Below are positions 1 to 64,000 of a DNA stretch of 64,000 nt, one piece after another. A program made the position numbers and the translations under genes. Under the pieces are notes generated by a model. That model was given only the letters and a program-made list of their open reading frames with translations, was not told where the DNA came from and made no database searches. How positions within the stretch are numbered: the stretch's first letter is position 1; each line of letters begins with the position of its first letter. The DNA is taken from positions 310,001 through 374,000 of the forward strand of contig NZMW01000010.1 in the NCBI GenBank assembly GCA_002694685.1, read 5' to 3'. The DNA is from Balneola sp. (GTDB lineage: Bacteria > Bacteroidota > Rhodothermia > Balneolales > Balneolaceae).

Positions 1-715
1 CCCAAAATGGAGGGAGTAAAACTGCGGGAAGGATTAACCAAAACCTCTGTTCCGTTAGTACTTTCCTATACACGTGAGCCGTAGATGAGTCGTCTTGATT
101 AGAAGCTTCTTTAGCTTTTTGGTTGGTCTCCTCAATTTCGGTTTTATGCAAAACGTAAAGTAAAAATGGAATGAAGGCCAAGACAATTACTGCAGCTATA
201 ATTCCCCAAGCCATTCTCCAGCTTACAACGGCTAATAAAGCAGCCATCAATAAAGGTAAGATGCCTTCCCCAAGTGGATAGCCAAGACTGGATACACTCA
301 ATGCTTTTCCACGCTGTAATTTGAAATATCTTGCCATTGCCGTTTCAGCAGTGTGACCGCTTAATCCTTGTCCTGACAACCGGAGCATTAAGATTGCGGC
401 AAAAAGAAAAGCAATGTGCCAGGATAGGGACATTGTTAATGCAGCCACAAACAGTCCCGAAGCTACATAAAGACTGTAGCGGCCAATTGGGAGGTGATCA
501 ATCCACTTACCCATGTAAGGCAGAATAGCCGCACTTGATAGCGTGGCTAAAGAATAAATGGAGCCAAAAGCAGCATTAGAAAGGTTGAAGTCCGCAAGGA
601 AAAAAGGGACAAAAAGTGAAATCAGGAATGTCTGTCCGAAACTGGAAAAGAAGGTGAAAGACAATCCAAAGCTCAGAACTTTTCTCTCTCGAAGAACGAA
701 GCTGATGTAGTTCAA
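1..715 (-). CDS. MFS transporter, N-terminal part (cut by window edge)
   Basis: The minus strand is open from about position 775 to the left edge and encodes the first ~238 residues of a major facilitator superfamily membrane transporter. Seen: hydrophobic segments typical of TM1 to TM6, a motif-A-like loop between TM2 and TM3 (MGKWIDHLPIGRYS), a loop with the sequence FKLQRGKALSVS, and the start of the charged central loop (KTEIEETNQKAKEA) before the C-terminal half, which is off the edge. There is no ATG in the open frame. I chose TTG at 715 because the next residues (NYISFVLRERKVLSFG) look like a normal MFS N-terminus. The substrate cannot be told. The start is uncertain; the family is not. 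Confidence 0.85.
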   Translation of the reverse strand, partial: MNYISFVLRERKVLSFGLSFTFFSSFGQTFLISLFVPFFLADFNLSNAAFGSIYSLATLSSAAILPYMGKWIDHLPIGRYSLYVASGLFVAALTMSLSWHIAFLFAAILMLRLSGQGLSGHTAETAMARYFKLQRGKALSVSSLGYPLGEGILPLLMAALLAVVSWRMAWGIIAAVIVLAFIPFLLYVLHKTEIEETNQKAKEASNQDDSSTAHVYRKVLTEQRFWLILPAVLLPPFW

Positions 716-844
716 TGTGTTAGCGTACTTAAAAATTATGAGTGAGTGAGCTCCAAAGATACCGCTATTTCTATTGAACCAATATTATGAGGTGGCAGTA
801 TTACTCTATGCTTAGTATAAACCCACTCTATGTAAGCGCTTTGG

Positions 845-1243
845 TTAGGCTAACAAGCTCTTCAGGCTATCTATGCCAACGGGCTTTTGAATGAAGTCAG
901 ATACTTTTTCATCCCACTCAACACGGAAAAGGTCTTCACTTCTTTTATCAACTTGTGAGCTGATAACAAAAACTTGAATTTCTTTATCCGCTTTGTCTCT
1001 TATGGATTGAAAAGCCTTCAGGAAATCCCAGCCATTCATTTCTGGCATATCAATATCCAGTAAAATTAAGTCCGGCAGTTCTTGATCGGAAGCCTGTATT
1101 TCTTTGATGCCTTCGAGCGCTTTTCGTCCATTTTCAAAGGACATAATTTCATTATCAGGAAGGTGATTCTTGATAATCTTTGAAACCCCGTAGGTGTAAA
1201 TTTTGTCGTCGTCAATAATACAAACGCTCTTCATTGAACTCAT
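845..1243 (-). CDS. Single-domain response regulator (CheY-like receiver)
   Basis: 132 residues, only a receiver (REC) domain, with no output domain. Seen: acidic cluster IDDDK near residue 10, phospho-acceptor Asp in LILLDIDMPEMNGWDF, conserved Ser in VFVISSQ and Lys in FIQKPVG. Its ATG overlaps the stop of the histidine kinase gene by four bases (ATGA), so the two are almost certainly translationally coupled and form a cognate pair. Known of the family: such lone receivers pass the phosphate on or act by protein contact. Inference: it is the direct output or a phosphorelay partner of the PAS kinase next to it. Confidence 0.93.
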   Translation of the reverse strand: MSSMKSVCIIDDDKIYTYGVSKIIKNHLPDNEIMSFENGRKALEGIKEIQASDQELPDLILLDIDMPEMNGWDFLKAFQSIRDKADKEIQVFVISSQVDKRSEDLFRVEWDEKVSDFIQKPVGIDSLKSLLA

Positions 1244-3483
1244 GATAGTTTAATTTTAAAAGTTGTCCCCTCGTTGGGTTTGCTTTGGACGTCTATAGAA
1301 CCTCCCATAGACTCAATTTGGTTTTTGGTAATGAAAAGGCCAATCCCCTTCGAATTCTTATTTTGGTGGAAGGTGTTATACATTCCGAATAATTTCTCCC
1401 CATGCTTTTCGAGATCTATTCCTAAACCGTTATCCGAAACTTCGAGATGCACACTGCCTTCCCGTTCTTCAGCTTTAACAGCAACCTCAGGCTTACGATC
1501 AGGGTGGCGGTATTTTATAGCATTTGATAATAAGTTGAGAACAATACTTTCCAGATAAGCAGGATTATATTTCAGACTAAGATTGGCTGGAATATCTTTT
1601 TGAATATTCACATTATTAGCGAGCCGTTCTGTAGTGAGGATTTCCTCAATTTTATTAACAGTCTCTTTAAGGTTTAAGGTCTTCATCTCACCTTTAGAGC
1701 TGTACTGCTGATCAATGATTTCATTTAAGTCTGAAATGGACTCATTCAGTCTTTTTGAGGCAACTCCAAGATGTTCCAGCAACTCTTCTTTTTCGGTATC
1801 TGATTCTTCCATGTCATAAAGAGATAAGAGCATAGAAATATTGCCCGCATGATTCCGAAGATTATGAGAAACAATATGTGCAAAATTCATTAAGTGTTTA
1901 TTTTGCTCTCCAATGATATCAAGGCTACTATTTAGCTCAATCTCTTTTTTCTTCAGCTGTGTAATATCAGTAACAACAGATAAGACGGCCGGCTTCCCGG
2001 AATCAGTATTAAAGAAGGGGACTTTAATAGTTTGATGCCAAACCTCAGAGCCGTCCTGTAGTGTAGTTTCTTCTTCAGGAAGGTGGTGCACTTCTTTGCT
2101 CTGTATAACTAATCGATCAGCTTCCAAATAGTGTCTTGCTCGCTCTTCAGAGACCCCGATTTCGACATCGGTTTTTCCAACAATACTGGTCGTTGTCTCT
2201 CCAAAAAATGTTGCGGCAGACTCATTAGCCATCAGATATTCACCGTCAATATTTTTGATGAAGATCAAGTTTGGCGCAAAATCGATGACTTGCTGAAGCT
2301 GCTTTCGGAGACGGGCAATACTTTCAAAAGCCTCCTTCTCCTCTGTGATATCGGTTATATATCCATAACCTATTACAGAACCATCAGGCTGCTTTTCTGG
2401 ACGCGCCTTCCCGCGGACCCAACGGAGACCTTTTTCGGGCAGAACTACTCTATAATCAATATCCCATTTTTCCAGTGTTTGAAAAGACTGTTCTATAGAT
2501 TCGGCTACCCGGGTCAAATCTTCTTCATGAATTCGGTTAGCAATGGGAGTAATAGTTTCTTTTACATCTTCAGGATTTAGCTCATAAATATCTCGAATGC
2601 CGGCACTTGCATAGGGGAAATAGGCCTTGTCTTCTGTTGTTTGGTGGTAGAGGTAGAAAAACCCTGGAACCTGATCGGAAAGTCTGGAAATCATGGCTTC
2701 ATTGCGCCTTAATTCTTCCTCTGCTTTTTGCTGACTCGTTACATCACGCGTAATCCCAAACGTACCTACTACTTCTCCCTCATCATTGTACAAAGGCATT
2801 TTTGTGGTTGATGCCCAAGTCTCACCTTCCCCGGTTTCCGAAACAGACTCTTTTTCAACTTTATGGATAATGGGTTCTTCGGTCTCTATAATCCTTTGTT
2901 CATCATCATAAGCTGCTTGAGCGTGGCGTTCTTCAAAAAAGTCAAAATCCGTTTTACCCACTACATCTTCTGGACTATCCAGCCCAAATTTTTCAGCACA
3001 GCTTTCATTAATAACAGTAAAGCGGCTCTCAAGATCCTTAAAATAAATGCTGTCCGGCAGGTTGTGCATCAGCTTTTCAAAAAGAATAGCCTTCTCCCGG
3101 AATGAAATATATTTATGATCGGGGTTAACTATTTTTTCCGCAACTCCGGCTACTACGAGAGGTTTATCGTTATCCCAATCAATGACTTCACCTCTCCATT
3201 CCAAGGTAAATGCTTCATTATCATGAATGTCATTGTGGGTAGTTTTTACATGAAATGGCTTTTTTTGATGACTACTCAAATGTTCTTCAAGAGTGGCTTT
3301 TAATTTTTTTAAGTCACTGCTGCTAAAGAAAGACTCTGCCTCGTTGAATTGATCAGGTAAGTCATCGGGGGTACATCCAAAGAAAGAGGAGAAGGTGTTA
3401 CTAAGCGATAAAGTATCATCAGAGACATCCCAAGACCAATAAGCTTGTTCAATAGTAGTTTCTTGAGTTTTGAGATCTTTCAT
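1240..3483 (-). CDS. Multi-PAS sensor histidine kinase
   Basis: 747 residues with no obvious membrane segment, so probably cytoplasmic. Domains seen in order: a weak N-terminal PAS (about 10-115), PAS (about 135-250, ends GTFGITRDVT), PAS (about 265-382, ends GYGYITDIT), PAS (about 392-508, ends LSVVTDIT), a dimerisation/phospho-acceptor helix with His540 in the motif SHNLRNHAGN, and a HATPase domain with N-box NLLSNAIKYRH (about 650-660), G1 box DNGLGID (684-690) and G2 box GIGLF (713-717). The SHNLRN box is the common variant of this group. It sits first in a two-gene operon with a lone receiver. The signal is unknown; PAS domains may bind haem, flavin or small molecules, but nothing here decides which. 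Confidence 0.93.
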   Translation of the reverse strand: MKDLKTQETTIEQAYWSWDVSDDTLSLSNTFSSFFGCTPDDLPDQFNEAESFFSSSDLKKLKATLEEHLSSHQKKPFHVKTTHNDIHDNEAFTLEWRGEVIDWDNDKPLVVAGVAEKIVNPDHKYISFREKAILFEKLMHNLPDSIYFKDLESRFTVINESCAEKFGLDSPEDVVGKTDFDFFEERHAQAAYDDEQRIIETEEPIIHKVEKESVSETGEGETWASTTKMPLYNDEGEVVGTFGITRDVTSQQKAEEELRRNEAMISRLSDQVPGFFYLYHQTTEDKAYFPYASAGIRDIYELNPEDVKETITPIANRIHEEDLTRVAESIEQSFQTLEKWDIDYRVVLPEKGLRWVRGKARPEKQPDGSVIGYGYITDITEEKEAFESIARLRKQLQQVIDFAPNLIFIKNIDGEYLMANESAATFFGETTTSIVGKTDVEIGVSEERARHYLEADRLVIQSKEVHHLPEEETTLQDGSEVWHQTIKVPFFNTDSGKPAVLSVVTDITQLKKKEIELNSSLDIIGEQNKHLMNFAHIVSHNLRNHAGNISMLLSLYDMEESDTEKEELLEHLGVASKRLNESISDLNEIIDQQYSSKGEMKTLNLKETVNKIEEILTTERLANNVNIQKDIPANLSLKYNPAYLESIVLNLLSNAIKYRHPDRKPEVAVKAEEREGSVHLEVSDNGLGIDLEKHGEKLFGMYNTFHQNKNSKGIGLFITKNQIESMGGSIDVQSKPNEGTTFKIKLS

Positions 3484-3558
3484 AGTGCTGAATTTATACT
3501 CATCTGCAGGAAGAAAAATTACTTATAAATACTTAGCAGAAATTAAAGTGATTGTTCC

Positions 3559-5208
3559 TTATCGGCTTTCTTCTATCATTCGCAAGCGGGTAGCTTCAAA
3601 CTCGTCACCGGCATTCCAGGTTTGTAATTCATCGGCATTCAAAGCTCTGAAGCCGGTTAGAAAGAACAATCGAGTGTCAACTTCAGCCCCTGCTAAATCC
3701 CAGTATTGGTTAATTTCGTCATTCACGGTGTGGTAATTTGCATCCGCCACGCTGTCTCTCAAAGCTAAAAAGTTGTCACCCTTTCCAATGTACTCTGTAC
3801 CAGCGTTGGGGAATATTGCAGGGATTCCAATTTTGGCCATGTTGAAATGGTCGGATCGGTAGAAATAGCCGCGCTCGGGGTATGGGTCTGGCTTTACGGT
3901 GCGGCCTTGCTTTTGAGCTTCTTCTTCAAGCAAGTCGCTGAAAGAACTCCTGCCATAGCCAATAATAACTACATCCTTTGTCTCTCCATAAACATTCATT
4001 CCATCCAGATTGATGTTAGCTGTAACCTTTCCGGGAGCAACGGTAGGATTTTCAGCCCAATATTGTGATCCCAAAAGCCCAACTTCCTCAGCACTGACCA
4101 CCAAGCCAATCACACTTCTTTTTATGGTGGGTTGAATGGATTTATACGCTTCCATCATCTCAAGTAAAGCACTAACGCCAGCTGCATTATCAGAAGCGCC
4201 GTTATTGACGGAATCTCCTTCCACAGATTGGGTGATACCAAGGTGGTCTAAATGGGCTGTTAGAATGAGATATTCGTCTTTAAGCTCAGGATCATTGCCT
4301 TCTACTTTAGCAATTACATTTTGCCCATCTATGCTGCGATAGTTGGCGTCCATCTCCATATTTACTCGAACGCCATTTAGCTCAACAGGCGCAAAATCGC
4401 GGCTATCAGCAGCTTCCATTAAGTCAGGTAAATTAAGTCCCGCTTCCTCAAAAAGTAATCGAGAAGCCTGATAAGTTAGCCAGCCGTTAAATTCAGTAGC
4501 AGAAGTTGAGGCATTGCCTGCTCCTTCCAGGTAGAAACGCTCGCGGCTCCAGCCATTAGCAACCACGTTCCAGCCATAGCCTGCGGTCTCGTCTGTGTGA
4601 ATAATGATGGCACCTAACGCACCCATTTCTTTAGCCTTTTCATATTTGTAAGAATACCGACCATAGTACAGGCGGGTGGTTCCGGCAAAAACATCTTCAG
4701 AAAATTCAGGATCGTTATTTTTTATAACTAAGATTTTACCCTTTACATCCACACCTTTAAAATCATCCCAGTCTTCTTCCGGAGCTTGAATTCCATATCC
4801 AACATACACCAACTCAGCGTTACGTATGTCTACTTCTTCGGCTTGATTTGCAGGCCAGGCCATGAATTCATCATAATATTGCAAAGCAAATGGAGAACGA
4901 CCGTTTGTAGCCACTGACATTTCAGCGTTTGAAGTTGTTTGCCCAAGCAAAGGGAATTCTTGTATATAGCTTCCATTACCGGCGGCAGGTTCAGCACCCA
5001 TACTTTCAAATTCAGAAACAAGGTAATCAACCGTCATTTGCTCTCCTTCAGTACCAGTAGCGCGGCCCATGAATTCATCAGAAGAAAGGGTCTCGATGTG
5101 CCGAAGCAGCGAATCTTTATTAATACTTTGGGCAGCTTGATCTGCGGGGGAGGTATTGCAGGAAACCAAAAATAGGGATGCTGCAATTATCGAAAAGAAT
5201 GATTTCAT
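3559..5208 (-). CDS. Secreted M28 family zinc aminopeptidase with PA domain (lipoprotein)
   Basis: 549 residues. The N-terminus is a lipoprotein signal peptide with lipobox LVSC, Cys17 being the acylation site, so it is exported and lipid-anchored. A protease-associated (PA) insert lies at about 130-235. The M28 di-zinc site is complete: His319 (TAHLDHLG), Asp340 (GASDNAAG), Glu374-Glu375 (SAEEVGLLGSQY), Asp402 (NLDGM) and His493 (YHTVNDE). Role: removal of N-terminal residues from peptides at the cell surface. A second M28 lipoprotein lies at 39313-40581 but has PDZ instead of PA. No operon partner is evident. Confidence 0.93.
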   Translation of the reverse strand: MKSFFSIIAASLFLVSCNTSPADQAAQSINKDSLLRHIETLSSDEFMGRATGTEGEQMTVDYLVSEFESMGAEPAAGNGSYIQEFPLLGQTTSNAEMSVATNGRSPFALQYYDEFMAWPANQAEEVDIRNAELVYVGYGIQAPEEDWDDFKGVDVKGKILVIKNNDPEFSEDVFAGTTRLYYGRYSYKYEKAKEMGALGAIIIHTDETAGYGWNVVANGWSRERFYLEGAGNASTSATEFNGWLTYQASRLLFEEAGLNLPDLMEAADSRDFAPVELNGVRVNMEMDANYRSIDGQNVIAKVEGNDPELKDEYLILTAHLDHLGITQSVEGDSVNNGASDNAAGVSALLEMMEAYKSIQPTIKRSVIGLVVSAEEVGLLGSQYWAENPTVAPGKVTANINLDGMNVYGETKDVVIIGYGRSSFSDLLEEEAQKQGRTVKPDPYPERGYFYRSDHFNMAKIGIPAIFPNAGTEYIGKGDNFLALRDSVADANYHTVNDEINQYWDLAGAEVDTRLFFLTGFRALNADELQTWNAGDEFEATRLRMIEESR

Positions 5209-5269
5209 AAAGGAAATGTTAGGCTTAGTTGATGTGCTGAATGTAACTGATATAGCTCACAAAATGTAT

Positions 5270-5314
5270 AAAAAAAGGCAAGGGTGTGCTTAAACATATC
5301 AGCACCCTTCGCCT
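5270..5314 (-). terminator. Rho-independent terminator after the kelch lipoprotein gene
   Basis: Read on the minus strand, a GC-rich hairpin (AGGCGAAGGGTGCT pairing with AGCACACCCTTGCCT, with small bulges, loop about 10 nt) is followed directly by TTTTTTT. It lies 76-120 bases past the stop of the gene at 5390-6472 and separates it from the M28 peptidase gene. Confidence 0.85.
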
Positions 5315-5389
5315 GAATAACATCAGTAATCCTGATAAAAATACCCCAATCCAGAACGGAAGGGTTGATTTTTAATCAAAATCACAAAA

Positions 5390-6472
5390 TTAGTTAGCCG
5401 CTTTCAGTTCAACCGTAAACTTTTGAACCAAGCTGCTTACAAGCTGATCATTTTGCATTCCGCCAATGAGATAAAATTCATTACCGGCTTTGGCGATGCC
5501 CCGGTGATCCATAGTAGCAGTTGGCATCTCTCCAAGTTCCACCCATTCTTCAGTGTCTAAGCGGTAAGCAAAAGCTGAACCTTCAGCGAAAGCAGGTTGC
5601 TTATTATAACCGATAGCATTGTAGTTGTAAGGATTTGTTGAGCCACCTACAAAAACAACCATTTCTACGGGAGAGTCTACCCCAACAGCAGCCATTCTAT
5701 AGCGTGCTTTTCCAGGATGTTGTTTGATTCGGCTCCAGTTAATCATTTCTGGATTTTCGGCATCAATTTCACCTTTAATACTGCCGGGCGACATTAGGAA
5801 AATTTGTTCACCTTCATCAATAACAGACTGTACTCCGTCCGATAAAACCATGGTGTTTCCAACAATTCCACCTGCGTGCCCAAATACCGGAGGGCCAGGA
5901 TATGGAGTAGCATGCTTCCAGGAATTAGTTTGGGTATCGTAAACCTGTACATTCGATACATTGTTCGTGTTGTTCCAGCCACTAATGAGATAGATGTAGC
6001 GATCTTGGTAAACAAGTGATACAGCATCTTCTACAGGAAGGAGCATATTAGCTACCTCTTCATAGGAATTAGCAACGGGGTCGTACATAAAGACTTCCTC
6101 AGTAGAAACTTCGGAGCCATCTTCTGCAACTGTATAACCACCGAAAATATAGACTTTGCCATCTACATATTCTGCTGTACTTGCTAATCGGCCGGTTTCG
6201 TCAGGAACTCCTGGAATTTCATTCCAAATGCCTTCGGTAACATTATAGCTTGCAGCATAATCGCTGACATCTTCAAAGGTCTTTCCTTTCTCAAGTCCTA
6301 AGAAGGTGTATAGGTACCAGTCGCCATCTACCTGAGCAGCAGAAACAGCATTATTGGCGATCTCAGTAGGAAGGGAGTCTGCCTGTGACCAATTCAAAGT
6401 AACCTGCTTAGGCGCCTGTTGGCACGAGGCTACTAAAATTGATAGTGTTAGAAGTAATAAGATTCTTTTCAT
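5390..6472 (-). CDS. Kelch-repeat beta-propeller lipoprotein
   Basis: 360 residues with a lipoprotein signal peptide (MKRILLLLTLSILVASC, Cys17). The rest is a run of about 45-60 residue kelch repeats, seen as the recurring pattern of hydrophobic-Gly-Gly (KVYIFGGYT, IYLISGWN, MVVFVGGST, FYLIGGMQ) followed by an aromatic such as the W in WNEIP, WKHAT or WVELG. Known: kelch propellers bind ligands or proteins, or carry sugar-related enzymes; no catalytic signature is visible here. Transcription ends at the terminator at 5270-5314. It is divergent from the SDR gene. The specific function is unknown. Confidence 0.85.
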   Translation of the reverse strand: MKRILLLLTLSILVASCQQAPKQVTLNWSQADSLPTEIANNAVSAAQVDGDWYLYTFLGLEKGKTFEDVSDYAASYNVTEGIWNEIPGVPDETGRLASTAEYVDGKVYIFGGYTVAEDGSEVSTEEVFMYDPVANSYEEVANMLLPVEDAVSLVYQDRYIYLISGWNNTNNVSNVQVYDTQTNSWKHATPYPGPPVFGHAGGIVGNTMVLSDGVQSVIDEGEQIFLMSPGSIKGEIDAENPEMINWSRIKQHPGKARYRMAAVGVDSPVEMVVFVGGSTNPYNYNAIGYNKQPAFAEGSAFAYRLDTEEWVELGEMPTATMDHRGIAKAGNEFYLIGGMQNDQLVSSLVQKFTVELKAAN

Positions 6473-6590
6473 TGTATGAATAATTGACTTAAAGTCTGAT
6501 TTTTAATTCTGCCTGAACACTTGCACTTTGGCATTCCAAAAAAGTGTTCAGTATTTGTTTAATTTCAAGCCTTAAATATACGGTTTTTCT

Positions 6591-7412
6591 ATGTCTTCTT
6601 TTAATAATAAAATAGTTCTAATAACTGGCGGAGCCAGCGGAATAGGCCTTCTCATGGGGAGGAAATCACTCGAGCGCGGTGCTCAGAAGTTGGTTATTTG
6701 GGATGTTAATGAAGATAAAATGCTGGAAGCAGCAAAACGCCTTTCCAAAGAAGGAAATACCGTAGTAACCGACTTGGTGGATGTGAGCAATGCTGAAGAG
6801 GTGCAAGCAGCAGCCGAACGGGTACTTCAAGAGCACGGCACCGTAGATATTTTATTCAATAATGCCGGAATTGTTGTTGGCGAGAAGTTTGAAAACCATA
6901 CCATGGACCATATCAAAAAAACGATGAGTGTGAACAGTCTTGGCCTGATGTATGTAGCCCGTGCTTTCTTACCAGCCATGATTGAGAGCGGATATGGATA
7001 TATAATTAACATTGCCTCGGCTGCAGGGTTGACTCCAAACCCGGGAATGACGGTGTATGCTGCAAGTAAATGGGCAGCAGTTGGGTGGTCAGAGTCATTA
7101 AATCTCGAGCTTCAAAAAAATGAACAACCCGTAAAAGTACTCACGGTGATGCCCAGCTATATTAATACTGGAATGTTTGCGGGAGTAACGGCCCCGTTGT
7201 TAATGCCGCTTCTTGATCCGGAAGATATTTCAACTAAGATCTTGGATGCGGTAGAAAGGGGGAAAGCACGTTTGCGAGAGCCTTTTATGGTGAAGCTGAC
7301 CCCTTTTCTGAAAGGCATACTGCCGGCCAAGGCTTATGATTTTATAGCAGATAAAGTTTTTGGTGTTTATGATTCTATGAATACTTTTATTGGCAGAAAA
7401 ACGGATCATTAA
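6591..7412 (+). CDS. Short-chain dehydrogenase/reductase (SDR)
   Basis: 273 residues, classical SDR. Seen: cofactor motif TGGASGIG (12-19), NNAG (90-93), catalytic Ser143 (NIASAAG), Tyr156 and Lys160 (YAASK). Asp38 after the second strand (VIWDVN) suggests NAD(H) preference, as is usual in the family. The C-terminal part has a hydrophobic helix, like membrane-associated retinol-type SDRs. First gene of a tight three-gene operon with an aldehyde dehydrogenase and an MDR reductase, which suggests alcohol-to-aldehyde-to-acid conversion of a lipophilic substrate. The substrate is not determined. Confidence 0.92.
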   Translation: MSSFNNKIVLITGGASGIGLLMGRKSLERGAQKLVIWDVNEDKMLEAAKRLSKEGNTVVTDLVDVSNAEEVQAAAERVLQEHGTVDILFNNAGIVVGEKFENHTMDHIKKTMSVNSLGLMYVARAFLPAMIESGYGYIINIASAAGLTPNPGMTVYAASKWAAVGWSESLNLELQKNEQPVKVLTVMPSYINTGMFAGVTAPLLMPLLDPEDISTKILDAVERGKARLREPFMVKLTPFLKGILPAKAYDFIADKVFGVYDSMNTFIGRKTDH

Positions 7413-8780
7413 ATGGACGGAATGAAATTGTTGGATCGACAGCGGACCTACTTCAGATCCGGTGCAACAAAGTCGGTGGATTTTAGAATTCACCAGCTGG
7501 AAACTCTGAAGAAAATGCTCACTCAGCATGAACAAGAGTTTAATCAGGCGGTGTACAACGACTTCAAAAAGCCTGAGTTGGAGATGTATGCTACGGAGAT
7601 TGGCATTCTTTACAATGAAATCAGCTATGTGCTTAAAAAGCTGAAGAAATGGACCAAACCACAAAAAGTATCTGGGTCGTGGGTTAATTTTCCCTCCAAA
7701 AATTATACCGTAGCTGAGCCGTATGGTTCAGTGTTGATTATTGCTCCCTGGAATTATCCGGTTCAGCTGGCTTTGCTTCCTGTAGTAGGTGCAATAGCTG
7801 CAGGCAACACGGTAGTAATCAAGCCTTCTGAACTAACACCGAATACTTCGCGTGCATTAAAAGAAATCGTAGGGAAATGGTTTAAAGAGGAGTTTGTGGC
7901 CGTTGTTGAAGGAGGGGTAGAAACAAATAAAGAGCTGCTTGCTCAGGATTTTGATTATATATTTTTTACGGGAAGTACCCGGGTTGGCAAACTTGTGATG
8001 GAGGCTGCTGCAAAAAATCTAACACCGGTAACCTTAGAGTTAGGCGGTAAAAGCCCGTGTATTGTCGATGAAAGTGCGGACTTAGAAACAGCTGCTCGAA
8101 GAATAGCCTGGGGTAAATTTGTAAATGCCGGACAAACCTGTGTCGCTCCTGATTATCTTTTAGTTCAGTCATCTATCGAAAAGAAGTTTCTGGAAAATTT
8201 CGAAAACGCAGTCACTGAATTTTACGGTAATGATCCAAAGAAAAGCCCTGATTACCCGAGAATTGTGAATGAAGATCATTTTAACAGGCTTGTCGGCTAT
8301 TTAGATGATGGGAAGGTGTTTTTGGGAGGTGATACTGATTCAAACGGTAGTTACATATCTCCAACTGTTTTGACAGATATAAGGCAGGGAGCGGAAATCA
8401 TGGAAGAAGAAATTTTCGGCCCTATTCTTCCAGTGCTGACTTTTGATGAGCTGCCTGAGGCTATTGACATGATAAAATCAAAGCCCAAGCCATTAGCGCT
8501 ATATCTTTTCACTAAGAAAACGGAAGCCGAAAATGCAGTATTAGAAAAATGCTCTTTTGGAGGCGGAGCAATAAATGATACTCTTGCTCACCTTGGGAAT
8601 CATAATCTGCCATTTGGAGGAGTTGGAAGCAGTGGGATGGGAGCATATCATGGAAAGCGAAGTTTTGAGACGTTTTCACACACTAAAAGCATCATGAAAA
8701 AATCCTTTTGGCTGGATATTCCATTTCGGTATGCGCCATATGAAGGGAAGTTGAAATGGATAAAACGAGTTCTAAAATGA
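7413..8780 (+). CDS. Aldehyde dehydrogenase, class 3 / fatty-aldehyde type
   Basis: 455 residues, the short form typical of ALDH3-like enzymes, which lack the extra N-terminal segment of the ~490-residue ALDHs. Seen: Asn114 in APWNYP, the cofactor loop TGSTRVGK (about 186-193), general base Glu209 in LELGGK and catalytic Cys243 in GQTCVAPDY. It begins directly after the stop of the SDR gene (TAA then ATG), so the two are co-translated. Known: such enzymes oxidise medium or long-chain or aromatic aldehydes with NAD(P). In context it would take the aldehyde made by the SDR partner or detoxify lipid aldehydes. Confidence 0.94.
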   Translation: MDGMKLLDRQRTYFRSGATKSVDFRIHQLETLKKMLTQHEQEFNQAVYNDFKKPELEMYATEIGILYNEISYVLKKLKKWTKPQKVSGSWVNFPSKNYTVAEPYGSVLIIAPWNYPVQLALLPVVGAIAAGNTVVIKPSELTPNTSRALKEIVGKWFKEEFVAVVEGGVETNKELLAQDFDYIFFTGSTRVGKLVMEAAAKNLTPVTLELGGKSPCIVDESADLETAARRIAWGKFVNAGQTCVAPDYLLVQSSIEKKFLENFENAVTEFYGNDPKKSPDYPRIVNEDHFNRLVGYLDDGKVFLGGDTDSNGSYISPTVLTDIRQGAEIMEEEIFGPILPVLTFDELPEAIDMIKSKPKPLALYLFTKKTEAENAVLEKCSFGGGAINDTLAHLGNHNLPFGGVGSSGMGAYHGKRSFETFSHTKSIMKKSFWLDIPFRYAPYEGKLKWIKRVLK

Positions 8781-9781
8781 GTACAGAAACATTCAAAGCA
8801 TTTTTTGTTGAAGAGGTATCAGAGGGTGAATTTTCGTCATCAATAAAAAGTATTCCCATTTCTTTTTTACCTGAACATGAAGTGCTTATTCAGGTTCACT
8901 ATTCCTCACTGAATTATAAAGATGGACTCTCTGCCTCGGGGAATAAAGGGGTGACCAGAAATTATCCGCATGTTCCGGGAGTTGATGCGTCCGGTGTGGT
9001 GTTAGAAGATGCTTCAGGAAAATTTAAAGAAGGGCAGAAAGTGATTGTCACCGGGCAAGACTTAGGCTCTAATACTCCGGGAGGATTTGGAGGGCTTATT
9101 CGAGTGCCTGCTGATTGGGTTGTAGAACTACCCGAAGGATTGGACCTGGAAACAGCAATGACTTGTGGCACTGCCGGCTTCACAGCGATGTATGGGCTTA
9201 AGCGATTGCAGCGGGAGTTAATTTCACCCCAAAATGGTAAAATTTTAGTAACCGGAGCAACGGGTGGAGTGGGATCACTGGCTGTGTTCTTTTTATCGGA
9301 ATTAGGTTACGATGTAATTGCGGCAACAGGAAAAATGGACGAGCAAGATTTTCTAAAAGACCTTGGAGCTTCAGAAGTTATTCACCGTGATGAGGTGACA
9401 AATGTTAAAGACAGCTTTCTGTTAAGCAGGGAGTGGAATGGAGCTATCGAAACGGTTGGTGGTAAAATGCTGGATGCCGTAATTCGGCAAACTAATCATG
9501 ATGGAGCTGTAGCTTGCTGTGGTAATATTTTGGGTCACAATGTCGAAACGAGTATTTATCCTTTCATACTTCGTGGGGTGAGCCTGCTGGGTATCGATTC
9601 AGCTATTTGCAAAATGCCCATGAGGTTAAAGATTTGGCAATCTATAGCGGAACTAAATTGGGGAAAACTTCCACAAAAATATGCCAAGGTTGTGGGCTTG
9701 GAAGGTTTGCAAGATGAAATTGATCGGATTCTGCAAGGAGGCCAAACTGGAAGGGTAGTTCTAAAACACGACACAGATTAA
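8756..9781 (+). CDS. MDR-family oxidoreductase, YhdH/AcuI type (acrylyl-CoA reductase-like)
   Basis: About 341 residues. Zinc-free medium-chain reductase of the quinone-oxidoreductase subgroup. Seen: N-terminal GroES-like domain with NYKDGLSASG and PGVDASGVV, then the Rossmann motif VTGATGGVGS (about 163-172) and a C-terminal GRVVLK ending. AcuI-type enzymes reduce acryloyl-CoA with NADPH. Start: ATG at 8756 has a purine-rich AAGGGA seven bases upstream but overlaps the ALDH gene by 25 bases; ATG at 8777 would give a four-base ATGA overlap and a more family-like N-terminus. Either way it is coupled to the ALDH gene. Substrate here is not proven. Confidence 0.9.
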   Translation: MDKTSSKMSTETFKAFFVEEVSEGEFSSSIKSIPISFLPEHEVLIQVHYSSLNYKDGLSASGNKGVTRNYPHVPGVDASGVVLEDASGKFKEGQKVIVTGQDLGSNTPGGFGGLIRVPADWVVELPEGLDLETAMTCGTAGFTAMYGLKRLQRELISPQNGKILVTGATGGVGSLAVFFLSELGYDVIAATGKMDEQDFLKDLGASEVIHRDEVTNVKDSFLLSREWNGAIETVGGKMLDAVIRQTNHDGAVACCGNILGHNVETSIYPFILRGVSLLGIDSAICKMPMRLKIWQSIAELNWGKLPQKYAKVVGLEGLQDEIDRILQGGQTGRVVLKHDTD

Positions 9782-9782
9782 A

Positions 9783-9816
9783 TAAAAAAAGCCGACACAA
9801 ATAATTGCGTCGGCTT
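9783..9816 (-). terminator. Rho-independent terminator of the lone receiver gene
   Basis: Eight-base perfect stem (AAGCCGAC with GTCGGCTT, arms 9789-9796 and 9809-9816) with inner CAA/TTG pairing. On the minus strand it is followed by seven Ts. It ends transcription of the receiver gene at 9883-10275. On the plus strand no T tract follows, so the operon ending at 9781 gets only the hairpin. Confidence 0.85.
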
Positions 9817-9882
9817 GGTAGACATAAAAGCAGCGATCAAGCTACTTTATGTAGTTATGGGTATATGTTTGATCTAAAATTT

Positions 9883-10275
9883 TTATGCAGCAAACTGATT
9901 TTCGGAATCAAGACGGTGTTCAGCTTTTTGTAATGAGATGGAAAGGTCATCTTTTGAAACCGGCTTAAGCAAGAAGTCGATGAACTCAATATCCTTAGCC
10001 TGATTTACTATAAAGGAGCTGTCATCACCTGATAAAAAGATGACAGGAGCATCAAATTTTTGCATTCTCAGTTCGCGTGCTGTTTCAATACCACTAAGTT
10101 CTCCGGAAAGCTGGATGTCCATTAACAAAATGGAGGGATTATATTCTTTAACCTTCTGAAGGGCTTCTTCTCCACTTTTAGCTTTACCTACCACTTCATA
10201 CCCAAGCTTGATTACCAGTTTCTCCTCTACTATTGAAAGTAAAGGGTCATCTTCTATGATCATTACTCTTGTCAT
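9883..10275 (-). CDS. Single-domain response regulator
   Basis: 130 residues, REC domain only. Seen: acidic pair in MIIEDDP, phospho-acceptor Asp in ILLMDIQLSGELSG, Ser in VIFLSGDDS and Lys in FLLKPVS. I chose the ATG at 10275, with AGGA at minus 10 to minus 7, over an in-frame start 25 codons upstream whose extra residues are not receiver-like. The IQLSGELSGIE segment is the form seen in receivers paired with PAS kinases. There is no kinase beside it, so it is an orphan in this window. A short inverted repeat (10312-10333) sits 37-58 bases upstream of its start. Confidence 0.9.
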   Translation of the reverse strand: MTRVMIIEDDPLLSIVEEKLVIKLGYEVVGKAKSGEEALQKVKEYNPSILLMDIQLSGELSGIETARELRMQKFDAPVIFLSGDDSSFIVNQAKDIEFIDFLLKPVSKDDLSISLQKAEHRLDSENQFAA

Positions 10276-10311
10276 GTCTGTCCTAACTTTTAAACCCACA
10301 ACGTTAAAATT

Positions 10312-10333
10312 CTCTAACATTAATATATTAGAG
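10312..10333. promoter_or_regulatory. Inverted repeat, possible operator upstream of the lone receiver gene
   Basis: CTCTAA (10312-10317) and TTAGAG (10328-10333) form perfect 6-bp arms around a 10-bp AT-rich centre. It lies in the 146-base space between the divergent receiver gene and the small gene at 10422. The position would suit a dimeric repressor or activator; no bound factor is known. Confidence 0.35.
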
Positions 10334-10421
10334 TTTTTTAATAAAGGCAATGTCTAGTAAAATTATTTATCCTGTAGGGTGGTTAAGCTAATTTTAAATA
10401 AACTAAATATTAGGTTAAAAC

Positions 10422-10685
10422 ATGATTCTATTGCACATGAAAGAAGGAGATCAAAGCTCAATGAAGCTAAAAGAGCAACTAGATGATTTGGTTATTTCTT
10501 ATAAAACAGAAATTCATGGTGCTGAAGAAAAGGGTTTGCCCTATATCGAAGAGAGTGGCAGGGTGTATAAAGGAGAGTCACATATAGAAAAATGGGTTGA
10601 TGAGTTGAAGGCAGAATTAAATCAGCAGCGATCGCTTAGTGGGGATGGATGTTATATCAATCCTGAAACAGGGAAAGTTTGTTAA
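10422..10685 (+). CDS. Small protein with thioredoxin/glutaredoxin-like outline, no CxxC
   Basis: 87 residues. I do not recognise a named family. The order of elements (short beta start MILLHMKEG, long helix, VISYKTEIHG strand, then LPYIEESGRVYKGESHIEKWVDEL) resembles a glutaredoxin or GST N-terminal fold: a hydrophobic-Pro 'LPYI' like the cis-Pro strand, then G.V..G...I...V..L. The usual CxxC at the first helix is absent (KEGDQSS instead), while two Cys sit at the very C-terminus (GDGCYINPETGKVC). So a redox function is unproven. Convergent with the DUF1801 gene, seven bases apart. Confidence 0.6.
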   Translation: MILLHMKEGDQSSMKLKEQLDDLVISYKTEIHGAEEKGLPYIEESGRVYKGESHIEKWVDELKAELNQQRSLSGDGCYINPETGKVC

Positions 10686-10692
10686 CGGCTTA

Positions 10693-11073
10693 TCATTCCT
10701 GAATTCGTTTTCCCTTTGGTTGATAAGGTATTGTCTCGTCAAGGAATAAAGCCTCGTTGATGACCTCACGAATTGTGTTTTTGGGGATTTCGTCAACCTT
10801 TTCAAAATCTACGCTTAACACTTGTTTTCTTCCTTTGCTCTCCAGCAAACCTTGCTCATTGGAAAGCTCGTATCCCCGGATAAAAGACAAGGAAACTTTG
10901 CCATTTTTAAGCGGACTTAGGTAGCACACCCAGGTTTTCTGATCATAGAATGGAATCCGATATTTAATGGATGCAGTAACCGTTGGGTAGGCCGTAAGCA
11001 GGTTATGAAAGTAAAGCATCACTTCCCGCTGATTTCCCTCGTGGCTTTCAATAAAATTTAAAACCACAGACAT
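10693..11073 (-). CDS. DUF1801 domain protein (YdhG-like)
   Basis: 126 residues matching the DUF1801 layout: an N-terminal helix region, the strand pair IKYRIPFYDQKTWVCYLSPLKNGKVSLSFIRG, and a C-terminal helix with the basic tail KGKRIQE. Cytosolic, function unknown in the family. It lies nine bases upstream of nothing co-directional except the esterase gene at 11083-11988, whose stop-side neighbour it is, so the two may be one transcript with the esterase first. Confidence 0.75.
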   Translation of the reverse strand: MSVVLNFIESHEGNQREVMLYFHNLLTAYPTVTASIKYRIPFYDQKTWVCYLSPLKNGKVSLSFIRGYELSNEQGLLESKGRKQVLSVDFEKVDEIPKNTIREVINEALFLDETIPYQPKGKRIQE

Positions 11074-11082
11074 ACTTGTCGC

Positions 11083-11988
11083 TTACTCTTCTAGTTGTTG
11101 TTCTAAAAGCCAGTTATATAAGTCATCGCCTCCATAAATACGTTTCCATGCATCATGCCCCATATCTTCATGAGTTGTGAAGCGGACATTAGTGTGCCCC
11201 AATTCTTCTAATTTATTGATCCCCGGATAGAAGTATTTGGTTCTGACAACTGGGTCTCTACCACCTGAAAAAGCCCATACCGGAATATCATGTTCAGCAA
11301 TCGGTTCCATTAAATCTGGATGACCCCAGCCAACAACGGGTGCAATAGCAGCAAAACGGTCAGGATAGGAACTGGCTAAATGCCATGTACCGAATCCTCC
11401 ATAACTAAGTCCTGAAAGGTAAACACGATTAGAATCTGCTCTGTAATTACCAAGAACATGGTCAATCATACCCATTAGATCCTGATCTACTTTATCCCAG
11501 CCATTTGGCAGGGTAACATATTCAGCTAGTTCACTTTCGGCACCATCCATTGTTTCGGGGGTTCCAAAGAAAGGTTCTCTGTCTGGCAAGCCCTCCTCCA
11601 GTCTGCGAGGGATAGTAGTTGTATCTCGATCATTCAGGTAGGAAGTTGTTTCATCCATTCCAAACATATGAAGCTGAGGTGAAATGATGATAAAAGGAAG
11701 GTCTTTCTTATAAGCCCAGGCTTCCATCAAAGGTCCGTGTTTTAAAACGAAATCAAGCTCATTTTTGCCATTTCCACGCTCTCCATTTCCATGTAAAAAG
11801 AGCAGTACGGGCCAGTCCTTATCCGAGAATTCATATCCGTTGGGGAGATAGAGGTAATAGTCCCGCTCCTCTCCTTCAATTTGACTTATGTAGGATACTC
11901 GTTCAAGTTTATCGGTTTGGCATCCCGTAGAAAATAGAGTAACAATGAGCAAAGTTGATAGAACTACCAGGTGGTAAGCAGGTTTCAT
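11083..11988 (-). CDS. Secreted alpha/beta hydrolase (PHB-depolymerase/esterase-like lipoprotein)
   Basis: 301 residues from ATG 11988. A TTG eight codons upstream is possible, but the ATG gives a clean lipoprotein signal peptide ending FSTGC (Cys23). Seen: oxyanion-region motif LFLHGNGERG, nucleophile elbow GLSYGG (LSGLSYGGFGTW), Asp in GGRDPVV and His in HEDMGHDAW, making a complete Ser-Asp-His triad. This pattern (LHG.GERG...GLS.GG.GTW) is that of the predicted-peptidase/esterase family related to PHB depolymerases. Likely acts on esters outside the inner membrane; the substrate is unknown. Confidence 0.88.
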   Translation of the reverse strand: MKPAYHLVVLSTLLIVTLFSTGCQTDKLERVSYISQIEGEERDYYLYLPNGYEFSDKDWPVLLFLHGNGERGNGKNELDFVLKHGPLMEAWAYKKDLPFIIISPQLHMFGMDETTSYLNDRDTTTIPRRLEEGLPDREPFFGTPETMDGAESELAEYVTLPNGWDKVDQDLMGMIDHVLGNYRADSNRVYLSGLSYGGFGTWHLASSYPDRFAAIAPVVGWGHPDLMEPIAEHDIPVWAFSGGRDPVVRTKYFYPGINKLEELGHTNVRFTTHEDMGHDAWKRIYGGDDLYNWLLEQQLEE

Positions 11989-12038
11989 GGAAGTGACATT
12001 ATATATTATCAATGGCTAGCAATATAGCAGAAAGAAAA

Positions 12039-12782
12039 TTAAAGAGATGCTCGCCATTGATTAAGTTCAGAGAAGGCTTCAACCATCCCGGATCCATACC
12101 AGCTAAACCACTCACCATTAACCAGTTTTATCTTTGAATCAGGACAAGCCTTCTTTAATTCTTTCACATGCTTTTCTTTGAAAGGGAAAGGCTCACTGCT
12201 TAACAAAATTAAATCAGGATTCTTATCTGCCAAATCCTTCAATGTGGTTTTGGGATATCTTTTGCTCAGCCCGTACACATTGTTGAGATTATACTTGTGA
12301 AGGACATCATGAATGTAAGTGTCGTTTCCTATCGTCATCCATGGATCTTTCCAGATTAAATAAGCTGCAGAAAGTGTTTCTGTTGAAGGTCGGTCATTAA
12401 GCAAGCCGGTAATCTTTTGAACTAGACTCTGTGCAAGATCACTTACTCCAAGCTTTTCGCCCAGAGCACTAATTTCAAGAATAGCATCCTGAATAGACTC
12501 AATTTCAGTAACCCTCACTTCAGAATACTTCTCCAATACCTCAATGTCTTCTCTCCGGTTTTCCTCTTTGTTTGCGAGGATGAAGTCTGGCTTTAGTTCG
12601 ACAATTTTTTCCAGGTTAGGGTTTTTTGTACCCCCAATAATCTCAATATCCTCCACTTCACCTTCAGGATGAATACAAAACCTGGTTCTTCCAATAATCT
12701 GGTCTTTTAACCCCAGGTCTATTAACAGCTCGGTGAGGCTAGGAACTAAACAAATAATGCGTTTGAAGGGCAAGTCAGGCAT
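12039..12782 (-). CDS. Helical-backbone metal receptor (BtuF-like), no signal peptide
   Basis: 247 residues of the cobalamin/iron-siderophore binding fold: RIICLVPSLTELLIDLG at the N-terminus, then IIGGTKNPNLEKIVELKPDFIL, a long connecting helix and the second lobe with DLILLSSEPFPF. ABC permease or ATPase genes are not nearby, and there is no export signal, unlike true periplasmic BtuF. It overlaps the kinase-family gene upstream by eight bases and is the last gene of the phosphatase-kinase-receptor operon. It may be a cytoplasmic or non-transport member. Ligand unknown. Confidence 0.85.
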   Translation of the reverse strand: MPDLPFKRIICLVPSLTELLIDLGLKDQIIGRTRFCIHPEGEVEDIEIIGGTKNPNLEKIVELKPDFILANKEENRREDIEVLEKYSEVRVTEIESIQDAILEISALGEKLGVSDLAQSLVQKITGLLNDRPSTETLSAAYLIWKDPWMTIGNDTYIHDVLHKYNLNNVYGLSKRYPKTTLKDLADKNPDLILLSSEPFPFKEKHVKELKKACPDSKIKLVNGEWFSWYGSGMVEAFSELNQWRASL

Positions 12783-13629
12783 AACGATTTATGATGTTCT
12801 CAGCCTGGCGGCAGTAACTCCCGCCAAATAAATTAGCGTGTACTAAAATCGGATATAAATTATAGATGGATACCCGGCTGTCAAATCCTCCGGAAAGGGG
12901 GAATTGTTCGTTATATCCTTCATAAAAGTTAGCCGAAAATCCACCAAAAAGGCGAGTCATAGCAAGGTCCATTTCACGGTGACCATAATATACAGCCGGA
13001 TCATAAATGCTAACTCCACCGGATTTTGTAAACATGAAATTTCCACTCCACAAATCGCCATGAAGTAAAGCAGGCTTCTCCGTTGGTAGAATGGAGCCTA
13101 GTTTTTTATAGAATCCTTCTACACTTTTAAGGATGGGGCGTGAAAGCTTTCCGGACTCAATTCCCATCCGAACCTGAGGCTCAATCCGCTCCAAGGCAAA
13201 AAAGTCGAACCAGTTGGAGTGCTTGGTATTTGATTGAGGAAGCTTGCCGATATAATTGTCGTAATCAAGCCCAAAGTAATCAGAGGTTGACTTATGAAGT
13301 CGTCCTAATTTCTTTCCAAATTCTAAGGAAGAGGTGCTTTTTCCGCCTCCTTCTTCCACCCACTCAAGCACAAGAAAAGATTCTGTAACCAATAAGGGTG
13401 ATGGAATTTCAATCCCTGACTCTGCTGAATTAAGCAGCTTCAAGCCCTGAGACTCAGCTTCAAACATGTCGCTTGGAGCAGAATCATTCCACTTAACAAA
13501 TAGCGTTTTCCCTGAAGACAGCTCAACTTTTCCAGCCTGATTAATATCGCCGCCGTGGACGGACTTTTGTGAAGCTACCTCCACATTAAGTTTAGACTGC
13601 AGTTGTTCAATAATTTCCTCAGGAATCAT
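12775..13629 (-). CDS. Fructosamine/ribulosamine 3-kinase family protein
   Basis: 284 residues, the normal length for the family (~288). Seen: N-terminal lobe with GGDINQAGKVEL and a Lys in LFVKWND, hinge region FLVLEWVEEGG, catalytic loop LLHGDLWSGNFMF and the metal-binding YDPAVYYGHREMDLA. Known: bacterial members phosphorylate ribulosamine or erythrulosamine on glycated proteins at O3, which makes the sugar fall off (deglycation). Its ATG overlaps the stop of the LMW-phosphatase gene (ATGA), a pairing that fits removal of the 5-phosphate followed by 3-phosphorylation. The substrate here is inferred. Confidence 0.92.
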   Translation of the reverse strand: MIPEEIIEQLQSKLNVEVASQKSVHGGDINQAGKVELSSGKTLFVKWNDSAPSDMFEAESQGLKLLNSAESGIEIPSPLLVTESFLVLEWVEEGGGKSTSSLEFGKKLGRLHKSTSDYFGLDYDNYIGKLPQSNTKHSNWFDFFALERIEPQVRMGIESGKLSRPILKSVEGFYKKLGSILPTEKPALLHGDLWSGNFMFTKSGGVSIYDPAVYYGHREMDLAMTRLFGGFSANFYEGYNEQFPLSGGFDSRVSIYNLYPILVHANLFGGSYCRQAENIINRYA

Positions 13630-14147
13630 GACTCTTTTTCTATGAGTGGTTCGAGTTCTTCCAGCAGCGCTTCGGAACTTCTGTTCAGGACTTGAAACAC
13701 ATTTTCAAAACCTTCCAATCCACCATAATAAGGATCCGGTACTTCACCGTTGCCGGGGCTGGGGTCAAACTCGCGCATCATCTTAATTTTATCCGAAAAA
13801 CGATTTTTTCGGTCTAACTCCTTGATATTTGATAAGTTTTCGGAATCCATTGCAAGGATAAGATCGAAATCTTCAAAATCAGCATACTCAAACTTCCGGG
13901 CTTTTGATGGTAAGTGAATACCATGCTTGTTTGCAGTTGCCTGGCTCTTACTATTAGCTGATTCGCCCACATGGTATGCAGCAGTACCTGCGGAGTCGAT
14001 ATAAAAATAATCTTCCAGTCCAGCCTCTTTAACTTTATGTATGAAGATGCCCTCAGCAGTTGGGCTTCGGCAAATATTGCCTAGACAGACAAATACGAGT
14101 TTATAGGGGTTCTCTTTTGAAATGGGATGATGATAAGGTTTAGACAC
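13626..14147 (-). CDS. Low-molecular-weight protein-tyrosine-phosphatase family
   Basis: 173 residues from a GTG start at 14147; no ATG is available before the active site. Seen: P-loop VCLGNICRSPTAEG (CxxxxxRS), with the Cys nucleophile, and the general-acid loop DPYYGG. Known: besides tyrosine phosphatases, this family contains ribulosamine-5-phosphatases, and genes of this type often adjoin fructosamine-kinase genes. First gene of a three-gene operon (four-base, then eight-base overlaps). Divergent from ileS. The deglycation role is inference from context. Confidence 0.92.
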   Translation of the reverse strand: MSKPYHHPISKENPYKLVFVCLGNICRSPTAEGIFIHKVKEAGLEDYFYIDSAGTAAYHVGESANSKSQATANKHGIHLPSKARKFEYADFEDFDLILAMDSENLSNIKELDRKNRFSDKIKMMREFDPSPGNGEVPDPYYGGLEGFENVFQVLNRSSEALLEELEPLIEKES

Positions 14148-14297
14148 AGATAATTGTATTTAGTTTTTACGAAAGGTAGCCCTTGAAAGCCAGCATTTCA
14201 TCCTAAAAAAGAAGCTAATTAACCATCGCTTAAGCCTTATGGTCAAACCCTAGATTTTTTTGAGTGAAGTGGGTACATGGTTTTCTCTGATATTTTG

Positions 14298-14305
14298 TAT
14301 ATTTG
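14298..14305 (+). promoter_or_regulatory. Possible -7 element of the ileS promoter (TAnnTTTG)
   Basis: TATATTTG, an exact match to the Bacteroidetes -7 consensus and identical to the element in front of tRNA-Val, lies 35 bases before the ileS ATG. No TTTG is seen at the expected distance upstream, so this is only half a promoter. Confidence 0.45.
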
Positions 14306-14339
14306 AGGCTTATAACTATTCGCCGGAACTAAGTTTTTT

Positions 14340-17300
14340 ATGGCAAAAAAATTCGAAGAGATTAAGCAGTTAAGCTTCCCAAAATCAGAAGTAGAAACTC
14401 TGAATTGGTGGAAGAAGAACAAGATATTTAAGAAAAGCCTCCAAACGCGTGAGGATGGGATTCCCTTTACATTTTTTGAAGGTCCCCCTACCGCGAACGG
14501 TAAGCCGGGCATCCATCATGTGATGGCCCGTACGGTTAAGGATATGTTCTGCCGTTACAAAACCCTCAAAGGGTTTAGGGTAGAACGCAAGGCCGGCTGG
14601 GATACTCACGGACTCCCCGTTGAGATCGAGATTGAAAAAGAGTTAGGCCTTGAAGGTCGCGCACAGGTTGAGGAATATGGCATAGAAAAATATAATGCCA
14701 AGTGCCGCGAAAGTGTTCTCAAATACAAGGATTTATGGGATGAACTTACATCCCGAATGGCCTACTGGGTAGACCAGGAAAATCCGTACATCACCTTCGA
14801 TAATAATTACATCGAATCAGTTTGGTGGGCATTCAATAAGCTATTCGAGAAGAACCTCGTTTACAAAGGATATAAAATACAGTGGTATTCACCGGGTAGC
14901 GGAACCGTGCTTTCTTCTCATGAAGTGAGTTTGGGATATAAGGAAACCCAAGATCCGTCTATTTATGTGAAATTTAAGGTGGATGGCGAGGAAGACACGT
15001 ATTTCCTTGCCTGGACTACCACTCCCTGGACCATTGTTTCTAACATGGCGTTGGCCGTTAATCCCAATCTGGATTATGTAAAGGTTGGTCATTTTGATGA
15101 GACCTTTATCATGGCTAAAGATTGTGTAGAAGAAGTTTTGGGTGAGGATTACATCATTCAGGAAGAAATGAAGGGCTCAATGCTACTTCACAAAACCTAT
15201 GACCCTGTTTTTGAATATGCTTTTGAGGAATATGAGAAATCAGATGCATGGAAAGTAATCCCTGCTGACTATGTGACTACTGAAGACGGAACAGGTGTGG
15301 TACACACGGCTCCTGCTTTTGGTGCGGATGACTTTGAGTCATGTAAAAAGTCTGACATTCCAATGTTTAACCCTATTGATGGAAACGGAAAATTCACCGA
15401 AAAAGCTCCTGATTTTCAAGGGCAATGGTTCAAAGAGGCGGATAAAGATATTGCCCGAGCCATCAAAGAAAAGAACCTCATGTATAAGCATGAGACGATG
15501 GTTCACAACTACCCGTTTGACTGGAGAAAGGGAACTCCGCTGATGTCCTATCCCGTAGAGTCTTGGTTTATCGAGACTACGAAGGTAAAAGACCGGATGG
15601 TCGAACTGAATAAAAAAATTAACTGGAAGCCGGAAAGCACCGGAACCGGTCGCTTTGGAACCTGGCTGGAAAATAATGTTGACTGGGCAGTTTCCCGACA
15701 GCGTTATTGGGGAACACCCATTCCAATTTGGGTAAGTGATAAAGATCCTGATTATGTAGAATGTATTGGGAGTATGGCGGAGCTTCGGGAAAAAGCCGGC
15801 CTGGAAGAAGATGCTGAAATTGATCTTCACCGCCCATTTATAGATGAATTGACTTGGGAAGGCCCTGATGGCGGAACCATGCGTCGTATCCCGGATTTAC
15901 TGGATGTTTGGTTTGATTCCGGCGCAATGCCTTTTGCCCAATGGCATTATCCTTTCGAAAATGATCATGAATTCAGCTACAACTTCCCCGCGGACTTTAT
16001 TGCTGAAGGGGTTGATCAAACTCGTGGTTGGTTTTACACCCTTCATGCACTTGGAACCATGCTTTTTAATGAGGAGGCCTACAAAAATGTAGTTTCCAAC
16101 GGGCTGGTTTTGGACGAGAATGGCGAGAAAATGAGTAAATCTAAAGGAAATACCGTAGATCCTTTTGAGGTTATTCAGGAATTTGGAGCCGATACTGTAC
16201 GCTGGTACATGATGAGCAATTCTTCCCCATGGGAGAATCTCAAATTCAGTCATGACGGGCTCAGAGAAGTTCAGCGTAAATTTTTCAACACCATTGTAAA
16301 CACCTACTCTTTCTTCGCGATGTATGCGAATATTGACGGGTTCACTTTTTCAGGAACAGCAATCCCAATTGCGGATCGTCCTGAGATAGATAAGTGGGTG
16401 ATTTCAAAGCTGAATTCAACCGTTAAAATGGTTGAAGAGCACTACGAAGATTATGAGCCTACAAAAGCCGCCCGTGAATTAGAGAATTTTGTAGAAGAAC
16501 TGAGTAACTGGTATGTGCGCCGAAATCGACGTCGTTTCTGGAAAGAAGGAAACACACTTGATAAGACGGCAGCCTATCAAACACTCTATGAATGCCTGAG
16601 CAATCTCAGTAAGCTGATTAGCCCAATTGCGCCTTTTGTAGGTGAATGGCTCTATCAGAAGCTGAATGAAGTTACCGGGCAGGATGAAGAGTCGGTACAT
16701 ATTTCATTCTTTCCAACTGTGGAGGAAACAGCAATTAACAAGGCGCTGGAACACAAAATGGAAATGGCTCGCCTGATATCATATATCGTATTGAGGGTTA
16801 GAAACCAGATTGAAATGAACGTTCGTCAGCCACTTGCAAGAATTATCCTCCCAATCAAGGATGAAAGCGAACGACAAGCCATTGAGTCGGTTCGTGACAT
16901 AATATTAGAAGAGGTGAACGTTAAAGACATCCAGTTTGTGGATGACGACTCTGGAATAGTTCGTAAGTCAGCGAAACCTAACTATCCTGTTTTAGGTAAG
17001 AGACTCGGACCAAAAATGAAGGCAGTTGCCGCGAAAATTGGAGAGCTTTCAACGGAAGAAATTACGAACTTTGAGAAAGAAGGCTGGATTGATTTAGATG
17101 TTGATGGTGAAACTATTCGTATCGACTCTGAGGGCTTGGAGATCGTAAGAACCGGTCTTGAAGGCTGGACCGTTGAAACGGAAGGCGGCTTAAGCGTTGC
17201 TGTTGACACCGATCTGAGTGAAGAGCTTGTTCAGGAAGGTATTGCCCGTGAATTTGTGAACCGAATTCAGAATATGCGTAAAGAGGCTAATTTTGAAGTC

Positions 17301-17498
17301 ACAGATCGTATTTCTATCGGTTTTACCGGTGCGGACAAAATCAAGGAAGCCGTTGTTTCAATGAGTGACTATATTAAGAAAGAGACACTGGCGGAAGAAA
17401 TTCAAATCTCAGAATTAGAAGTTTCAGACTTCACAAAAAACTGGGAAATTGGAGAGGAAGAGTGCACCATCTCCATCCGACGAAATATTAATTCATAA
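14340..17498 (+). CDS. ileS: Isoleucyl-tRNA synthetase
   Basis: 1052 residues, the long IleS form (about 1040-1070 residues) rather than the ~940-residue E. coli form. Seen: class I signature PTANGKPGIHH (HIGH box at 57-60), the editing domain (YFLAWTTTPWTIVSNMALAV), SRQRYWGTPIPIW, and the KMSKS loop at 597-601 (GEKMSKSKGN). The C-terminal ~200 residues are the tRNA-binding extension. Charges tRNA-Ile in the cytosol; essential. First of ileS-traR/dksA-lspA with 10-base gaps. No T-box leader is visible in the 192 bases upstream. Confidence 0.98.
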   Translation: MAKKFEEIKQLSFPKSEVETLNWWKKNKIFKKSLQTREDGIPFTFFEGPPTANGKPGIHHVMARTVKDMFCRYKTLKGFRVERKAGWDTHGLPVEIEIEKELGLEGRAQVEEYGIEKYNAKCRESVLKYKDLWDELTSRMAYWVDQENPYITFDNNYIESVWWAFNKLFEKNLVYKGYKIQWYSPGSGTVLSSHEVSLGYKETQDPSIYVKFKVDGEEDTYFLAWTTTPWTIVSNMALAVNPNLDYVKVGHFDETFIMAKDCVEEVLGEDYIIQEEMKGSMLLHKTYDPVFEYAFEEYEKSDAWKVIPADYVTTEDGTGVVHTAPAFGADDFESCKKSDIPMFNPIDGNGKFTEKAPDFQGQWFKEADKDIARAIKEKNLMYKHETMVHNYPFDWRKGTPLMSYPVESWFIETTKVKDRMVELNKKINWKPESTGTGRFGTWLENNVDWAVSRQRYWGTPIPIWVSDKDPDYVECIGSMAELREKAGLEEDAEIDLHRPFIDELTWEGPDGGTMRRIPDLLDVWFDSGAMPFAQWHYPFENDHEFSYNFPADFIAEGVDQTRGWFYTLHALGTMLFNEEAYKNVVSNGLVLDENGEKMSKSKGNTVDPFEVIQEFGADTVRWYMMSNSSPWENLKFSHDGLREVQRKFFNTIVNTYSFFAMYANIDGFTFSGTAIPIADRPEIDKWVISKLNSTVKMVEEHYEDYEPTKAARELENFVEELSNWYVRRNRRRFWKEGNTLDKTAAYQTLYECLSNLSKLISPIAPFVGEWLYQKLNEVTGQDEESVHISFFPTVEETAINKALEHKMEMARLISYIVLRVRNQIEMNVRQPLARIILPIKDESERQAIESVRDIILEEVNVKDIQFVDDDSGIVRKSAKPNYPVLGKRLGPKMKAVAAKIGELSTEEITNFEKEGWIDLDVDGETIRIDSEGLEIVRTGLEGWTVETEGGLSVAVDTDLSEELVQEGIAREFVNRIQNMRKEANFEVTDRISIGFTGADKIKEAVVSMSDYIKKETLAEEIQISELEVSDFTKNWEIGEEECTISIRRNINS

Positions 17499-17508
17499 CT
17501 AAGCAGCT

Positions 17509-17910
17509 ATGGCTACTAAAGATTCAAATAACGACGAAAGAAAATCTCCATACAGTGATGAAGAGCTGGAATATTTCCGTGAAATCATTATCAAAAAAAT
17601 GGAAGATGCCGAAGAAGAGTTAAATGCTTTACAGCGAACACTGCGCGAAAGTATGGAAAATGCTTCGGATGAATCCGCTTATTCATATCACATGGCTGAT
17701 GCAGGAACCGATGCTCAAGAGCGTGAAAAAACATACATGCTTTTTAATCGAACCCGCAAGTTTGTGAAATACTTGGATGACGCGCTCAAGCGCATCGACA
17801 ATAAAACCTATGGTGTTTGCAAGGTGACCGGCAACAAAATTGCCAAAGGTCGTCTAGAAGCTGTGCCTCATACCCAGCTTAGCATCGACGCAAAACTTAA
17901 ACGCCGATAA
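17509..17910 (+). CDS. TraR/DksA family transcriptional regulator, degenerate zinc finger
   Basis: 133 residues. Seen: a long coiled-coil-like helical region (EELEYFREIIIKKMEDAEEELNALQ), the MADAGTDAQEREKTY segment, and a C-terminal zinc-finger-like part YGVCKVTGNKIAKGRLEAVP. Only one of the four zinc Cys remains. Known: DksA-type proteins bind the RNA polymerase secondary channel; in this bacterial group the finger is commonly degenerate. It lies between ileS and lspA, ten bases from each, so it is part of a three-gene operon. Confidence 0.92.
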   Translation: MATKDSNNDERKSPYSDEELEYFREIIIKKMEDAEEELNALQRTLRESMENASDESAYSYHMADAGTDAQEREKTYMLFNRTRKFVKYLDDALKRIDNKTYGVCKVTGNKIAKGRLEAVPHTQLSIDAKLKRR

Positions 17911-17920
17911 TCCAGACGGT

Positions 17921-18511
17921 TTGACCCAAAAAAAACTGCTCGCTTTATTTGCTCCGGCTACTATCGTGCTGGTTATAGACCAGATTACGAAATGGATGGT
18001 TCGGACGACTCCTGAACTGCAAAACAAGGTCCTCATTGAAGGATGGCTACAGTTCTATTTTACCAAGAATCCTGGGATGGCTCTGGGTTTAGATTTTATT
18101 TCTACACCCGTGATAAGCACTATCGCGATCTTAGCTGTTTCCGGAATTCTGATTTATATCTTGAAAAGCCTGAATGAAGCCAGCTTGGGCTACTTGGTTT
18201 GTATGGGATTAATTATAGGTGGTGCTTTCGGGAATATCTCTGACCGGCTTTTTATGGCTTTGATCATGGATTATGGAGGAATGCTGGATGGCCACGTCGT
18301 AGACTTTATCTACTTCTCTCTTAAAATTGGCGACTGGACCGTTTTTCCTTATATCTTTAATGTAGCTGACATTGCTATTTCGTGCTCCATTATTGTGCTT
18401 CTGATATTCAATAAACGATTCTTTATTGAACCGGAAGCTGAAAGTGATTCTGAAGCAGAACCTGAGATGGAGCTTGATGAACCAGCCAAAGACCCTAAAG
18501 GAATAGTTTAG
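17921..18511 (+). CDS. lspA: Lipoprotein signal peptidase (signal peptidase II)
   Basis: 196 residues from a TTG start at 17921. No ATG occurs before the first membrane helix, so TTG is needed to keep TM1 (LLALFAPATIVLVIDQITKW). Four membrane segments are seen. Catalytic Asp residues lie in GGAFGNISDRLF and NVADIAIS. It cleaves prolipoproteins, of which several are encoded in this window. Odd: an acidic C-terminal tail of about 30 residues after the last helix (EPEAESDSEAEPEMELDEPA), longer than in the standard ~165-residue enzyme. Cotranscribed with ileS. Confidence 0.95.
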   Translation: MTQKKLLALFAPATIVLVIDQITKWMVRTTPELQNKVLIEGWLQFYFTKNPGMALGLDFISTPVISTIAILAVSGILIYILKSLNEASLGYLVCMGLIIGGAFGNISDRLFMALIMDYGGMLDGHVVDFIYFSLKIGDWTVFPYIFNVADIAISCSIIVLLIFNKRFFIEPEAESDSEAEPEMELDEPAKDPKGIV

Positions 18512-18530
18512 TTAACTGAAGAAAGTCTTT

Positions 18531-19712
18531 TTATTCTTTTTCGAAAGGATATTTTTGAGCGGAAAAATCGAAATTATCTTCAATTTCAACCTGATCTACT
18601 ATTTCCAGCCCAAAGCTCTTTATCCCAATTCTCTTGACGGGGTTGTTTGTCATTAGCTTTAGCTTTCTGATACCCAGGCTGCGCAGAATCTGAGCTCCAA
18701 CTCCGTAATCACGGGTGTCTCCACGGGGACTGATATCTTCCTCATTACTTCCAACTTTGCCCTGCTGCAAGGCCTTGAGCGTTTTGAGCTGATTTACTAA
18801 AACCGAGCCGCGCTGATTTCGATTCATATATAAAACTACACCCTGTCCTTCGCGTTCAACCTGTAGCATGGCTTGATGAAGCTGCTCACTTGTATCTTTA
18901 TTTCGGGCTCCGAAGATATCTCCAATCAAATCTGAAGAATGTACTCTTGTAAGAACTGGTTCTTCTTTGCTCCATGTTCCTTTAGTAAGTGCAAGGTGAA
19001 TGTCTCCGGTTAGTTTCTCTTTAAAAGCCCGGAGACTAAAATCTCCATACATAGTCGGGAGATTAACATCCATAACTTCGTGTACTAACGACTCATTTTC
19101 ATTGCGATAGGCGATCAGGTCTTTAATGGTTATGATCTTCATCTTGAAATCATCAGCCATTTTTATGAGATCAGGTACACGAGCCATTTCGCCGTCATCC
19201 TTCATGATTTCACAAATAATGCCCACGGGTTTTAAGCCTGCAAGTCGGGCAAGGTCGATAGCAGCTTCGGTATGTCCGGCACGTCGTAATACTCCGCCTT
19301 CAGCAGAGAGCAATGGAAAAACATGCCCCGGTCGGCGAAAGTCTACGGGTTTGGAATTATCGCTGGCTAATTCTCGAATGGTGTTTGCACGATCTGCTGC
19401 CGAAATCCCGGTAGTCGTCTGTCGTTTATGATCTACTGAGATCGTGAAGTTTGCCTCATCAGGGTCGGCTCCTTCCTGCACCATATGGCGAAGATGGAGC
19501 TTGTCGGCTTTTTCTTTAGTGATGGGGGCACAGACTAAACCCCGACCATGGGTAATCATCAGGTTAATCGCTTCGGTAGTCACCATCTCTGCAGCCATGA
19601 GGAAATCACCCTCATTCTCACGGTCTTCATCATCTATAACAATGACCATTTTGCCATTCTTGATTTCCTGAATGGCTTCCGGGATGGAGTTAAAGTGAAA
19701 TTCCTGACTCAT
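18531..19712 (-). CDS. ribB: 3,4-dihydroxy-2-butanone 4-phosphate synthase with degenerate GTP-cyclohydrolase-II-like domain (RibBX-like)
   Basis: 393 residues. The N-terminal RibB domain (1-203) is intact: DDEDRENEGD (27-36), TGISAADR (101-108), RRPGHVFPL (126-134) and GHTEA (146-150). It makes the four-carbon unit of riboflavin from ribulose 5-phosphate. The C-terminal part (about 208-393) has the RibA fold outline (RVHSSDLIGDIFG, AQILRSLGI, LMTNNPVK), but the three zinc Cys are replaced by Asp261, Lys272 and Thr274, and the EGRGIG loop reads NQRGSV. Such RibBX proteins are known from Proteobacteria to lack cyclohydrolase activity. So a separate RibA must be elsewhere. Automatic annotation will probably call it RibBA. 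Confidence 0.9.
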   Translation of the reverse strand: MSQEFHFNSIPEAIQEIKNGKMVIVIDDEDRENEGDFLMAAEMVTTEAINLMITHGRGLVCAPITKEKADKLHLRHMVQEGADPDEANFTISVDHKRQTTTGISAADRANTIRELASDNSKPVDFRRPGHVFPLLSAEGGVLRRAGHTEAAIDLARLAGLKPVGIICEIMKDDGEMARVPDLIKMADDFKMKIITIKDLIAYRNENESLVHEVMDVNLPTMYGDFSLRAFKEKLTGDIHLALTKGTWSKEEPVLTRVHSSDLIGDIFGARNKDTSEQLHQAMLQVEREGQGVVLYMNRNQRGSVLVNQLKTLKALQQGKVGSNEEDISPRGDTRDYGVGAQILRSLGIRKLKLMTNNPVKRIGIKSFGLEIVDQVEIEDNFDFSAQKYPFEKE

Positions 19713-19749
19713 AGTGTTTTATTGAATTTAGTGTATGATTCAACTAATT

Positions 19750-19856
19750 GTCATCCTGAACCATTGGGAAGTCAGATTATGAACCATTTTTTAACGCGAA
19801 GGATTTCAAATTCATAACGATGATATTCATCAAAGTATGAGACTCTTTGCGATGAC
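19750..19856. repeat. Dispersed palindrome-ended intergenic repeat, family 1 (copy 1)
   Basis: 107 bp with ends GTCATCC and GATGAC and the internal block CGCGAAGGATTTCAAATT shared with the copies at 34196 and 36294. It lies between ribB and yajC, both on the minus strand, and is the most diverged copy (right end GCGATGAC rather than GGGATGAC). Confidence 0.65.
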
Positions 19857-19909
19857 TTTCTTCTCTGAAGATCTAGCGGGCGCAAAGAGCGAAAACATTG
19901 AAACAGTAC

Positions 19910-20236
19910 TTAATCTTTATCCTGCTTATTCGGATTTACGTCAGAAATCGCTGATTTTAGCATGCGGATTTTTGTTCCACTGTGAACATCAACAAGAAGT
20001 TCGGTTTCTTCAATTTTATCAACAATGCCGATGATACCTGAAGAAGTAACAACTTTGTCACCCTTTTTCATCCCATCAACTTTTTCTTTAATCTCTTTTT
20101 GGCGTTTGCTCTGTGGGCGGATAATAAAGAAGTAGAAAACCAGAAATATAGCACCAAGGAATACCAGGTTGATGATGCCGGCACTTTCGTCGCCGGGATT
20201 TCCCATAAAAAATAAAGGTAGAAATTGCATAGTCAT
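19910..20236 (-). CDS. yajC: Preprotein translocase subunit YajC
   Basis: 108 residues. One N-terminal membrane helix (IINLVFLGAIFLVFYFFIIRP) ending in the family motif RPQSKRQKE, followed by a small cytosolic domain with MKKGDKVVTSSGIIGIVDKIE. It is an accessory subunit of the SecDF-YajC complex at the inner membrane. ATG at 20236 and ATG at 20230 are both possible. The gene stands alone here, without secD/secF beside it. Confidence 0.95.
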   Translation of the reverse strand: MTMQFLPLFFMGNPGDESAGIINLVFLGAIFLVFYFFIIRPQSKRQKEIKEKVDGMKKGDKVVTSSGIIGIVDKIEETELLVDVHSGTKIRMLKSAISDVNPNKQDKD

Positions 20237-20376
20237 TGATTAGTGTGCGGTTATCTTTTTGCATGGAAAAGATACAAATTCCTACACTCAATGACGATAT
20301 AAAACCTTTTCTATAAACCGTGTGCCAATTCCATTTAGGGGAACAGAAAGCCAGAGCACTTCTGTAATGTAGAACC

Positions 20377-21288
20377 CTAGCTAAACAAGGTCTTAAGGAA
20401 TTTTTGGTGCTTCTGCTTATTCTTAACGATGAGTAATGGGATACCGAAAGAATAATAGGTCATCTTGTCAATGAAATCATCCCGCAGGATACTGGTAATT
20501 TTTTTATCTGACTTCGAACCAACAATGATTAAGTCAGCCTGATTGCGAACCGCTTCATCATATACTTCATCGCCAACCCGCCCTTCTTTATGAAGTGTAA
20601 GAGTGAACTTCACATCATCGGGGAGATTATTCTCTTCAATGAACTCATTTTTTTGCTCTTCAATGTGATTGCGGATCTTTTTAGTCTCATCCTCACTTGG
20701 CATGTAAGGGAAAAATTGCGATGGGTATTTAAAAACATGTTGTGCCCGCACAGAACCATTTTGTGATTCTACCATATTTCGAGCCAATTTAACGGCATTA
20801 GCAGATTGCGGAGAAAAATCGACCGGCGCTAAGATGGTTTCCATTGCATACCGGCTGTTCTCGGTTACAAATAATATAGAAGAAGGGACGTATTTGACAA
20901 TTCGGCGAGCAATAACCCCTTCACCAACATATCCGGTTTTCTTACCCATCAACATCAGATCAGGATCCATGGTTTTCATCATTTCGATGATTTCGTCAGT
21001 GGGACGGCCTTCCTTAATAATAAGTCGGGTTTCGATGTCAGAGTTTTCAAAATGCTCATCGACTTTGTCTGATAGTTCTTTTCGAATAACATCCTCAAAA
21101 TCATCACTGTTTTCAATTTCAGGAAATAAATCCACCATCTCTTTTGCGACAGAGCCTGACTCCACAACATGTAAAAATGAAATGGTTTTAGGTTCAATTA
21201 CCGAGGTTAAAAATTTGGTATATCCAACAAGAATATCATCCATCTTGGATAAGTCTAAGCATACAAACCAATGGTCAAACGAATTCAT
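20377..21288 (-). CDS. Universal stress protein, tandem Usp domains
   Basis: 303 residues made of two Usp domains (about 1-145 and 148-295). The second has the clearer signature: ILAPVDFSPQSANAVKLA at its start and LIIVGSKSDKKITSILRDDF near its end, a partial version of the ATP-binding GxxGxxx(S) loop. It starts 12 bases after the BCCT transporter gene, so it is cotranscribed. Known: Usp proteins can bind osmolyte transporters and modulate them (TeaD in Halomonas). Inference: a regulator or stress partner of the adjacent BCCT transporter. Confidence 0.9.
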   Translation of the reverse strand: MNSFDHWFVCLDLSKMDDILVGYTKFLTSVIEPKTISFLHVVESGSVAKEMVDLFPEIENSDDFEDVIRKELSDKVDEHFENSDIETRLIIKEGRPTDEIIEMMKTMDPDLMLMGKKTGYVGEGVIARRIVKYVPSSILFVTENSRYAMETILAPVDFSPQSANAVKLARNMVESQNGSVRAQHVFKYPSQFFPYMPSEDETKKIRNHIEEQKNEFIEENNLPDDVKFTLTLHKEGRVGDEVYDEAVRNQADLIIVGSKSDKKITSILRDDFIDKMTYYSFGIPLLIVKNKQKHQKFLKTLFS

Positions 21289-21300
21289 AATAGGACTCCT

Positions 21301-22923
21301 TTACTCTTGTTCTTCTTTTTGTTTCTTGATCGCTTTTTTGACAATCTCTTTATAATCGTCTCGATCCTTGTCTTTTATTTTTAGCTGATTCTCTTTGTAC
21401 TCGCGCCTCAACCCCTGGTATAAACTGTAACACATCACTAACAAAATAAGGGCGAAAGGCAGGCCGGTACTGATGGATGCGGTCTGTAAAGCATTTAGTC
21501 CTCCACCAACTAATAAAATGGCAGCAACTAATCCCTCGGTTTGAGCCCAGAAAATCCGCTGCCCAACCGGAGCATCAAGTTTTCCACCACTCGTTAGTCC
21601 ATCAATAACCAATGATCCGGAATCGGAAGAGGTTACAAAGAAACTGAGAATCAATACGATGGCGATAATAGAAGTCACCATCTCCAGAGGAAACTGCTCG
21701 AGGAATACAAAAAGTGCGGTAGCTACATTATCATTTACCGCATCTCCAATATTTCCTATGCCAGCCATTTCGAGGTTGATGGCAGAACCACCAAAAGCAG
21801 ACATCCATAAAAAAGTGATGATACTTGGAACAATAAGCACGCCAAGTATAAATTCTTTAACGGAACGGCCTTTTGAAATTCTGGCGATAAACATCCCAAC
21901 ATAAGGAGACCAGGATATCCACCAAGCCCAGTAAAAAATAGTCCAGGAACTTTGCCAGTCGGTATCAGAGTAAGATTCAGTCCAGAAGCTAAACGTACTG
22001 ACGGAACTTAAGTATCCTCCAAAGTTTTGGATAAAGGAATCAAAAATGAAAATAGTAGGCCCAACTAATATCACAAAAACCAAGAATAGGGCTGCAATCC
22101 GAATATTCATTTCACTTAAAACGCGGACTCCTTTGTCAATTCCGAGAATAACAGATCCGGTTGCTACAGCCGTGATGGCTATGATAATACCAACCTGCAT
22201 ATAGATATTATCCGGTAACCCGAAGACGTGATCGAGGCCGGCGCTGACTTGTAAAACACCGAGCCCAAGGGAAGTAGCCAATCCAAATAAAGTGGCTAGT
22301 ACAGCCAGGGTGTCAATTACATCTCCCATCCATCCCTTAATGCGATCACCAATAAGTGGGTGAAACACAGATCGAAAAGAAAGCGGAAGGTTTCTGTTAA
22401 AGGCAAAGAAACCGAGTGAAAGACCTACAATCGCATAAATTCCCCAGGCATGAAAACCCCAGTGGAGATAGGTTAAATTCATAGCTTGCTGTGCAGCCTC
22501 GATTGTTTCTCCTTCTGCCATAGGTGGTGAGAGGAAATGGAAAATCGGTTCAGCAACACTCCAGAACATAATACCAATACCCATTCCTGCACTAAAGAGC
22601 ATTGCAAACCATGCCATCGTGCTGAAATCGGTTTCGGCATCCTCCCCACCTAAGCGAATATTTCCAAACCGGCTAAAGGCGATGAATAAAGAGAAGATGA
22701 GGAAAATGTTAACGGAAATGATGAAAAACCATCCTCCTGCATCAGTAATAGCTGTTTGAACAGCACTAAAAATTGATTCAGCTTGATCTCCCAGTAGCAG
22801 GGTGGTTACGATCATGGCTGTAATAAGAATTACAGACGGCCAAAAAACAGGCTTATGAATGTCGAAATATTTGTTAATCCCGGTTTTTTTACCGGTGTCC
22901 TTTTCATTACCGCGAAGTGCCAT
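21301..22923 (-). CDS. BCCT family betaine/choline/carnitine transporter
   Basis: 540 residues, about 12 membrane helices. Seen: the family segment FSAGMGIGIMFWSVAEPIFHF (TM3 region) with the Gly-rich helix, HWGFHAWGIYAIVGLSLGF, and the Trp-rich helix IFYWAWWISWSPYVGMFIAR. Known: Na+- or H+-coupled uptake of trimethylammonium osmolytes such as glycine betaine. It sits between a porin gene (75 bases upstream) and a Usp gene (12 bases downstream) on the same strand, a natural osmolyte-uptake unit. The charged C-terminal tail (KIKDKDRDDYKEIVKKAIKK) may be an osmosensor as in BetP. The substrate is not proven. Confidence 0.95.
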   Translation of the reverse strand: MALRGNEKDTGKKTGINKYFDIHKPVFWPSVILITAMIVTTLLLGDQAESIFSAVQTAITDAGGWFFIISVNIFLIFSLFIAFSRFGNIRLGGEDAETDFSTMAWFAMLFSAGMGIGIMFWSVAEPIFHFLSPPMAEGETIEAAQQAMNLTYLHWGFHAWGIYAIVGLSLGFFAFNRNLPLSFRSVFHPLIGDRIKGWMGDVIDTLAVLATLFGLATSLGLGVLQVSAGLDHVFGLPDNIYMQVGIIIAITAVATGSVILGIDKGVRVLSEMNIRIAALFLVFVILVGPTIFIFDSFIQNFGGYLSSVSTFSFWTESYSDTDWQSSWTIFYWAWWISWSPYVGMFIARISKGRSVKEFILGVLIVPSIITFLWMSAFGGSAINLEMAGIGNIGDAVNDNVATALFVFLEQFPLEMVTSIIAIVLILSFFVTSSDSGSLVIDGLTSGGKLDAPVGQRIFWAQTEGLVAAILLVGGGLNALQTASISTGLPFALILLVMCYSLYQGLRREYKENQLKIKDKDRDDYKEIVKKAIKKQKEEQE

Positions 22924-22997
22924 AAGATCTTATTTAATAATAATTAAAATTAGATATTCCGGTTAGAGAAGTCGTTTCAAGTATCTAACCACGCCCT

Positions 22998-24227
22998 TTA
23001 GAAATAATATCCGATATTGATATTGAAGCGGGTGTTAAGTCGTGGGTCATTTGAACCTTGTGCCAAACCGGTTCCAAACTGATCGGTTAGCCAGGGGTGA
23101 TTAAGTCCCGAAGCTATATCGAAGTAAACATACATATCCCCCATAGAGGCCAGAACGCCCAAAACATTTTGGTGGGTATCGTTGAACCCTGAAGCTGCCT
23201 TATCGAAATAAGTATAGTCATCATAGAAATTCAAGTTTGAAACCGGGCCAAAGTCAACATCCCAAGAATAAGCGATCCCCAATGTATAGATATTCATTTC
23301 AGAAGCCACGGCATAGGGGTCTCCATAAGCAGCCATGTATAAATAATCTACACCCTGCCCTGCATCGTTAATTACCTGATGCTCCATGAAAGCGTATTGA
23401 GCTTTAACATTGAAGTTTCCGTAGTTGCCATCCAAATGAGTAGCTAAAGCGATGTGTCTTTTAGTTTCTTCTTGCACCGAGTTATACAACCCGCCAAACT
23501 GGGCCGAAACCCCAAGTTTTGTGTTGTTATTGTTGTGGGCAAAGTCATAAGTATATCGCAGATTAAATTGATTTTTCTCCTGATTAGACTGGGGGATTTC
23601 ATTGTCACCAAGTACATAATCCCAAGGTTTGTCTCCGGTAATTGGGATAATATCGTATGAGTAACGGCCGGAACCTCCAATTCCAAAAGAAGCAGATCCG
23701 TAAGCCGGACCGGAAGGCTCTGGCTGCACAAAGTAAGCCGCCATGAGAGTCCAGTTATCTTTGGAGTGAGTCAGCTTAAAGCCCATGTCGTGATCATCTT
23801 CAAGACCTACATAATACCCTCCCTGAAACCACCAGTTATGAGAATTATACTGAAGATTACCAAAGGGCACCTGCGTAATTCCAACTTGAAGATTGGTCCG
23901 CTCAGAAAAATTATAGTAGAACCAACCCTGCTTTATAAAATGGGTATTGAAAGTGGGATAGAATCGATACTCAAAATTTATCCCTACACCGTCTTTTTCA
24001 CCGTGGACATTGATTCTCCAGGTGTCAAAAGTAAACTGGGTGTCGTTAGGGTTTTTGTCACCCCCATAATCTGTATGAAAGAAGTTGAGGCGGAGGGCGC
24101 CTCCAATGTCAAGAAAGTCATCAGATTCTTCGGATTCCTGCGCCTGCAGACTAAATCCAAAACTTGTTAAAGAGAAAAAGAGAGCAGAGAAAACAATCTT
24201 TTTTAGGAAAGATAGTGGCAAGTCCAT
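22998..24227 (-). CDS. Outer-membrane porin-like beta-barrel protein
   Basis: 409 residues from ATG 24227, preferred over an in-frame TTG four codons upstream. Signal peptide MDLPLSFLKKIVFSALFFSL followed by a cut near LQAQ. The rest alternates hydrophobic and polar residues with many aromatic-ended strands (FEYRFYPTF, LGVSAQFGGLY) and a Phe C-terminus (INIGYYF), as in 14- to 16-strand OprO/P-like porins. Cotranscribed with the BCCT transporter, so it may admit osmolytes across the outer membrane. Specificity unknown. Confidence 0.85.
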   Translation of the reverse strand: MDLPLSFLKKIVFSALFFSLTSFGFSLQAQESEESDDFLDIGGALRLNFFHTDYGGDKNPNDTQFTFDTWRINVHGEKDGVGINFEYRFYPTFNTHFIKQGWFYYNFSERTNLQVGITQVPFGNLQYNSHNWWFQGGYYVGLEDDHDMGFKLTHSKDNWTLMAAYFVQPEPSGPAYGSASFGIGGSGRYSYDIIPITGDKPWDYVLGDNEIPQSNQEKNQFNLRYTYDFAHNNNNTKLGVSAQFGGLYNSVQEETKRHIALATHLDGNYGNFNVKAQYAFMEHQVINDAGQGVDYLYMAAYGDPYAVASEMNIYTLGIAYSWDVDFGPVSNLNFYDDYTYFDKAASGFNDTHQNVLGVLASMGDMYVYFDIASGLNHPWLTDQFGTGLAQGSNDPRLNTRFNINIGYYF

Positions 24228-24339
24228 GATTTTATACAAAAAGTTAAAATTTTGAACGAAGATTAACTTAATAAAAACATTAACTTATTGCATAGCGCTA
24301 TCTTTAAGTAGCAATCAGGGGCTTTATTAGTATGGATTA

Positions 24340-26454
24340 TTACCCATGAAATTTCTTCCCTTCTTTCGCATAATCCACTAAAATTTGGGCGGGTTTGAAG
24401 CGCGGGCCAAACTTGTCAACGTAACTATTCAGTCGGTCGACTACATTCTGGACTCCTTGCTGATCGATATATCGGAAAGGCCCACCAAGGAACGGCGGGA
24501 AGCCAAGACCGAGAATAGCACCCAGGTTTCCATCGGTTGGATATTTTAGAATGCCTTCTTCCAGACACCAGGCTGCTTCATTGACCATGGTCAAAGCCAT
24601 ACGAAGCTGAGCCGTTTCCTTATCAGGATTAGTTCTGTTTGAGCCTCCAAAGTATGAGTAGATTTCGGTATTCACTTCCTTCTTCTTTCCAGAAGAGTAC
24701 TTGTACATTCCTCGTTTATTCTTTCGGCCCTTAAACCCGGCTTCCAGAAGTTCATCGGCCTTATTTGTGGATTCCACTCCTCGTTCTGCAAACATAGGCG
24801 CCATAGTTTCGGCTACATGAGCACCAACATCGATTCCCACTTCATCAAAAAGGGCCATTGGCCCTACGGGATAGCCGAAGTCTTTCATTATCTTGTCCAG
24901 GAATTCGATAGAAGCCCCTTCTTCGAGAAGAGTCAAAGCTTCGTTCATATAAGGAGCTAAAATTCGGGTGGTGTAAAAGCCGGGGCCGTCTCCAACCACA
25001 ATCACATTCTTGCCCTGTTTCACCCCAACCTGAAAAGCGGTTTGAGTAACCCAGTCAGCTGTATCTTCTGTGGTAATGATTTCAAGCAGAGGCATTTTTT
25101 GTACGGGAGAGAAATAGTGCATCCCAATGATATTCTCTGGTCGTTTTGCTCCTTCTGCTATTTTAGAAATAGGTAATGATGAGGTGTTAGAGGCAAAAAT
25201 GGTATGATCAGGAGTTGAAGACTCGATCTGTTTAACGATGTTTTTCTTGAGATCCAGATCTTCAAATACAGCTTCAATAACCACATCTACAGAATTAAAT
25301 CCATCATAGGAGTCTACTCCCGTTACTTTGCTTGCCGTTTGATCTCTTTCAAATTCCGAGATGATTTTCTTATCTGCTTTTTCATTTAGGGATTTCCAGA
25401 TTTCCTTTTCTCCCTGAGCAGCATTCTCAATGGTCTGATCTTTCAATAGTACCCGATAATCGCCCTTATCTACGCTTACTTCCGCAATGCCTGAACCCAT
25501 TAATCCAGCGCCTAATACACCGATTTTTTTAACCGGCTTAACAAGGTCCGAGTTTGGGACTTTCTTGGATGCGTTCATACCAAAGAACAGATTCACTAAG
25601 TTTCGGGATTCTTGAGTTGCACCAAGTTCCCCAAACAGAACCGTTTCATTCTCCAGACCTTTATCGATTCCATTTTTATATCCGTACTCAACGGCATCTA
25701 TAATTTTAGGCGGAGCGGGATAGTTGCCTTTGGTCTGACCGGCTGTTTTCTTACGTGCCTGAGAAAAGATGATTTTTCTTCCCAGCGGATTTCCTTCAAG
25801 AATCTTATGCATTAAAGGTCTTTTGTCTTTCCGGTCAAACTTACCGTCTACGATTTTGTGTACACCCTTGATAGCAGCTTTTTCGATAGCGTCTTTATGA
25901 GTTACTTCATCAACCAATCCCATGCGTTTAGCCTGCCGGGTGTAGATGTTTTTACCGGCCAGCATATAGGGAAGGGAGTTTTGTAACCCAATCAATCGGG
26001 GAAGGCGTTGAGTTCCTCCGGTTCCCGGCAGAATCCCAAGTTTCACCTCAGGAAGGGCAAAAATTGTCTTTGAGCTATCAGAGCAAACCCGATAATGGCA
26101 AGCTAAGGAAAGCTCAAGTCCGCCACCCATACAGCTTCCATGAACGGCTACAGCAATTGGTTTTTTGAAGTCAGCAATTCGATTCAGGATTTTATGTCCG
26201 TCTTTACTGAGTTGCTCTATTTCCTCAGCCGTATCCCGAGCCTGAAACATGTCAATATCTGCCCCGGCTATGAAGGTGTCTTTTTTCCCGGATATCAAAA
26301 CGGCTCCAATCAGTTCGTCGTTTGCTTCCAGGACATCGAGAAAAGTGGAGAACTCATCCATCATAGATTCATTGAGTTTATTCACTTTTTCACCCGGCAA
26401 ATCCAGCGTGATGATGGCAACAGAATCTTTATGTGTGATGTTTAAGTAGCTCAT
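24340..26454 (-). CDS. fadJ: Fatty-acid oxidation complex alpha subunit (enoyl-CoA hydratase / 3-hydroxyacyl-CoA dehydrogenase)
   Basis: 704 residues. N-terminal crotonase domain (about 1-190) with oxyanion segments FIAGADIDMF and GSCMGGGLELSLAC and Glu in PEVKLGILPGTGG. NAD-binding domain from about 313 with IGVLGAGLMGSGIAEVSV and the catalytic-His segment IIGMHYFSPVQKMPLLEII. The C-terminal 3HCDH parts follow. It carries out hydration and dehydrogenation of beta-oxidation in the cytosol. It follows fadI on the same strand (209-base gap that holds a repeat). The length suits FadJ (about 710) as well as FadB (about 730). Confidence 0.95.
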   Translation of the reverse strand: MSYLNITHKDSVAIITLDLPGEKVNKLNESMMDEFSTFLDVLEANDELIGAVLISGKKDTFIAGADIDMFQARDTAEEIEQLSKDGHKILNRIADFKKPIAVAVHGSCMGGGLELSLACHYRVCSDSSKTIFALPEVKLGILPGTGGTQRLPRLIGLQNSLPYMLAGKNIYTRQAKRMGLVDEVTHKDAIEKAAIKGVHKIVDGKFDRKDKRPLMHKILEGNPLGRKIIFSQARKKTAGQTKGNYPAPPKIIDAVEYGYKNGIDKGLENETVLFGELGATQESRNLVNLFFGMNASKKVPNSDLVKPVKKIGVLGAGLMGSGIAEVSVDKGDYRVLLKDQTIENAAQGEKEIWKSLNEKADKKIISEFERDQTASKVTGVDSYDGFNSVDVVIEAVFEDLDLKKNIVKQIESSTPDHTIFASNTSSLPISKIAEGAKRPENIIGMHYFSPVQKMPLLEIITTEDTADWVTQTAFQVGVKQGKNVIVVGDGPGFYTTRILAPYMNEALTLLEEGASIEFLDKIMKDFGYPVGPMALFDEVGIDVGAHVAETMAPMFAERGVESTNKADELLEAGFKGRKNKRGMYKYSSGKKKEVNTEIYSYFGGSNRTNPDKETAQLRMALTMVNEAAWCLEEGILKYPTDGNLGAILGLGFPPFLGGPFRYIDQQGVQNVVDRLNSYVDKFGPRFKPAQILVDYAKEGKKFHG

Positions 26455-26510
26455 GGTGTTGAGTTTAAAATGTGTTTTTAGATTAGCGCCTGATTTCGAA
26501 GCCCAAACTT

Positions 26511-26640
26511 CGACCTCTCCAAACCTCTCCTTCGCAAGGAGAGGCTTTTTCTAGTCTTATAATAGTTTCGATATATGTTCATGGTTACGAGTTTTGTCAA
26601 CGCGTCTTTCTCCTTGATAAGGAGAAAACAAAAGAGGTCG
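26511..26640. repeat. Dispersed palindrome-ended intergenic repeat, family 2 (copy 1)
   Basis: 130 bp. Outer arms are CGACCTCT (26511-26518) and AGAGGTCG (26633-26640), a perfect 8-bp inverted repeat. Inside are two hairpins: CCTCTCCTTcgcAAGGAGAGG and TTCTCCTTgatAAGGAGAA. The centre (CGATATATGTTCATG and TCAACGCGTC) is shared with the copy at 32212. It lies between fadI and fadJ in the same operon. Confidence 0.7.
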
Positions 26641-26663
26641 AAAGTTCTGGCCTCTTATTAAAA

Positions 26664-27968
26664 TTAGTTCCGATACCTCTCCAGTACTATCGCATGCCCT
26701 TGTCCACCGGCAGCACATGCAGAAACCATTGCAAAGGTGCCATCTTCATGTATGAGGCGGTTAGCGGCCGTAGTTACAAGCCGTACGCCGGTTGCTCCGA
26801 AAGGGTGACCTAAAGAAAGCGAACCTCCCATAGTGTTCAATTTATCCATAGGGATCTCGCCAACTTTCTTGTCCCGGTCTAATGATTGTTTAGCAAATTC
26901 GTTAGAATTCAAGGCTGTTAATACCGAAAGGACCTGTCCGGCAAAAGCCTCATGTAATTCAATGACATCCATATCAGTGAGGGATAGATTCATGGCATCC
27001 AAAGCTTTTGGAATGGCATAGGCTGGGCCTAAAAGAAGTTCTTCTCCCGGATCTTGTGATACAAAATTGTATTCCCGGATGTATGCTTTTGGCTTGAGCC
27101 CCAGCTCCAGCGCGGTTTGTTCTTCCATAATAAAACTGGCAGAAGCGCCATCAGTTAGGAAAGAAGAATTACCTGCGGTAACAGTTCCGTGGGGTTTTAT
27201 GAAAGCCGGGCGGAGTTTCCCCAATTTCTCCATAGAGGTATTTTCCCGAAATCCATTGTCGGTTTCTACCACATTAAATTTTGGAGGGATTTTAGCGGGG
27301 ATGAGTTCCTGATCAAGCAAACCCTCCTTTGTGGCCTTGGCTGCCATTTGGTGAGAACGAAGCGCATACTCATCCTGATCCTCACGGCTCACTCCAAACC
27401 TTGCAGACATACGGTCGGCACTTTCCCCCATCACCTCTCCGGTTGAAAACTCAGCAATAGCCGGTAATTCAGGAAGAAAGTCTTTAAACCCCAGTCCTTT
27501 GAAAAATTTCAGAAAATCTAGTGGAGATTTATACTTGCGGGCCTCTAACACTTTTTGGCGGAATTTCTTTTTGAAACGCACTGGGATATCTGACATAGTC
27601 TCTGTACCCGCGGCCAAAATAATTTTAGCCTGCCCGGATCGGATTAAATCGACCCCGCTGGTAATGGCTTGGTTGGAGGATATACACGCCATAGTAGTAG
27701 TAAAGGCCGGGACAGAGTTTGGGATACCCGCACCAAGAGCACTTTCGCGCGCAACATTACTGGTTTTAACTTCCTGAATTACGGTTCCCATTATCACTCG
27801 ATCGATAGTTGCAGGGTCAACGGCATTACGAGCCAGCAGGCCTTCAATAGCCATTCGCCCCAAGTCGTAAGCCATGAGGTCATTATAGGTGGTTCCTGAG
27901 CGTTGGAAAGGGATTCTGCAGCCATCAACAAGGACGGCGTTGAAAGAATGTTCTGAATTGTTCTTCAT
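26664..27968 (-). CDS. fadI: 3-ketoacyl-CoA thiolase (acetyl-CoA C-acyltransferase)
   Basis: 434 residues, the FadI/trifunctional-beta length (FadA is about 390). Seen: nucleophile Cys95 in TTMACISSNQA, the HEAFAGQ motif, MGGSLSLGHPFGATG and the C-terminal CAAGGQGHA. Releases acetyl-CoA in the last step of beta-oxidation. First gene of fadI-fadJ. A 17-bp palindrome 27-43 bases upstream of the ATG could be the operator of a fatty-acid-responsive repressor. Confidence 0.95.
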   Translation of the reverse strand: MKNNSEHSFNAVLVDGCRIPFQRSGTTYNDLMAYDLGRMAIEGLLARNAVDPATIDRVIMGTVIQEVKTSNVARESALGAGIPNSVPAFTTTMACISSNQAITSGVDLIRSGQAKIILAAGTETMSDIPVRFKKKFRQKVLEARKYKSPLDFLKFFKGLGFKDFLPELPAIAEFSTGEVMGESADRMSARFGVSREDQDEYALRSHQMAAKATKEGLLDQELIPAKIPPKFNVVETDNGFRENTSMEKLGKLRPAFIKPHGTVTAGNSSFLTDGASASFIMEEQTALELGLKPKAYIREYNFVSQDPGEELLLGPAYAIPKALDAMNLSLTDMDVIELHEAFAGQVLSVLTALNSNEFAKQSLDRDKKVGEIPMDKLNTMGGSLSLGHPFGATGVRLVTTAANRLIHEDGTFAMVSACAAGGQGHAIVLERYRN

Positions 27969-27994
27969 AGAATAAGGCTGATTTGTTTGCCTTA

Positions 27995-28011
27995 AGTTAA
28001 CAGTGTTAACT
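27995..28011. promoter_or_regulatory. 17-bp palindrome upstream of fadI, probable operator
   Basis: AGTTAACA G TGTTAACT: perfect 8-bp arms around one base. It lies 27-43 bases upstream of the fadI ATG in the gap between fadI and the tRNA promoter. Palindromes of this size are typical TetR- or GntR-type operators; a fatty-acid regulator would fit, but none is encoded in the window. Confidence 0.6.
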
Positions 28012-28039
28012 AATAAATCAAGATCAGTTGTCTTTTTTC

Positions 28040-28070
28040 TTTGTCAGAGATAGAAATGTTCTTATATTTG
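28040..28070 (+). promoter_or_regulatory. Bacteroidetes-type promoter of the tRNA-Val gene
   Basis: TTTG at 28040-28043, a 19-base spacer, then TATATTTG at 28063-28070, matching the -33 TTTG / -7 TAnnTTTG consensus. It starts 49 bases and ends 18 bases before the tRNA. This is the clearest promoter in the window and a good pointer to the phylum-level group. Confidence 0.75.
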
Positions 28071-28088
28071 TCGCCCTTCGAACAAGTC

Positions 28089-28163
28089 GGGCGGTTAGCT
28101 CAGTTGGTTTAGAGCACCTCGTTTACACCGAGGGGGTCGGGGGTTCGAGTCCCTCACCGCCTA
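28089..28163 (+). tRNA. tRNA-Val (anticodon UAC)
   Basis: 75 nt cloverleaf. Acceptor stem GGGCGGT with ACCGCCT (first pair G-U) and discriminator A. D arm GCTC/GAGC. Anticodon stem CCTCG/CGAGG around loop TTTACAC, giving anticodon TAC (Val). T arm GGGGG-TTCGAGT-CCCTC. CCA is not encoded. Confidence 0.96.
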
Positions 28164-28169
28164 CTTTAC

Positions 28170-28201
28170 AAAAAGCTTCTCAGAAATGAGGGGCTTTTTT
28201 T
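28170..28201 (+). terminator. Rho-independent terminator after tRNA-Val
   Basis: Stem AAAAAGCTTCTCA pairing with TGAGGGGCTTTTT (two G-T pairs), loop GAAA, T tract of seven. It starts seven bases after the tRNA end. Confidence 0.85.
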
Positions 28202-28274
28202 GTTTTAGCTAATCTCTGCACTTTGGCTCTCACCGCTACTATGCAAATAGTTTTATATTTATTAGTTTGGTTGA

Positions 28275-29408
28275 ATGAGAATTCAATACCGGCTATTTAT
28301 TATTTCACTTGTACTGGCTGTCAGCTACGGATGTGAAAAAGAGAGATCCATCGAGTTGGAAAACGTTGCCCGTTTTAGTATTGAGGAAGCAGACCCAATC
28401 ACCATAACAAAAGATAGGTCTTACTTTGGGGCCTTACATTCTACAGTAAAGAAGATTGGAGATGTAGCGGTTGATTCAACCGGCAATGTGTACATGGTGG
28501 ATGAATACCGAAAAAGGATACAGGTGTATAATTCTTCCGGATTAAATATTGGAAGTATTGGGAAGGCCGGTGGTGATCCTGGGGAGTTTCTGAAGCCGGG
28601 TAAACTCACCATTGGAGGGAACACGCTGTACGCTTACGATGAATCTTTGTACAGGGTAAACAATTATGATTTGGATCGTTCGGTATTCGAAGATTTCATA
28701 CAATTGAATGTTGCTGACAGCCTAGGAGTGGACTCCCTTCAGAATACGGTTCCAAAACAGTTTTATGTAATGGCGGATGGCAACTATTTGGTGGCTTTTC
28801 AAAAAGTGAATGCTCCGGACGATCGCTCCCTTCATTTTTATAAGGTAAATACAGAAGGTGAAGTTATATCTGATCAACTGATGACCTTTAAAAGCAAAAG
28901 CCTGTATATAGATAATACCATGACCAATCAGGTGATTATGATGCTGCCTTATGAAAAGGAAACGCTGTTAGCCACCGACTCACAAAACAACATATACACC
29001 CTGAACACGGAAGATTTTCTGATTAAGGTTTGGGATGCGGAAGGCAAGTACTTGCGAGCCTATGAGTATCCCTTTCAAAAGAGAGATTTAGAGGAGTCGG
29101 ACGTGGTCGAGATGTTTACAAATGTATTTCAAAGGCGTGCAATACGGGGGGCCGAGTTACCCTCTGAATGGCCTGCTGTGGCACGTTTTCTGGTTGATGA
29201 TAAAGACCGATTTTGGGTAGCCACAATCACCGAAAACCTTGAAAACTATCGCTGGTATGTGTTAGAGAATTCAGGGGAAGTACTGGGGACTTTTGATTTT
29301 CCCCGGAAGTCAAAAATAAAGACGATTCAGGCTAATTACGTCTATGCCGTAGAGTTAAATAGAAGATACTATTCCGAAGAGGTAGTGAAATATATAGTAG
29401 AGTTTTGA
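28275..29408 (+). CDS. 6-bladed beta-propeller lipoprotein (NHL-type)
   Basis: 377 residues with a lipoprotein signal peptide (LAVSYGC, Cys20). The body has propeller-type repeats: IGDVAVDSTGNVYMVDEYRKRIQVYNS, then LKPGKLTIGGNTLYAYDE and others of the pattern 'hydrophobic-D..G..Y..D....I.V...'. This is the family often labelled '6-bladed beta-propeller' in Bacteroidota; function unknown, likely binding at the cell surface. The gene stands alone between the tRNA and a small basic-protein gene. Confidence 0.85.
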   Translation: MRIQYRLFIISLVLAVSYGCEKERSIELENVARFSIEEADPITITKDRSYFGALHSTVKKIGDVAVDSTGNVYMVDEYRKRIQVYNSSGLNIGSIGKAGGDPGEFLKPGKLTIGGNTLYAYDESLYRVNNYDLDRSVFEDFIQLNVADSLGVDSLQNTVPKQFYVMADGNYLVAFQKVNAPDDRSLHFYKVNTEGEVISDQLMTFKSKSLYIDNTMTNQVIMMLPYEKETLLATDSQNNIYTLNTEDFLIKVWDAEGKYLRAYEYPFQKRDLEESDVVEMFTNVFQRRAIRGAELPSEWPAVARFLVDDKDRFWVATITENLENYRWYVLENSGEVLGTFDFPRKSKIKTIQANYVYAVELNRRYYSEEVVKYIVEF

Positions 29409-29525
29409 AAAATCTTTAGCCTATCTATAAACACTCTTTTATCAAGTATAAATAATGGGATTCCTCATTTCATGATTTATGATTATATTTAAAAATGATA
29501 TTATTATTAAAAAAGTGATTTTCTC

Positions 29526-29777
29526 ATGGATATTAAATTTGTTAAACGAGATAATGTAAAGTCTTCCAAGAAAAGGACTTCTAAATTCAAGCCTCTTTTA
29601 GATGCCATCGAAAAGTTGAAACCGGGTGGACAAGCCGTAGAAGTGAGCTACACGAACGAGAAGAACATCAATTCGATGCGAACGGCTGTTTACCAATTTG
29701 GCAAGAAAAATGACTTTAAGGTTAAAAGCCGAAGGGACGCAGACAATAAGAAGATTTATTTTTATCGGGATAAGTAG
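29526..29777 (+). CDS. Small basic protein of unknown function upstream of egtB
   Basis: 83 residues, strongly basic (about 22 Lys/Arg). I do not recognise a family with certainty. Seen: a Ser/Lys-rich start (KSSKKRTSKFKPLLDAIEKL), then GGQAVEVSYTNEKNINSMRTAVYQFGKKNDFKVKSRRDADNKKIYFYR, which looks like beta-helix-beta with a positively charged face and could bind nucleic acid. It precedes egtB by 68 bases on the same strand, so it may share the transcript. Function not assigned. Confidence 0.7.
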   Translation: MDIKFVKRDNVKSSKKRTSKFKPLLDAIEKLKPGGQAVEVSYTNEKNINSMRTAVYQFGKKNDFKVKSRRDADNKKIYFYRDK

Positions 29778-29845
29778 GTAAAACAAAATTTCGGGTTTCG
29801 GTTTCATTCGGTACATTCTATAGAAGTTAAATATCATACCGTTAT

Positions 29846-31138
29846 ATGAGCGTTATTACCGATAAGAGAAAGGATTCTATCCCAAGAGAGGAGTTGTCAA
29901 AAAAGAACTTATTACGGCACTTTAAAGATGTTCGGGCATTTAGTAATTACTTAGTTGAGCCACTAGAGACTGAGGATTTTGTGATTCAAGCGTCCGAGTT
30001 TGCCAGTCCTACCAAGTGGCACCTTGCCCACACCAGCTGGTTTTTTGAGACTTTCGTGCTCGAAAAATTTGAAGATGGCTTTGAAAGTCTTCATCCCCAA
30101 TACGCTTACTTCTTTAACTCATACTATTTGCAAACCGGTGTTCCATTTACCCGGGCAAAACGGGGAGTGTTATCACGCCCTACGGTTAAGGAAGTTTTTG
30201 AGTATCGGCAGTATGTGAATGAGCAATTAGAACTATTTATAGAGTCTGCTTCTGACGGCGTTTGGGAAGAAGCGGCTAAAGTGGTAGAAATTGGGATTAA
30301 TCACGAGCAACAGCATCAGGAGCTTATTCTTACAGATCTGAAATATATGCTGGGCCAAAACCCATTGCTCCCGGTTTATCGTGAATTAAAAAAAGAAGCA
30401 GCTCCGAAAGCAGAATCCATTAATTGGATTTCTTTTGAAGAACAAATCACAGAAATAGGAAATGTGGGTGATGAGTTCACGTACGATAATGAACACCCTC
30501 AGCACCGGACATTAGTTCAGGACTTTAAGCTGTCCGATCGGTTGATCACAAATGGGGAATATCTTGAATTCATGAATGAGGGAGGCTATTCGGAATCTAA
30601 GTTGTGGCTGGATGAGGGATGGTCAGCCGTGAATAATAACGAGTGGAAGGCTCCGCTTTACTGGTTTAAAAGAGATGGAAAATGGATGCAGTTTACCCTT
30701 TCCGGAGCAAGAGAAATTGATCACAATGAGCCGGTTACGCACGTGAGTTATTATGAAGCGGATGCGTTTGCGAGATGGAAAGGGGTAAGACTTCCCACCG
30801 AACAAGAATGGGAGCACGCTTGCGGAGATTTAGAAATAGAAGGAAATTTTGTTGAGAAGGGAAGTTTTCATCCTGCGGGTGTTGAATCATCACCCCAACA
30901 GCTAAAGCAGATGTATGGTGATGCTTGGGAATGGACTATGAGTGCCTATGCTCCCTATCCAAACTATAAACCTCTGCCGGGAGCTTTGGGTGAATACAAT
31001 GGGAAGTTCATGGCAAATCAGTATGTGCTTAGAGGAGGATCTTGTGCAACTTCTCAAACACATATCCGCAAAACCTACCGTAATTTCTTCCATGCAGATG
31101 CTCGCTGGCAGTTCAGCGGAATTCGCCTCGCCAAATAA
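29846..31138 (+). CDS. egtB: Ergothioneine biosynthesis sulfoxide synthase EgtB
   Basis: 430 residues. DinB-like N-terminal domain with iron ligands His62 (WHLAHTSWFFE) and His153/His157 (NHEQQHQE), and a C-terminal formylglycine-generating-enzyme-like domain (about 195-430) with VTHVSYYEADAFARWKGVRLPTEQEWEHAC and LRGGSC. Known: a non-haem iron enzyme that joins trimethylhistidine (hercynine) to a thiol with O2. egtD follows at 72 bases, so the two form the core of the pathway. egtC and egtE homologues are not in the window, so it either uses cysteine directly or depends on genes elsewhere. Confidence 0.93.
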   Translation: MSVITDKRKDSIPREELSKKNLLRHFKDVRAFSNYLVEPLETEDFVIQASEFASPTKWHLAHTSWFFETFVLEKFEDGFESLHPQYAYFFNSYYLQTGVPFTRAKRGVLSRPTVKEVFEYRQYVNEQLELFIESASDGVWEEAAKVVEIGINHEQQHQELILTDLKYMLGQNPLLPVYRELKKEAAPKAESINWISFEEQITEIGNVGDEFTYDNEHPQHRTLVQDFKLSDRLITNGEYLEFMNEGGYSESKLWLDEGWSAVNNNEWKAPLYWFKRDGKWMQFTLSGAREIDHNEPVTHVSYYEADAFARWKGVRLPTEQEWEHACGDLEIEGNFVEKGSFHPAGVESSPQQLKQMYGDAWEWTMSAYAPYPNYKPLPGALGEYNGKFMANQYVLRGGSCATSQTHIRKTYRNFFHADARWQFSGIRLAK

Positions 31139-31210
31139 ATAATCGAGTAATAAATGATCGGGTAAAGACATCTGTTGGTATAGTACATCCGAAAATCATC
31201 TACACAATAA

Positions 31211-32146
31211 ATGACCAAAGTTGAACAGAAAAGCGTAATGCTTGATGAAGTACTGGAAGGGTTAAGTCACCCACAGAAAATGCTCCCCAGTAAGTTTTTT
31301 TATGATGAACGGGGATCTGAGCTTTTCGATGAAATTACGGAGCTAGAAGAATATTACCCGACCAGAACAGAGCGAACAATTCTATCTGAAAATGTATGTG
31401 AAATCGGTGAGTACCTAGGGGATGAAGTTGCACTTATTGAGCCTGGCAGCGGAAGCAGCGATAAAACCCGAATTCTTCTGAATAAGCTAAGCAACATTTC
31501 GGCCTATGTGCCTATAGACATTTCCGGGGACTATCTGTTTAAAGTGGCGGAAAACCTTCAGGGCAAATACCCGGATATAAAAATTATCCCTCAACAAGCC
31601 GATTATACTTTTCCTTTTGATTTGCCTGAAATTGATCCTTCACTCAAGAAGGTAGTTTTCTTCCCCGGATCCACCATCGGTAACTTTAAGAGGGATACGG
31701 TGAATCGATTCTTAAGTGTGGTAGCAGATATTATTGGATCACAGGGAAGCTTTCTGATTGGGGTTGATCTGAAGAAAGACGTAGATATTTTACTGGCCGC
31801 CTATAATGATTCGAGAGGTGTTACGGCAGAGTTTAACAAGAACATTTTACGACACATTAACCGGGCGTTATCTGCTGATTTTGATCTCGATAGATTCACT
31901 CATAAATCAATTTGGGACGAAGAAGAAGGTCGTATTGAAATGCACCTTATCGCTAAAGAAGCTCATGAAGTAAATATAGCAGGAACATCAATCTCATTTG
32001 AGAAGGGGGAATACATTCATACCGAAAATTCCCATAAATATGCTCTTGAAGAATTTTCGGAAATAGTATCTCCTTGGTTTGAAGTGATGAAAGTGTGGAC
32101 GGATGAGGATAATTTATTCAGTCTTCAGTATTTGGAGCCTAAGTAG
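31211..32146 (+). CDS. egtD: L-histidine N-alpha-methyltransferase EgtD
   Basis: 311 residues. Seen: the family N-terminus LPSKFFYDERGSELFDEITE followed by YYPTRTE, the SAM-binding loop IEPGSGSSDKTRILL (about 73-87), PIDISGDYL, and FFPGSTIGNF. Trimethylates histidine to hercynine in the cytosol, feeding EgtB next door. The gene is followed by a family 2 repeat and the convergent acyltransferase gene. Confidence 0.95.
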   Translation: MTKVEQKSVMLDEVLEGLSHPQKMLPSKFFYDERGSELFDEITELEEYYPTRTERTILSENVCEIGEYLGDEVALIEPGSGSSDKTRILLNKLSNISAYVPIDISGDYLFKVAENLQGKYPDIKIIPQQADYTFPFDLPEIDPSLKKVVFFPGSTIGNFKRDTVNRFLSVVADIIGSQGSFLIGVDLKKDVDILLAAYNDSRGVTAEFNKNILRHINRALSADFDLDRFTHKSIWDEEEGRIEMHLIAKEAHEVNIAGTSISFEKGEYIHTENSHKYALEEFSEIVSPWFEVMKVWTDEDNLFSLQYLEPK

Positions 32147-32211
32147 TCAATTTTAGTTTACACTGAAGCTCGTCATTGCTCAGCACGGCGAATATCCCGA
32201 GCCGTATACTC

Positions 32212-32365
32212 CGACCTCTCTAAATCTCTCCTTCTCAAGGAGAGACTTGTCCTAATCATTTAACAGTTACGATATATGTTCATGATTATAAATTTTATCA
32301 ACGCGTCCTTTTTAATATTGAAGGAAGCTTGTGCTGAACTTGATTCAGTAAAGACAGAAGAGGTC
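32212..32365. repeat. Dispersed palindrome-ended intergenic repeat, family 2 (copy 2)
   Basis: 154 bp. Ends CGACCTCT (32212-32219) and AGAGGTC (32359-32365). The inner hairpin CTCTCCTTctcAAGGAGAG and the centre CGATATATGTTCATG plus TCAACGCGTC are shared with the copy at 26511. The right half differs and contains a CTGAACTTGATTCAG palindrome. It lies between the convergent egtD and acyltransferase genes. Confidence 0.65.
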
Positions 32366-32378
32366 AAAAACTCAAAAA

Positions 32379-33122
32379 TTATTCTTCAACACCAGCCCAT
32401 TCCAGGTATTTTTGCCTGACTTCTTTCACATGCTCATCGATGGTTTCCCGGGACCAGTCTGAGGTATCGATAGGCGGGTAGATATGGGCATTTATGGTTC
32501 CGCTTTTAGCGAGAAGAGATCCGCCGAGACTCAACTCCTGATTGCCTTCAAAATAAATAGGGACGATAGGAAACCCTAAATCTACAGCCATGTGGAAAGC
32601 TCCTTTTTTAAAAGGCCCGATTACGCCCGGGTGTTTTCTTGATCCTTCCGGAGCCACCATGATTGAAAGGTTATCACGCTTTAATCGGTCATAGGCACTT
32701 TGAATACGCCGGATGGCTTTTTCACTTTGTTTGCGCTGAATGAATACCTGCCCGGTTATCCTTCCAACAATAAAAAAGAGCGGATTGTACTGCAGCTCCC
32801 ACTTGGCAACAAAACGGATGTGTGGCATACCAAGGGCAATCATAGTAACGAGATCTAAAGTAGAGCTGTGATTGATGGTATAGATCACAGAAGGCTCTAC
32901 CGGTTCTCCATGCTGAATAACGTTAAACTTGATGCCGAGCGTCCACAGCACAGGATAGGCTATAAAAGGACCGAAATTTTCAATGGTGAAGTTGGTGGCT
33001 TTCCCGAAAGAGACAATCAACAGAAAAGCGATAAGGGGTGTGGAAATGGCAAACATGATGAAAAACACGATTACCGCTAAAAAGCTTCGAATGTATTCTA
33101 TAGGAGTAAGAGAGGTTGCCAT
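32379..33122 (-). CDS. 1-acyl-sn-glycerol-3-phosphate acyltransferase (PlsC-like)
   Basis: 247 residues from the ATG at 33122. A longer open frame runs to 33245 but overlaps the divergent YheT gene and is not family-like. N-terminal membrane helix (about 15-40, AVIVFFIMFAISTPLIAFLLI), then the acyltransferase motifs NHSSTLD (HX4D) and MVAPEGSRKHPG, and the FFIVGRITGQVFIQR block. Transfers acyl groups in phospholipid synthesis at the inner membrane; position specificity is not determined. Confidence 0.9.
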   Translation of the reverse strand: MATSLTPIEYIRSFLAVIVFFIMFAISTPLIAFLLIVSFGKATNFTIENFGPFIAYPVLWTLGIKFNVIQHGEPVEPSVIYTINHSSTLDLVTMIALGMPHIRFVAKWELQYNPLFFIVGRITGQVFIQRKQSEKAIRRIQSAYDRLKRDNLSIMVAPEGSRKHPGVIGPFKKGAFHMAVDLGFPIVPIYFEGNQELSLGGSLLAKSGTINAHIYPPIDTSDWSRETIDEHVKEVRQKYLEWAGVEE

Positions 33123-33215
33123 AGGATTTATTTTGATCCGAATATAGGGCAAGGAAAGCTTGCCTGAAAATCGGAAATGGAATACGAGTTCTTTTCTGTA
33201 TAGTTTTGTGCGGAA

Positions 33216-34187
33216 ATGAAAGAGGCTATGCAAAAGGAAGTTCAAGACAATATATCACTGGAACCGTTCAACCCCGTTTGGTGGGCATGGAATGCGCATG
33301 TACATACTATTGTAGCGTCACAGTTTTCAAAAGTAGCAAAGCCGGAGCATAAACGGATTGAGATTGAAACTCCTGACGACGACTTCCTAGAAATTGATGT
33401 TAGTATAGAAGATTCAGACAAACCCATTGTTGCTCTTTTTCATGGACTGGAAGGCTCTACCGACCGCTACTACATTGGCAACCTGATGGCGGATTTGAAG
33501 AAAGCCGGGTACTCATCAGCGGCACTAAATTTTAGGGGATGTGGAAGCCGTATGAATAATCAGCCTCGATTTTATCATTCCGGAGAAACACAGGACTACC
33601 GTACTTTTTTTAAATGGATTTCAGAAACCTATCCTGACAAAGAGATTTTTGCCGTTGGGTTTTCATTAGGAGGGAATGCTCTGGTGAAGTATCTGGGGGA
33701 AGAGGGCACCGACAGCAGCGTTAAGCGAGCAGCTGCTGTTTCTCCACCTTACGACTTGAAAGAAGGATCGCTGAGGTTGAACCAAGGGTTTAACCGGCTT
33801 TATGAAATCAACTTCCTAAAAACACTGACTCAGAAACTGGATGAAAAAAGCCAAAAGATGCCAATACCCGAATTCACTGGCTCTTCTATATATGAATTTG
33901 ACGATCAGGTAACCGCCGAGCTTCACGGCTTTAATGGGGCTGATGATTATTATCGCCAATGCTCCAGTAAGCACTTCTATGAAGGGGTGAAGACAGATCT
34001 ATTGGTCATACACAGCAAAGGAGATACGCTGTGTCCATTTGAGTTTGCCCCGTTTCAGGTAATGAATGATAACCCCTTTGTGCGGACATTATTTACGGAT
34101 GAAGGCGGGCATGTTGGGTTTTTGAGTAATCCCGAAGGCTGGCTTTTTCGGGTGTTAATTAAGTGGCTTGATAGAAACAAGATGTGA
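33216..34187 (+). CDS. Alpha/beta hydrolase, YheT family
   Basis: 323 residues. Seen: LFHGLEGSTDRYY (oxyanion region), the NFRGCGSRMN motif typical of YheT, nucleophile elbow GFSLGGN, Asp in SKGDTLCPF and His in EGGHVGFL. Cytosolic hydrolase of lipid-like esters; the natural substrate is unknown. Divergent from the acyltransferase gene by 93 bases. ATG at 33228 is an alternative start. Confidence 0.9.
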   Translation: MKEAMQKEVQDNISLEPFNPVWWAWNAHVHTIVASQFSKVAKPEHKRIEIETPDDDFLEIDVSIEDSDKPIVALFHGLEGSTDRYYIGNLMADLKKAGYSSAALNFRGCGSRMNNQPRFYHSGETQDYRTFFKWISETYPDKEIFAVGFSLGGNALVKYLGEEGTDSSVKRAAAVSPPYDLKEGSLRLNQGFNRLYEINFLKTLTQKLDEKSQKMPIPEFTGSSIYEFDDQVTAELHGFNGADDYYRQCSSKHFYEGVKTDLLVIHSKGDTLCPFEFAPFQVMNDNPFVRTLFTDEGGHVGFLSNPEGWLFRVLIKWLDRNKM

Positions 34188-34195
34188 TGGAGTTT

Positions 34196-34312
34196 GTCAT
34201 CCTGAGCATACCTGCGAAGGATCTCAAATTCTAAGAGTCAGCTGTTGAAAGTGATTGTAGATCCCTCGTGAAATGCAGAGAGGCTTTTTATAGTATTTTC
34301 ACTCGGGATGAC
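34196..34312. repeat. Dispersed palindrome-ended intergenic repeat, family 1 (copy 2)
   Basis: 117 bp with ends GTCATCCTGAGC and ACTCGGGATGAC, containing CGAAGGATCTCAAATT and AGATCCCTCGTG. It fills nearly the whole gap between the convergent YheT and DUF481 genes. Confidence 0.75.
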
Positions 34313-34317
34313 AGCCT

Positions 34318-35091
34318 CTAAAACTTAATAACCAACCCATTACTCAGCTCATACGTCCAGTTGGGAATGTCGATAACCGGATCGGCATCATAAGAAGCGG
34401 CAAACTGAACACTCAGGGAAATATGCTTATTAATCTTGACCTGCAGCTGAGTTTCCAGAATAGAACGCGCCTCGAAGAACTCTGATGGGCGGGCTTGGTA
34501 ATAACCTATCAGTAAAAAAGAAGTTTGAGGATTTAAGATACCTCGTAATGAAAGGTTACTGGAGCTCTTTATGTATTCATTTTCAACAAGAGGGAGTCCA
34601 TCTTCTTGCCACTCTTCATACTCGGCCATAACTGATGATGAAAAGCTTCCCTCCCAGCTATCAGAATTGAAGAGAGTATATCGGAAACCGGCTCCGGCCA
34701 AAAACCGGTTCTGTAATCCCAGGTTGTTGTTGTATTGATACTGCAGAAAGAGTTCGGGCGAAATTCTGTTTTCTCTCACAAAGGTAGATCTTAGATGACT
34801 ATATCCGCTGCTGATAACGGAAGCCCCGTCCAGATTTACCAGTTTCAGTCGGTTTAAGAACAGGTAGGCATGCTTTTCAGAGAAAAAAGAAATATTGGTG
34901 TTGTTGGTGAACTGCAGCACCTGATCATCATACTGGCTAAGCGAAAGATTAAAGTTGAGCTGACCATACCAGCCTGAAGTATCAGCATCGGCGCGGATGC
35001 TTTCTACATTTAAAAGCTGAGCCTGAGCGAACCCCGATGAAATAAAAATGATAATAAAGCCGAGTAATAAGTGCTTAGCGTGCTGGATCAT
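34318..35091 (-). CDS. DUF481-type outer-membrane beta-barrel protein
   Basis: 257 residues. Signal peptide MIQHAKHLLLGFIIIFISSG ending near FAQAQ. The rest consists of repeated amphipathic strands (WYGQLNFNLSLSQYDDQVLQF, YLFLNRLKLVNLDG, FLAGAGFRYTLF) and a Phe C-terminus (NGLVIKF), so an outer-membrane barrel is likely. DUF481 proteins are of unknown function. It is divergent from the ypdA gene with 173 bases between. Confidence 0.8.
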   Translation of the reverse strand: MIQHAKHLLLGFIIIFISSGFAQAQLLNVESIRADADTSGWYGQLNFNLSLSQYDDQVLQFTNNTNISFFSEKHAYLFLNRLKLVNLDGASVISSGYSHLRSTFVRENRISPELFLQYQYNNNLGLQNRFLAGAGFRYTLFNSDSWEGSFSSSVMAEYEEWQEDGLPLVENEYIKSSSNLSLRGILNPQTSFLLIGYYQARPSEFFEARSILETQLQVKINKHISLSVQFAASYDADPVIDIPNWTYELSNGLVIKF

Positions 35092-35264
35092 TTATAAAAG
35101 AATAAAATGGAGGTATCAATTTATCACTCAAAGGTACGACATCTCTAAAAGTTCCAATAAGTATTTATTGATCATTCTGATTCCCATTAAAAAGCTAAAC
35201 GATTCGTATCTTCAGGCTGTTTATACGATTCACTTACTCAAATTATTTAACTACAAGAAAAGAC

Positions 35265-36224
35265 ATGGTTATCATCATTGGTGCAGGTCCCATAGGGCTT
35301 GCAACGGGAATTGCACTTCAGGAAAAAAATATTCCATTTAAAATTATTGAACGAGGTTGTCTGGTGAATTCGCTTTTTCACTACCCAACTAATATGACTT
35401 TCTTTTCGACTTCGGATAAACTCGAAATCGGGGATATTCCATTTATTTCACACGGACCAAAGCCAACCCGTGCCGAGGCGCTTGAGTATTACCGAAGAGT
35501 GGCGGAGTATTATGAGCTTCCAATCAACCTGTATGAAACGGTTACCTCGATGGAAGGTGAGGATGGCAACTTCACCGTAACCACCGATAAAGAGGTGTAC
35601 AAAGCAGAGAAGGTAATTGTAGCATCCGGTTTTTACGGTCAGGCTAACATGATGGGTGTGCCGGGAGAAGACCTTCCTAAAGTGAAGCACTATTATGATG
35701 AGCCACACCCTTACGCTTGGCAAAAAGTACTGGTGATTGGCGGTGGAAACTCCGGGGTGGATGTTGCCCTCGAATGCTGGAGAGGTGGTGCTGATGTAAC
35801 CATGTTGCTGAAGTACGATCAGATTAAACCCACGGTGAAATACTGGGTAAAACCAGATATCGAAAATCGAATTAAGAATGAAGAAATCCCGGCTTATTTT
35901 AATTCTGAAGTAAAAGAGATTCGGGAAAAAGAGGTAGTCATTGATACTCCGGATGGAGAAGTGATTCTGGAGAATGATTTTGTACTGGCCATGACTGGTT
36001 ATCACCCCAACTTCGAGCTGATGGAAAGTTTAGGCATTGAACTTACCGATGATGAGAAATGTATGCCGGTTCATGATGAGGATAGCCTCGAGACCGAACG
36101 GAAAGGCGTTTATGTAGCAGGAGTTGTTTGCGGGGGAATGGATACCAGTCGGTTGTTTATTGAGAACTCACGCGTTCACGCTGATCAGATAGCGAGTCAT
36201 ATTCAGGAGAGTTTGAAGGGGTAA
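35265..36224 (+). CDS. ypdA: YpdA family putative bacillithiol disulfide reductase
   Basis: 319 residues. Seen: the FAD-binding motif IIIGAGPIGLATG at the N-terminus (residues 3-15), the ERGCLVNSLFHYPTNMTFFST segment typical of YpdA, an NAD(P)H-binding VIGGGNSGVDVALE (about 152-165) and GVYVAGVV near the C-terminus. Known: YpdA reduces bacillithiol disulfide with NADPH. It implies this organism uses bacillithiol, alongside ergothioneine made from egtB/egtD. The gene stands alone, convergent with the TonB receptor. Confidence 0.92.
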   Translation: MVIIIGAGPIGLATGIALQEKNIPFKIIERGCLVNSLFHYPTNMTFFSTSDKLEIGDIPFISHGPKPTRAEALEYYRRVAEYYELPINLYETVTSMEGEDGNFTVTTDKEVYKAEKVIVASGFYGQANMMGVPGEDLPKVKHYYDEPHPYAWQKVLVIGGGNSGVDVALECWRGGADVTMLLKYDQIKPTVKYWVKPDIENRIKNEEIPAYFNSEVKEIREKEVVIDTPDGEVILENDFVLAMTGYHPNFELMESLGIELTDDEKCMPVHDEDSLETERKGVYVAGVVCGGMDTSRLFIENSRVHADQIASHIQESLKG

Positions 36225-36293
36225 GTTGTCAGCATTCAGACTTTAGCTGTTAGCTTTTTCTGGTCATTTCATTAATAGCTTCTAAGCCGCATT

Positions 36294-36440
36294 GTCATCT
36301 TGAGCGCAAAATCATAAAATTAGGTTTGGGGTGGAAGACGCGAAGGATCTCAAATTATAGTCTGGCTTGTATCTTAAACTTTGAGATCCCTTGTGTACTT
36401 ACGAAGATTCCTTTCCGGTTCACTTTTCACTCGGGATGAC
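36294..36440. repeat. Dispersed palindrome-ended intergenic repeat, family 1 (copy 3)
   Basis: 147 bp with ends GTCATCTTGAGC and ACTCGGGATGAC, containing CGAAGGATCTCAAATT and TTTGAGATCCCTTGTG. It lies between the convergent ypdA and TonB-receptor genes and accounts for half of the 303-base gap; the rest of the gap holds the receptor's terminator and otherwise nothing I can identify. Confidence 0.75.
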
Positions 36441-36467
36441 AGCTTTACTCCTTATAGGTTTCAAACT

Positions 36468-36501
36468 AAAAAAAGCCTTCAGTTTTCACGCTGAAGGCTT
36501 T
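36468..36501 (-). terminator. Rho-independent terminator of the TonB receptor gene
   Basis: Eleven-base perfect stem (AAAGCCTTCAG at 36472-36482, CTGAAGGCTTT at 36491-36501), loop of eight, T tract on the minus strand. It lies 27 bases past the stop at 36528. Confidence 0.92.
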
Positions 36502-36527
36502 GGAAGGACAAAATTCTCAATCTTAGG

Positions 36528-38981
36528 TTAGAATTCCCACTTTACCTGGAATAAGAAGTTGGTTCCTGCTTGTGGGTAGTAATAATTGAAATTCACAGGG
36601 TCGCCATCCTGTAACCATCCGAAGGTATAACCATTGGTCTCATACTCATGGTTGAAAATGTTATTCACCTGCAGGGTAGCTGTTATCCCTTCAAACAAAG
36701 GCACTTGGTTAAAGGCATAGCTCAGCCTTACATCATTCACAAAATAGGGATCGATGGATCGGCTTTCGGTTTCTGTGTTATCCAGGTATTGGCGAGAGAC
36801 ATATTTAGAAACCAGTTCAGCATTAAGTCCACCTTTTTTATATCCGATTACACCGTTTGTAATAACTGATGGTGAGAAGGCGATGTCGGTATCTTCATAA
36901 ACCGTTTCCTGCTGACCCAGAAAGTTGAAACTGGCATCATATTGATCGGTGAATTGTGTGTACTCAACAATTTTATTCTGACTGAAGGTAGCATTAGCTG
37001 AAAGACTCAGATACTGACCCAGGCTTACTCCACCCTGAAGCTCTACACCTACACGATAGCTTTCCGGCACGTTCTGGCGTACAATTTCACCAACATCATT
37101 AATGGCTCCCGTTGGGACCAGCTGATCTTCGTAGAACATTCCATACAGATTTGCTCCAAGGAAATAGGAAGTGAAATCGCCACGATATCCGGCTTCTACG
37201 TTATACAGCTTTTCGGCGCTAGGTCTGCTGTCCGGTGTTGAATTTACGTACTCATCGCGGGTAGGTTCTTTCCCTCCTACACCAAATGAGGCATACGCTC
37301 TTTGTCCGTCATTCAGGTTATATACCAGTCCGAACTTTGGATTGAAGAAGCTGAGGTTGTCTTCCTGTCTTAATGAAACCAGATTATCCTGAACATTCGG
37401 TGGTGTTCCTGTTTGAACGATATCGTTTCCTAAGAATTCATAATTGATGGTACGCACCTGAAGATCCAGATAGGAGTTCAGCTTCTCGGTGAGCTGGTAC
37501 TGAAGCTTACCGTAGAGATTGAAGTCTTTCTTGATACCATCATTGTCATAATACCGGTCATTATTTTCACTGTCTCCGGCATAGCGGGCCCAGATAACTT
37601 CCCCAAAGTGGGCGCCATCATAATAGCTGTATCCACCACCAAAAGTTACATTCCAAGTGTCAGATGGTGCGTATCTTGTGGCGAAAATGGTCCCGTAATA
37701 ATCATTGTCTAACCAGCGCCGGCGGACTAAATCAGATTCGGTAGGCGTTCCGGGTTCAATGGTACTTATGCTATAATCGGCCAGGGATTCTTCGGCTTTA
37801 TATTCTTCATAATACCCGAAACCCTTGGTATAGAAAGCCGAAATATTAGCATTCCAGTTTTCTTGCAGCTGGTAGGAATAATGTAGCTGGTAGTAATTCT
37901 GCTGATAATCATCCACCTGATCTTCGTAAGGCTGGCCGCTTTTTTCAGTTCCTGCCTCGTTAAAGGTGCGGTTATTTTCCAGCACACTTTCTTCGATGCC
38001 ATACCAGGCCTGATAGGTGATTTCTTTTCCTGTGAAAACATCAGCGCGAAGCAAACTGCGTTCTCCATGATGAGAAGCTGATAAGAAATAAGAATCCAAA
38101 TCAGAACTCGCACGGTCGATAAAGCCATCGGAGTCAATTTTGGAAAGGCGGCCTTCAAATTGCCATCCATTTTCCATCAACCCCGAGCCCAAACGGACAT
38201 TGTATTTCCGGGTGTTGAAGGAACCAATTCCGGTATTAATTTCACCAAAAGGTTCGGGCGAAGAGGAGCTGGTTTGCAGGTTGATGGTTGCCCCAAAAGC
38301 ACCGGCGCCATTGGTAGATGTGCCTACTCCACGCTGGACCTGAATATTTTCGATGGACGAAGCCAGGTCAGGTAAATCAACCCAAAAAACTCCATGGGAT
38401 TCTGCGTCATTAACGGGGATACCGTTGATGGTTACGTTAATTCGAGCCGGATCAACTCCACGGATTCGAATACCGGTGTAACCAACGCCGGCTCCGGCAT
38501 CAGAAGTGGTGGTTACAGACGGAGTGTTCTGGAGTAAATAAGGAACATCCTGACCTAAATTTCTGCGTTCAATTTCTTCCCTGTCAACATTAGTAAATGT
38601 GATAGGAGAAGTCTCATCGACCCGAACGGCGCTTACAAAAACATCGTCGCCTATGTAGGTTTCCGGATAAAGGAATAACTCCAGGTCTTGTTTTTCATCG
38701 GATACATCAACTTCTAAATCTTTGTAGCCAAGAAAAGTTATCAGTAGCTCTTCTTCTCCATTCTCAGAAAGCTGTAGCTCAAAAGAGCCGTCATCTTGTG
38801 TTACGACCCCTCGGGTAGTTCCTTGCTGCCGTACGGCTGCACCGATTAATGGGTCTTTGGATTGAGCGTCAAGCACTGTACCTGTAATGGTTTGTGCTTG
38901 AATATCAGGTGAAAAGAGTAGTGGTATTGTAAATAGAAAAGCAGCGAATGCTGATTTCCTTAATAAGAATAGATTAAACAT
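36528..38981 (-). CDS. TonB-dependent receptor under TPP-riboswitch control (probable thiamine importer)
   Basis: 817 residues. Signal peptide ending SPDIQAQ, then a carboxypeptidase-like domain (about 31-110, ITGTVLDAQSKDPLIGAAV), a plug domain (about 115-245, with IRIRGVDPARINVTINGIPV and RGVGTSTNGAGAFGATINL) and a 22-strand barrel with aromatic C-terminus (FQVKWEF). No canonical TonB box sequence stands out at the mature N-terminus. A TPP riboswitch (39044-39122) precedes it, so the substrate is probably thiamine, its phosphates or a precursor. No pnuT or thiamine kinase is beside it. Start ATG 38981 has GGAGG three bases upstream. Confidence 0.92.
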   Translation of the reverse strand: MFNLFLLRKSAFAAFLFTIPLLFSPDIQAQTITGTVLDAQSKDPLIGAAVRQQGTTRGVVTQDDGSFELQLSENGEEELLITFLGYKDLEVDVSDEKQDLELFLYPETYIGDDVFVSAVRVDETSPITFTNVDREEIERRNLGQDVPYLLQNTPSVTTTSDAGAGVGYTGIRIRGVDPARINVTINGIPVNDAESHGVFWVDLPDLASSIENIQVQRGVGTSTNGAGAFGATINLQTSSSSPEPFGEINTGIGSFNTRKYNVRLGSGLMENGWQFEGRLSKIDSDGFIDRASSDLDSYFLSASHHGERSLLRADVFTGKEITYQAWYGIEESVLENNRTFNEAGTEKSGQPYEDQVDDYQQNYYQLHYSYQLQENWNANISAFYTKGFGYYEEYKAEESLADYSISTIEPGTPTESDLVRRRWLDNDYYGTIFATRYAPSDTWNVTFGGGYSYYDGAHFGEVIWARYAGDSENNDRYYDNDGIKKDFNLYGKLQYQLTEKLNSYLDLQVRTINYEFLGNDIVQTGTPPNVQDNLVSLRQEDNLSFFNPKFGLVYNLNDGQRAYASFGVGGKEPTRDEYVNSTPDSRPSAEKLYNVEAGYRGDFTSYFLGANLYGMFYEDQLVPTGAINDVGEIVRQNVPESYRVGVELQGGVSLGQYLSLSANATFSQNKIVEYTQFTDQYDASFNFLGQQETVYEDTDIAFSPSVITNGVIGYKKGGLNAELVSKYVSRQYLDNTETESRSIDPYFVNDVRLSYAFNQVPLFEGITATLQVNNIFNHEYETNGYTFGWLQDGDPVNFNYYYPQAGTNFLFQVKWEF

Positions 38982-38983
38982 AA

Positions 38984-39016
38984 TCCTCCATTTAAAACTT
39001 CATGATTAATGGAGGA
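38984..39016 (-). promoter_or_regulatory. SD-sequestering hairpin (riboswitch expression platform)
   Basis: On the minus strand TCCTCCAT (39016-39009) can pair with ATGGAGGA (38991-38984), perfect over 8 bp, loop 17. The second arm contains the ribosome binding site GGAGG of the TonB receptor gene. Base pairing would hide it. It lies between the TPP aptamer and the start codon. Confidence 0.75.
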
Positions 39017-39043
39017 GGTTAACTTGCGTAACTGTGCGGTAAA

Positions 39044-39122
39044 CAGGTTTCCCTACGCCGGTATTATCCGGTTCAGGTATTAGGGTGTAATCTCAGCCCG
39101 CTATGCAAGCACCCCCAACCTT
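39044..39122 (-). ncRNA. TPP riboswitch (THI box) aptamer
   Basis: On the minus strand: P1 arm AAGGTT with AACCTG, GGGGGTGCTTGC, the conserved GGGCTGAGATTACACCC, then ACCTGAACCGGATAATACC and GGCGTAGGGAAACC. These are the hallmark thi-box blocks CTGAGA, ACCTGA, GGATAAT and AGGGAA in the right order and spacing. It ends about 62 bases before the start of the TonB receptor gene, with the SD-sequestering hairpin between. Confidence 0.95.
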
Positions 39123-39312
39123 GGTTGTGAATTTCAAGATACGGAGGATGTTTTGATAATGTAAATCAAAAAATACCAATTCTGTTAATCATTAGGAGTT
39201 TTGACTTCTGGTGAACTAAAAGGTCGATTTTTGATTATAGATTTTATCATTCTAAAAACGCTTCTCAAATGTTATCTTAAATAAGCTCAAAAACTCAATT
39301 AATGATTAAATA

Positions 39313-40581
39313 ATGATCAAATATTTCCCAATCGTTTTACTGGTTGCCACACTGGTTTCCTGCTCTACTTCTGAAACCGAAAAAAGTACCACTGCAGAGA
39401 TATCGAAAGATGATGTTTTAACTCATATCACATTTCTGGCGAGTGAAGAAATGCGGGGCCGGGAAGCAGGAACGGCAGAGGAAGCTGCTTCTGCAAATTA
39501 TATTGCTGATTTATTCCGAAGCTATAGCTTGGACCCTGCTGGTGATGGGGGTACTTATTTTCAGGAGTTCACCATAAATACGGCTGTTTTGAATAATCCG
39601 CATGCCAGTGACTCTGATACATCCGGCGAAAAAAGGTTGTCTAAGAATGTGGCTGGACTTCTTCAGGGAACCGGTGATTCGGAAGAGATGATTATTATCG
39701 GGGCGCATTATGATCATTTGGGTATGGGTAGCTTTGGCTCTTTGAGTAGCAGTGAAGACCCGCGAATTCATAACGGTGCCGATGATAATGCATCCGGGAC
39801 GGCGGGAGTGCTCGAGTTAGCAGAGTATTTTTCAGCAAACCGCCCTGAGACGGACATCTTATTTCTTGCCTTCTCGGGGGAAGAAATGGGCTTGCTTGGA
39901 TCTCAGTATTATGTTGACAATCCTACTGTTGAATTAGGGAATTCGCTTGCCATGATAAACATGGATATGGTCGGGAGAATGAATGATAACCGACTCATGA
40001 TATTTGGAGTTGCCACTACTGATAATTGGGAGTCTATACTGACTGAAGCAAATACCGATTCACTGGATTTAGATTTGATTCCTGATGGAACCGGCGCAAG
40101 CGATCATACCAGCTTTTACTACAAAGATATTCCGGTACTTCACTATTTCACAGATACCCACGCTGATTACCACCGCCCTTCTGACGATACGGAATGGATT
40201 AATGAAGAAGGAGAAGAATTGATGCTTAAGCATCTTGTTCGTGTGATTGAAAAACTGGATGGGATGAATAAGGAAGAGCTAGCCTTCACCGAGGCTCCGG
40301 GCGAACAGCAGCGAAATATGACCATGAGTGGCCCGACTTTAGGTGTACTTCCTGACTATGGATATGACGGAGAAGGTTTTCGGATAACAGGTGTGAGTGA
40401 AGGGCGTGCTGCAGACAATGCTGGCATGGAAGGCGGGGATGTGATTATCAACATTGCCGGAATGGATATCGCTGATATCTATGGTTATATGGAAGCATTA
40501 AATGAGCTGGAAGAGGGACAAACAACAAGCGTCACTGTTCTCCGTGATGGCGAAGAAATGACGTTTGAGTTGCAGCTTTAG
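39313..40581 (+). CDS. Secreted M28 zinc peptidase with C-terminal PDZ domain (lipoprotein)
   Basis: 422 residues. Lipoprotein signal with LVSC (Cys17). M28 zinc site: His in GAHYDHLG, Asp in GADDNASG, Glu pair in SGEEMGLLGSQYY, Asp in NMDMVG and His in TDTHADYHRPSDD. A PDZ-like domain at about 335-420 (LGVLPDYGYDGEGFRITGVSEGRAADNAGMEGGDVII) follows. Unlike the first M28 lipoprotein it has no PA insert. Likely acts on peptides outside the inner membrane. Confidence 0.93.
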   Translation: MIKYFPIVLLVATLVSCSTSETEKSTTAEISKDDVLTHITFLASEEMRGREAGTAEEAASANYIADLFRSYSLDPAGDGGTYFQEFTINTAVLNNPHASDSDTSGEKRLSKNVAGLLQGTGDSEEMIIIGAHYDHLGMGSFGSLSSSEDPRIHNGADDNASGTAGVLELAEYFSANRPETDILFLAFSGEEMGLLGSQYYVDNPTVELGNSLAMINMDMVGRMNDNRLMIFGVATTDNWESILTEANTDSLDLDLIPDGTGASDHTSFYYKDIPVLHYFTDTHADYHRPSDDTEWINEEGEELMLKHLVRVIEKLDGMNKEELAFTEAPGEQQRNMTMSGPTLGVLPDYGYDGEGFRITGVSEGRAADNAGMEGGDVIINIAGMDIADIYGYMEALNELEEGQTTSVTVLRDGEEMTFELQL

Positions 40582-40651
40582 TTGTTGAAATAAAGCACAG
40601 GCGGATGCTTATGCTCTTTGATCTTCAGCTATAAGACCCAACTAAAAAGTC

Positions 40652-40781
40652 GTCATCCTGAATTTATTTCAGGATCTTTGATAGGACTTTTAGGTTGAAC
40701 AAACTCAAATATGCATTGATCATCCTTGCCTTATAAAACTAAAAGCTAATACCTAAGATCCCGGATCAAGTCCGGGATGAC
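40652..40781. repeat. Dispersed palindrome-ended intergenic repeat, family 1 (copy 4)
   Basis: 130 bp. Each end folds on itself: GTC-ATCCTGAA-TTTAT-TTCAGGAT-CTT at the left and AAG-ATCCCGGA-TCAAG-TCCGGGAT-GAC at the right, and the two ends are inverted copies of each other in outline (GTCATCC...GATCTT and AAGATC...GGATGAC). Sits between the convergent M28 and S15 peptidase genes. Confidence 0.75.
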
Positions 40782-40801
40782 AACAGAGGTAAAGGGAGTT
40801 T

Positions 40802-42655
40802 TTACCAACCAAAAGCAGACTTCCCGCCAACAACAGGCAGCGTCAATACAGTACCATCTAGATCAACAGTCAGCTCCGTACCGGGATCAGGATGAAGGGT
40901 GTATTCTTTATCGCTGCTGAAAATCATGAGTCCAATTTGCTGTCCGGAGCGAATAATCTGATCATCCGGCTGTAGTTCAAAACTAAATTCGTAGAACTTT
41001 CCGGGCTCTAAAGGTTCGCTTACTGTAAGCGATTCATGGTTTTGGGGGTCAGCCCAACCTCGGGTTATGATGTTATCTGTAATTCGTCCGTTTCTGCGCT
41101 CATCCCATGGTAATGAAACCAACCATACTGATAAGTTAGCCGCCGGTTTACTACTGGCAAGCTTGATAGTTAGTTCCGCTAATCCTGAAATATGAACAGA
41201 ATCTTGAAGAGGCGGTGTTAGATATAGCAGGCGATGGTCGGTAATCTCTGCACGAGCTAATGATTCCCCATCAAAAGAGAAGTTATCAACCAAAGTTTCT
41301 GTTCCCTGATTTTCTGGTTTATTCAGTGAAAGCTTTCCCTGTTGAGGAGCACCTGCATTCAAATACATTTGAACAGGTTCAGCTTTTGGGTTAGGGAAAT
41401 CAGCATAGAAGGTTGGGTTTTCAGGCTCGTCATATTCCCGGACAATCCACGCTCCGCTTTCGTTTTGAATTCCATTATCAACCCCAAAAAGGTAATGGGT
41501 AAACCATCGGTTCATCATTTCTACAGGAGGTGGTCCGCCGTGGCCAAATTGATGATAGTAAATCTGAGTATGCAGCCCCATTTCCTTCGCTTTTTCATAA
41601 ATGCGATAGCTGTGTTCCGGCATCACATTCCAGTCGTTGAAGCCGTGACTCATAAGCATAGCCGCTTTCATGGGTTCCATATCGTTCAGATAATCCCGGC
41701 TGGCCCAGAATTCGTTGTAGTCACCGGTTCTGCGATCCATGTTATTAGCCATTTCAGTATCACGAATGACCCGATTATTTCGCGCACGCATCGATTCTTC
41801 CCCACTGTGAATGAAATCATAAAGCACATCAATGTCTTCCCCTAAATAACCGCCCGGACTTCGAACCAGCCCATTTGAGCGGTAATAGTGATAGTAGGAA
41901 GTGTTGGGTGCGACGGGAATAATAACCTCAAGACCTTCAACACCGGTGGTTGCTGCGGCAAGTGGAAGGGTTCCGTTATAAGAGGTCCCCGTCATTCCCA
42001 CTTTTCCGGTTGACCAAGACGCCATCACTTTCTCATCACCATCCCGGGAGGTATATCCATTGTCTTTGCCGGCAAGCCACTGAACTACAGCTTTGGGTGC
42101 AAGGGATTCATTATCACCACCAACAGTAGGGGCTCCATCAGAAAGTCCCGTTCCCGGTGAAGAAGAATGGACCACAATGTAACCACGCGGAATCCATGTT
42201 CTGAGTTGTGAGTTTGAGATCACGGGCCGTTCACCTCTGCGGATAACTTCAGGGTGTGCGCGGCGGCTTTTATTTTCACCCACTTCGTTAGTGCCCAGCT
42301 CGCCTAACTCATGCCGCACATCCCAGAATAAGCCCTCAACCATACCTGCGGTTCCGGCATAATAAGGACTCGTTTCATAAACGACGGGCAGTTTTAGCCC
42401 ATCTTCGGTTTGCTTGGGTCGGGTTACATCCACATGAACACGATCAAGTTTTCCGTTACCATCGGAGTCAAATTCAGTTTCAACCCAAAGATCTTCACGA
42501 ATCCAGTTCTCAGGGTTTTCAAGTTCGGGGATTACTTGCGCTCTCCCATCTTCAATAACAGGAATTTGAATATCCTGTGCTGTGATTGGACTGCCTGACA
42601 GTAGGGCTAGTGTCAGTACAGTGATTGAGAATATAAATTTCTTAAAAGTACTCAT
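40802..42655 (-). CDS. Secreted Xaa-Pro dipeptidyl-peptidase (S15 family)
   Basis: 617 residues. Signal peptide ending SPITAQ. Catalytic triad seen as Ser225 (GMTGTSYNG), Asp341 (SHGFNDWNV) and His372 (QFGHGG). The C-terminal ~190 residues form the jelly-roll domain (LTIKLASSKPAANLSVWLVSL). Removes Xaa-Pro dipeptides from peptides outside the cytoplasm. CocE-type esterases share the fold, but the HGFNDWNV segment is closer to the peptidases. Unlinked to the adjacent Gfo/Idh gene. Confidence 0.88.
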   Translation of the reverse strand: MSTFKKFIFSITVLTLALLSGSPITAQDIQIPVIEDGRAQVIPELENPENWIREDLWVETEFDSDGNGKLDRVHVDVTRPKQTEDGLKLPVVYETSPYYAGTAGMVEGLFWDVRHELGELGTNEVGENKSRRAHPEVIRRGERPVISNSQLRTWIPRGYIVVHSSSPGTGLSDGAPTVGGDNESLAPKAVVQWLAGKDNGYTSRDGDEKVMASWSTGKVGMTGTSYNGTLPLAAATTGVEGLEVIIPVAPNTSYYHYYRSNGLVRSPGGYLGEDIDVLYDFIHSGEESMRARNNRVIRDTEMANNMDRRTGDYNEFWASRDYLNDMEPMKAAMLMSHGFNDWNVMPEHSYRIYEKAKEMGLHTQIYYHQFGHGGPPPVEMMNRWFTHYLFGVDNGIQNESGAWIVREYDEPENPTFYADFPNPKAEPVQMYLNAGAPQQGKLSLNKPENQGTETLVDNFSFDGESLARAEITDHRLLYLTPPLQDSVHISGLAELTIKLASSKPAANLSVWLVSLPWDERRNGRITDNIITRGWADPQNHESLTVSEPLEPGKFYEFSFELQPDDQIIRSGQQIGLMIFSSDKEYTLHPDPGTELTVDLDGTVLTLPVVGGKSAFGW

Positions 42656-42756
42656 AATCTGAAAATCTGGTTTTTAAGTGATGGATGAATGTAACGGATA
42701 ATGAGAAAAGTGTTGTGCAAAAGATTGTTTGATCGGCGGTCGAAAGTGTTGGCAAG

Positions 42757-43740
42757 TTATGATGTAATCTCATCCATCAATAAGTTTGCTCTGGCCCCTG
42801 TCCGGCCTGTACTCGGGCACTCTCCTTCGCCTCTTAGCGAATTGACGATAGTTTGAATGAGGGGTTGCTGAACATACTGAGGGTAAGGCAGGTCAAATGT
42901 TTCAGTGCCATGATCAGTCTTAAGAGTTACAGGTGCGTTTCCATCAAAGCAGCTAAATTGAATGGAGCCTTTTCTGCCTGTGATAATGACTTCATCTTCC
43001 TTTTCATCAGGATGTGCCGTGAAGTTCCACAAACCAGTTCCTAAAATGTCATTCGTGAATTTAAAGCTCGCGGATAGAACATCCGGCGCATTATACCACC
43101 CCATTTTATTGATGGAATGACCCTCTATATTCTCAATTTCACCTAATAAAAATTCAACTAGGTCTAACTGATGAGAAGCTAAATCATGGAAATAACCACC
43201 ACCTGAAATCTCAGGTTTAGTTCGCCAGTTATTATGCGCTGATGAATATTTAAGGTCATCTGGTTTTGGAGGTTGAATTAGATTTATCTGCATGGAAGTT
43301 ATAGTCCCCACCGCACCGGTGTCGATCAACTCTTTTACTTTAAGGAAATAGGGAAGCGCCCGGCGGTAGTATGCGACGAAAAGTGGAACACCTGCTTTTT
43401 CACAGGCATCGATCATTGCCTTACATTCTGTATAACTGAGCCCCATTGGCTTTTCAACATATACGGGCTTTCCGGCTTCGGCAGCTTTTTGTGTATACAG
43501 AGCATGAGAACCCGGAGGAGTAGCAATATAGATTGCGTTTACTTCGGGATGATGGAGGAGTTCATCGGCATCAGAAAACCAAGTGGGTACATTGTGTCTT
43601 TTGGCATAGTCAGCGGCTTTATCTCCATTTCTGCGCATTACTGCTACTAATTCGGAGTGTTCAATTTTTTGGAAAGCCGGACCGCTTTTAACCTCACATA
43701 CATCACCACAGCCAATAATTCCCCATTTAATTTGATTCAT
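42757..43740 (-). CDS. Gfo/Idh/MocA family oxidoreductase
   Basis: 327 residues from ATG 43740; an upstream in-frame start would add 18 atypical residues. Seen: Rossmann motif WGIIGCGDVCE at the N-terminus, the family EKPMGLS (Lys-Pro) and the C-terminal YFHDLASHQLDLVEFLLG with the His expected at the active site. Acts on a sugar-like substrate with NAD(P). It follows the mdh terminator, so it has its own promoter somewhere in 43741-43784. The substrate is unknown. Confidence 0.9.
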   Translation of the reverse strand: MNQIKWGIIGCGDVCEVKSGPAFQKIEHSELVAVMRRNGDKAADYAKRHNVPTWFSDADELLHHPEVNAIYIATPPGSHALYTQKAAEAGKPVYVEKPMGLSYTECKAMIDACEKAGVPLFVAYYRRALPYFLKVKELIDTGAVGTITSMQINLIQPPKPDDLKYSSAHNNWRTKPEISGGGYFHDLASHQLDLVEFLLGEIENIEGHSINKMGWYNAPDVLSASFKFTNDILGTGLWNFTAHPDEKEDEVIITGRKGSIQFSCFDGNAPVTLKTDHGTETFDLPYPQYVQQPLIQTIVNSLRGEGECPSTGRTGARANLLMDEITS

Positions 43741-43780
43741 ACTGAGTTTGGTTTTTGAGTTGATGGAGGAGTATAGCCAA

Positions 43781-43817
43781 AAAAAATCCCTCACATAAAA
43801 AGTTTATGTGAGGGATT
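43781..43817 (-). terminator. Rho-independent terminator of mdh
   Basis: A 15-bp perfect stem, AATCCCTCACATAAA with TTTATGTGAGGGATT, three-base loop, followed on the minus strand by a T tract. It lies 40 bases past the mdh stop. The strongest hairpin of this kind in the window. Confidence 0.93.
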
Positions 43818-43856
43818 AATGCAAGTAGTGAAGACCTTAGTCCTCGTTTGTTTAGT

Positions 43857-44813
43857 TTACTTGTTCATTAGTTTTTTGAATTCTTCCAAAGTACCGCGAA
43901 CGGCTTTGGCTGATTCAAGCATAAGATCTTGCTCTTTTTCGTTTAATTCAACTTCAATTACTTCCTTGATTCCACCGGTACCCAGCTTAACGGGAACTCC
44001 AATGTAAAGATCATCAATTCCATACTGTCCGTCGATGTGTGCACATACCGGAAAAATTCGGTTTTGGTCAAGCAAAATAGCTTCAACCATTTGTGCAGCA
44101 GCAGCACCGGGAGCGTACCAAGCTGATGTTCCCATCAACCCAACAATCTCGCCACCGCCTTTCTTAGCTCTGTTAACGATCTCATCTAAACGGTCTTCGT
44201 CAATGAAATGCGTGATTGGCATACCGGCTAATGTTGTAAAACGCGGAAGTGGAACCATCGTATCTCCATGACCACCCATTAAAAGTGCTTGAATGTCTTT
44301 TGGAGAACAATCCAGCTCTTCAGCGATGAATGAACGGTAACGAGCGGTATCCAGAATTCCAGCCATACCCATCACTTTTTCATGCGGAAGTCCGCTGGCA
44401 TCTTTTGCAACCTGTACCATCACATCCAGGGGATTAGAAACTACAATAATGATGGTATCCGGTGAGTACTTAACCAATTGCTCGGTTACACTCTTCACAA
44501 TGTTAGCATTGGTTTCGAGCAGGTCATCGCGACTCATTCCCGGGCGACGTGGAACACCTGCCGTAATCACGCAAACATCAGAATCTGCGGTGTCAGCATA
44601 GTCAACAGTTCCATTAATTCGGGTATCAAAAAGGTGAATAGGAGAAGACTCCCACTGGTCTAAAGCTCGACCTTTTGAAGGGTAAAATGTTTTGTCTCCG
44701 TCTTTACGCTCCAGATCTACGGCAACCACTTCTTTAGCAAAATCGCGCTGTGCGACTGCATGTGCTACGGTTGACCCAACGTTTCCTCCAGCTCCAACTA
44801 CTGTTACTTTCAT
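43857..44813 (-). CDS. mdh: Malate dehydrogenase
   Basis: 318 residues, LDH-like malate dehydrogenase. Seen: the NAD motif VVGAGGNVGSTVA (4-16), Asp in VAVDLE (NAD-specific), the active-site loop VPRRPGMSRDDLLETN with its two Arg, and His in GGHGDTMVPLPRF. Interconverts malate and oxaloacetate in the TCA cycle. Monocistronic, closed by the terminator at 43781. A possible -7 box (TATCTTTA) lies upstream but is not exact. Confidence 0.95.
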   Translation of the reverse strand: MKVTVVGAGGNVGSTVAHAVAQRDFAKEVVAVDLERKDGDKTFYPSKGRALDQWESSPIHLFDTRINGTVDYADTADSDVCVITAGVPRRPGMSRDDLLETNANIVKSVTEQLVKYSPDTIIIVVSNPLDVMVQVAKDASGLPHEKVMGMAGILDTARYRSFIAEELDCSPKDIQALLMGGHGDTMVPLPRFTTLAGMPITHFIDEDRLDEIVNRAKKGGGEIVGLMGTSAWYAPGAAAAQMVEAILLDQNRIFPVCAHIDGQYGIDDLYIGVPVKLGTGGIKEVIEVELNEKEQDLMLESAKAVRGTLEEFKKLMNK

Positions 44814-44932
44814 TACTTTTCGTTTTTAATGTTCAGTTTTCAATTAAATACTTCTTCAATGTGAATTTGATATAAAGATAATAAATAAGAACTCAGGAGT
44901 CAGACCTCAGTATTATTCTAACTCCTTGGCTC

Positions 44933-45808
44933 TTACTTTTGATTTCGTCTTTTATCCATGCCCCACATGAGCTTATTTCTTAAAGTTTCAAAATAATCTT
45001 GTCCGGGAAGGTGTACCAGGTCAAACGTTAAATCTGATTTCAGAATTTCAACTTCAAACGGGAAGGTTTCGATTTCATGAATTTGTCCGTCGTACGAAAA
45101 CTGAACTTCACTCTGTTGCTTTTCGATAGTGATTCTTAACGGCTTCTTAGAGTTCAACACTAGCGGACGTGTAGTAAGCGTGTGCGGGTTGATAGGAGTA
45201 ACTAAAAAAACCTCTGTTCCCGGAGCTACAATAGGTCCGCCGGAAGCAAGGTTGTATGCAGTTGATCCGGTTGGTGAAGCCACAATCAATCCATCAGCCC
45301 AATAAGTATTGATGAGACTGCTATCATATTCCGCAGTTACGTTCACCATTGAAATGGAGTCTTTCCGGGTAAACAAAAATTCATTTAGGGCGTGATATTC
45401 ATTTCCTTTGGAATCTGTAGCTCGTAGGAATGAGCGCTTATCAAGTGTATAATCATTATTGAGAAGGCAATCTAAGGCACGCTCCAGATCTTCATTTTGC
45501 GTGTTGGCCATAAATCCCAGCCGCCCGCTGTTAATGCCCAGGATCGGTTTGTTGATGTCTTTTGAAATCCGAGCCGTGTATAGAATGGTGCCATCGCCTC
45601 CCATCACCAAAACAATATCTGAAGCTTTTATGGAATCTAGGTCAGAGTCCGTTTTTTGAATGACTTCTGAGTGATTTAGTTCTGTTTGTTCGCAAACCTC
45701 AGTGTTTATGAATAAGGGAATACTCTTTTGCTCAGCCCATTTAATGGTACCGGCAAGCACTTCACGTACTTCATACTTTTTGGGATTTGCAATGATTCCA
45801 AGCTTCAT
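44933..45808 (-). CDS. nadK: NAD kinase
   Basis: 291 residues from ATG 45808. The longer frame adds 15 unlikely residues. Seen: VMGGDGTILYTAR (catalytic GGDGT), the LGFMANTQNEDLE segment, ALNEFLFTRK, and DGLIVASPTGSTAYNLASGGP. Makes NADP. Its ATG overlaps the stop of the upstream binding-protein gene by one base (TGATG), so they are coupled. Confidence 0.95.
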   Translation of the reverse strand: MKLGIIANPKKYEVREVLAGTIKWAEQKSIPLFINTEVCEQTELNHSEVIQKTDSDLDSIKASDIVLVMGGDGTILYTARISKDINKPILGINSGRLGFMANTQNEDLERALDCLLNNDYTLDKRSFLRATDSKGNEYHALNEFLFTRKDSISMVNVTAEYDSSLINTYWADGLIVASPTGSTAYNLASGGPIVAPGTEVFLVTPINPHTLTTRPLVLNSKKPLRITIEKQQSEVQFSYDGQIHEIETFPFEVEILKSDLTFDLVHLPGQDYFETLRNKLMWGMDKRRNQK

Positions 45809-47235
45809 CAGTTTGCACCAGAAATTTTTAGAGATGTAAAACTCAGGTTCCAAGGCTCATCATCAACCTTCAAACCGGAAACGCGATTATTGCTGAGGAT
45901 ATAAATGGGCGACTCCCAGCTTAAAAACTTCTGAGTTCCGGGATAGGGTCTTGTAGTAAAAGTGACATTATCTGAAATGGCATAAGAGGCATTCATTGAA
46001 AACGAAAAGTTTGCTCCCGTTGCTTGGGGAGCCATATTATTCAGTAAAAACAATTCGAAAGGATGCTCAGTCTGTGTAACAACAAACTGCCGGGTGGCGG
46101 TGTTTTGGTTTGAAGTTAAGTTGACTGAATCAATTTTGACAGATCCCAGGGCTTTATTTTGAAGCAGAGCTTCGGGTTTCAATGCTGTGAAAAACTCGCT
46201 TAGTTGATTATCCTGACCTGAGCTTGTGTTGTAGTAAAGGTTATAGCTTGAAGTGGCTTCTGCTTTACTAAGGTTGAATTGATTAATAAAGCTTTGATTT
46301 AGGTTTCCGGAAGAATCAGCTACAGTGAGTAATGTCGATGCTCCTAGCTCTACTAAAGCGTCAATATTACCCTGAGCAAACTGCTGGTATAAGTCCTTCT
46401 CCGACAGTCCTGAGATAATATCCAGGCGGCTTATTGCTGGGATGAATCCCCGGTAGTCTTTGTTGGTAGTAAGAAGATATGCGTTCCCCTCTTTTTTTAT
46501 GAAGGCAAAACGTCCTGTTCCTGCCGCTTTTTGAATCAGCCCAGTTGTAGGAACCGATTCCTTGGCATAGACAGAAGCCATAGGGTGTGCTAAGCGCTTC
46601 AGGAAGTCAGGCGCCGGTTTATTCATATGAAAAATGACGGTTGAGTCGTTTCGGACTACAATTCCTCCAATCGAAGTTAATACTCGTTTTGCGGGATCTT
46701 TTATATAAGTCTGTTCATTGTGATAAGCAGAGAATCCACGAATGTCTTTGAAATGATCAGCTGTGAAATCAGGGACATTATTGTCAGTCATCCGCTTAAA
46801 TATGTAGCTGACATCAGACGCTTTGAATCGGCGTCCATTTCCACCTTCAAAAACCGAAGAATCATGAAAGTAAATATTGGTTCTTAAGTTAAAGATGAAG
46901 CGGGTTGAATCGCTGTTGACATCCCAGCTTTTTGCCAGTCTTGGCGTAGGGGAACCGAGGCCGTTTAAACTGGTGAGCCCTTCATACAAAAGGTTAATCG
47001 TCCGGAATTCACTATTTGAAGAAGCATAAAGAGGGTCGAGCGATTCAATGGTTGCGATTTCACCAAGCCTGACTTGTATAAAATCATCGCTATCGGAATC
47101 GGGGACATTGAATAGAGAATCAGAAGGTGCTTGTAAAAGGTCTTTAGCGTCCGACTTTACCGTAACTGTTTCGAGGTCCTTACCACAGGAGGCGAAAACG
47201 ATCAGCGGTAATAAAAAGAGGACAAATTTATTCAT
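45808..47235 (-). CDS. Peptide/nickel-type ABC substrate-binding lipoprotein
   Basis: 475 residues. Lipoprotein signal with FASC (Cys17). SBP family 5 segments: GEIATIESLDPLYASSNSEF, NLRTNIYFHDS, FKASDVSYIFKRM and RSIAxAIN-like parts are weak, but the whole pattern (VNSDSTRFIFNLR...F.A.DV.Y..KR) fits. Its permease and ATPase are not in the window, so it may work with a distant transporter, or as a receptor. One base of overlap with nadK. Confidence 0.85.
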   Translation of the reverse strand: MNKFVLFLLPLIVFASCGKDLETVTVKSDAKDLLQAPSDSLFNVPDSDSDDFIQVRLGEIATIESLDPLYASSNSEFRTINLLYEGLTSLNGLGSPTPRLAKSWDVNSDSTRFIFNLRTNIYFHDSSVFEGGNGRRFKASDVSYIFKRMTDNNVPDFTADHFKDIRGFSAYHNEQTYIKDPAKRVLTSIGGIVVRNDSTVIFHMNKPAPDFLKRLAHPMASVYAKESVPTTGLIQKAAGTGRFAFIKKEGNAYLLTTNKDYRGFIPAISRLDIISGLSEKDLYQQFAQGNIDALVELGASTLLTVADSSGNLNQSFINQFNLSKAEATSSYNLYYNTSSGQDNQLSEFFTALKPEALLQNKALGSVKIDSVNLTSNQNTATRQFVVTQTEHPFELFLLNNMAPQATGANFSFSMNASYAISDNVTFTTRPYPGTQKFLSWESPIYILSNNRVSGLKVDDEPWNLSFTSLKISGAN

Positions 47236-47309
47236 GGAGGTGTTCTTTTTCAGATTTAGTAACAGAAAATAAGCAACGTAGAAATCATTCCTTTTAACAT
47301 AGCTGAGTG

Positions 47310-48503
47310 TTAATTTTTACTCCCTTTTAACCCTTTGATACCTTTTAATGCTTTTTCACTCAAAAGATTGGTTTCATAGCTTCTTACCCGGCCATTTTTT
47401 GCCCGGTGTTGCTGAACGCCGATTTCAATCAATTCTTCCATCAATTGCCTGAAACTAATATCCGATTTCTCCCAAAGGTAGAAGGAGAAAGAACCCGGAA
47501 TGGTATTGATCTCATTGAAATAGACTTCTTCGGTATTTGCATTCACCAGGAAGTCTAAACGAGCTAAGCCGGAAGCATCCAGTGCAGAGAAAGTTTTGGT
47601 GGCCAGATTCTGAATTTTCTTAGTGAGTTCTTTAGAAATATCTGCCGGAATAACACGATCAGCGGAGGCCATGCCTTTATCAGCACCGTCACCGCTTTGG
47701 TATTTATCTTCAAAAGAAAGGGTTTCTTTGTGTCCCAATGGTTTTTCGCAAACGCTGGGCCGGCAGTCGTCTGGGGTTCCCATCACAGAGCAGTTTATTT
47801 CCATGAGAGGATTTACGGCTTCTTCGATCAGCATGTGTGCATCGTAACGGAAAGCAGTTTCGACGGCATCAATCAGTTCGGCTTTATCATTGGCGATTGC
47901 CACGCCGATGCTGCTTCCCAGGCTTACCGGTTTTACAATCAGTGGGTAGTCAAAGTCTTCGGCCACCGTAATAATATCTTCCTGTTCTTTCTCCCAATCA
48001 CTTTCATAAAAATTCACAGCTTTAGTAACCGGAATTCCATTGGCTGCTGCAACAAGTTTAGCCTTCACCTTATCCATTCCCAAAGAAGATCCTAACACTC
48101 CGCTTCCGGAATACGGAACATTCATCATTTCACAAACACCCTGGAAAGAGCCATTTTCACCCTCACTTCCATGAAAAGCACAAAGCACAGCATAAACCGG
48201 AAAGCTTTTTGGCTTAGAAAAGAGTCCGCCGCCCTCTTGTTCTTTGAGGTGAGTTTTGCCGGTTTCATATTTCACAAACGCACACGAAACAGACTCGCTT
48301 TGGAGCTTTGAGAGTTCTTTGTAATTGCTCAAATCCAGAAGTTTTTCACCAGTAAGCCACCGCCCCGATTTCGTTACATAAAGAGGAATGCAGTTATATT
48401 CACTTTCTTCGAGGGCTGAAATTGCCTGAATGGCCGTTAAAACTGAAACTTCGTGCTCCGGCGAAACACCGCCAAAGGCCACAATGAGATTTTTTTGAGA
48501 CAT
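47310..48503 (-). CDS. ddl: D-alanine--D-alanine ligase
   Basis: 397 residues, ATP-grasp ligase for the cell wall dipeptide. Seen: GVSPEHEVSVLTA at the N-terminus, CAFHGSEGENGSFQG, VKPVSLGSSIGVAIA, MEINCSVMG, LARLDFLVN and the metal-binding VYFNEINTIPGS. The protein is longer than the typical ~310 residues because of an insert at about 80-110 and a C-terminal basic tail. 74 bases upstream of the binding-protein gene, so probably one transcript. Confidence 0.95.
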   Translation of the reverse strand: MSQKNLIVAFGGVSPEHEVSVLTAIQAISALEESEYNCIPLYVTKSGRWLTGEKLLDLSNYKELSKLQSESVSCAFVKYETGKTHLKEQEGGGLFSKPKSFPVYAVLCAFHGSEGENGSFQGVCEMMNVPYSGSGVLGSSLGMDKVKAKLVAAANGIPVTKAVNFYESDWEKEQEDIITVAEDFDYPLIVKPVSLGSSIGVAIANDKAELIDAVETAFRYDAHMLIEEAVNPLMEINCSVMGTPDDCRPSVCEKPLGHKETLSFEDKYQSGDGADKGMASADRVIPADISKELTKKIQNLATKTFSALDASGLARLDFLVNANTEEVYFNEINTIPGSFSFYLWEKSDISFRQLMEELIEIGVQQHRAKNGRVRSYETNLLSEKALKGIKGLKGSKN

Positions 48504-48720
48504 ATCGTTTAAATAAGTTTATAGCCGAAAATAGGATTGTTTACGTTCAATTGTTAATAGCAGTTAGTTTTTAGTTAGATGGTTTTAGGGGGTTGGTAGT
48601 CTTGAAAATCTTAACACCTAAAACCTCGTATCTAATACCTATCTTATAAAACTTGATCTTGTTCCTCAAACTGATATTTTCAATATTCGTTGTCCTCATC
48701 AACCTTAAAAAAATTCGTGC

Positions 48721-49617
48721 ATGAGTAAGGTAATTACATCCGTCAATCAATTGGATTTTAACGTCTCTGAGCTGGAAAATATGCCGGCGCCAGAGAAAGT
48801 TCTTTTGGTAAAGCCAACATATTTTTCGGTGGAGTATGTAATTAATCCGCACATGGAAGGCCATATCGGCGACGTTGATAAATTGGCTGCGCAAAATGAA
48901 TGGGAACATCTTAAGGCCGCTTACGAAGAATTAGGTTTTTATGTGCATGTGGAAGAAGGAAGGCGGGGATTTCCAGATATGGTTTTCTGTGCAAATCAAA
49001 GTTTGCCGAACATCACAAAAGACGGCAAGAAGGAAGTGATTATGAGCGTGATGAACTCAGAGCAGCGGAAAGGTGAGGTGCCATTCATTCAGAAAGTGTA
49101 CGAAGAGACCAGCTATGAAATTGTACATCTGGATAACACCCGTTTTTCCAGTTTTGAAGGGATGGGCGATGCCATCTGGCATTTCAAAAAAAGATTGCTT
49201 TGGGGAGGGTACGGATACCGATCTTCCAAAGAAGTGTACGATGTGATTTCAGAAACCTTTGATACTCCGGTAATAGCGCTCGAGCTGGTTGATGAACGGT
49301 TTTATCACCTGGACACCTGCCTGTGTATGCTTGATTCCGAAACAGTGATGTATTATCCAAAGGCGTTCACTGATAACGGAAAAGAACTGATCCATACTCT
49401 GTTCAAAAATGTAATTGAAGTTTCTAAGTATGAGGCTGAAAAGTTATTCGCCTGTAATGCTACCTGTCCCGATGGAAAGAATGTATTTATTCAGCAAGGC
49501 TGTGTCGATGTAAATCATAAGCTGAAAGAAGCCGGGTTTAAAATTCATGAATTCAGCACCTATCAATTCCTAAAAAGCGGCGGTTCTGTGTTTTGCATGA
49601 AAATGCTGTTGTGGTAG
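48721..49617 (+). CDS. Amidinotransferase/DDAH family hydrolase (arginine-deiminase fold)
   Basis: 298 residues. Seen: Asp/Glu binding loop RRGFPDMVFCANQS, His in ERFYHLDTCLCML, and a Cys near the C-terminus in SGGSVFCMKM: the Cys-His-acid set of the DDAH / arginine deiminase superfamily. Likely hydrolyses a guanidino compound such as methylarginine or arginine. Divergent from ddl; the 217-base gap shows no clear promoter or operator. Confidence 0.88.
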   Translation: MSKVITSVNQLDFNVSELENMPAPEKVLLVKPTYFSVEYVINPHMEGHIGDVDKLAAQNEWEHLKAAYEELGFYVHVEEGRRGFPDMVFCANQSLPNITKDGKKEVIMSVMNSEQRKGEVPFIQKVYEETSYEIVHLDNTRFSSFEGMGDAIWHFKKRLLWGGYGYRSSKEVYDVISETFDTPVIALELVDERFYHLDTCLCMLDSETVMYYPKAFTDNGKELIHTLFKNVIEVSKYEAEKLFACNATCPDGKNVFIQQGCVDVNHKLKEAGFKIHEFSTYQFLKSGGSVFCMKMLLW

Positions 49618-49630
49618 GATGTAATGTTGT

Positions 49631-49695
49631 AATTTTAAATGTTAAGTGTTAAATGAAGAACTCCATTTAACACTTAACACTGAGCATTTAAAATT
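49631..49695. repeat. Long inverted repeat between the DDAH-like and acylase genes
   Basis: 25 bp of pairing in two blocks: outer AATTTTAAATG (49631-49641) with CATTTAAAATT (49685-49695) and inner TTAAGTGTTAAATG (49642-49655) with CATTTAACACTTAA (49664-49677), one 7-base bulge and an 8-base loop. It ends six bases before the acylase ATG at 49702. Could be a terminator of the upstream gene, a regulatory hairpin covering the start, or remains of a repeat. Confidence 0.7.
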
Positions 49696-49701
49696 TTCTG
49701 T

Positions 49702-52122
49702 ATGAACTATGTAAAGTCTGGAATCTCGTTTCTCATCCTCCTCGCTCTTATCATCTCCTTAAACACAAAATTTGGTTCAGTTCCACCCTTAGGTAAGTTT
49801 TTTGATCCGGATGCCGGATTTTGGGCAAACGCTGAGACTTCGGTTCCTAACTCAGAGGAGTTAGATATTCCCGGCTTGAAAGAGGACGTATCGGTGTATT
49901 ATGATGACCGTCGCGTACCACATATTTTTGCTAAGAATGATCATGATTTATACTTAGCTCAGGGATATATAGAGGCTCAAGACCGGCTGTTTCAAATGGA
50001 GATGCAAACCTATGACGCAGCAGGAAGATTAGCTGAAATTGTGGGTCCATCACTACTAAACCGGGACAAGAATACGCGTCGCTGGGGAATGCCTTATGGG
50101 GCAGAAAAGGCTTTGGAGGAAATTCAAAAAGAACCAGCCATGCTCGAAGCGATTACGGCATATGCAGATGGGGTGAATGCCTTTATTGATGAACTTTCCC
50201 CTGCCGACTATCCGCTAGAATATAAAATTCTGAACACTGCTCCTGAAAAGTGGGTGCCGCTTAAAACGGCCTTACTGTTTAAAAACATGACCCGAACATT
50301 GGCAGGAAGAAGCAATGACGATCGCACCAGCAATACGCTTGCTTACTTTGGTGAAGATTTTGTAGAGCAATTTTTTACCCGCGATCCAGAACTTAATGAC
50401 CCGATTATTCCTCCCTCAAGAGAATGGGATTTTGAAACCGATATTCCAGAAGCTCCTGATAGCTTATACGTTCCTGCTTCAGCTAAAGAGGTGCAAGCTT
50501 TTACTGTTGAAGAAGGAATCGGGAGTAACAACTGGGCGGTAAGCGGAGATAAGACGGCCTCAGGTTATCCTATTTTGGCTAATGATCCACACCTTTCTTT
50601 GACGCTTCCCTCAATTTGGTATGAAGTTCAGCTACATGCCCCCGGAGTAAATACGTATGGGGTAAGTTTACAAGGCTCACCTGGAGTGGTTATAGGCTTT
50701 AACGAAGATGTAGCATGGGGCGTGACAAACGTCGGCTCCGATGTATTGGATTGGTATGAAATCAAATTCAAAGATGATAACAAGCAAGAATACTGGCACG
50801 ATGGGAAGTGGAAACCCACATCAACCCGAATAGAAGAGATAAAAGTACGCGGGCAGGAAACGGTGATGGATACGGTTATATACACCCATCATGGACCGGT
50901 AACTGAAGTTCAATCTAATGTAAATGATGAACGGGCTCCGGTGTACCATGCGATGCGTTGGATTGCTCATGAACCTTCTAATGAATTCAAAACTTTTTAT
51001 GAATTGAACCGGGCAGAAGATTATGAGGACTACGTGACTGCTCTGAAAAATTATAAGGCGCCCGCTCAGAATTTTGTTTTTGCGAGTAATGAAGGTGATA
51101 TAGCTATCTGGGTAAATGGGTTGTTCCCGAATAAGTGGGAGCATCAGGGGCGAACGGTGAGTGATGGGACAGACCCTGCTTACGACTGGCAAGGATGGAT
51201 TCCCCGAGATCACGTTCCTCATATTAAAAATCCGGAAAGAGGTTTTGTGAGTTCGGCTAATCAGGAATCAGCGGCACCGGACTACCCCTATTACCTGGAT
51301 GATGATTTTGCTCCTTTTGAACGAGGTCGAAGAATCAATGATCTGCTGGAGTCCATGGAAAACATCACACCACAAGATATGCAGGAAATGCAGATGGATG
51401 ATTACAGCTATTATGCTGCTACTCTGTTACCAAGCTTGTTAATGTGGACGGATCAATCCAGCCTGTCTCCCGAAGAACAAGTGCTTTATGACTTATTGGA
51501 AGAGTGGAATTATCATATGGATGCAGAGGAATTAACTCCATCAATATTCCGGCAGTGGGCAAGTAATTTCTATGGTGCTGTGCTGTACGATGAATATGAA
51601 ACCACAGAGGCCAGCCTCCGCTACCCCTCTCGTGATATCTTTGTTGAGAGAGTGAAAACCGATCCGGATTTTTCATTTATAGATGATTTGACTACTGAAG
51701 GAGTTGAAACCAGAGAAGATCTTGCTTTAGCTACCCTAAAAGAAACTTATTCTGAACTTACTACCGCATGGGGAGCATTAGGAGATCAATGGAAGTGGGG
51801 AGTTGCTATCAACAATGATATTGATCACCTGGCCAACATTCCCGGATTAGGAGCAGAGAATTTATTTAGCAGTGGTTCTTCTGATGCCGTAAATGCTACT
51901 CGTGGTGGCAATGGACCTTCCTGGAGAATGGTGGTTGAGTTAGGTCCTGAAGTAAAAGGCTGGGGAGTATATCCAGGCGGGGCTTCCGGAAACCCGGGTT
52001 CGCCAAATTATGACTCTATGATTGAAACGTGGCGAACAGGAGGTCTTTTCGAATTAGATTTTTTCAAAGAAGAACCTTCGGACTTTAACTACAAGTTGAG
52101 CCTCAAATCTGCTGACTCATAA
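49702..52122 (+). CDS. Penicillin acylase family protein (Ntn hydrolase)
   Basis: 806 residues. Hydrophobic N-terminus (ISFLILLALIISL) that may be a signal or anchor. Alpha chain about 50-270, then the autocleavage site at Ser275 in EGIGSNNWAVSG, the new N-terminal nucleophile of the beta chain. Then NDPHLSLTLPSIWYEVQLH and FNEDVAWGVTNVGSDVLD follow, as in penicillin/acyl-homoserine-lactone acylases. It hydrolyses amide bonds of acyl compounds; substrate unknown. A small membrane-protein gene overlaps its stop by one base. Confidence 0.93.
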   Translation: MNYVKSGISFLILLALIISLNTKFGSVPPLGKFFDPDAGFWANAETSVPNSEELDIPGLKEDVSVYYDDRRVPHIFAKNDHDLYLAQGYIEAQDRLFQMEMQTYDAAGRLAEIVGPSLLNRDKNTRRWGMPYGAEKALEEIQKEPAMLEAITAYADGVNAFIDELSPADYPLEYKILNTAPEKWVPLKTALLFKNMTRTLAGRSNDDRTSNTLAYFGEDFVEQFFTRDPELNDPIIPPSREWDFETDIPEAPDSLYVPASAKEVQAFTVEEGIGSNNWAVSGDKTASGYPILANDPHLSLTLPSIWYEVQLHAPGVNTYGVSLQGSPGVVIGFNEDVAWGVTNVGSDVLDWYEIKFKDDNKQEYWHDGKWKPTSTRIEEIKVRGQETVMDTVIYTHHGPVTEVQSNVNDERAPVYHAMRWIAHEPSNEFKTFYELNRAEDYEDYVTALKNYKAPAQNFVFASNEGDIAIWVNGLFPNKWEHQGRTVSDGTDPAYDWQGWIPRDHVPHIKNPERGFVSSANQESAAPDYPYYLDDDFAPFERGRRINDLLESMENITPQDMQEMQMDDYSYYAATLLPSLLMWTDQSSLSPEEQVLYDLLEEWNYHMDAEELTPSIFRQWASNFYGAVLYDEYETTEASLRYPSRDIFVERVKTDPDFSFIDDLTTEGVETREDLALATLKETYSELTTAWGALGDQWKWGVAINNDIDHLANIPGLGAENLFSSGSSDAVNATRGGNGPSWRMVVELGPEVKGWGVYPGGASGNPGSPNYDSMIETWRTGGLFELDFFKEEPSDFNYKLSLKSADS

Positions 52123-52460
52123 TGAGATCATCTTCATCTAAACAAAGTAGAAACTTCATCCGGTTTAGTATATTTCTTCTTGTCTTGCCGGTTTTATATT
52201 TGGGATTGTGGTTCTCCATTTCAGCGGATGACTCCCTTTCCTATTTTGAGCAGGTACAAATGTTGATGAGCTATTTTCCTGAGTCAGTCAGGGACCCTTA
52301 TAAAATCACTTTATTCTTTTTTGTAGAAAGTCTGTCAGCTACAATCCTAAGCTTTTATGGATATTTGAAAGCCGAATCAAAAAAGGCACAGCTGACAACC
52401 ATTATAATCTGCTGCATATCAACTTTACTTTCCGCATGGTTCGGAATGACATTAATCTAA
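52122..52460 (+). CDS. Small membrane protein, unknown
   Basis: 112 residues. Three hydrophobic stretches are seen: FSIFLLVLPVLYLGLWF, ITLFFFVESLSATILSFYG and TTIIICCISTLLSAWFGM. Not recognised. Its ATG overlaps the acylase stop (TAATG), so it is made with the acylase and may help anchor or serve it. Convergent with the flippase-like gene at 52496. Confidence 0.75.
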   Translation: MRSSSSKQSRNFIRFSIFLLVLPVLYLGLWFSISADDSLSYFEQVQMLMSYFPESVRDPYKITLFFFVESLSATILSFYGYLKAESKKAQLTTIIICCISTLLSAWFGMTLI

Positions 52461-52476
52461 GTCCACTTCAACATTC

Positions 52477-52503
52477 AACATTGAATGTTCCTTATTCAAT
52501 GTT
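52477..52503. terminator. 10-bp perfect hairpin between convergent genes
   Basis: AACATTGAAT and ATTCAATGTT, seven-base loop. It covers the stop codon of the gene at 52496-53524. It is AT-rich with no T tract, so a terminator role is possible but weak. Confidence 0.45.
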
Positions 52504-53524
52504 CATTCGCCTCTTTCTTCATCATCACATACTTATTGATGGCGAGCATAGTTGGGGAAGAGATCATAATTAAGACAAGCGTAGAGGCATGAGCAATGGT
52601 TGCGTATGCAAGTCCCGTAGCTTCAGGTACAGCGTAAAAAATGAAGAGTGCTTTGGTAATAAAAAGGTGGTATGTGCCCACTCCGCCCGGGGTTGGGATA
52701 GAAAGCCCAACAGCGCTTACAACCGTTAGCACGATAGCTTCAGTGATACCCAAATTATAGACTTCCTGCATGTCAAACATCCAAAACCCGATGTAGGTCA
52801 TAGCAATATAGAAAGCCCAGATAAGAAGCGAATAAAAGATAAATAAAGGCCAGTTCTTGAGTTCTTTTATAGCCAATAAGCCGTCTACAAATGTTTTAAT
52901 AATACGCTGAACGCTATGAGCAAAATCAGCGATTTTTCCGTCTGTTTTTTCAGCTGCTTTTTTAAAAAGCCAGAATAATCCGGCCAGGCCTGCAGCTGCG
53001 ATCAGCCCAAACTTAAGCAGCGTTAAAAAGAAACTAAGCTGTGTTTCTGAACTGGTGATATCAACGCCAAAAAGCCGTGATAAAACCTGAGGATCGGCAA
53101 CCAGGAAAACAACAACAAAAGCCATTAAAAGCAACATCCCAAGTAAGTCGACAACCCGTTCTAAAACAATTGTGCCGATGATTTTGCTGTTACTTTCATC
53201 AACCTGCCGGGCAACATAAACGGGGCGGGCAACTTCGCCAACTCTGGGTAAAGGGATATTTACGAGATAGCCAAACAGTACCCCGGTAAAAAGCGTGGTT
53301 TTTGAAGGGACTTTCTCTTTATTGGTAAATAACATTTCCCATCGAAGAGCGCGGATATAGTGAGCCAGAAGCGTAGTAATGACAAATGGTAAAATCCAGA
53401 ACCAAGTCATGTCGCGGGCTGACTCAACAACTTCCGAAAACTCTACTTCCTTAAAAGCTAACCAGAGGAAAAGAATCCCTAGTAAAACACTGCCAACAAC
53501 TTTTAGTACTTTTTTTGTATCCAT
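52496..53524 (-). CDS. Lysylphosphatidylglycerol synthase TM-region / UPF0104 flippase family
   Basis: 342 residues with about eight membrane helices. Seen: ALRWEMLFTNKEKVPSKTTLFTG, GVLFGYLVNIPLPRVGEVARPVYVARQ and SIPTPGGVGTYHLFITKALF, the standard blocks of this family. No catalytic synthase domain is attached. Probably an integral membrane lipid-handling protein. Located downstream of lolA. Confidence 0.88.
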   Translation of the reverse strand: MDTKKVLKVVGSVLLGILFLWLAFKEVEFSEVVESARDMTWFWILPFVITTLLAHYIRALRWEMLFTNKEKVPSKTTLFTGVLFGYLVNIPLPRVGEVARPVYVARQVDESNSKIIGTIVLERVVDLLGMLLLMAFVVVFLVADPQVLSRLFGVDITSSETQLSFFLTLLKFGLIAAAGLAGLFWLFKKAAEKTDGKIADFAHSVQRIIKTFVDGLLAIKELKNWPLFIFYSLLIWAFYIAMTYIGFWMFDMQEVYNLGITEAIVLTVVSAVGLSIPTPGGVGTYHLFITKALFIFYAVPEATGLAYATIAHASTLVLIMISSPTMLAINKYVMMKKEANEH

Positions 53525-53593
53525 TAATAAATTTAGTGCATTCGTTAATGGTTATTCGTTTTCCTCCAGATTAACGAATAACGACTACCGAAA

Positions 53594-54220
53594 TTAATAT
53601 CTCATATCTACCACTTCGGCATCTTCGGGATAGGAGATTTGAAAAAGATCTTTTGCCGGATCAAGAAAAGTGCCGTTGGTAAAATTAGTTTCAATTTCAT
53701 TGTCAGAAATATCCCATGCAGTAATCTTAACAGGCCTTGATTGACGATCAATTAAGATTTCAACCCTGGAAAACACTGCAAAGTCATCGTCCGTTGTAAG
53801 AGTGATTTTAGTACGCTGACCGGCTTGCTCCTCAGAAACAGAGTAGGTTGAGTCAATACCGCCTAACATTCGTGAAGGGGCAAAATCGTCTTCCTCAGAA
53901 TCATAAAAATCAATGATGACTCGGTTTCGGGAAGGGTCGTAGACCTTTGAGGTTTCTCCATCTACAACTACAACCTGGCCGTCTGCTTCGAGTTTATAGC
54001 GGATTTTATCCAGCCAGATTTCTCCCTGGCTTTCAGTTACTTCTCCCGTGTAAGAATCGGTAAAGGTTTGACTGAAAATAGCCCGAAAGACTTGACCGTC
54101 ATCGAACTGGTTTTTAAGCCGGTCGAAGTTGGGTGTTTGGGCTAATAGAGAGGTTGTTAGCAGTCCAAAAATAAGGACTAAAAAAGGAGTTCTGATACGT
54201 TTAAAATTCATCCAATCCAT
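53594..54220 (-). CDS. lolA: Outer-membrane lipoprotein carrier protein LolA family
   Basis: 208 residues. Signal peptide (FLVLIFGLLTTSLLAQ). Then the LolA barrel outline: FRAIFSQTFTDSYTGEVTESQGEIWLDKIRYKLEADGQ, DGETSKVYDPSRNRVIIDFY, RVEILIDRQSRPVKITAWD. Ferries lipoproteins across the periplasm to the outer membrane. ATG at 54220 or 54211. It overlaps the end of ftsK by 20 bases. Confidence 0.9.
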   Translation of the reverse strand: MDWMNFKRIRTPFLVLIFGLLTTSLLAQTPNFDRLKNQFDDGQVFRAIFSQTFTDSYTGEVTESQGEIWLDKIRYKLEADGQVVVVDGETSKVYDPSRNRVIIDFYDSEEDDFAPSRMLGGIDSTYSVSEEQAGQRTKITLTTDDDFAVFSRVEILIDRQSRPVKITAWDISDNEIETNFTNGTFLDPAKDLFQISYPEDAEVVDMRY

Positions 54221-56750
54221 CTAATACTTCCTGTAGTTCTTCTTCATCACTGACAAGTACATCGCGTGCTGTACTTCCCTGATAAGGTCCAACGATGCCG
54301 GCGTTAAATAATTGGTCAATAATTCGCCCGGCGCGGTTGTAGCCAATTTTTAATTTACGCTGTAGCAGAGAAACGGATCCTTGTTGATGGAGAATAACCA
54401 GCTTTGCAGCGGCTTCGAAATATTCGTCGATATCTTCCAGCGGATCGGGAATCTCTGCTACATCATCTTTAATGATGGGCAGATGGAAAGGTTCCTTGTA
54501 TCCGGCCTGTTGTCCAATAAATGTGTTTATGGATTCAACTTCTTCCGTAGAAACAAAAGCATTCTGAATACGGATCATCCCGGTTCCGTTATTAAATAAC
54601 ATGTCACCCATACCAATAAGCTGGTCGGCTCCGCCTTGATCCAAGATTGTTCTGGAATCCACTTTTGAAGCCACCTGATAAGCAATTCGAGCTGGGAAGT
54701 TAGCTTTGATAGTACCGGTAATTACGTTTACGGAAGGTCGCTGCGTTGCAACCACCAGATGAATACCAATAGCTCGTGCAAGCTGAGCAAGTCGGGCAAT
54801 AGGTTCTTCAATTTGTTTACCAGCGGTCATCATCAAGTCGGCAAGCTCATCAATAATAACTACGATATAAGGCAAGTGGCGGTGGCCAAGATCTTCGTCG
54901 AGTTCTCCGGTCTTATATTTTTCATTGTAGGATTTAATGTCACGAACCATCGCCATTTTTAGGAGATCGTAGCGGTCATCCATTTCCTTACATAAACTTT
55001 CCAGCGTTTCCTGAGCTTTGGAGGTATCCGTAATAATTGGCTCATCTGCATCCGGAAGCATTGCCAAAAAGTGATTCTGAATATTTCGATACAGGGAAAG
55101 CTCGATTTTCTTCGGATCAATCATCACAAACTTCAGATTATCCGGGTGGCACTTGTAAAGCAGACAAGTAATAATAGTGTTGATACCAACCGACTTACCA
55201 GAGCCCGTTGCACCTGCAATCAACAAGTGAGGCATTTTGGTGAGATCGATCATAAACACTTCATTCTCAATCGTCTTACCGAAAGCAACAGGTAGCACAA
55301 AATCAGTTTCAACAAACTTCTTGGTGTTGATGACCTGCTTAATGTAAACCGTTTCTCTGGTGCTGTTCGGTACCTCAATACCTACTGCTGATTTTCCAGG
55401 AATGGGTGAAAGCATCCTTAATCCCTTGGAAGCTGTTGCCATCTTCAAGTCATTGGAATAGCTTTCAATCTTCGAAATTTTAACATCCGGAGCGGGCTCC
55501 AATTCATAAAGCGTTACCGTTGGGCCAACAATCGCATTGATGCCAACAATCTCAATTTTGTGCCGCTTCAGCTTATCTAAGATAATGCGCTTGTTCTCTT
55601 TGATCTCTTCAAGATCAACTTCATTTCCCTCGTCTGGCGGAGAATCTAACAAATCAACTTTAGGGAACTTATACTTTATAACCGGAGTCTCTTTCGCCTT
55701 CTCGCGATTTTGTTTGTCCAGATCCTTCTCGTCGGCTTGTTCTTCGCCCTTCCCTACAAAAACGGAAACCTCTAAATCATCCTCATCTTCATCAACCACT
55801 TCCTCTTTTTCGAGAGAAGCACGCTGACGCGTGTCAATTGATTTAACCTGCTCTTTTTCTTTTTCCCGCTGCTTGCGTTCTTCTTCCTCAGACTTTTCGA
55901 CAAGCTCATCAATCGAAGGTGCCGGTTTTACTTCTTCTTTCTCATCTTTGGGTTCAGCAATTTCTTTTTTCTGGAGTTCTTTGTCTGACTCCTCTTTTTT
56001 AGCTGCTTCTTTTTCTTCTTTATTTGATTCTTGCTGTGCTTTTTTCTCTTCCTTTTCAGCTTTTTTCGCGGCAATGCGTTCTTCACGTTCCTTAGCTTTC
56101 TGCTCTTTTTTGAGCTGACGTTCAGCCCGCCAGTCTTCTATCTTATCGCGCAGATTATCCATCCAAATTTTGACACTGTCGATGGTTTTCTGAAGGTCAC
56201 GGTCCACAAACATCAGCAAGGTGACAATCATCAAAACAGAAAGAATAAAAATAGAACCCAGTCCGGTTATATTTTGCAGAACCTGAGAAATAGCAATTCC
56301 GGCTGAACCACTCCAAATAGAATCAGAAGGGAAATCAGCATTGGTATTTAACCAGCCGATAAAGGTAGAAAGGAGAATCATTCCCCAAACAGAAAGAACC
56401 GTAAGCCAGCCTAAATCTTTGAAGTCCCGACGGCGAAAGGTGTGCCAGCCGTGATACCCGGTAATCAGAGCCAGAATAATACTGGTGTAACCGAACATGC
56501 TGTGAACTAAATAATGAGAAAGATACGCACCAACGGGACCCAGCCAGTTTTTAACCAATCGGGAAGAAGCATCAGGGTTGAAGAGATCCATAAAGGATAT
56601 ACTCTTGGCGTACTGATAATCTTCAGGAGTGTAGGATAATATACTCAAGCCCAGCAAGATGGCAATCGACATCACAATGATGCCAATAATCTCCACTTTG
56701 CGATTAGAGTCTAGTCCCGTAGTTGTAGATGTATTTAGTTTATTAGCCAT
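54201..56750 (-). CDS. ftsK: DNA translocase FtsK
   Basis: 849 residues. Four N-terminal membrane segments (about 20-40, 85-102, 113-132, 160-181), a Lys/Glu-rich linker (about 205-355, highly charged), an FtsK core with Walker A GATGSGKS (513-520), Walker B VVIIDELADLMM, and the winged-helix gamma domain at the C-terminus (HQQGSVSLLQRKLKIGYNRAGRIIDQLF). Moves DNA at the septum at division. It overlaps comB by 8 bases and lolA by 20 bases, so it is translated as part of a chain. Confidence 0.96.
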   Translation of the reverse strand: MANKLNTSTTTGLDSNRKVEIIGIIVMSIAILLGLSILSYTPEDYQYAKSISFMDLFNPDASSRLVKNWLGPVGAYLSHYLVHSMFGYTSIILALITGYHGWHTFRRRDFKDLGWLTVLSVWGMILLSTFIGWLNTNADFPSDSIWSGSAGIAISQVLQNITGLGSIFILSVLMIVTLLMFVDRDLQKTIDSVKIWMDNLRDKIEDWRAERQLKKEQKAKEREERIAAKKAEKEEKKAQQESNKEEKEAAKKEESDKELQKKEIAEPKDEKEEVKPAPSIDELVEKSEEEERKQREKEKEQVKSIDTRQRASLEKEEVVDEDEDDLEVSVFVGKGEEQADEKDLDKQNREKAKETPVIKYKFPKVDLLDSPPDEGNEVDLEEIKENKRIILDKLKRHKIEIVGINAIVGPTVTLYELEPAPDVKISKIESYSNDLKMATASKGLRMLSPIPGKSAVGIEVPNSTRETVYIKQVINTKKFVETDFVLPVAFGKTIENEVFMIDLTKMPHLLIAGATGSGKSVGINTIITCLLYKCHPDNLKFVMIDPKKIELSLYRNIQNHFLAMLPDADEPIITDTSKAQETLESLCKEMDDRYDLLKMAMVRDIKSYNEKYKTGELDEDLGHRHLPYIVVIIDELADLMMTAGKQIEEPIARLAQLARAIGIHLVVATQRPSVNVITGTIKANFPARIAYQVASKVDSRTILDQGGADQLIGMGDMLFNNGTGMIRIQNAFVSTEEVESINTFIGQQAGYKEPFHLPIIKDDVAEIPDPLEDIDEYFEAAAKLVILHQQGSVSLLQRKLKIGYNRAGRIIDQLFNAGIVGPYQGSTARDVLVSDEEELQEVLDGLDEF

Positions 56751-57480
56751 TCAAATTTGTAAGGATGCCGTCCTTCATTCCGGGAAGCACATCGAATTCG
56801 TTTACTTTGCAACAGAGTGGAATATCGCCATTTGGAACCAGTTCAGCCAATCTTTTTGCATGATCACTTTTACTGATTGCGCCTTCTAAATCATCCCCAA
56901 ATTTTTCGAAAAGACCAAATGCTACTTTCGCGCCATCTTTGGCAGAGTCAGGGAGGTTTCCACCCGAAATATTATGAACAATAGAACCGGCAAATAAAGT
57001 GTCTTCGATGGAAAGACGTCCCTGCCAGCCTGAGCATACCAGTACGATCTCGTCATCGTGTTCCTTCAGTGCATTTAAAATGCTTTGCTGATTCAGAAAA
57101 GTGCCTACATAAATCTGGTTAGCCAGCGATGCTTTCTTGATCGCTTTGGTTCCATTGGTAGTATTAAAAATCAGGGTTTTTCCCTTAACTACTTCCGGAG
57201 TGTACTCAGCCGGGGAATTTCCTAAATGATATCCTTCAATTTTAGATCCGTTTTTCTCTCCGCAAAGCAGAAAATCTTTTTGATCCATAGTGTTAGCAAT
57301 CTTCATGGCATCACTCATGTCAGCTACCGGAATAATCTTTTTTGCTCCATTGCTAATGGCGGTAGTGATGGATGACGATGCTCTTAAAACATCAATGATA
57401 ACAGCAGTTTTTCCACGCAACTCTTCTTCTTGAAAAGCCTGAACGGAAAAGAAAACGTCGATATAACTTAAATCTGGCAT
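56743..57480 (-). CDS. comB: 2-phosphosulfolactate phosphatase
   Basis: 245 residues. Family segments seen: IIDVLRASSSITTAISNGAKKI, FNTTNGTKAIKKA, VLVCSGWQGRLSIEDTLFAGSIV. Removes phosphate from 2-phosphosulfolactate in the sulfolactate/coenzyme M-type pathway. It starts 20 bases after gcvT on the same strand and overlaps ftsK by 8 bases. comA/comC partners are not in the window, so the pathway here is unproven. Confidence 0.92.
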   Translation of the reverse strand: MPDLSYIDVFFSVQAFQEEELRGKTAVIIDVLRASSSITTAISNGAKKIIPVADMSDAMKIANTMDQKDFLLCGEKNGSKIEGYHLGNSPAEYTPEVVKGKTLIFNTTNGTKAIKKASLANQIYVGTFLNQQSILNALKEHDDEIVLVCSGWQGRLSIEDTLFAGSIVHNISGGNLPDSAKDGAKVAFGLFEKFGDDLEGAISKSDHAKRLAELVPNGDIPLCCKVNEFDVLPGMKDGILTNLNG

Positions 57481-57499
57481 GTTTTTTATTTCTCTCTCT

Positions 57500-58603
57500 T
57501 TAATTCTTTTTGATAAATGGTGGGCGGGTCACGGTAGCCGGGGCCGTCTTTTTACGAATACTGATCTGGATGTTTGTGCCTTCTGCTGCATATTCTTTAG
57601 CAACATATCCCATCCCTATACCTTTACCTAATGTGATGGACATTGTTCCGCTGGTAACCTCTCCAATGGCTTCTCCAGCATCGTTTTGAATCTCATATCC
57701 TTGTCGCGGAATGTTGCGTTCGCCTTCTACTACAAAACCTACCAGCTGTCGGTCTAATCCGGCTTCCTTTTTCTGCTGAAGGACCTCTTTGGCAATAAAA
57801 TCTCCTTTATCAAATTTCGTAATCCAGCCAAGTCGTGCTTCAAGGGGATGAGTGTCTTTAGAGATGTCGTTTCCATAAAGTGCATATCCCATTTCAAGGC
57901 GAAGAGTATCGCGGGCGCCTAAGCCGCAGGGTTCAATTCCAAATTCTTCACCGGCTTCCATAATTGCATTCCAAACTTTCTCCGGATCAACGTGACTCTT
58001 ATCAAAATAAAGCTCAAATCCTTTTTCACCGGTGTAGCCGGTAGCTGAAAATACAATGTTCTCCATTCCAGCAAGGTTGCCCATCTTAAAAGAATAAAAC
58101 CCAATATCACTGAGGTCAAGGTCGGTTAGCTTTTGCAGCGTCTCCACTGACTTCGGCCCTTGAACAGCCAACAGACAAGTGTCGTCGGATTGATTGTGGA
58201 TATCCGCATCAAAGGAATTGTTGTCGGCAATCCAGTTAAAGTCCTTCTCGATATTAGAAGCATTGACTACAACTATATATCCGTTGCCGTCAAACAGCTT
58301 ATATACAATGAGGTCATCAACAATGCCGCCATCGTCGTAGCACATGCAGGTGTACTGCGCTTTGCCATCTACAAGTTTTGAGGCATCATTTACCGTTACG
58401 TGTTGAATAAGATCGAGTGCTTCCGGTCCGCTTATATAGAACTCGCCCATGTGTGATACGTCAAAAATACCCACGCCTTCACGCACAGCGGCATGTTCAA
58501 CTTTAATTCCTTTGTACTGAACCGGCATCTGATATCCGGCAAAATCAACCAGTTTAGCACCGGCTTGTTCGTGTATAGAATAGAAAGGTGTCTTTTTTGA
58601 CAT
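57500..58603 (-). CDS. gcvT: Aminomethyltransferase (glycine cleavage T protein)
   Basis: 367 residues. Seen: YSIHEQAGAKLVDFAGYQMPVQY at the start, DVSHMGEF with the family Asp/His, FSATGYTGEKGFELYF, and the C-terminal GTMSITLGKGIGMGYV. Transfers the methylene group to tetrahydrofolate in glycine cleavage. Start of the run gcvT-comB-ftsK-lolA. No glycine riboswitch is evident in the 294-base upstream gap, which also holds the mrp promoter region. Confidence 0.95.
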   Translation of the reverse strand: MSKKTPFYSIHEQAGAKLVDFAGYQMPVQYKGIKVEHAAVREGVGIFDVSHMGEFYISGPEALDLIQHVTVNDASKLVDGKAQYTCMCYDDGGIVDDLIVYKLFDGNGYIVVVNASNIEKDFNWIADNNSFDADIHNQSDDTCLLAVQGPKSVETLQKLTDLDLSDIGFYSFKMGNLAGMENIVFSATGYTGEKGFELYFDKSHVDPEKVWNAIMEAGEEFGIEPCGLGARDTLRLEMGYALYGNDISKDTHPLEARLGWITKFDKGDFIAKEVLQQKKEAGLDRQLVGFVVEGERNIPRQGYEIQNDAGEAIGEVTSGTMSITLGKGIGMGYVAKEYAAEGTNIQISIRKKTAPATVTRPPFIKKN

Positions 58604-58837
58604 GTAATCTGCTAGAATTCGTTCGTTCTTTTGTACAGGCTACGGGATCAGAGATCAGATCAAACCCCATTAAGCGTTTGTTAACCAAACCATTGTAGCC
58701 GAATATACTCCGATTTATTGTTCCCTTAAACTTACTGATTTATTGGCAAACATCATTGGAAATACGGGATTTCTAAACTTTATGGTGGATTTATTTTTTG
58801 ATGGCAACTGTTCCTTATATCCCTCTGTTAAGTTCCT

Positions 58838-58845
58838 TATCTTTG
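58838..58845 (+). promoter_or_regulatory. Possible -7 element of the mrp promoter
   Basis: TATCTTTG matches the TAnnTTTG -7 consensus, 52 bases before the mrp ATG. No clear -33 TTTG. Weak. Confidence 0.35.
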
Positions 58846-58897
58846 AGAGCTAAACAGATATGCTGAATCCAAAACGAATTTAGAATTAAACAATCAC

Positions 58898-60022
58898 ATG
58901 TCGATTAATAAAGAGCAGGTTAAATCAGCACTAAGTCAGGTTTTACACCCAAACGAACAGCGCGATCTCATTTCACTGAACATGGTTCAGGATATCGTTT
59001 GTCAGGATAAATATGTGTCGTTCACCCTGGAGTTCCCCGAGAAGAACGAAGATCTTGAAACACAGCTTCGGCTAAAGTGTGAAGAAGCCATCCATAATTT
59101 TATTGACAAAGAAGCTATTGTAGACATACAGGCGGCGGTAAATTTGTCTATGAAGCATGAGATGGAAGCTTCAAAACCGGGAAAAGAGCAAGAACAACAG
59201 CAAGAGATTTTGCCAGGCGTTAAGAACATTATTGCTGTAGCCTCCGGAAAAGGTGGAGTAGGAAAATCTACAGTAGCCGTTAATATTGCTGCCTCTTTAG
59301 CAAAACAAGGTCATAAAGTTGGGTTGATGGATACCGATATCTACGGACCGAGTATCCCGACGATGTTCAACATCCACGACCGGCCAAATATCACCACACA
59401 AAAGAAATTAGTGCCTCATGAGAAATTTGGCATTAAACTGGTCTCGATGGGTTTTTTGGTGGATGTAGATCAGGCGATGGTCTGGCGTGGCCCAATGGCA
59501 ACCAGTGCTGTGAAGCAATTTATGACCGATGTGGAGTGGGGTGAGCTAGACTATCTTATTCTGGACCTTCCTCCCGGAACCGGTGACGTTCAACTTACGA
59601 TTGTCCAAACCGTGCCTTTAACGGGAGCCGTTATTGTATCAACCCCACAAACCGTTGCACTAGATGATGCCCGTAAAGGAATAGCCATGTTTAAAAAAGT
59701 GAATGTGCCTGTGCTCGGTATGGTCGAGAATATGGCTTTCTTCACGCCTCCGGATATGCCGGATAAGAAGTACTACATCTTTGGAAAAGGCGGGGCTGCA
59801 CATCTTGCAGAAGAAATGAATGTCCCGGTACTGGCTGAAGTGCCCCTTCAACAAACATTGCGTGAAGGCGGAGATTCCGGAAAACCGATTGTATTGGAAG
59901 ACAGTGAGTCACCGGCAGCAACAGCTCTGATGCAGGCTACCGGGAACATGCAGCAGCAACTGGCGCTTCGGCTTAAGGAGCAATCTCCAACTAAAAAAGT
60001 AGATATTAAATTTCGGCCTTAA
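58898..60022 (+). CDS. Mrp/ApbC family P-loop ATPase (Fe-S carrier type), lacking CxxC
   Basis: 374 residues. N-terminal MIP18/DUF59 domain (about 1-85), then the P-loop GKGGVGKST (around 119-127), DTDIYGPSIPTMF, and DYLILDLPPGTGDVQLT. The C-terminal segment reads VENMAFFTPPDMPDKKYYIFGKGG where the classical proteins have CPHC-type cysteines, so the two cluster-binding Cys are absent. Known: members act in Fe-S cluster assembly. Its Cys loss is common in this bacterial group, so the role may differ. Stands alone. Confidence 0.93.
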   Translation: MSINKEQVKSALSQVLHPNEQRDLISLNMVQDIVCQDKYVSFTLEFPEKNEDLETQLRLKCEEAIHNFIDKEAIVDIQAAVNLSMKHEMEASKPGKEQEQQQEILPGVKNIIAVASGKGGVGKSTVAVNIAASLAKQGHKVGLMDTDIYGPSIPTMFNIHDRPNITTQKKLVPHEKFGIKLVSMGFLVDVDQAMVWRGPMATSAVKQFMTDVEWGELDYLILDLPPGTGDVQLTIVQTVPLTGAVIVSTPQTVALDDARKGIAMFKKVNVPVLGMVENMAFFTPPDMPDKKYYIFGKGGAAHLAEEMNVPVLAEVPLQQTLREGGDSGKPIVLEDSESPAATALMQATGNMQQQLALRLKEQSPTKKVDIKFRP

Positions 60023-60076
60023 AACGTACAAGCCCCAAATCCCAAGCACCAATTACCGAAGCTATTCTTTATGCTG

Positions 60077-60118
60077 TTCATTGTTCATTGTTCATTGTTC
60101 ATTGGTCATTGGTCATTG
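60077..60118. repeat. 7-bp tandem repeat, six units
   Basis: TTCATTG four times followed by GTCATTG twice, without interruption, in the 133-base gap between mrp and the TRIC-like gene. Likely a slipped-strand simple repeat; no regulatory role is shown. Confidence 0.85.
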
Positions 60119-60155
60119 TGATTTGGGACTTTTATACTAACTCTCCAGGATAAAA

Positions 60156-60764
60156 ATGGACCTGATCTACCTTTTAGACCTCATCGGTACGTTTGTATTC
60201 GCCATAAGCGGTATTCGAATTGCTTCTCGAGCGAATATGGACGTGTTTGGGGCATCAGTGGTTGGGTTTGTAACAGCCATTGGTGGCGGAACGGTTCGGG
60301 ATCTCCTGCTTGATAGTCATCCCATTACCTGGATGGCTGACATGACTTACCCTCTTGTGATCTTAGCAGCCGTGCCATTTACATTTTTGGTGGGAAAGCG
60401 TCTTGATAATTACAGTAGAACCATCTTTATTTTTGATACCATCGGGATTGCCCTGTTTACTATTATCGGGATGGAAAAAGCGCTGTCTTTTGGCTTCAAT
60501 CCATTTATAGCCGGTATGATGGGGATGATTTCTGCAGTAGTTGGTGGAATTACCAGAGATGTTCTTTGCCGTGAAGTGCCACTTATTTTTCGGAAAGAAA
60601 TTTACGCAACGGCTTGTTTGGCCGGAGCTGTAATATTTTATCTGGGATTAGAACTCAATCTCCCCGAAAACCTGAATTACCTGATTACCACGGCCGTAAT
60701 TATCACCATCCGAACGGTTTCTATAAAATGGAATTTATCGTTACCAAAAATGAAGAAGGTGTAA
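60156..60764 (+). CDS. Trimeric intracellular cation channel family protein (UPF0126)
   Basis: 202 residues, seven membrane segments in two similar halves. Seen: GTFVFAISGIRIASRANMDVFGASVVGFVTAIGGGTVRDLLL and the repeat GMMGMISAVVGGITRDVLC. The GGGT.RD / GGITRD pairs are the family's twin motifs. Forms a cation-permeable trimer in the inner membrane. RBS CAGGA lies seven bases before the ATG. Confidence 0.93.
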   Translation: MDLIYLLDLIGTFVFAISGIRIASRANMDVFGASVVGFVTAIGGGTVRDLLLDSHPITWMADMTYPLVILAAVPFTFLVGKRLDNYSRTIFIFDTIGIALFTIIGMEKALSFGFNPFIAGMMGMISAVVGGITRDVLCREVPLIFRKEIYATACLAGAVIFYLGLELNLPENLNYLITTAVIITIRTVSIKWNLSLPKMKKV

Positions 60765-60782
60765 GCACTGATATTCAGGCTT

Positions 60783-60922
60783 GTCATCCCGAGTGGAAAT
60801 AGGCGGGGAAGTGAAGATTTATTTTACGAGGGATCCGCAATTGTTTGATTCACTTTTATAGCTTGTTCAAGAGGTCATCTCATTACATACATATTTTGCT
60901 TTCTCGCGTCACTCGAAATGAC
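60783..60922. repeat. Dispersed palindrome-ended intergenic repeat, family 1 (copy 5)
   Basis: 140 bp with ends GTCATCCCGAGTG and CACTCGAAATGAC. Its left end (GTCATCCCGAGTG) is the reverse complement of the right end of copies at 34196 and 36294, so it lies in the opposite orientation. It sits between the convergent TRIC and putP genes. Confidence 0.75.
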
Positions 60923-60964
60923 AGAGTATTGATCATTGGAATTTGAAGCTCGGACTTTAAATAC

Positions 60965-62461
60965 CTACTCCCTCGTCAACTCCTCAAAATGCTCTTCCAG
61001 TTTATCCGGAGTTTGTGTGATTTTACTGACTCCCCATGTTGCCAGCCAGCTTAGGGTGAAGGCAGGGATCAATTCGTAAAGATTGTTTTTTAGGACGGGC
61101 ACAAAATACCAGATCATCGTTACGATAGTACCTGTGAGGAGCCCGGCAATAACTCCTGCCTTTGTCGTCTTCTTCCAATAAAGAGCCAAAATAGAAGTCG
61201 GTCCGATAGAAGCACCCAATCCCGCCCATGCAAAAAGCACAAGCCAGAAAACAATATTCTGAGCCACCAACCCAAAAATCAAAGAAATGATGACCAGCAG
61301 AACGACTACAATTCGGCTATAAAGAACCAGCGTTTTCTGTGGGATTTCCTCGTCTTTTTTGATGAGCTTATCATAAATATCCCGAACTACGCTGGAGGCG
61401 GCTACTAATAACTGGGAATCAGCGGTCGACATGATTGCCGCAAAGATAGAGGCGATCACGATTCCAAATAATACAGGGTGAAGTTGATTCTGGGCTAATA
61501 ACGGATAGAGGTTTTCAGTATCAGAACCGGGCAGCATATCGACTTCGGGAAAATAGGCACGGCCAACTAATCCAATTAAAATGGCACCGCCAGCCATCAT
61601 TACATTCCAAACGGTGCCAACAACGGCAGCATATTTGAGCTGCTTGGGATCATCAATCGACATATACCGGGATAAAATATGAGGGTTACCAGGCGAACCA
61701 AGTCCAATTCCGATAAACCCTATAAATGCACCGAAGCCTAAAGCAGTGGGATCTACAAAGCCGATATCCTGCATTCGAAGTTCGCCCATCACAATACTCC
61801 ATCCGCCCATATCGTAAATGGCGATGATGGGAAGAAAGACAAGAGCAATGATCATAAAGAATGCCTGGATTGTATCTGTCAGACTCACTGCCAGAAATCC
61901 TCCCAAAACCGTATAGAGCAAAATGATGGCAGCTGTGATCATCACCCCGGTGTTTTGGGCAAGCCCAAAGCTGGAAGCAAAAGCCTTTCCGCCTGCCACA
62001 AATTGAGATGAGACATAGCTCACCATAAACACCAGAAAAATAACAACGAGTATGATGCGAAGGCTGCCGTTTTTATCATCAAAGCGTTCAGCGAAAAAAT
62101 CAGGGACCGTGATGCAATCGTAGCGTTCTGAAAAAGTTCGGAGTCGTTTGGCGTAATACATAAACAGAAACCATTCCACGACAATATATCCTACCGCAGC
62201 CCATAGTGCAGAAGCACCTTGAGCATAAGCCATGCCCGTAACTCCCAAAAGAAGCCAGGCACTACGCCCTGAGACCACTGCAGATAAGGCAACAACCAGC
62301 CGATTCATTTTGCGCCCACCGATAAAAAACTCGGCTATACCTTCTGAAGAAAACCGAGCTGAATAAATTCCAATCCCAAAAAGAATGACCAGATAACCAA
62401 CAAAGGCTGCCAGAACGTATCCACTTCCATCTTGTATAGTAATTGTATTCAGTTCATCCAT
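60965..62461 (-). CDS. putP: Sodium/proline symporter (SSS family)
   Basis: 498 residues, about 13 membrane helices. Seen: LVVALSAVVSGRSAWLLLGVTGMAY (TM2 region of PutP), FIGFIGIGLGSPGNPHILSRYM, and IVIASIFAAIMSTADSQLLVAASSVVRDIY, the Na+ site helix. Imports proline with sodium, useful as osmolyte or carbon source. Monocistronic; the 432-base gap to gdhA upstream holds three hairpins. Confidence 0.93.
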   Translation of the reverse strand: MDELNTITIQDGSGYVLAAFVGYLVILFGIGIYSARFSSEGIAEFFIGGRKMNRLVVALSAVVSGRSAWLLLGVTGMAYAQGASALWAAVGYIVVEWFLFMYYAKRLRTFSERYDCITVPDFFAERFDDKNGSLRIILVVIFLVFMVSYVSSQFVAGGKAFASSFGLAQNTGVMITAAIILLYTVLGGFLAVSLTDTIQAFFMIIALVFLPIIAIYDMGGWSIVMGELRMQDIGFVDPTALGFGAFIGFIGIGLGSPGNPHILSRYMSIDDPKQLKYAAVVGTVWNVMMAGGAILIGLVGRAYFPEVDMLPGSDTENLYPLLAQNQLHPVLFGIVIASIFAAIMSTADSQLLVAASSVVRDIYDKLIKKDEEIPQKTLVLYSRIVVVLLVIISLIFGLVAQNIVFWLVLFAWAGLGASIGPTSILALYWKKTTKAGVIAGLLTGTIVTMIWYFVPVLKNNLYELIPAFTLSWLATWGVSKITQTPDKLEEHFEELTRE

Positions 62462-62568
62462 GAAATGAAGTTAGTGCTTTGAATTGAAATTACCAGAGAT
62501 GAAAAAATGAAGGGGAATAATAATTGGGAGAAGAGGATTCTATCGAGGTGTTTGAAGGGCATAAAAAT

Positions 62569-62592
62569 AGCCCGCCGATAAGTTCGTGGGCT
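62569..62592. terminator. Bidirectional hairpin upstream of putP
   Basis: AGCCCGC (62569-62575) with GTGGGCT (62586-62592), one G-T pair, loop of ten. T-rich on the plus side (TGTTTTTT) and on the minus side (ATTTTT). It would stop transcripts entering from either direction, about 108 bases before the putP start. Confidence 0.55.
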
Positions 62593-62686
62593 TGTTTTTT
62601 GAATAACTATCTCCAATATACGGCGGAAGTGGAGCCTCGACCAAACTTAATTTCTATTATATAACTAATGTAAGGTAATAGAAAAT

Positions 62687-62720
62687 AAAAACAGAGTAAT
62701 TGGTATTAATCACTGTTTTT
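62687..62720. other. Hairpin AAAAACAG/CTGTTTTT in the putP-gdhA gap
   Basis: AAAAACAG and CTGTTTTT form 8 bp with an inner TAAT/ATTA. The run of T at the end in both orientations makes it terminator-like. No gene uses it in an obvious way. In the 432-base gap 62462-62893 I see no protein gene, only this, the hairpin at 62569 and the gdhA terminator. Confidence 0.45.
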
Positions 62721-62837
62721 AACTCATTCATAAACTTATGTTCAGACTCTAAACCTTAGCCAAAGTGAAGATTTTTGGTATGCTTTTGTGCTTGTTCATT
62801 TTTTGTCGGGTGATTCCTTCCCGGAAATTTATTGAAT

Positions 62838-62869
62838 AAAAAAAGGCGAACCCTAAGGATTCGCCTTTT
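62838..62869 (-). terminator. Rho-independent terminator of gdhA
   Basis: Ten-base perfect stem (AAAAGGCGAA with TTCGCCTTTT), loop of nine, run of T on the minus strand. It lies 25 bases past the gdhA stop. Confidence 0.92.
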
Positions 62870-62893
62870 GTAGTAAAACAAGTTGAGCAGATA

Positions 62894-64000
62894 TCAGGGG
62901 AAGATTCCCATTTGCTCGTACATAATGCCAATCTTGTTAATAGCATTGATGAAGGCCGCGGTACGAAGATCGTCCAGATCGTGTTCTTTACGAATTTCAG
63001 ATATCTGCTGGTAAGCAGTAATCATGGTTTCTTCGAGACCGGAATCAACCAGGTCATATTCTTCTGCTCCATGGGCAAGATTATCGATCTCATCATCAGT
63101 GAACTTTCGATCAGAAATGTTTTCAATGACACCAAGAATTTTCTTCATGCTGTTCTCATCAAATCGTTTGCTCATTCGGCCATATCTTACGTGCTGAATG
63201 TTTTTTAACCATTCGAAGTAGGAAACAACAACACCACCAGCATTTAGGTAGGTGTCAGGTAGTATTAGCGCCCCTCTTTCTTTCATAATATCGTGGGCAT
63301 CAGCAGTCGTAGGACCGTTAGCGGCCTCTGCTATTATTTTAGCCTTCACATCTGCAGCATTATCACCGGTAATCTGACTTTCGAGGGCTGCCGGGATAAG
63401 TATATCACACTCCGAGGTAAGTGCATTATCTCGGTCTTTTAATTCTTTGGTGTTTCCAAAACCAATAATGGAGCCCGTTTCCTTCCGGTATTCCATGAGT
63501 TTTTCAAGGTCGATGCCATTTTCATCATAGATAGAACCTTCAATTTCAGCAATCCCTACGAGCTTAGCACCAGCTTCTGTCATATACTTCGAGGCATGAT
63601 ATCCTACATTACCCAGTCCCTGCACAACAAAAGTCTTTCCTTCCACACCGGGTTCAAGCCCGATTTTCTTCATGTCTTGTTCGTTATTGCAAGCTTCACG
63701 AATTCCGAAATAAACTCCTCGTCCTGTAGCCTCTGTACGTCCCCGAATACCGCCTTGTTCAATAGGCTTTCCGGTCACGCAACCTTCGGCATTAAGGTCA
63801 TCTTTCATCTGGCGATAAGTATCCAGAATCCAACCCATCTCCCGGGCTCCGGTTCCATAATCGGGTGCAGGGACATCAATTCCAGGTCCAATAAATCCTT
63901 TTTTGATCAATTCGTAAGTGTACCGACGGGTTATACGCTCCAGCTCACTTTCGGAATATTCGCGAGTACTGATTTTTACCCCGCCTTTTGCTCCACCGAA
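62894..64000 (-). CDS. gdhA: Glu/Leu/Phe/Val family glutamate dehydrogenase, C-terminal part (cut by window edge)
   Basis: The frame is open to the right edge, 368 codons are present and the N-terminal ~60 or more are missing. At the edge it reads FGGAKGGVKISTREYSE, the glutamate-site Lys motif. Then IGPGIDVPAPDYGTGAREMGW, the NAD domain VVQGLGNVGYHASKY, and the C-terminal segment EAANGPTTADAHDIMKERG. Makes or breaks down glutamate with NAD(P). The first visible ATG at 63910 is not the true start. Confidence 0.95.
   Translation of the reverse strand, partial: FGGAKGGVKISTREYSESELERITRRYTYELIKKGFIGPGIDVPAPDYGTGAREMGWILDTYRQMKDDLNAEGCVTGKPIEQGGIRGRTEATGRGVYFGIREACNNEQDMKKIGLEPGVEGKTFVVQGLGNVGYHASKYMTEAGAKLVGIAEIEGSIYDENGIDLEKLMEYRKETGSIIGFGNTKELKDRDNALTSECDILIPAALESQITGDNAADVKAKIIAEAANGPTTADAHDIMKERGALILPDTYLNAGGVVVSYFEWLKNIQHVRYGRMSKRFDENSMKKILGVIENISDRKFTDDEIDNLAHGAEEYDLVDSGLEETMITAYQQISEIRKEHDLDDLRTAAFINAINKIGIMYEQMGIFP

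Follow-up and report, generated by a model that had tools for sequence, protein, structure and literature searches.

A TPP riboswitch predicted to turn off translation of a probable thiamine receptor in Balneola, and a conserved Shine-Dalgarno sequence in a lineage that hardly uses them

The thiM TPP riboswitch of Escherichia coli acts on translation, by sequestering the Shine-Dalgarno (SD) sequence. In Bacteroides thetaiotaomicron, a TPP-controlled receptor, OMthi, was reported to matter for growth at low thiamine: a mutant lacking both OMthi and biosynthesis needed about ten times more thiamine than the biosynthesis mutant alone, and the OMthi transcripts, as described there, showed hardly any response to thiamine (PMC5613172). 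PMC7366714 cites a 2019 preprint whose title states that Bacteroides TPP riboswitches regulate transcription or translation. As regards the use of SD sequences, autoregulation of rpsU (bS21) through an extended SD was described in Flavobacteriales and proposed for Chlorobia; the same source describes SD control in Flavobacteriales as confined to rpsU, reports that the anti-SD is buried by bS21, bS18, and bS6 in Bacteroidia, and notes that Chlorobia share the strong rpsU SD and lack Y54 of bS21 (PMC9976891). The riboswitch class, its translational mode, and the role of the receptor are already known, and what is new here is the anti-sequestor, the conservation of an SD where SDs are otherwise scarce, and a receptor that changes while the riboswitch ahead of it is conserved. 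Among the publications found on Bacteroidetes or Bacteroides riboswitches with an SD, none treated such a case in its title or in the opening of its abstract, the word riboswitch is absent from the main text of PMC9976891 and PMC8710568, and none of the titles found for receptor exchange dealt with it.

The window, that is, the whole stretch of 64,000 nucleotides of Balneola sp. that was analysed, had been predicted to carry a TPP aptamer, an SD-sequestering hairpin, and a TonB receptor on the minus strand, and all three were found:

36528..38981, minus strand: TonB-dependent receptor of type A, 817 aa, with CarbopepD_reg_2, Plug, and beta-barrel domains
39033..39126, minus strand: TPP riboswitch aptamer (RF00059), covariance-model scan, 70 bits, model positions 1-105 of 105
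39105..39116, minus strand: 5' strand of P2/P3, GGGGGUGCUUGC, partner of the linker in the ligand-free fold (free MFE)
39015..39027, minus strand: anti-sequestor strand of the linker, GCAAGUUAACCUC (free MFE)
39008..39016, minus strand: anti-SD arm of the sequestering hairpin, UCCUCCAUU (MFE with the aptamer forced)
38984..38992, minus strand: SD arm of the sequestering hairpin, AAUGGAGGA (sequence and aptamer-forced fold)
38985-38989, minus strand: SD core GGAGG, 3 nt 5' of the ATG (38981)
39136..39165, minus strand: promoter-like TTTACA-18-TATCTT directly 5' of the aptamer, a weak match to the consensus

The riboswitch was borne out by a full-length match to RF00059 (E = 1e-11 with cmscan, against a gathering score of 54.3), which starts at 39126, 4 bases 5' of the position 39122 expected from the original prediction. 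CUGAGA, ACCUGA, and GCGUAGGGAA, which we take to be the conserved blocks of TPP riboswitches, are all present in the aptamer, as seen from the alignment and the sequence. At the search threshold, no other RF00059 match was found in the 3.95-Mb genome (99.7% complete), so that the receptor site is the sole one. At the sequence level, the leader is a TPP riboswitch, and it presumably binds TPP. The aptamer lies 51 nt from the ATG (39032-38982), and the predicted perfect hairpin between TCCTCCAT (39016-39009) and ATGGAGGA (38991-38984), which contains GGAGG, is real. On the opposite strand, convergent with the receptor, 35265-36224 encodes a YpdA-type putative bacillithiol disulfide reductase (NCBIfam TIGR04018, 470.6 bits for a cut-off of 339.9).

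When the aptamer was formed in the folding model, a 9-bp stem joined 39016-39008 to 38992-38984, and forcing the aptamer pairs brought the probability of SD-linker pairing to 1.00; as expected of an SD-sequestering platform, the SD is covered in this state by a helix, whose arms covary between genera (see below). In the free fold, the partner of GGGGGUGCUUGC (39116-39105) was GCAAGU..ACCUC in the linker (39027-39015), and 7 bp remained of the SD stem. Direct competition between the aptamer and the SD hairpin, which the original prediction had set as its test, was rejected, since both coexist in the aptamer-forced fold, the off state. The competitor, both of the aptamer and of part of the hairpin, is a third pairing that the prediction did not name, between the aptamer 5' strand and the linker. 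The modelled cost of opening the SD was 5.7 kcal/mol in the free leader and 10.1 kcal/mol with the aptamer, a difference of 4.3 kcal/mol. In 150 shufflings of the linker, a test applied to the linker of the window, the difference averaged 1.36 (sd 1.45) and reached the real value 5 times. In the unconstrained equilibrium ensemble, the ligand-free SD nevertheless had a probability of 0.73 of pairing with the linker and of only 0.03 of being unpaired; the modelled on-state is thus to be read as "easier to open" and not as "open".

The folding of transcript prefixes was also analyzed. Forcing the aptamer cost 1.0 kcal/mol at 87-93 nt, 9.7 kcal/mol once the linker had emerged (117-129 nt), and 4.4-5.3 kcal/mol from 147 nt, when the SD hairpin had emerged, and these costs fit a choice made during transcription. 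According to this model of the growing transcript, the aptamer would form first, the linker could then displace it, and TPP would prevent the displacement. When TPP is scarce, the nascent aptamer would yield as the linker emerges, and the GGGGGUGCUUGC-GCAAGUUAACCUC pairing would capture part of the anti-SD strand, leaving a weaker SD hairpin that the ribosome could open, so that the receptor would be made. When TPP is plentiful, the aptamer would be held, the linker would stay free, and the full 9-bp hairpin would hide the SD, so that no receptor would be made. The resemblance to E. coli thiM lies in the TPP aptamer upstream, the SD hidden with ligand, and the alternative pairing that frees it; the alternative pairing differs in being made by the P2/P3 5' strand and a linker motif, and here the gene encodes an outer-membrane receptor in an SD-poor host lineage.

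The conservation of this leader was analyzed in 92 genomes of the family, 85 of which carry a TPP site. A TonB receptor follows 85 of the 139 TPP sites in total. [GA]GAGG was found 5' of the ATG in 80 of the 85 receptor leaders, at a spacing of 3-6 nt in 76 of these 80; no SD was parsed in L009, L056, L120, L138, and L005, the last being excluded from the count as its match falls inside the coding region. The aptamer parse failed in three of the 80 (L047, L099, and L105), and 77 leaders were modelled. In all 77, opening the SD cost more with the aptamer than in the free fold (by more than 1 kcal/mol in 75, median 3.8). Replacing the right arm of the hairpin by that of another genus lowered the stability in 2667 of 3534 chimaeras, and of 64 distinct SD hairpins, 57 were more stable than the mean of their own chimaeras. 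The inner arms covary between genera (for example, AUUAA/UUAAAU, UCAAU/AUUGA, and CUUAU/AUAAG) and the hairpin is kept. A free-register count of stem pairs pointed in the same direction (own mean 8.19 pairs vs 7.65 across genera; own better in 2105 comparisons, tied in 1210, worse in 1237), but it picked U-rich false registers and is weaker than the chimaera test.

The anti-sequestor was less uniform. A P3 with GCUUGC was accompanied by GCAAG in the linker in 28 of 28 leaders, as against 2 of 49 leaders with another P3. On the receptor tree (76 rows), the P3 motif changed five times and the linker motif seven times, and the four independent pairs on supported branches were concordant in 3.9 on average; the median p of 0.125 is to be read in the light of the small number of pairs, with which this sign test cannot reach 0.05. 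In the equilibrium model, the linker beside the anti-SD pairs instead with the aptamer 3' strand in genera g2, g5, g10, and g19 (at only 0.04 in one of the three g5 leaders), and neither alternative exceeded 0.1 in g3, g4, g6, g7, g16, and g21, although g3, g4, g6, g16, and g21 carry the GCUUGC/GCAAG motifs. The anti-sequestor is therefore well modelled in part of the family only. The translational off-switch of the original prediction is supported by the thermodynamic modelling and by the covariation of the arms, and we consider it very probable, on this modelling, that the riboswitch turns off translation of a thiamine outer-membrane receptor.

Other arrangements were seen among the 139 TPP sites. 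At 14 of them, in relatives, the next gene encodes a SAM methyltransferase by sequence clustering; one of these sites is L092 (G022:C6) in a genus-mate, where the methyltransferase (Pfam PF08241) is followed by AIRS-domain, ThiE-family, and Trm112-like proteins; three other methyltransferase loci resemble L092 as far as they extend. Just 3' of 28 sites, many of them low-scoring, there was no receptor, methyltransferase, or thiL-, thiM-, or thiD-like ORF, and these sites (including L079, L091, L095, L129, L136, and L137) may be orphans, remnants, or cases of missed genes. G062:C142 has two divergent TPP riboswitches, 3981-4079 (minus strand) and 4204-4296 (plus strand), separated by about 125 bases; a type A receptor with a short ORF (403 aa) follows one of them, and a type B receptor the other.

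Two types of receptor stand behind the riboswitch, A (65 rows) and B (20 rows), separated with an SH-aLRT of 100 in a quick tree of 84 rows, from which L116 (146 aa) was omitted and whose A side has two long branches, L009 and L138. Compared with the first 483 residues of the receptor in the window, type B rows show 28-36% identity. Type B was found in 10 genera, seven of which hold both types, and all six receptors of g19 are of type B. No type A receptor was seen in 17 of the 20 type B genomes (at most 11 candidates scored per genome, E 1e-60), a count in which misses are possible as the search missed the type A receptor of G062. On the leader tree (79 rows), 11 changes of receptor type were counted, a rough number since that tree rests on short sequences.

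Outside g19, 11 type B leaders were parsed, and 10 of them were closer to a type A leader than to the type B leader of another genus, the remaining one being a tie after rounding; the best-matching type A leader came from the same genus in six of the 11. The clearest pair is G019 (type B) and G020 (type A), whose leaders are 97% identical. Counting from the aptamer start as 0, the two genomes share 89% of their DNA between -113 and 260, a stretch that reaches into the signal-peptide region; similarity returns, at 87%, from 2471, directly past the stop codon, and only one 45-nt match lies in between. Similar but weaker patterns were observed for G040/G039 (83% over -16..304 and 68% from 2455) and for G031/G032 (88% over -3..119, ending 5' of the ATG, and 71% from 2536). 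In g2, g3, g5, and g10, the same neighbouring gene families stand beside both types on one or both sides. In G022, of the same genus as the window, the upstream neighbour is different and there is an extra gene downstream. These sequence comparisons suggest repeated exchange of the receptor behind the conserved leader, for the most part without a change of locus.

The pattern may stem from exchange by recombination or, possibly, from loss out of an old neighbouring pair together with conversion of the leader. If the two types were old paralogues that stood side by side, with one of them retained in each lineage and gene conversion evening out the leaders, there would have been no exchange; G062, G075, and G076, which hold both types (close together in G062 and G075), would fit such a history, as would the branching of type B, which partly follows genera (g5 with g10). 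Against it stand the 17 type B genomes without a visible type A, the 10 leaders nearer to type A, and the similarity of G019 and G020, which stops in the signal-peptide region and returns past the stop codon. We regard such a history as a serious possibility, though not the one that we favour, which is exchange.

The SD itself is unusual in this lineage. An SD core precedes all 21 TPP-controlled receptors of the window and 20 family loci, but only 6 of 175 other genes there (0.034, vs 0.038 after shuffling). For pairing energies, the best of the first ATGs was taken for all genes alike, with a 16S tail whose sequence we assume to be correct. The 174 other genes gave a median of -2.3 kcal/mol, vs -3.3 in a mock window, whereas the 21 receptors gave -9.3 kcal/mol (range -9.5 to -6.3); values as strong as the receptor median occur in eight of the other genes, and values as strong as that of the weakest receptor in 25. 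With the other genes at chance level and no better than the mock window, general use of SDs is unlikely. An SD core was found before none of 20 genes behind cobalamin riboswitches (19 genomes, that of the window included) and before one of 26 other TPP-controlled genes (L002), and the idea that SDs accompany riboswitches in general was therefore rejected.

The chance-level SD cores, the poor 16S-tail pairing of the other genes, and the CCUCC that joins alternative pairings in some genera would also be expected if the ribosome ignored SDs altogether and the GGAGG hairpin were a structural lid over the start region, with GGAGG preserved through the pairing of CCUCC with the G-rich aptamer strand. 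Such a lid would leave unexplained, however, that 76 of 80 leaders have GGAGG or AGAGG 3-6 nt from the ATG, that this core hardly varies where the inner stem does, and that it is kept even in genera, for example g3, g4, and g21, in which the model gives the anti-SD core almost no pairing with the aptamer. We also count against it that, in the leaders of type A receptors from other named records, an SD core was seen by eye in two of 26, L233 (Balneolales bacterium) and L231 (Bacteroidetes bacterium HLUCCA01). Among these records, L241, L242, L275, and L276 reached -8 kcal/mol or stronger at some in-frame start, that of L275 lying inside the aptamer, and L232 carries tandem TPP aptamers (2641-2737 and 2876-2972) before its type A receptor. 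A lid without SD function is thus rather unlikely in our view, and GGAGG is most likely a working SD, though the lineage otherwise hardly uses SDs.

The receptor message resembles rpsU in being a rare mRNA with an SD where the lineage hardly uses SDs; it differs in its weaker pairing (-9.3 kcal/mol) and in that the riboswitch hides its SD. In the genome of the window, rpsU (L293, G000:C13 near 51418-51579) carries an extended SD-like stretch, AGAAAGGATGTGATAC, 5' of its ATG, which pairs at -16.6 kcal/mol, stronger than the -13 kcal/mol used for extended SDs in PMC9976891; the receptor falls short of this value, which is only roughly comparable as another program and an assumed 16S tail were used here. 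With such a stretch before rpsU, autoregulation of bS21 may reach as far as Balneolia. The bS21 of this genome has an R at position 54 (counted from the chosen ATG, unaligned), which likens the organism to the Chlorobia case. Taken further, the receptor mRNA could be one of very few true-SD messages in cells whose ribosomes normally ignore or hide the anti-SD, translated preferentially by ribosomes with a free 16S tail (for example, without bS21), with the leader as a fixed docking site for receptor exchange; we put this forward as quite unlikely.

Translation and Rho-dependent termination are often coupled, and the riboswitch might act mainly on transcription, by Rho-dependent or other termination, with the hairpin as a secondary element. 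A scan of 38850-39320 found no intrinsic terminator-like site, and a terminator in the leader was rejected on this ground. With the scarcely thiamine-responsive OMthi transcripts of B. thetaiotaomicron (PMC5613172) also pointing elsewhere, we hold a mainly transcriptional switch to be improbable and retain the translational one.

In parallel, the genome was searched for the means to make and use thiamine; for biosynthesis, the search covered ThiC, ThiE, and ThiG. ThiC was absent from this genome and from all 92 genomes of the family, and the same model matched 13 of 14 control genomes. Nothing above the cut-off was found for ThiE and ThiG in the genome of the window, where sub-threshold matches occurred at one locus only. 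One PnuC-family transporter and one TPK are encoded by adjoining, convergent genes on contig C11, and we infer from its TPK neighbour that the transporter is PnuT rather than PnuC. These results, taken together, make thiamine the most likely cargo of the receptor. Without ThiE, precursors would be useless by the usual route, so that thiamine or its phosphates are probably what the receptor imports. The expectation of the original prediction that the substrate is probably thiamine or a derivative fits this genome context. TPP control by itself does not name the substrate, but a precursor (HMP, thiazole) or another thiamine compound as cargo is very improbable, as the usual route for joining precursors would be closed in this genome, and TPK and a PnuC-family transporter are present.

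The type A receptor thus probably serves thiamine, which it would hand, or its phosphates, to the PnuC-family transporter and TPK. Like OMthi (BT2390), it is a TonB-dependent receptor, with plug and barrel, under a TPP riboswitch and with PnuT as its presumed partner. Bacteroides, as described for the OMthi system, differs in also making thiamine and in having TPP riboswitches on three operons, whereas the genome of the window has a single TPP riboswitch, lacks ThiC, and shows no RF00059 match at either the PnuC-family gene or TPK. Among named records, the close relatives are MAGs labelled Gracilimonas, Balneola, and Balneolaceae. A TPP aptamer was found upstream of type A receptors of other named records in 26 of the 33 loci scanned (out of the 62 loci L231-L292), and a PnuC-family gene lay within 3 kb in 16 of 80 and a TPK in 0 of 80. 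A sequence search of solved structures gave three partial matches to the N-terminal part (best 53.1 bits), which say nothing on the substrate.

That receptors differ where the riboswitch is conserved suggests that regulation can evolve independently of the transporter, and matched pairs such as G019/G020, with a near-identical leader, one locus, and different receptors, could be used to test what drives receptor turnover. If the leader is indeed a docking site, receptor exchange would serve the form of the substrate or answer phage pressure; and if the receptor message is indeed read by specialised ribosomes, the TPP riboswitch would gate it, linking vitamin uptake with the state of the ribosome. 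A riboswitch that hides a conserved SD family-wide would provide a second SD message besides rpsU, and one that can be controlled by a ligand, which would make it possible to test directly if, and under what conditions, such ribosomes read SDs.
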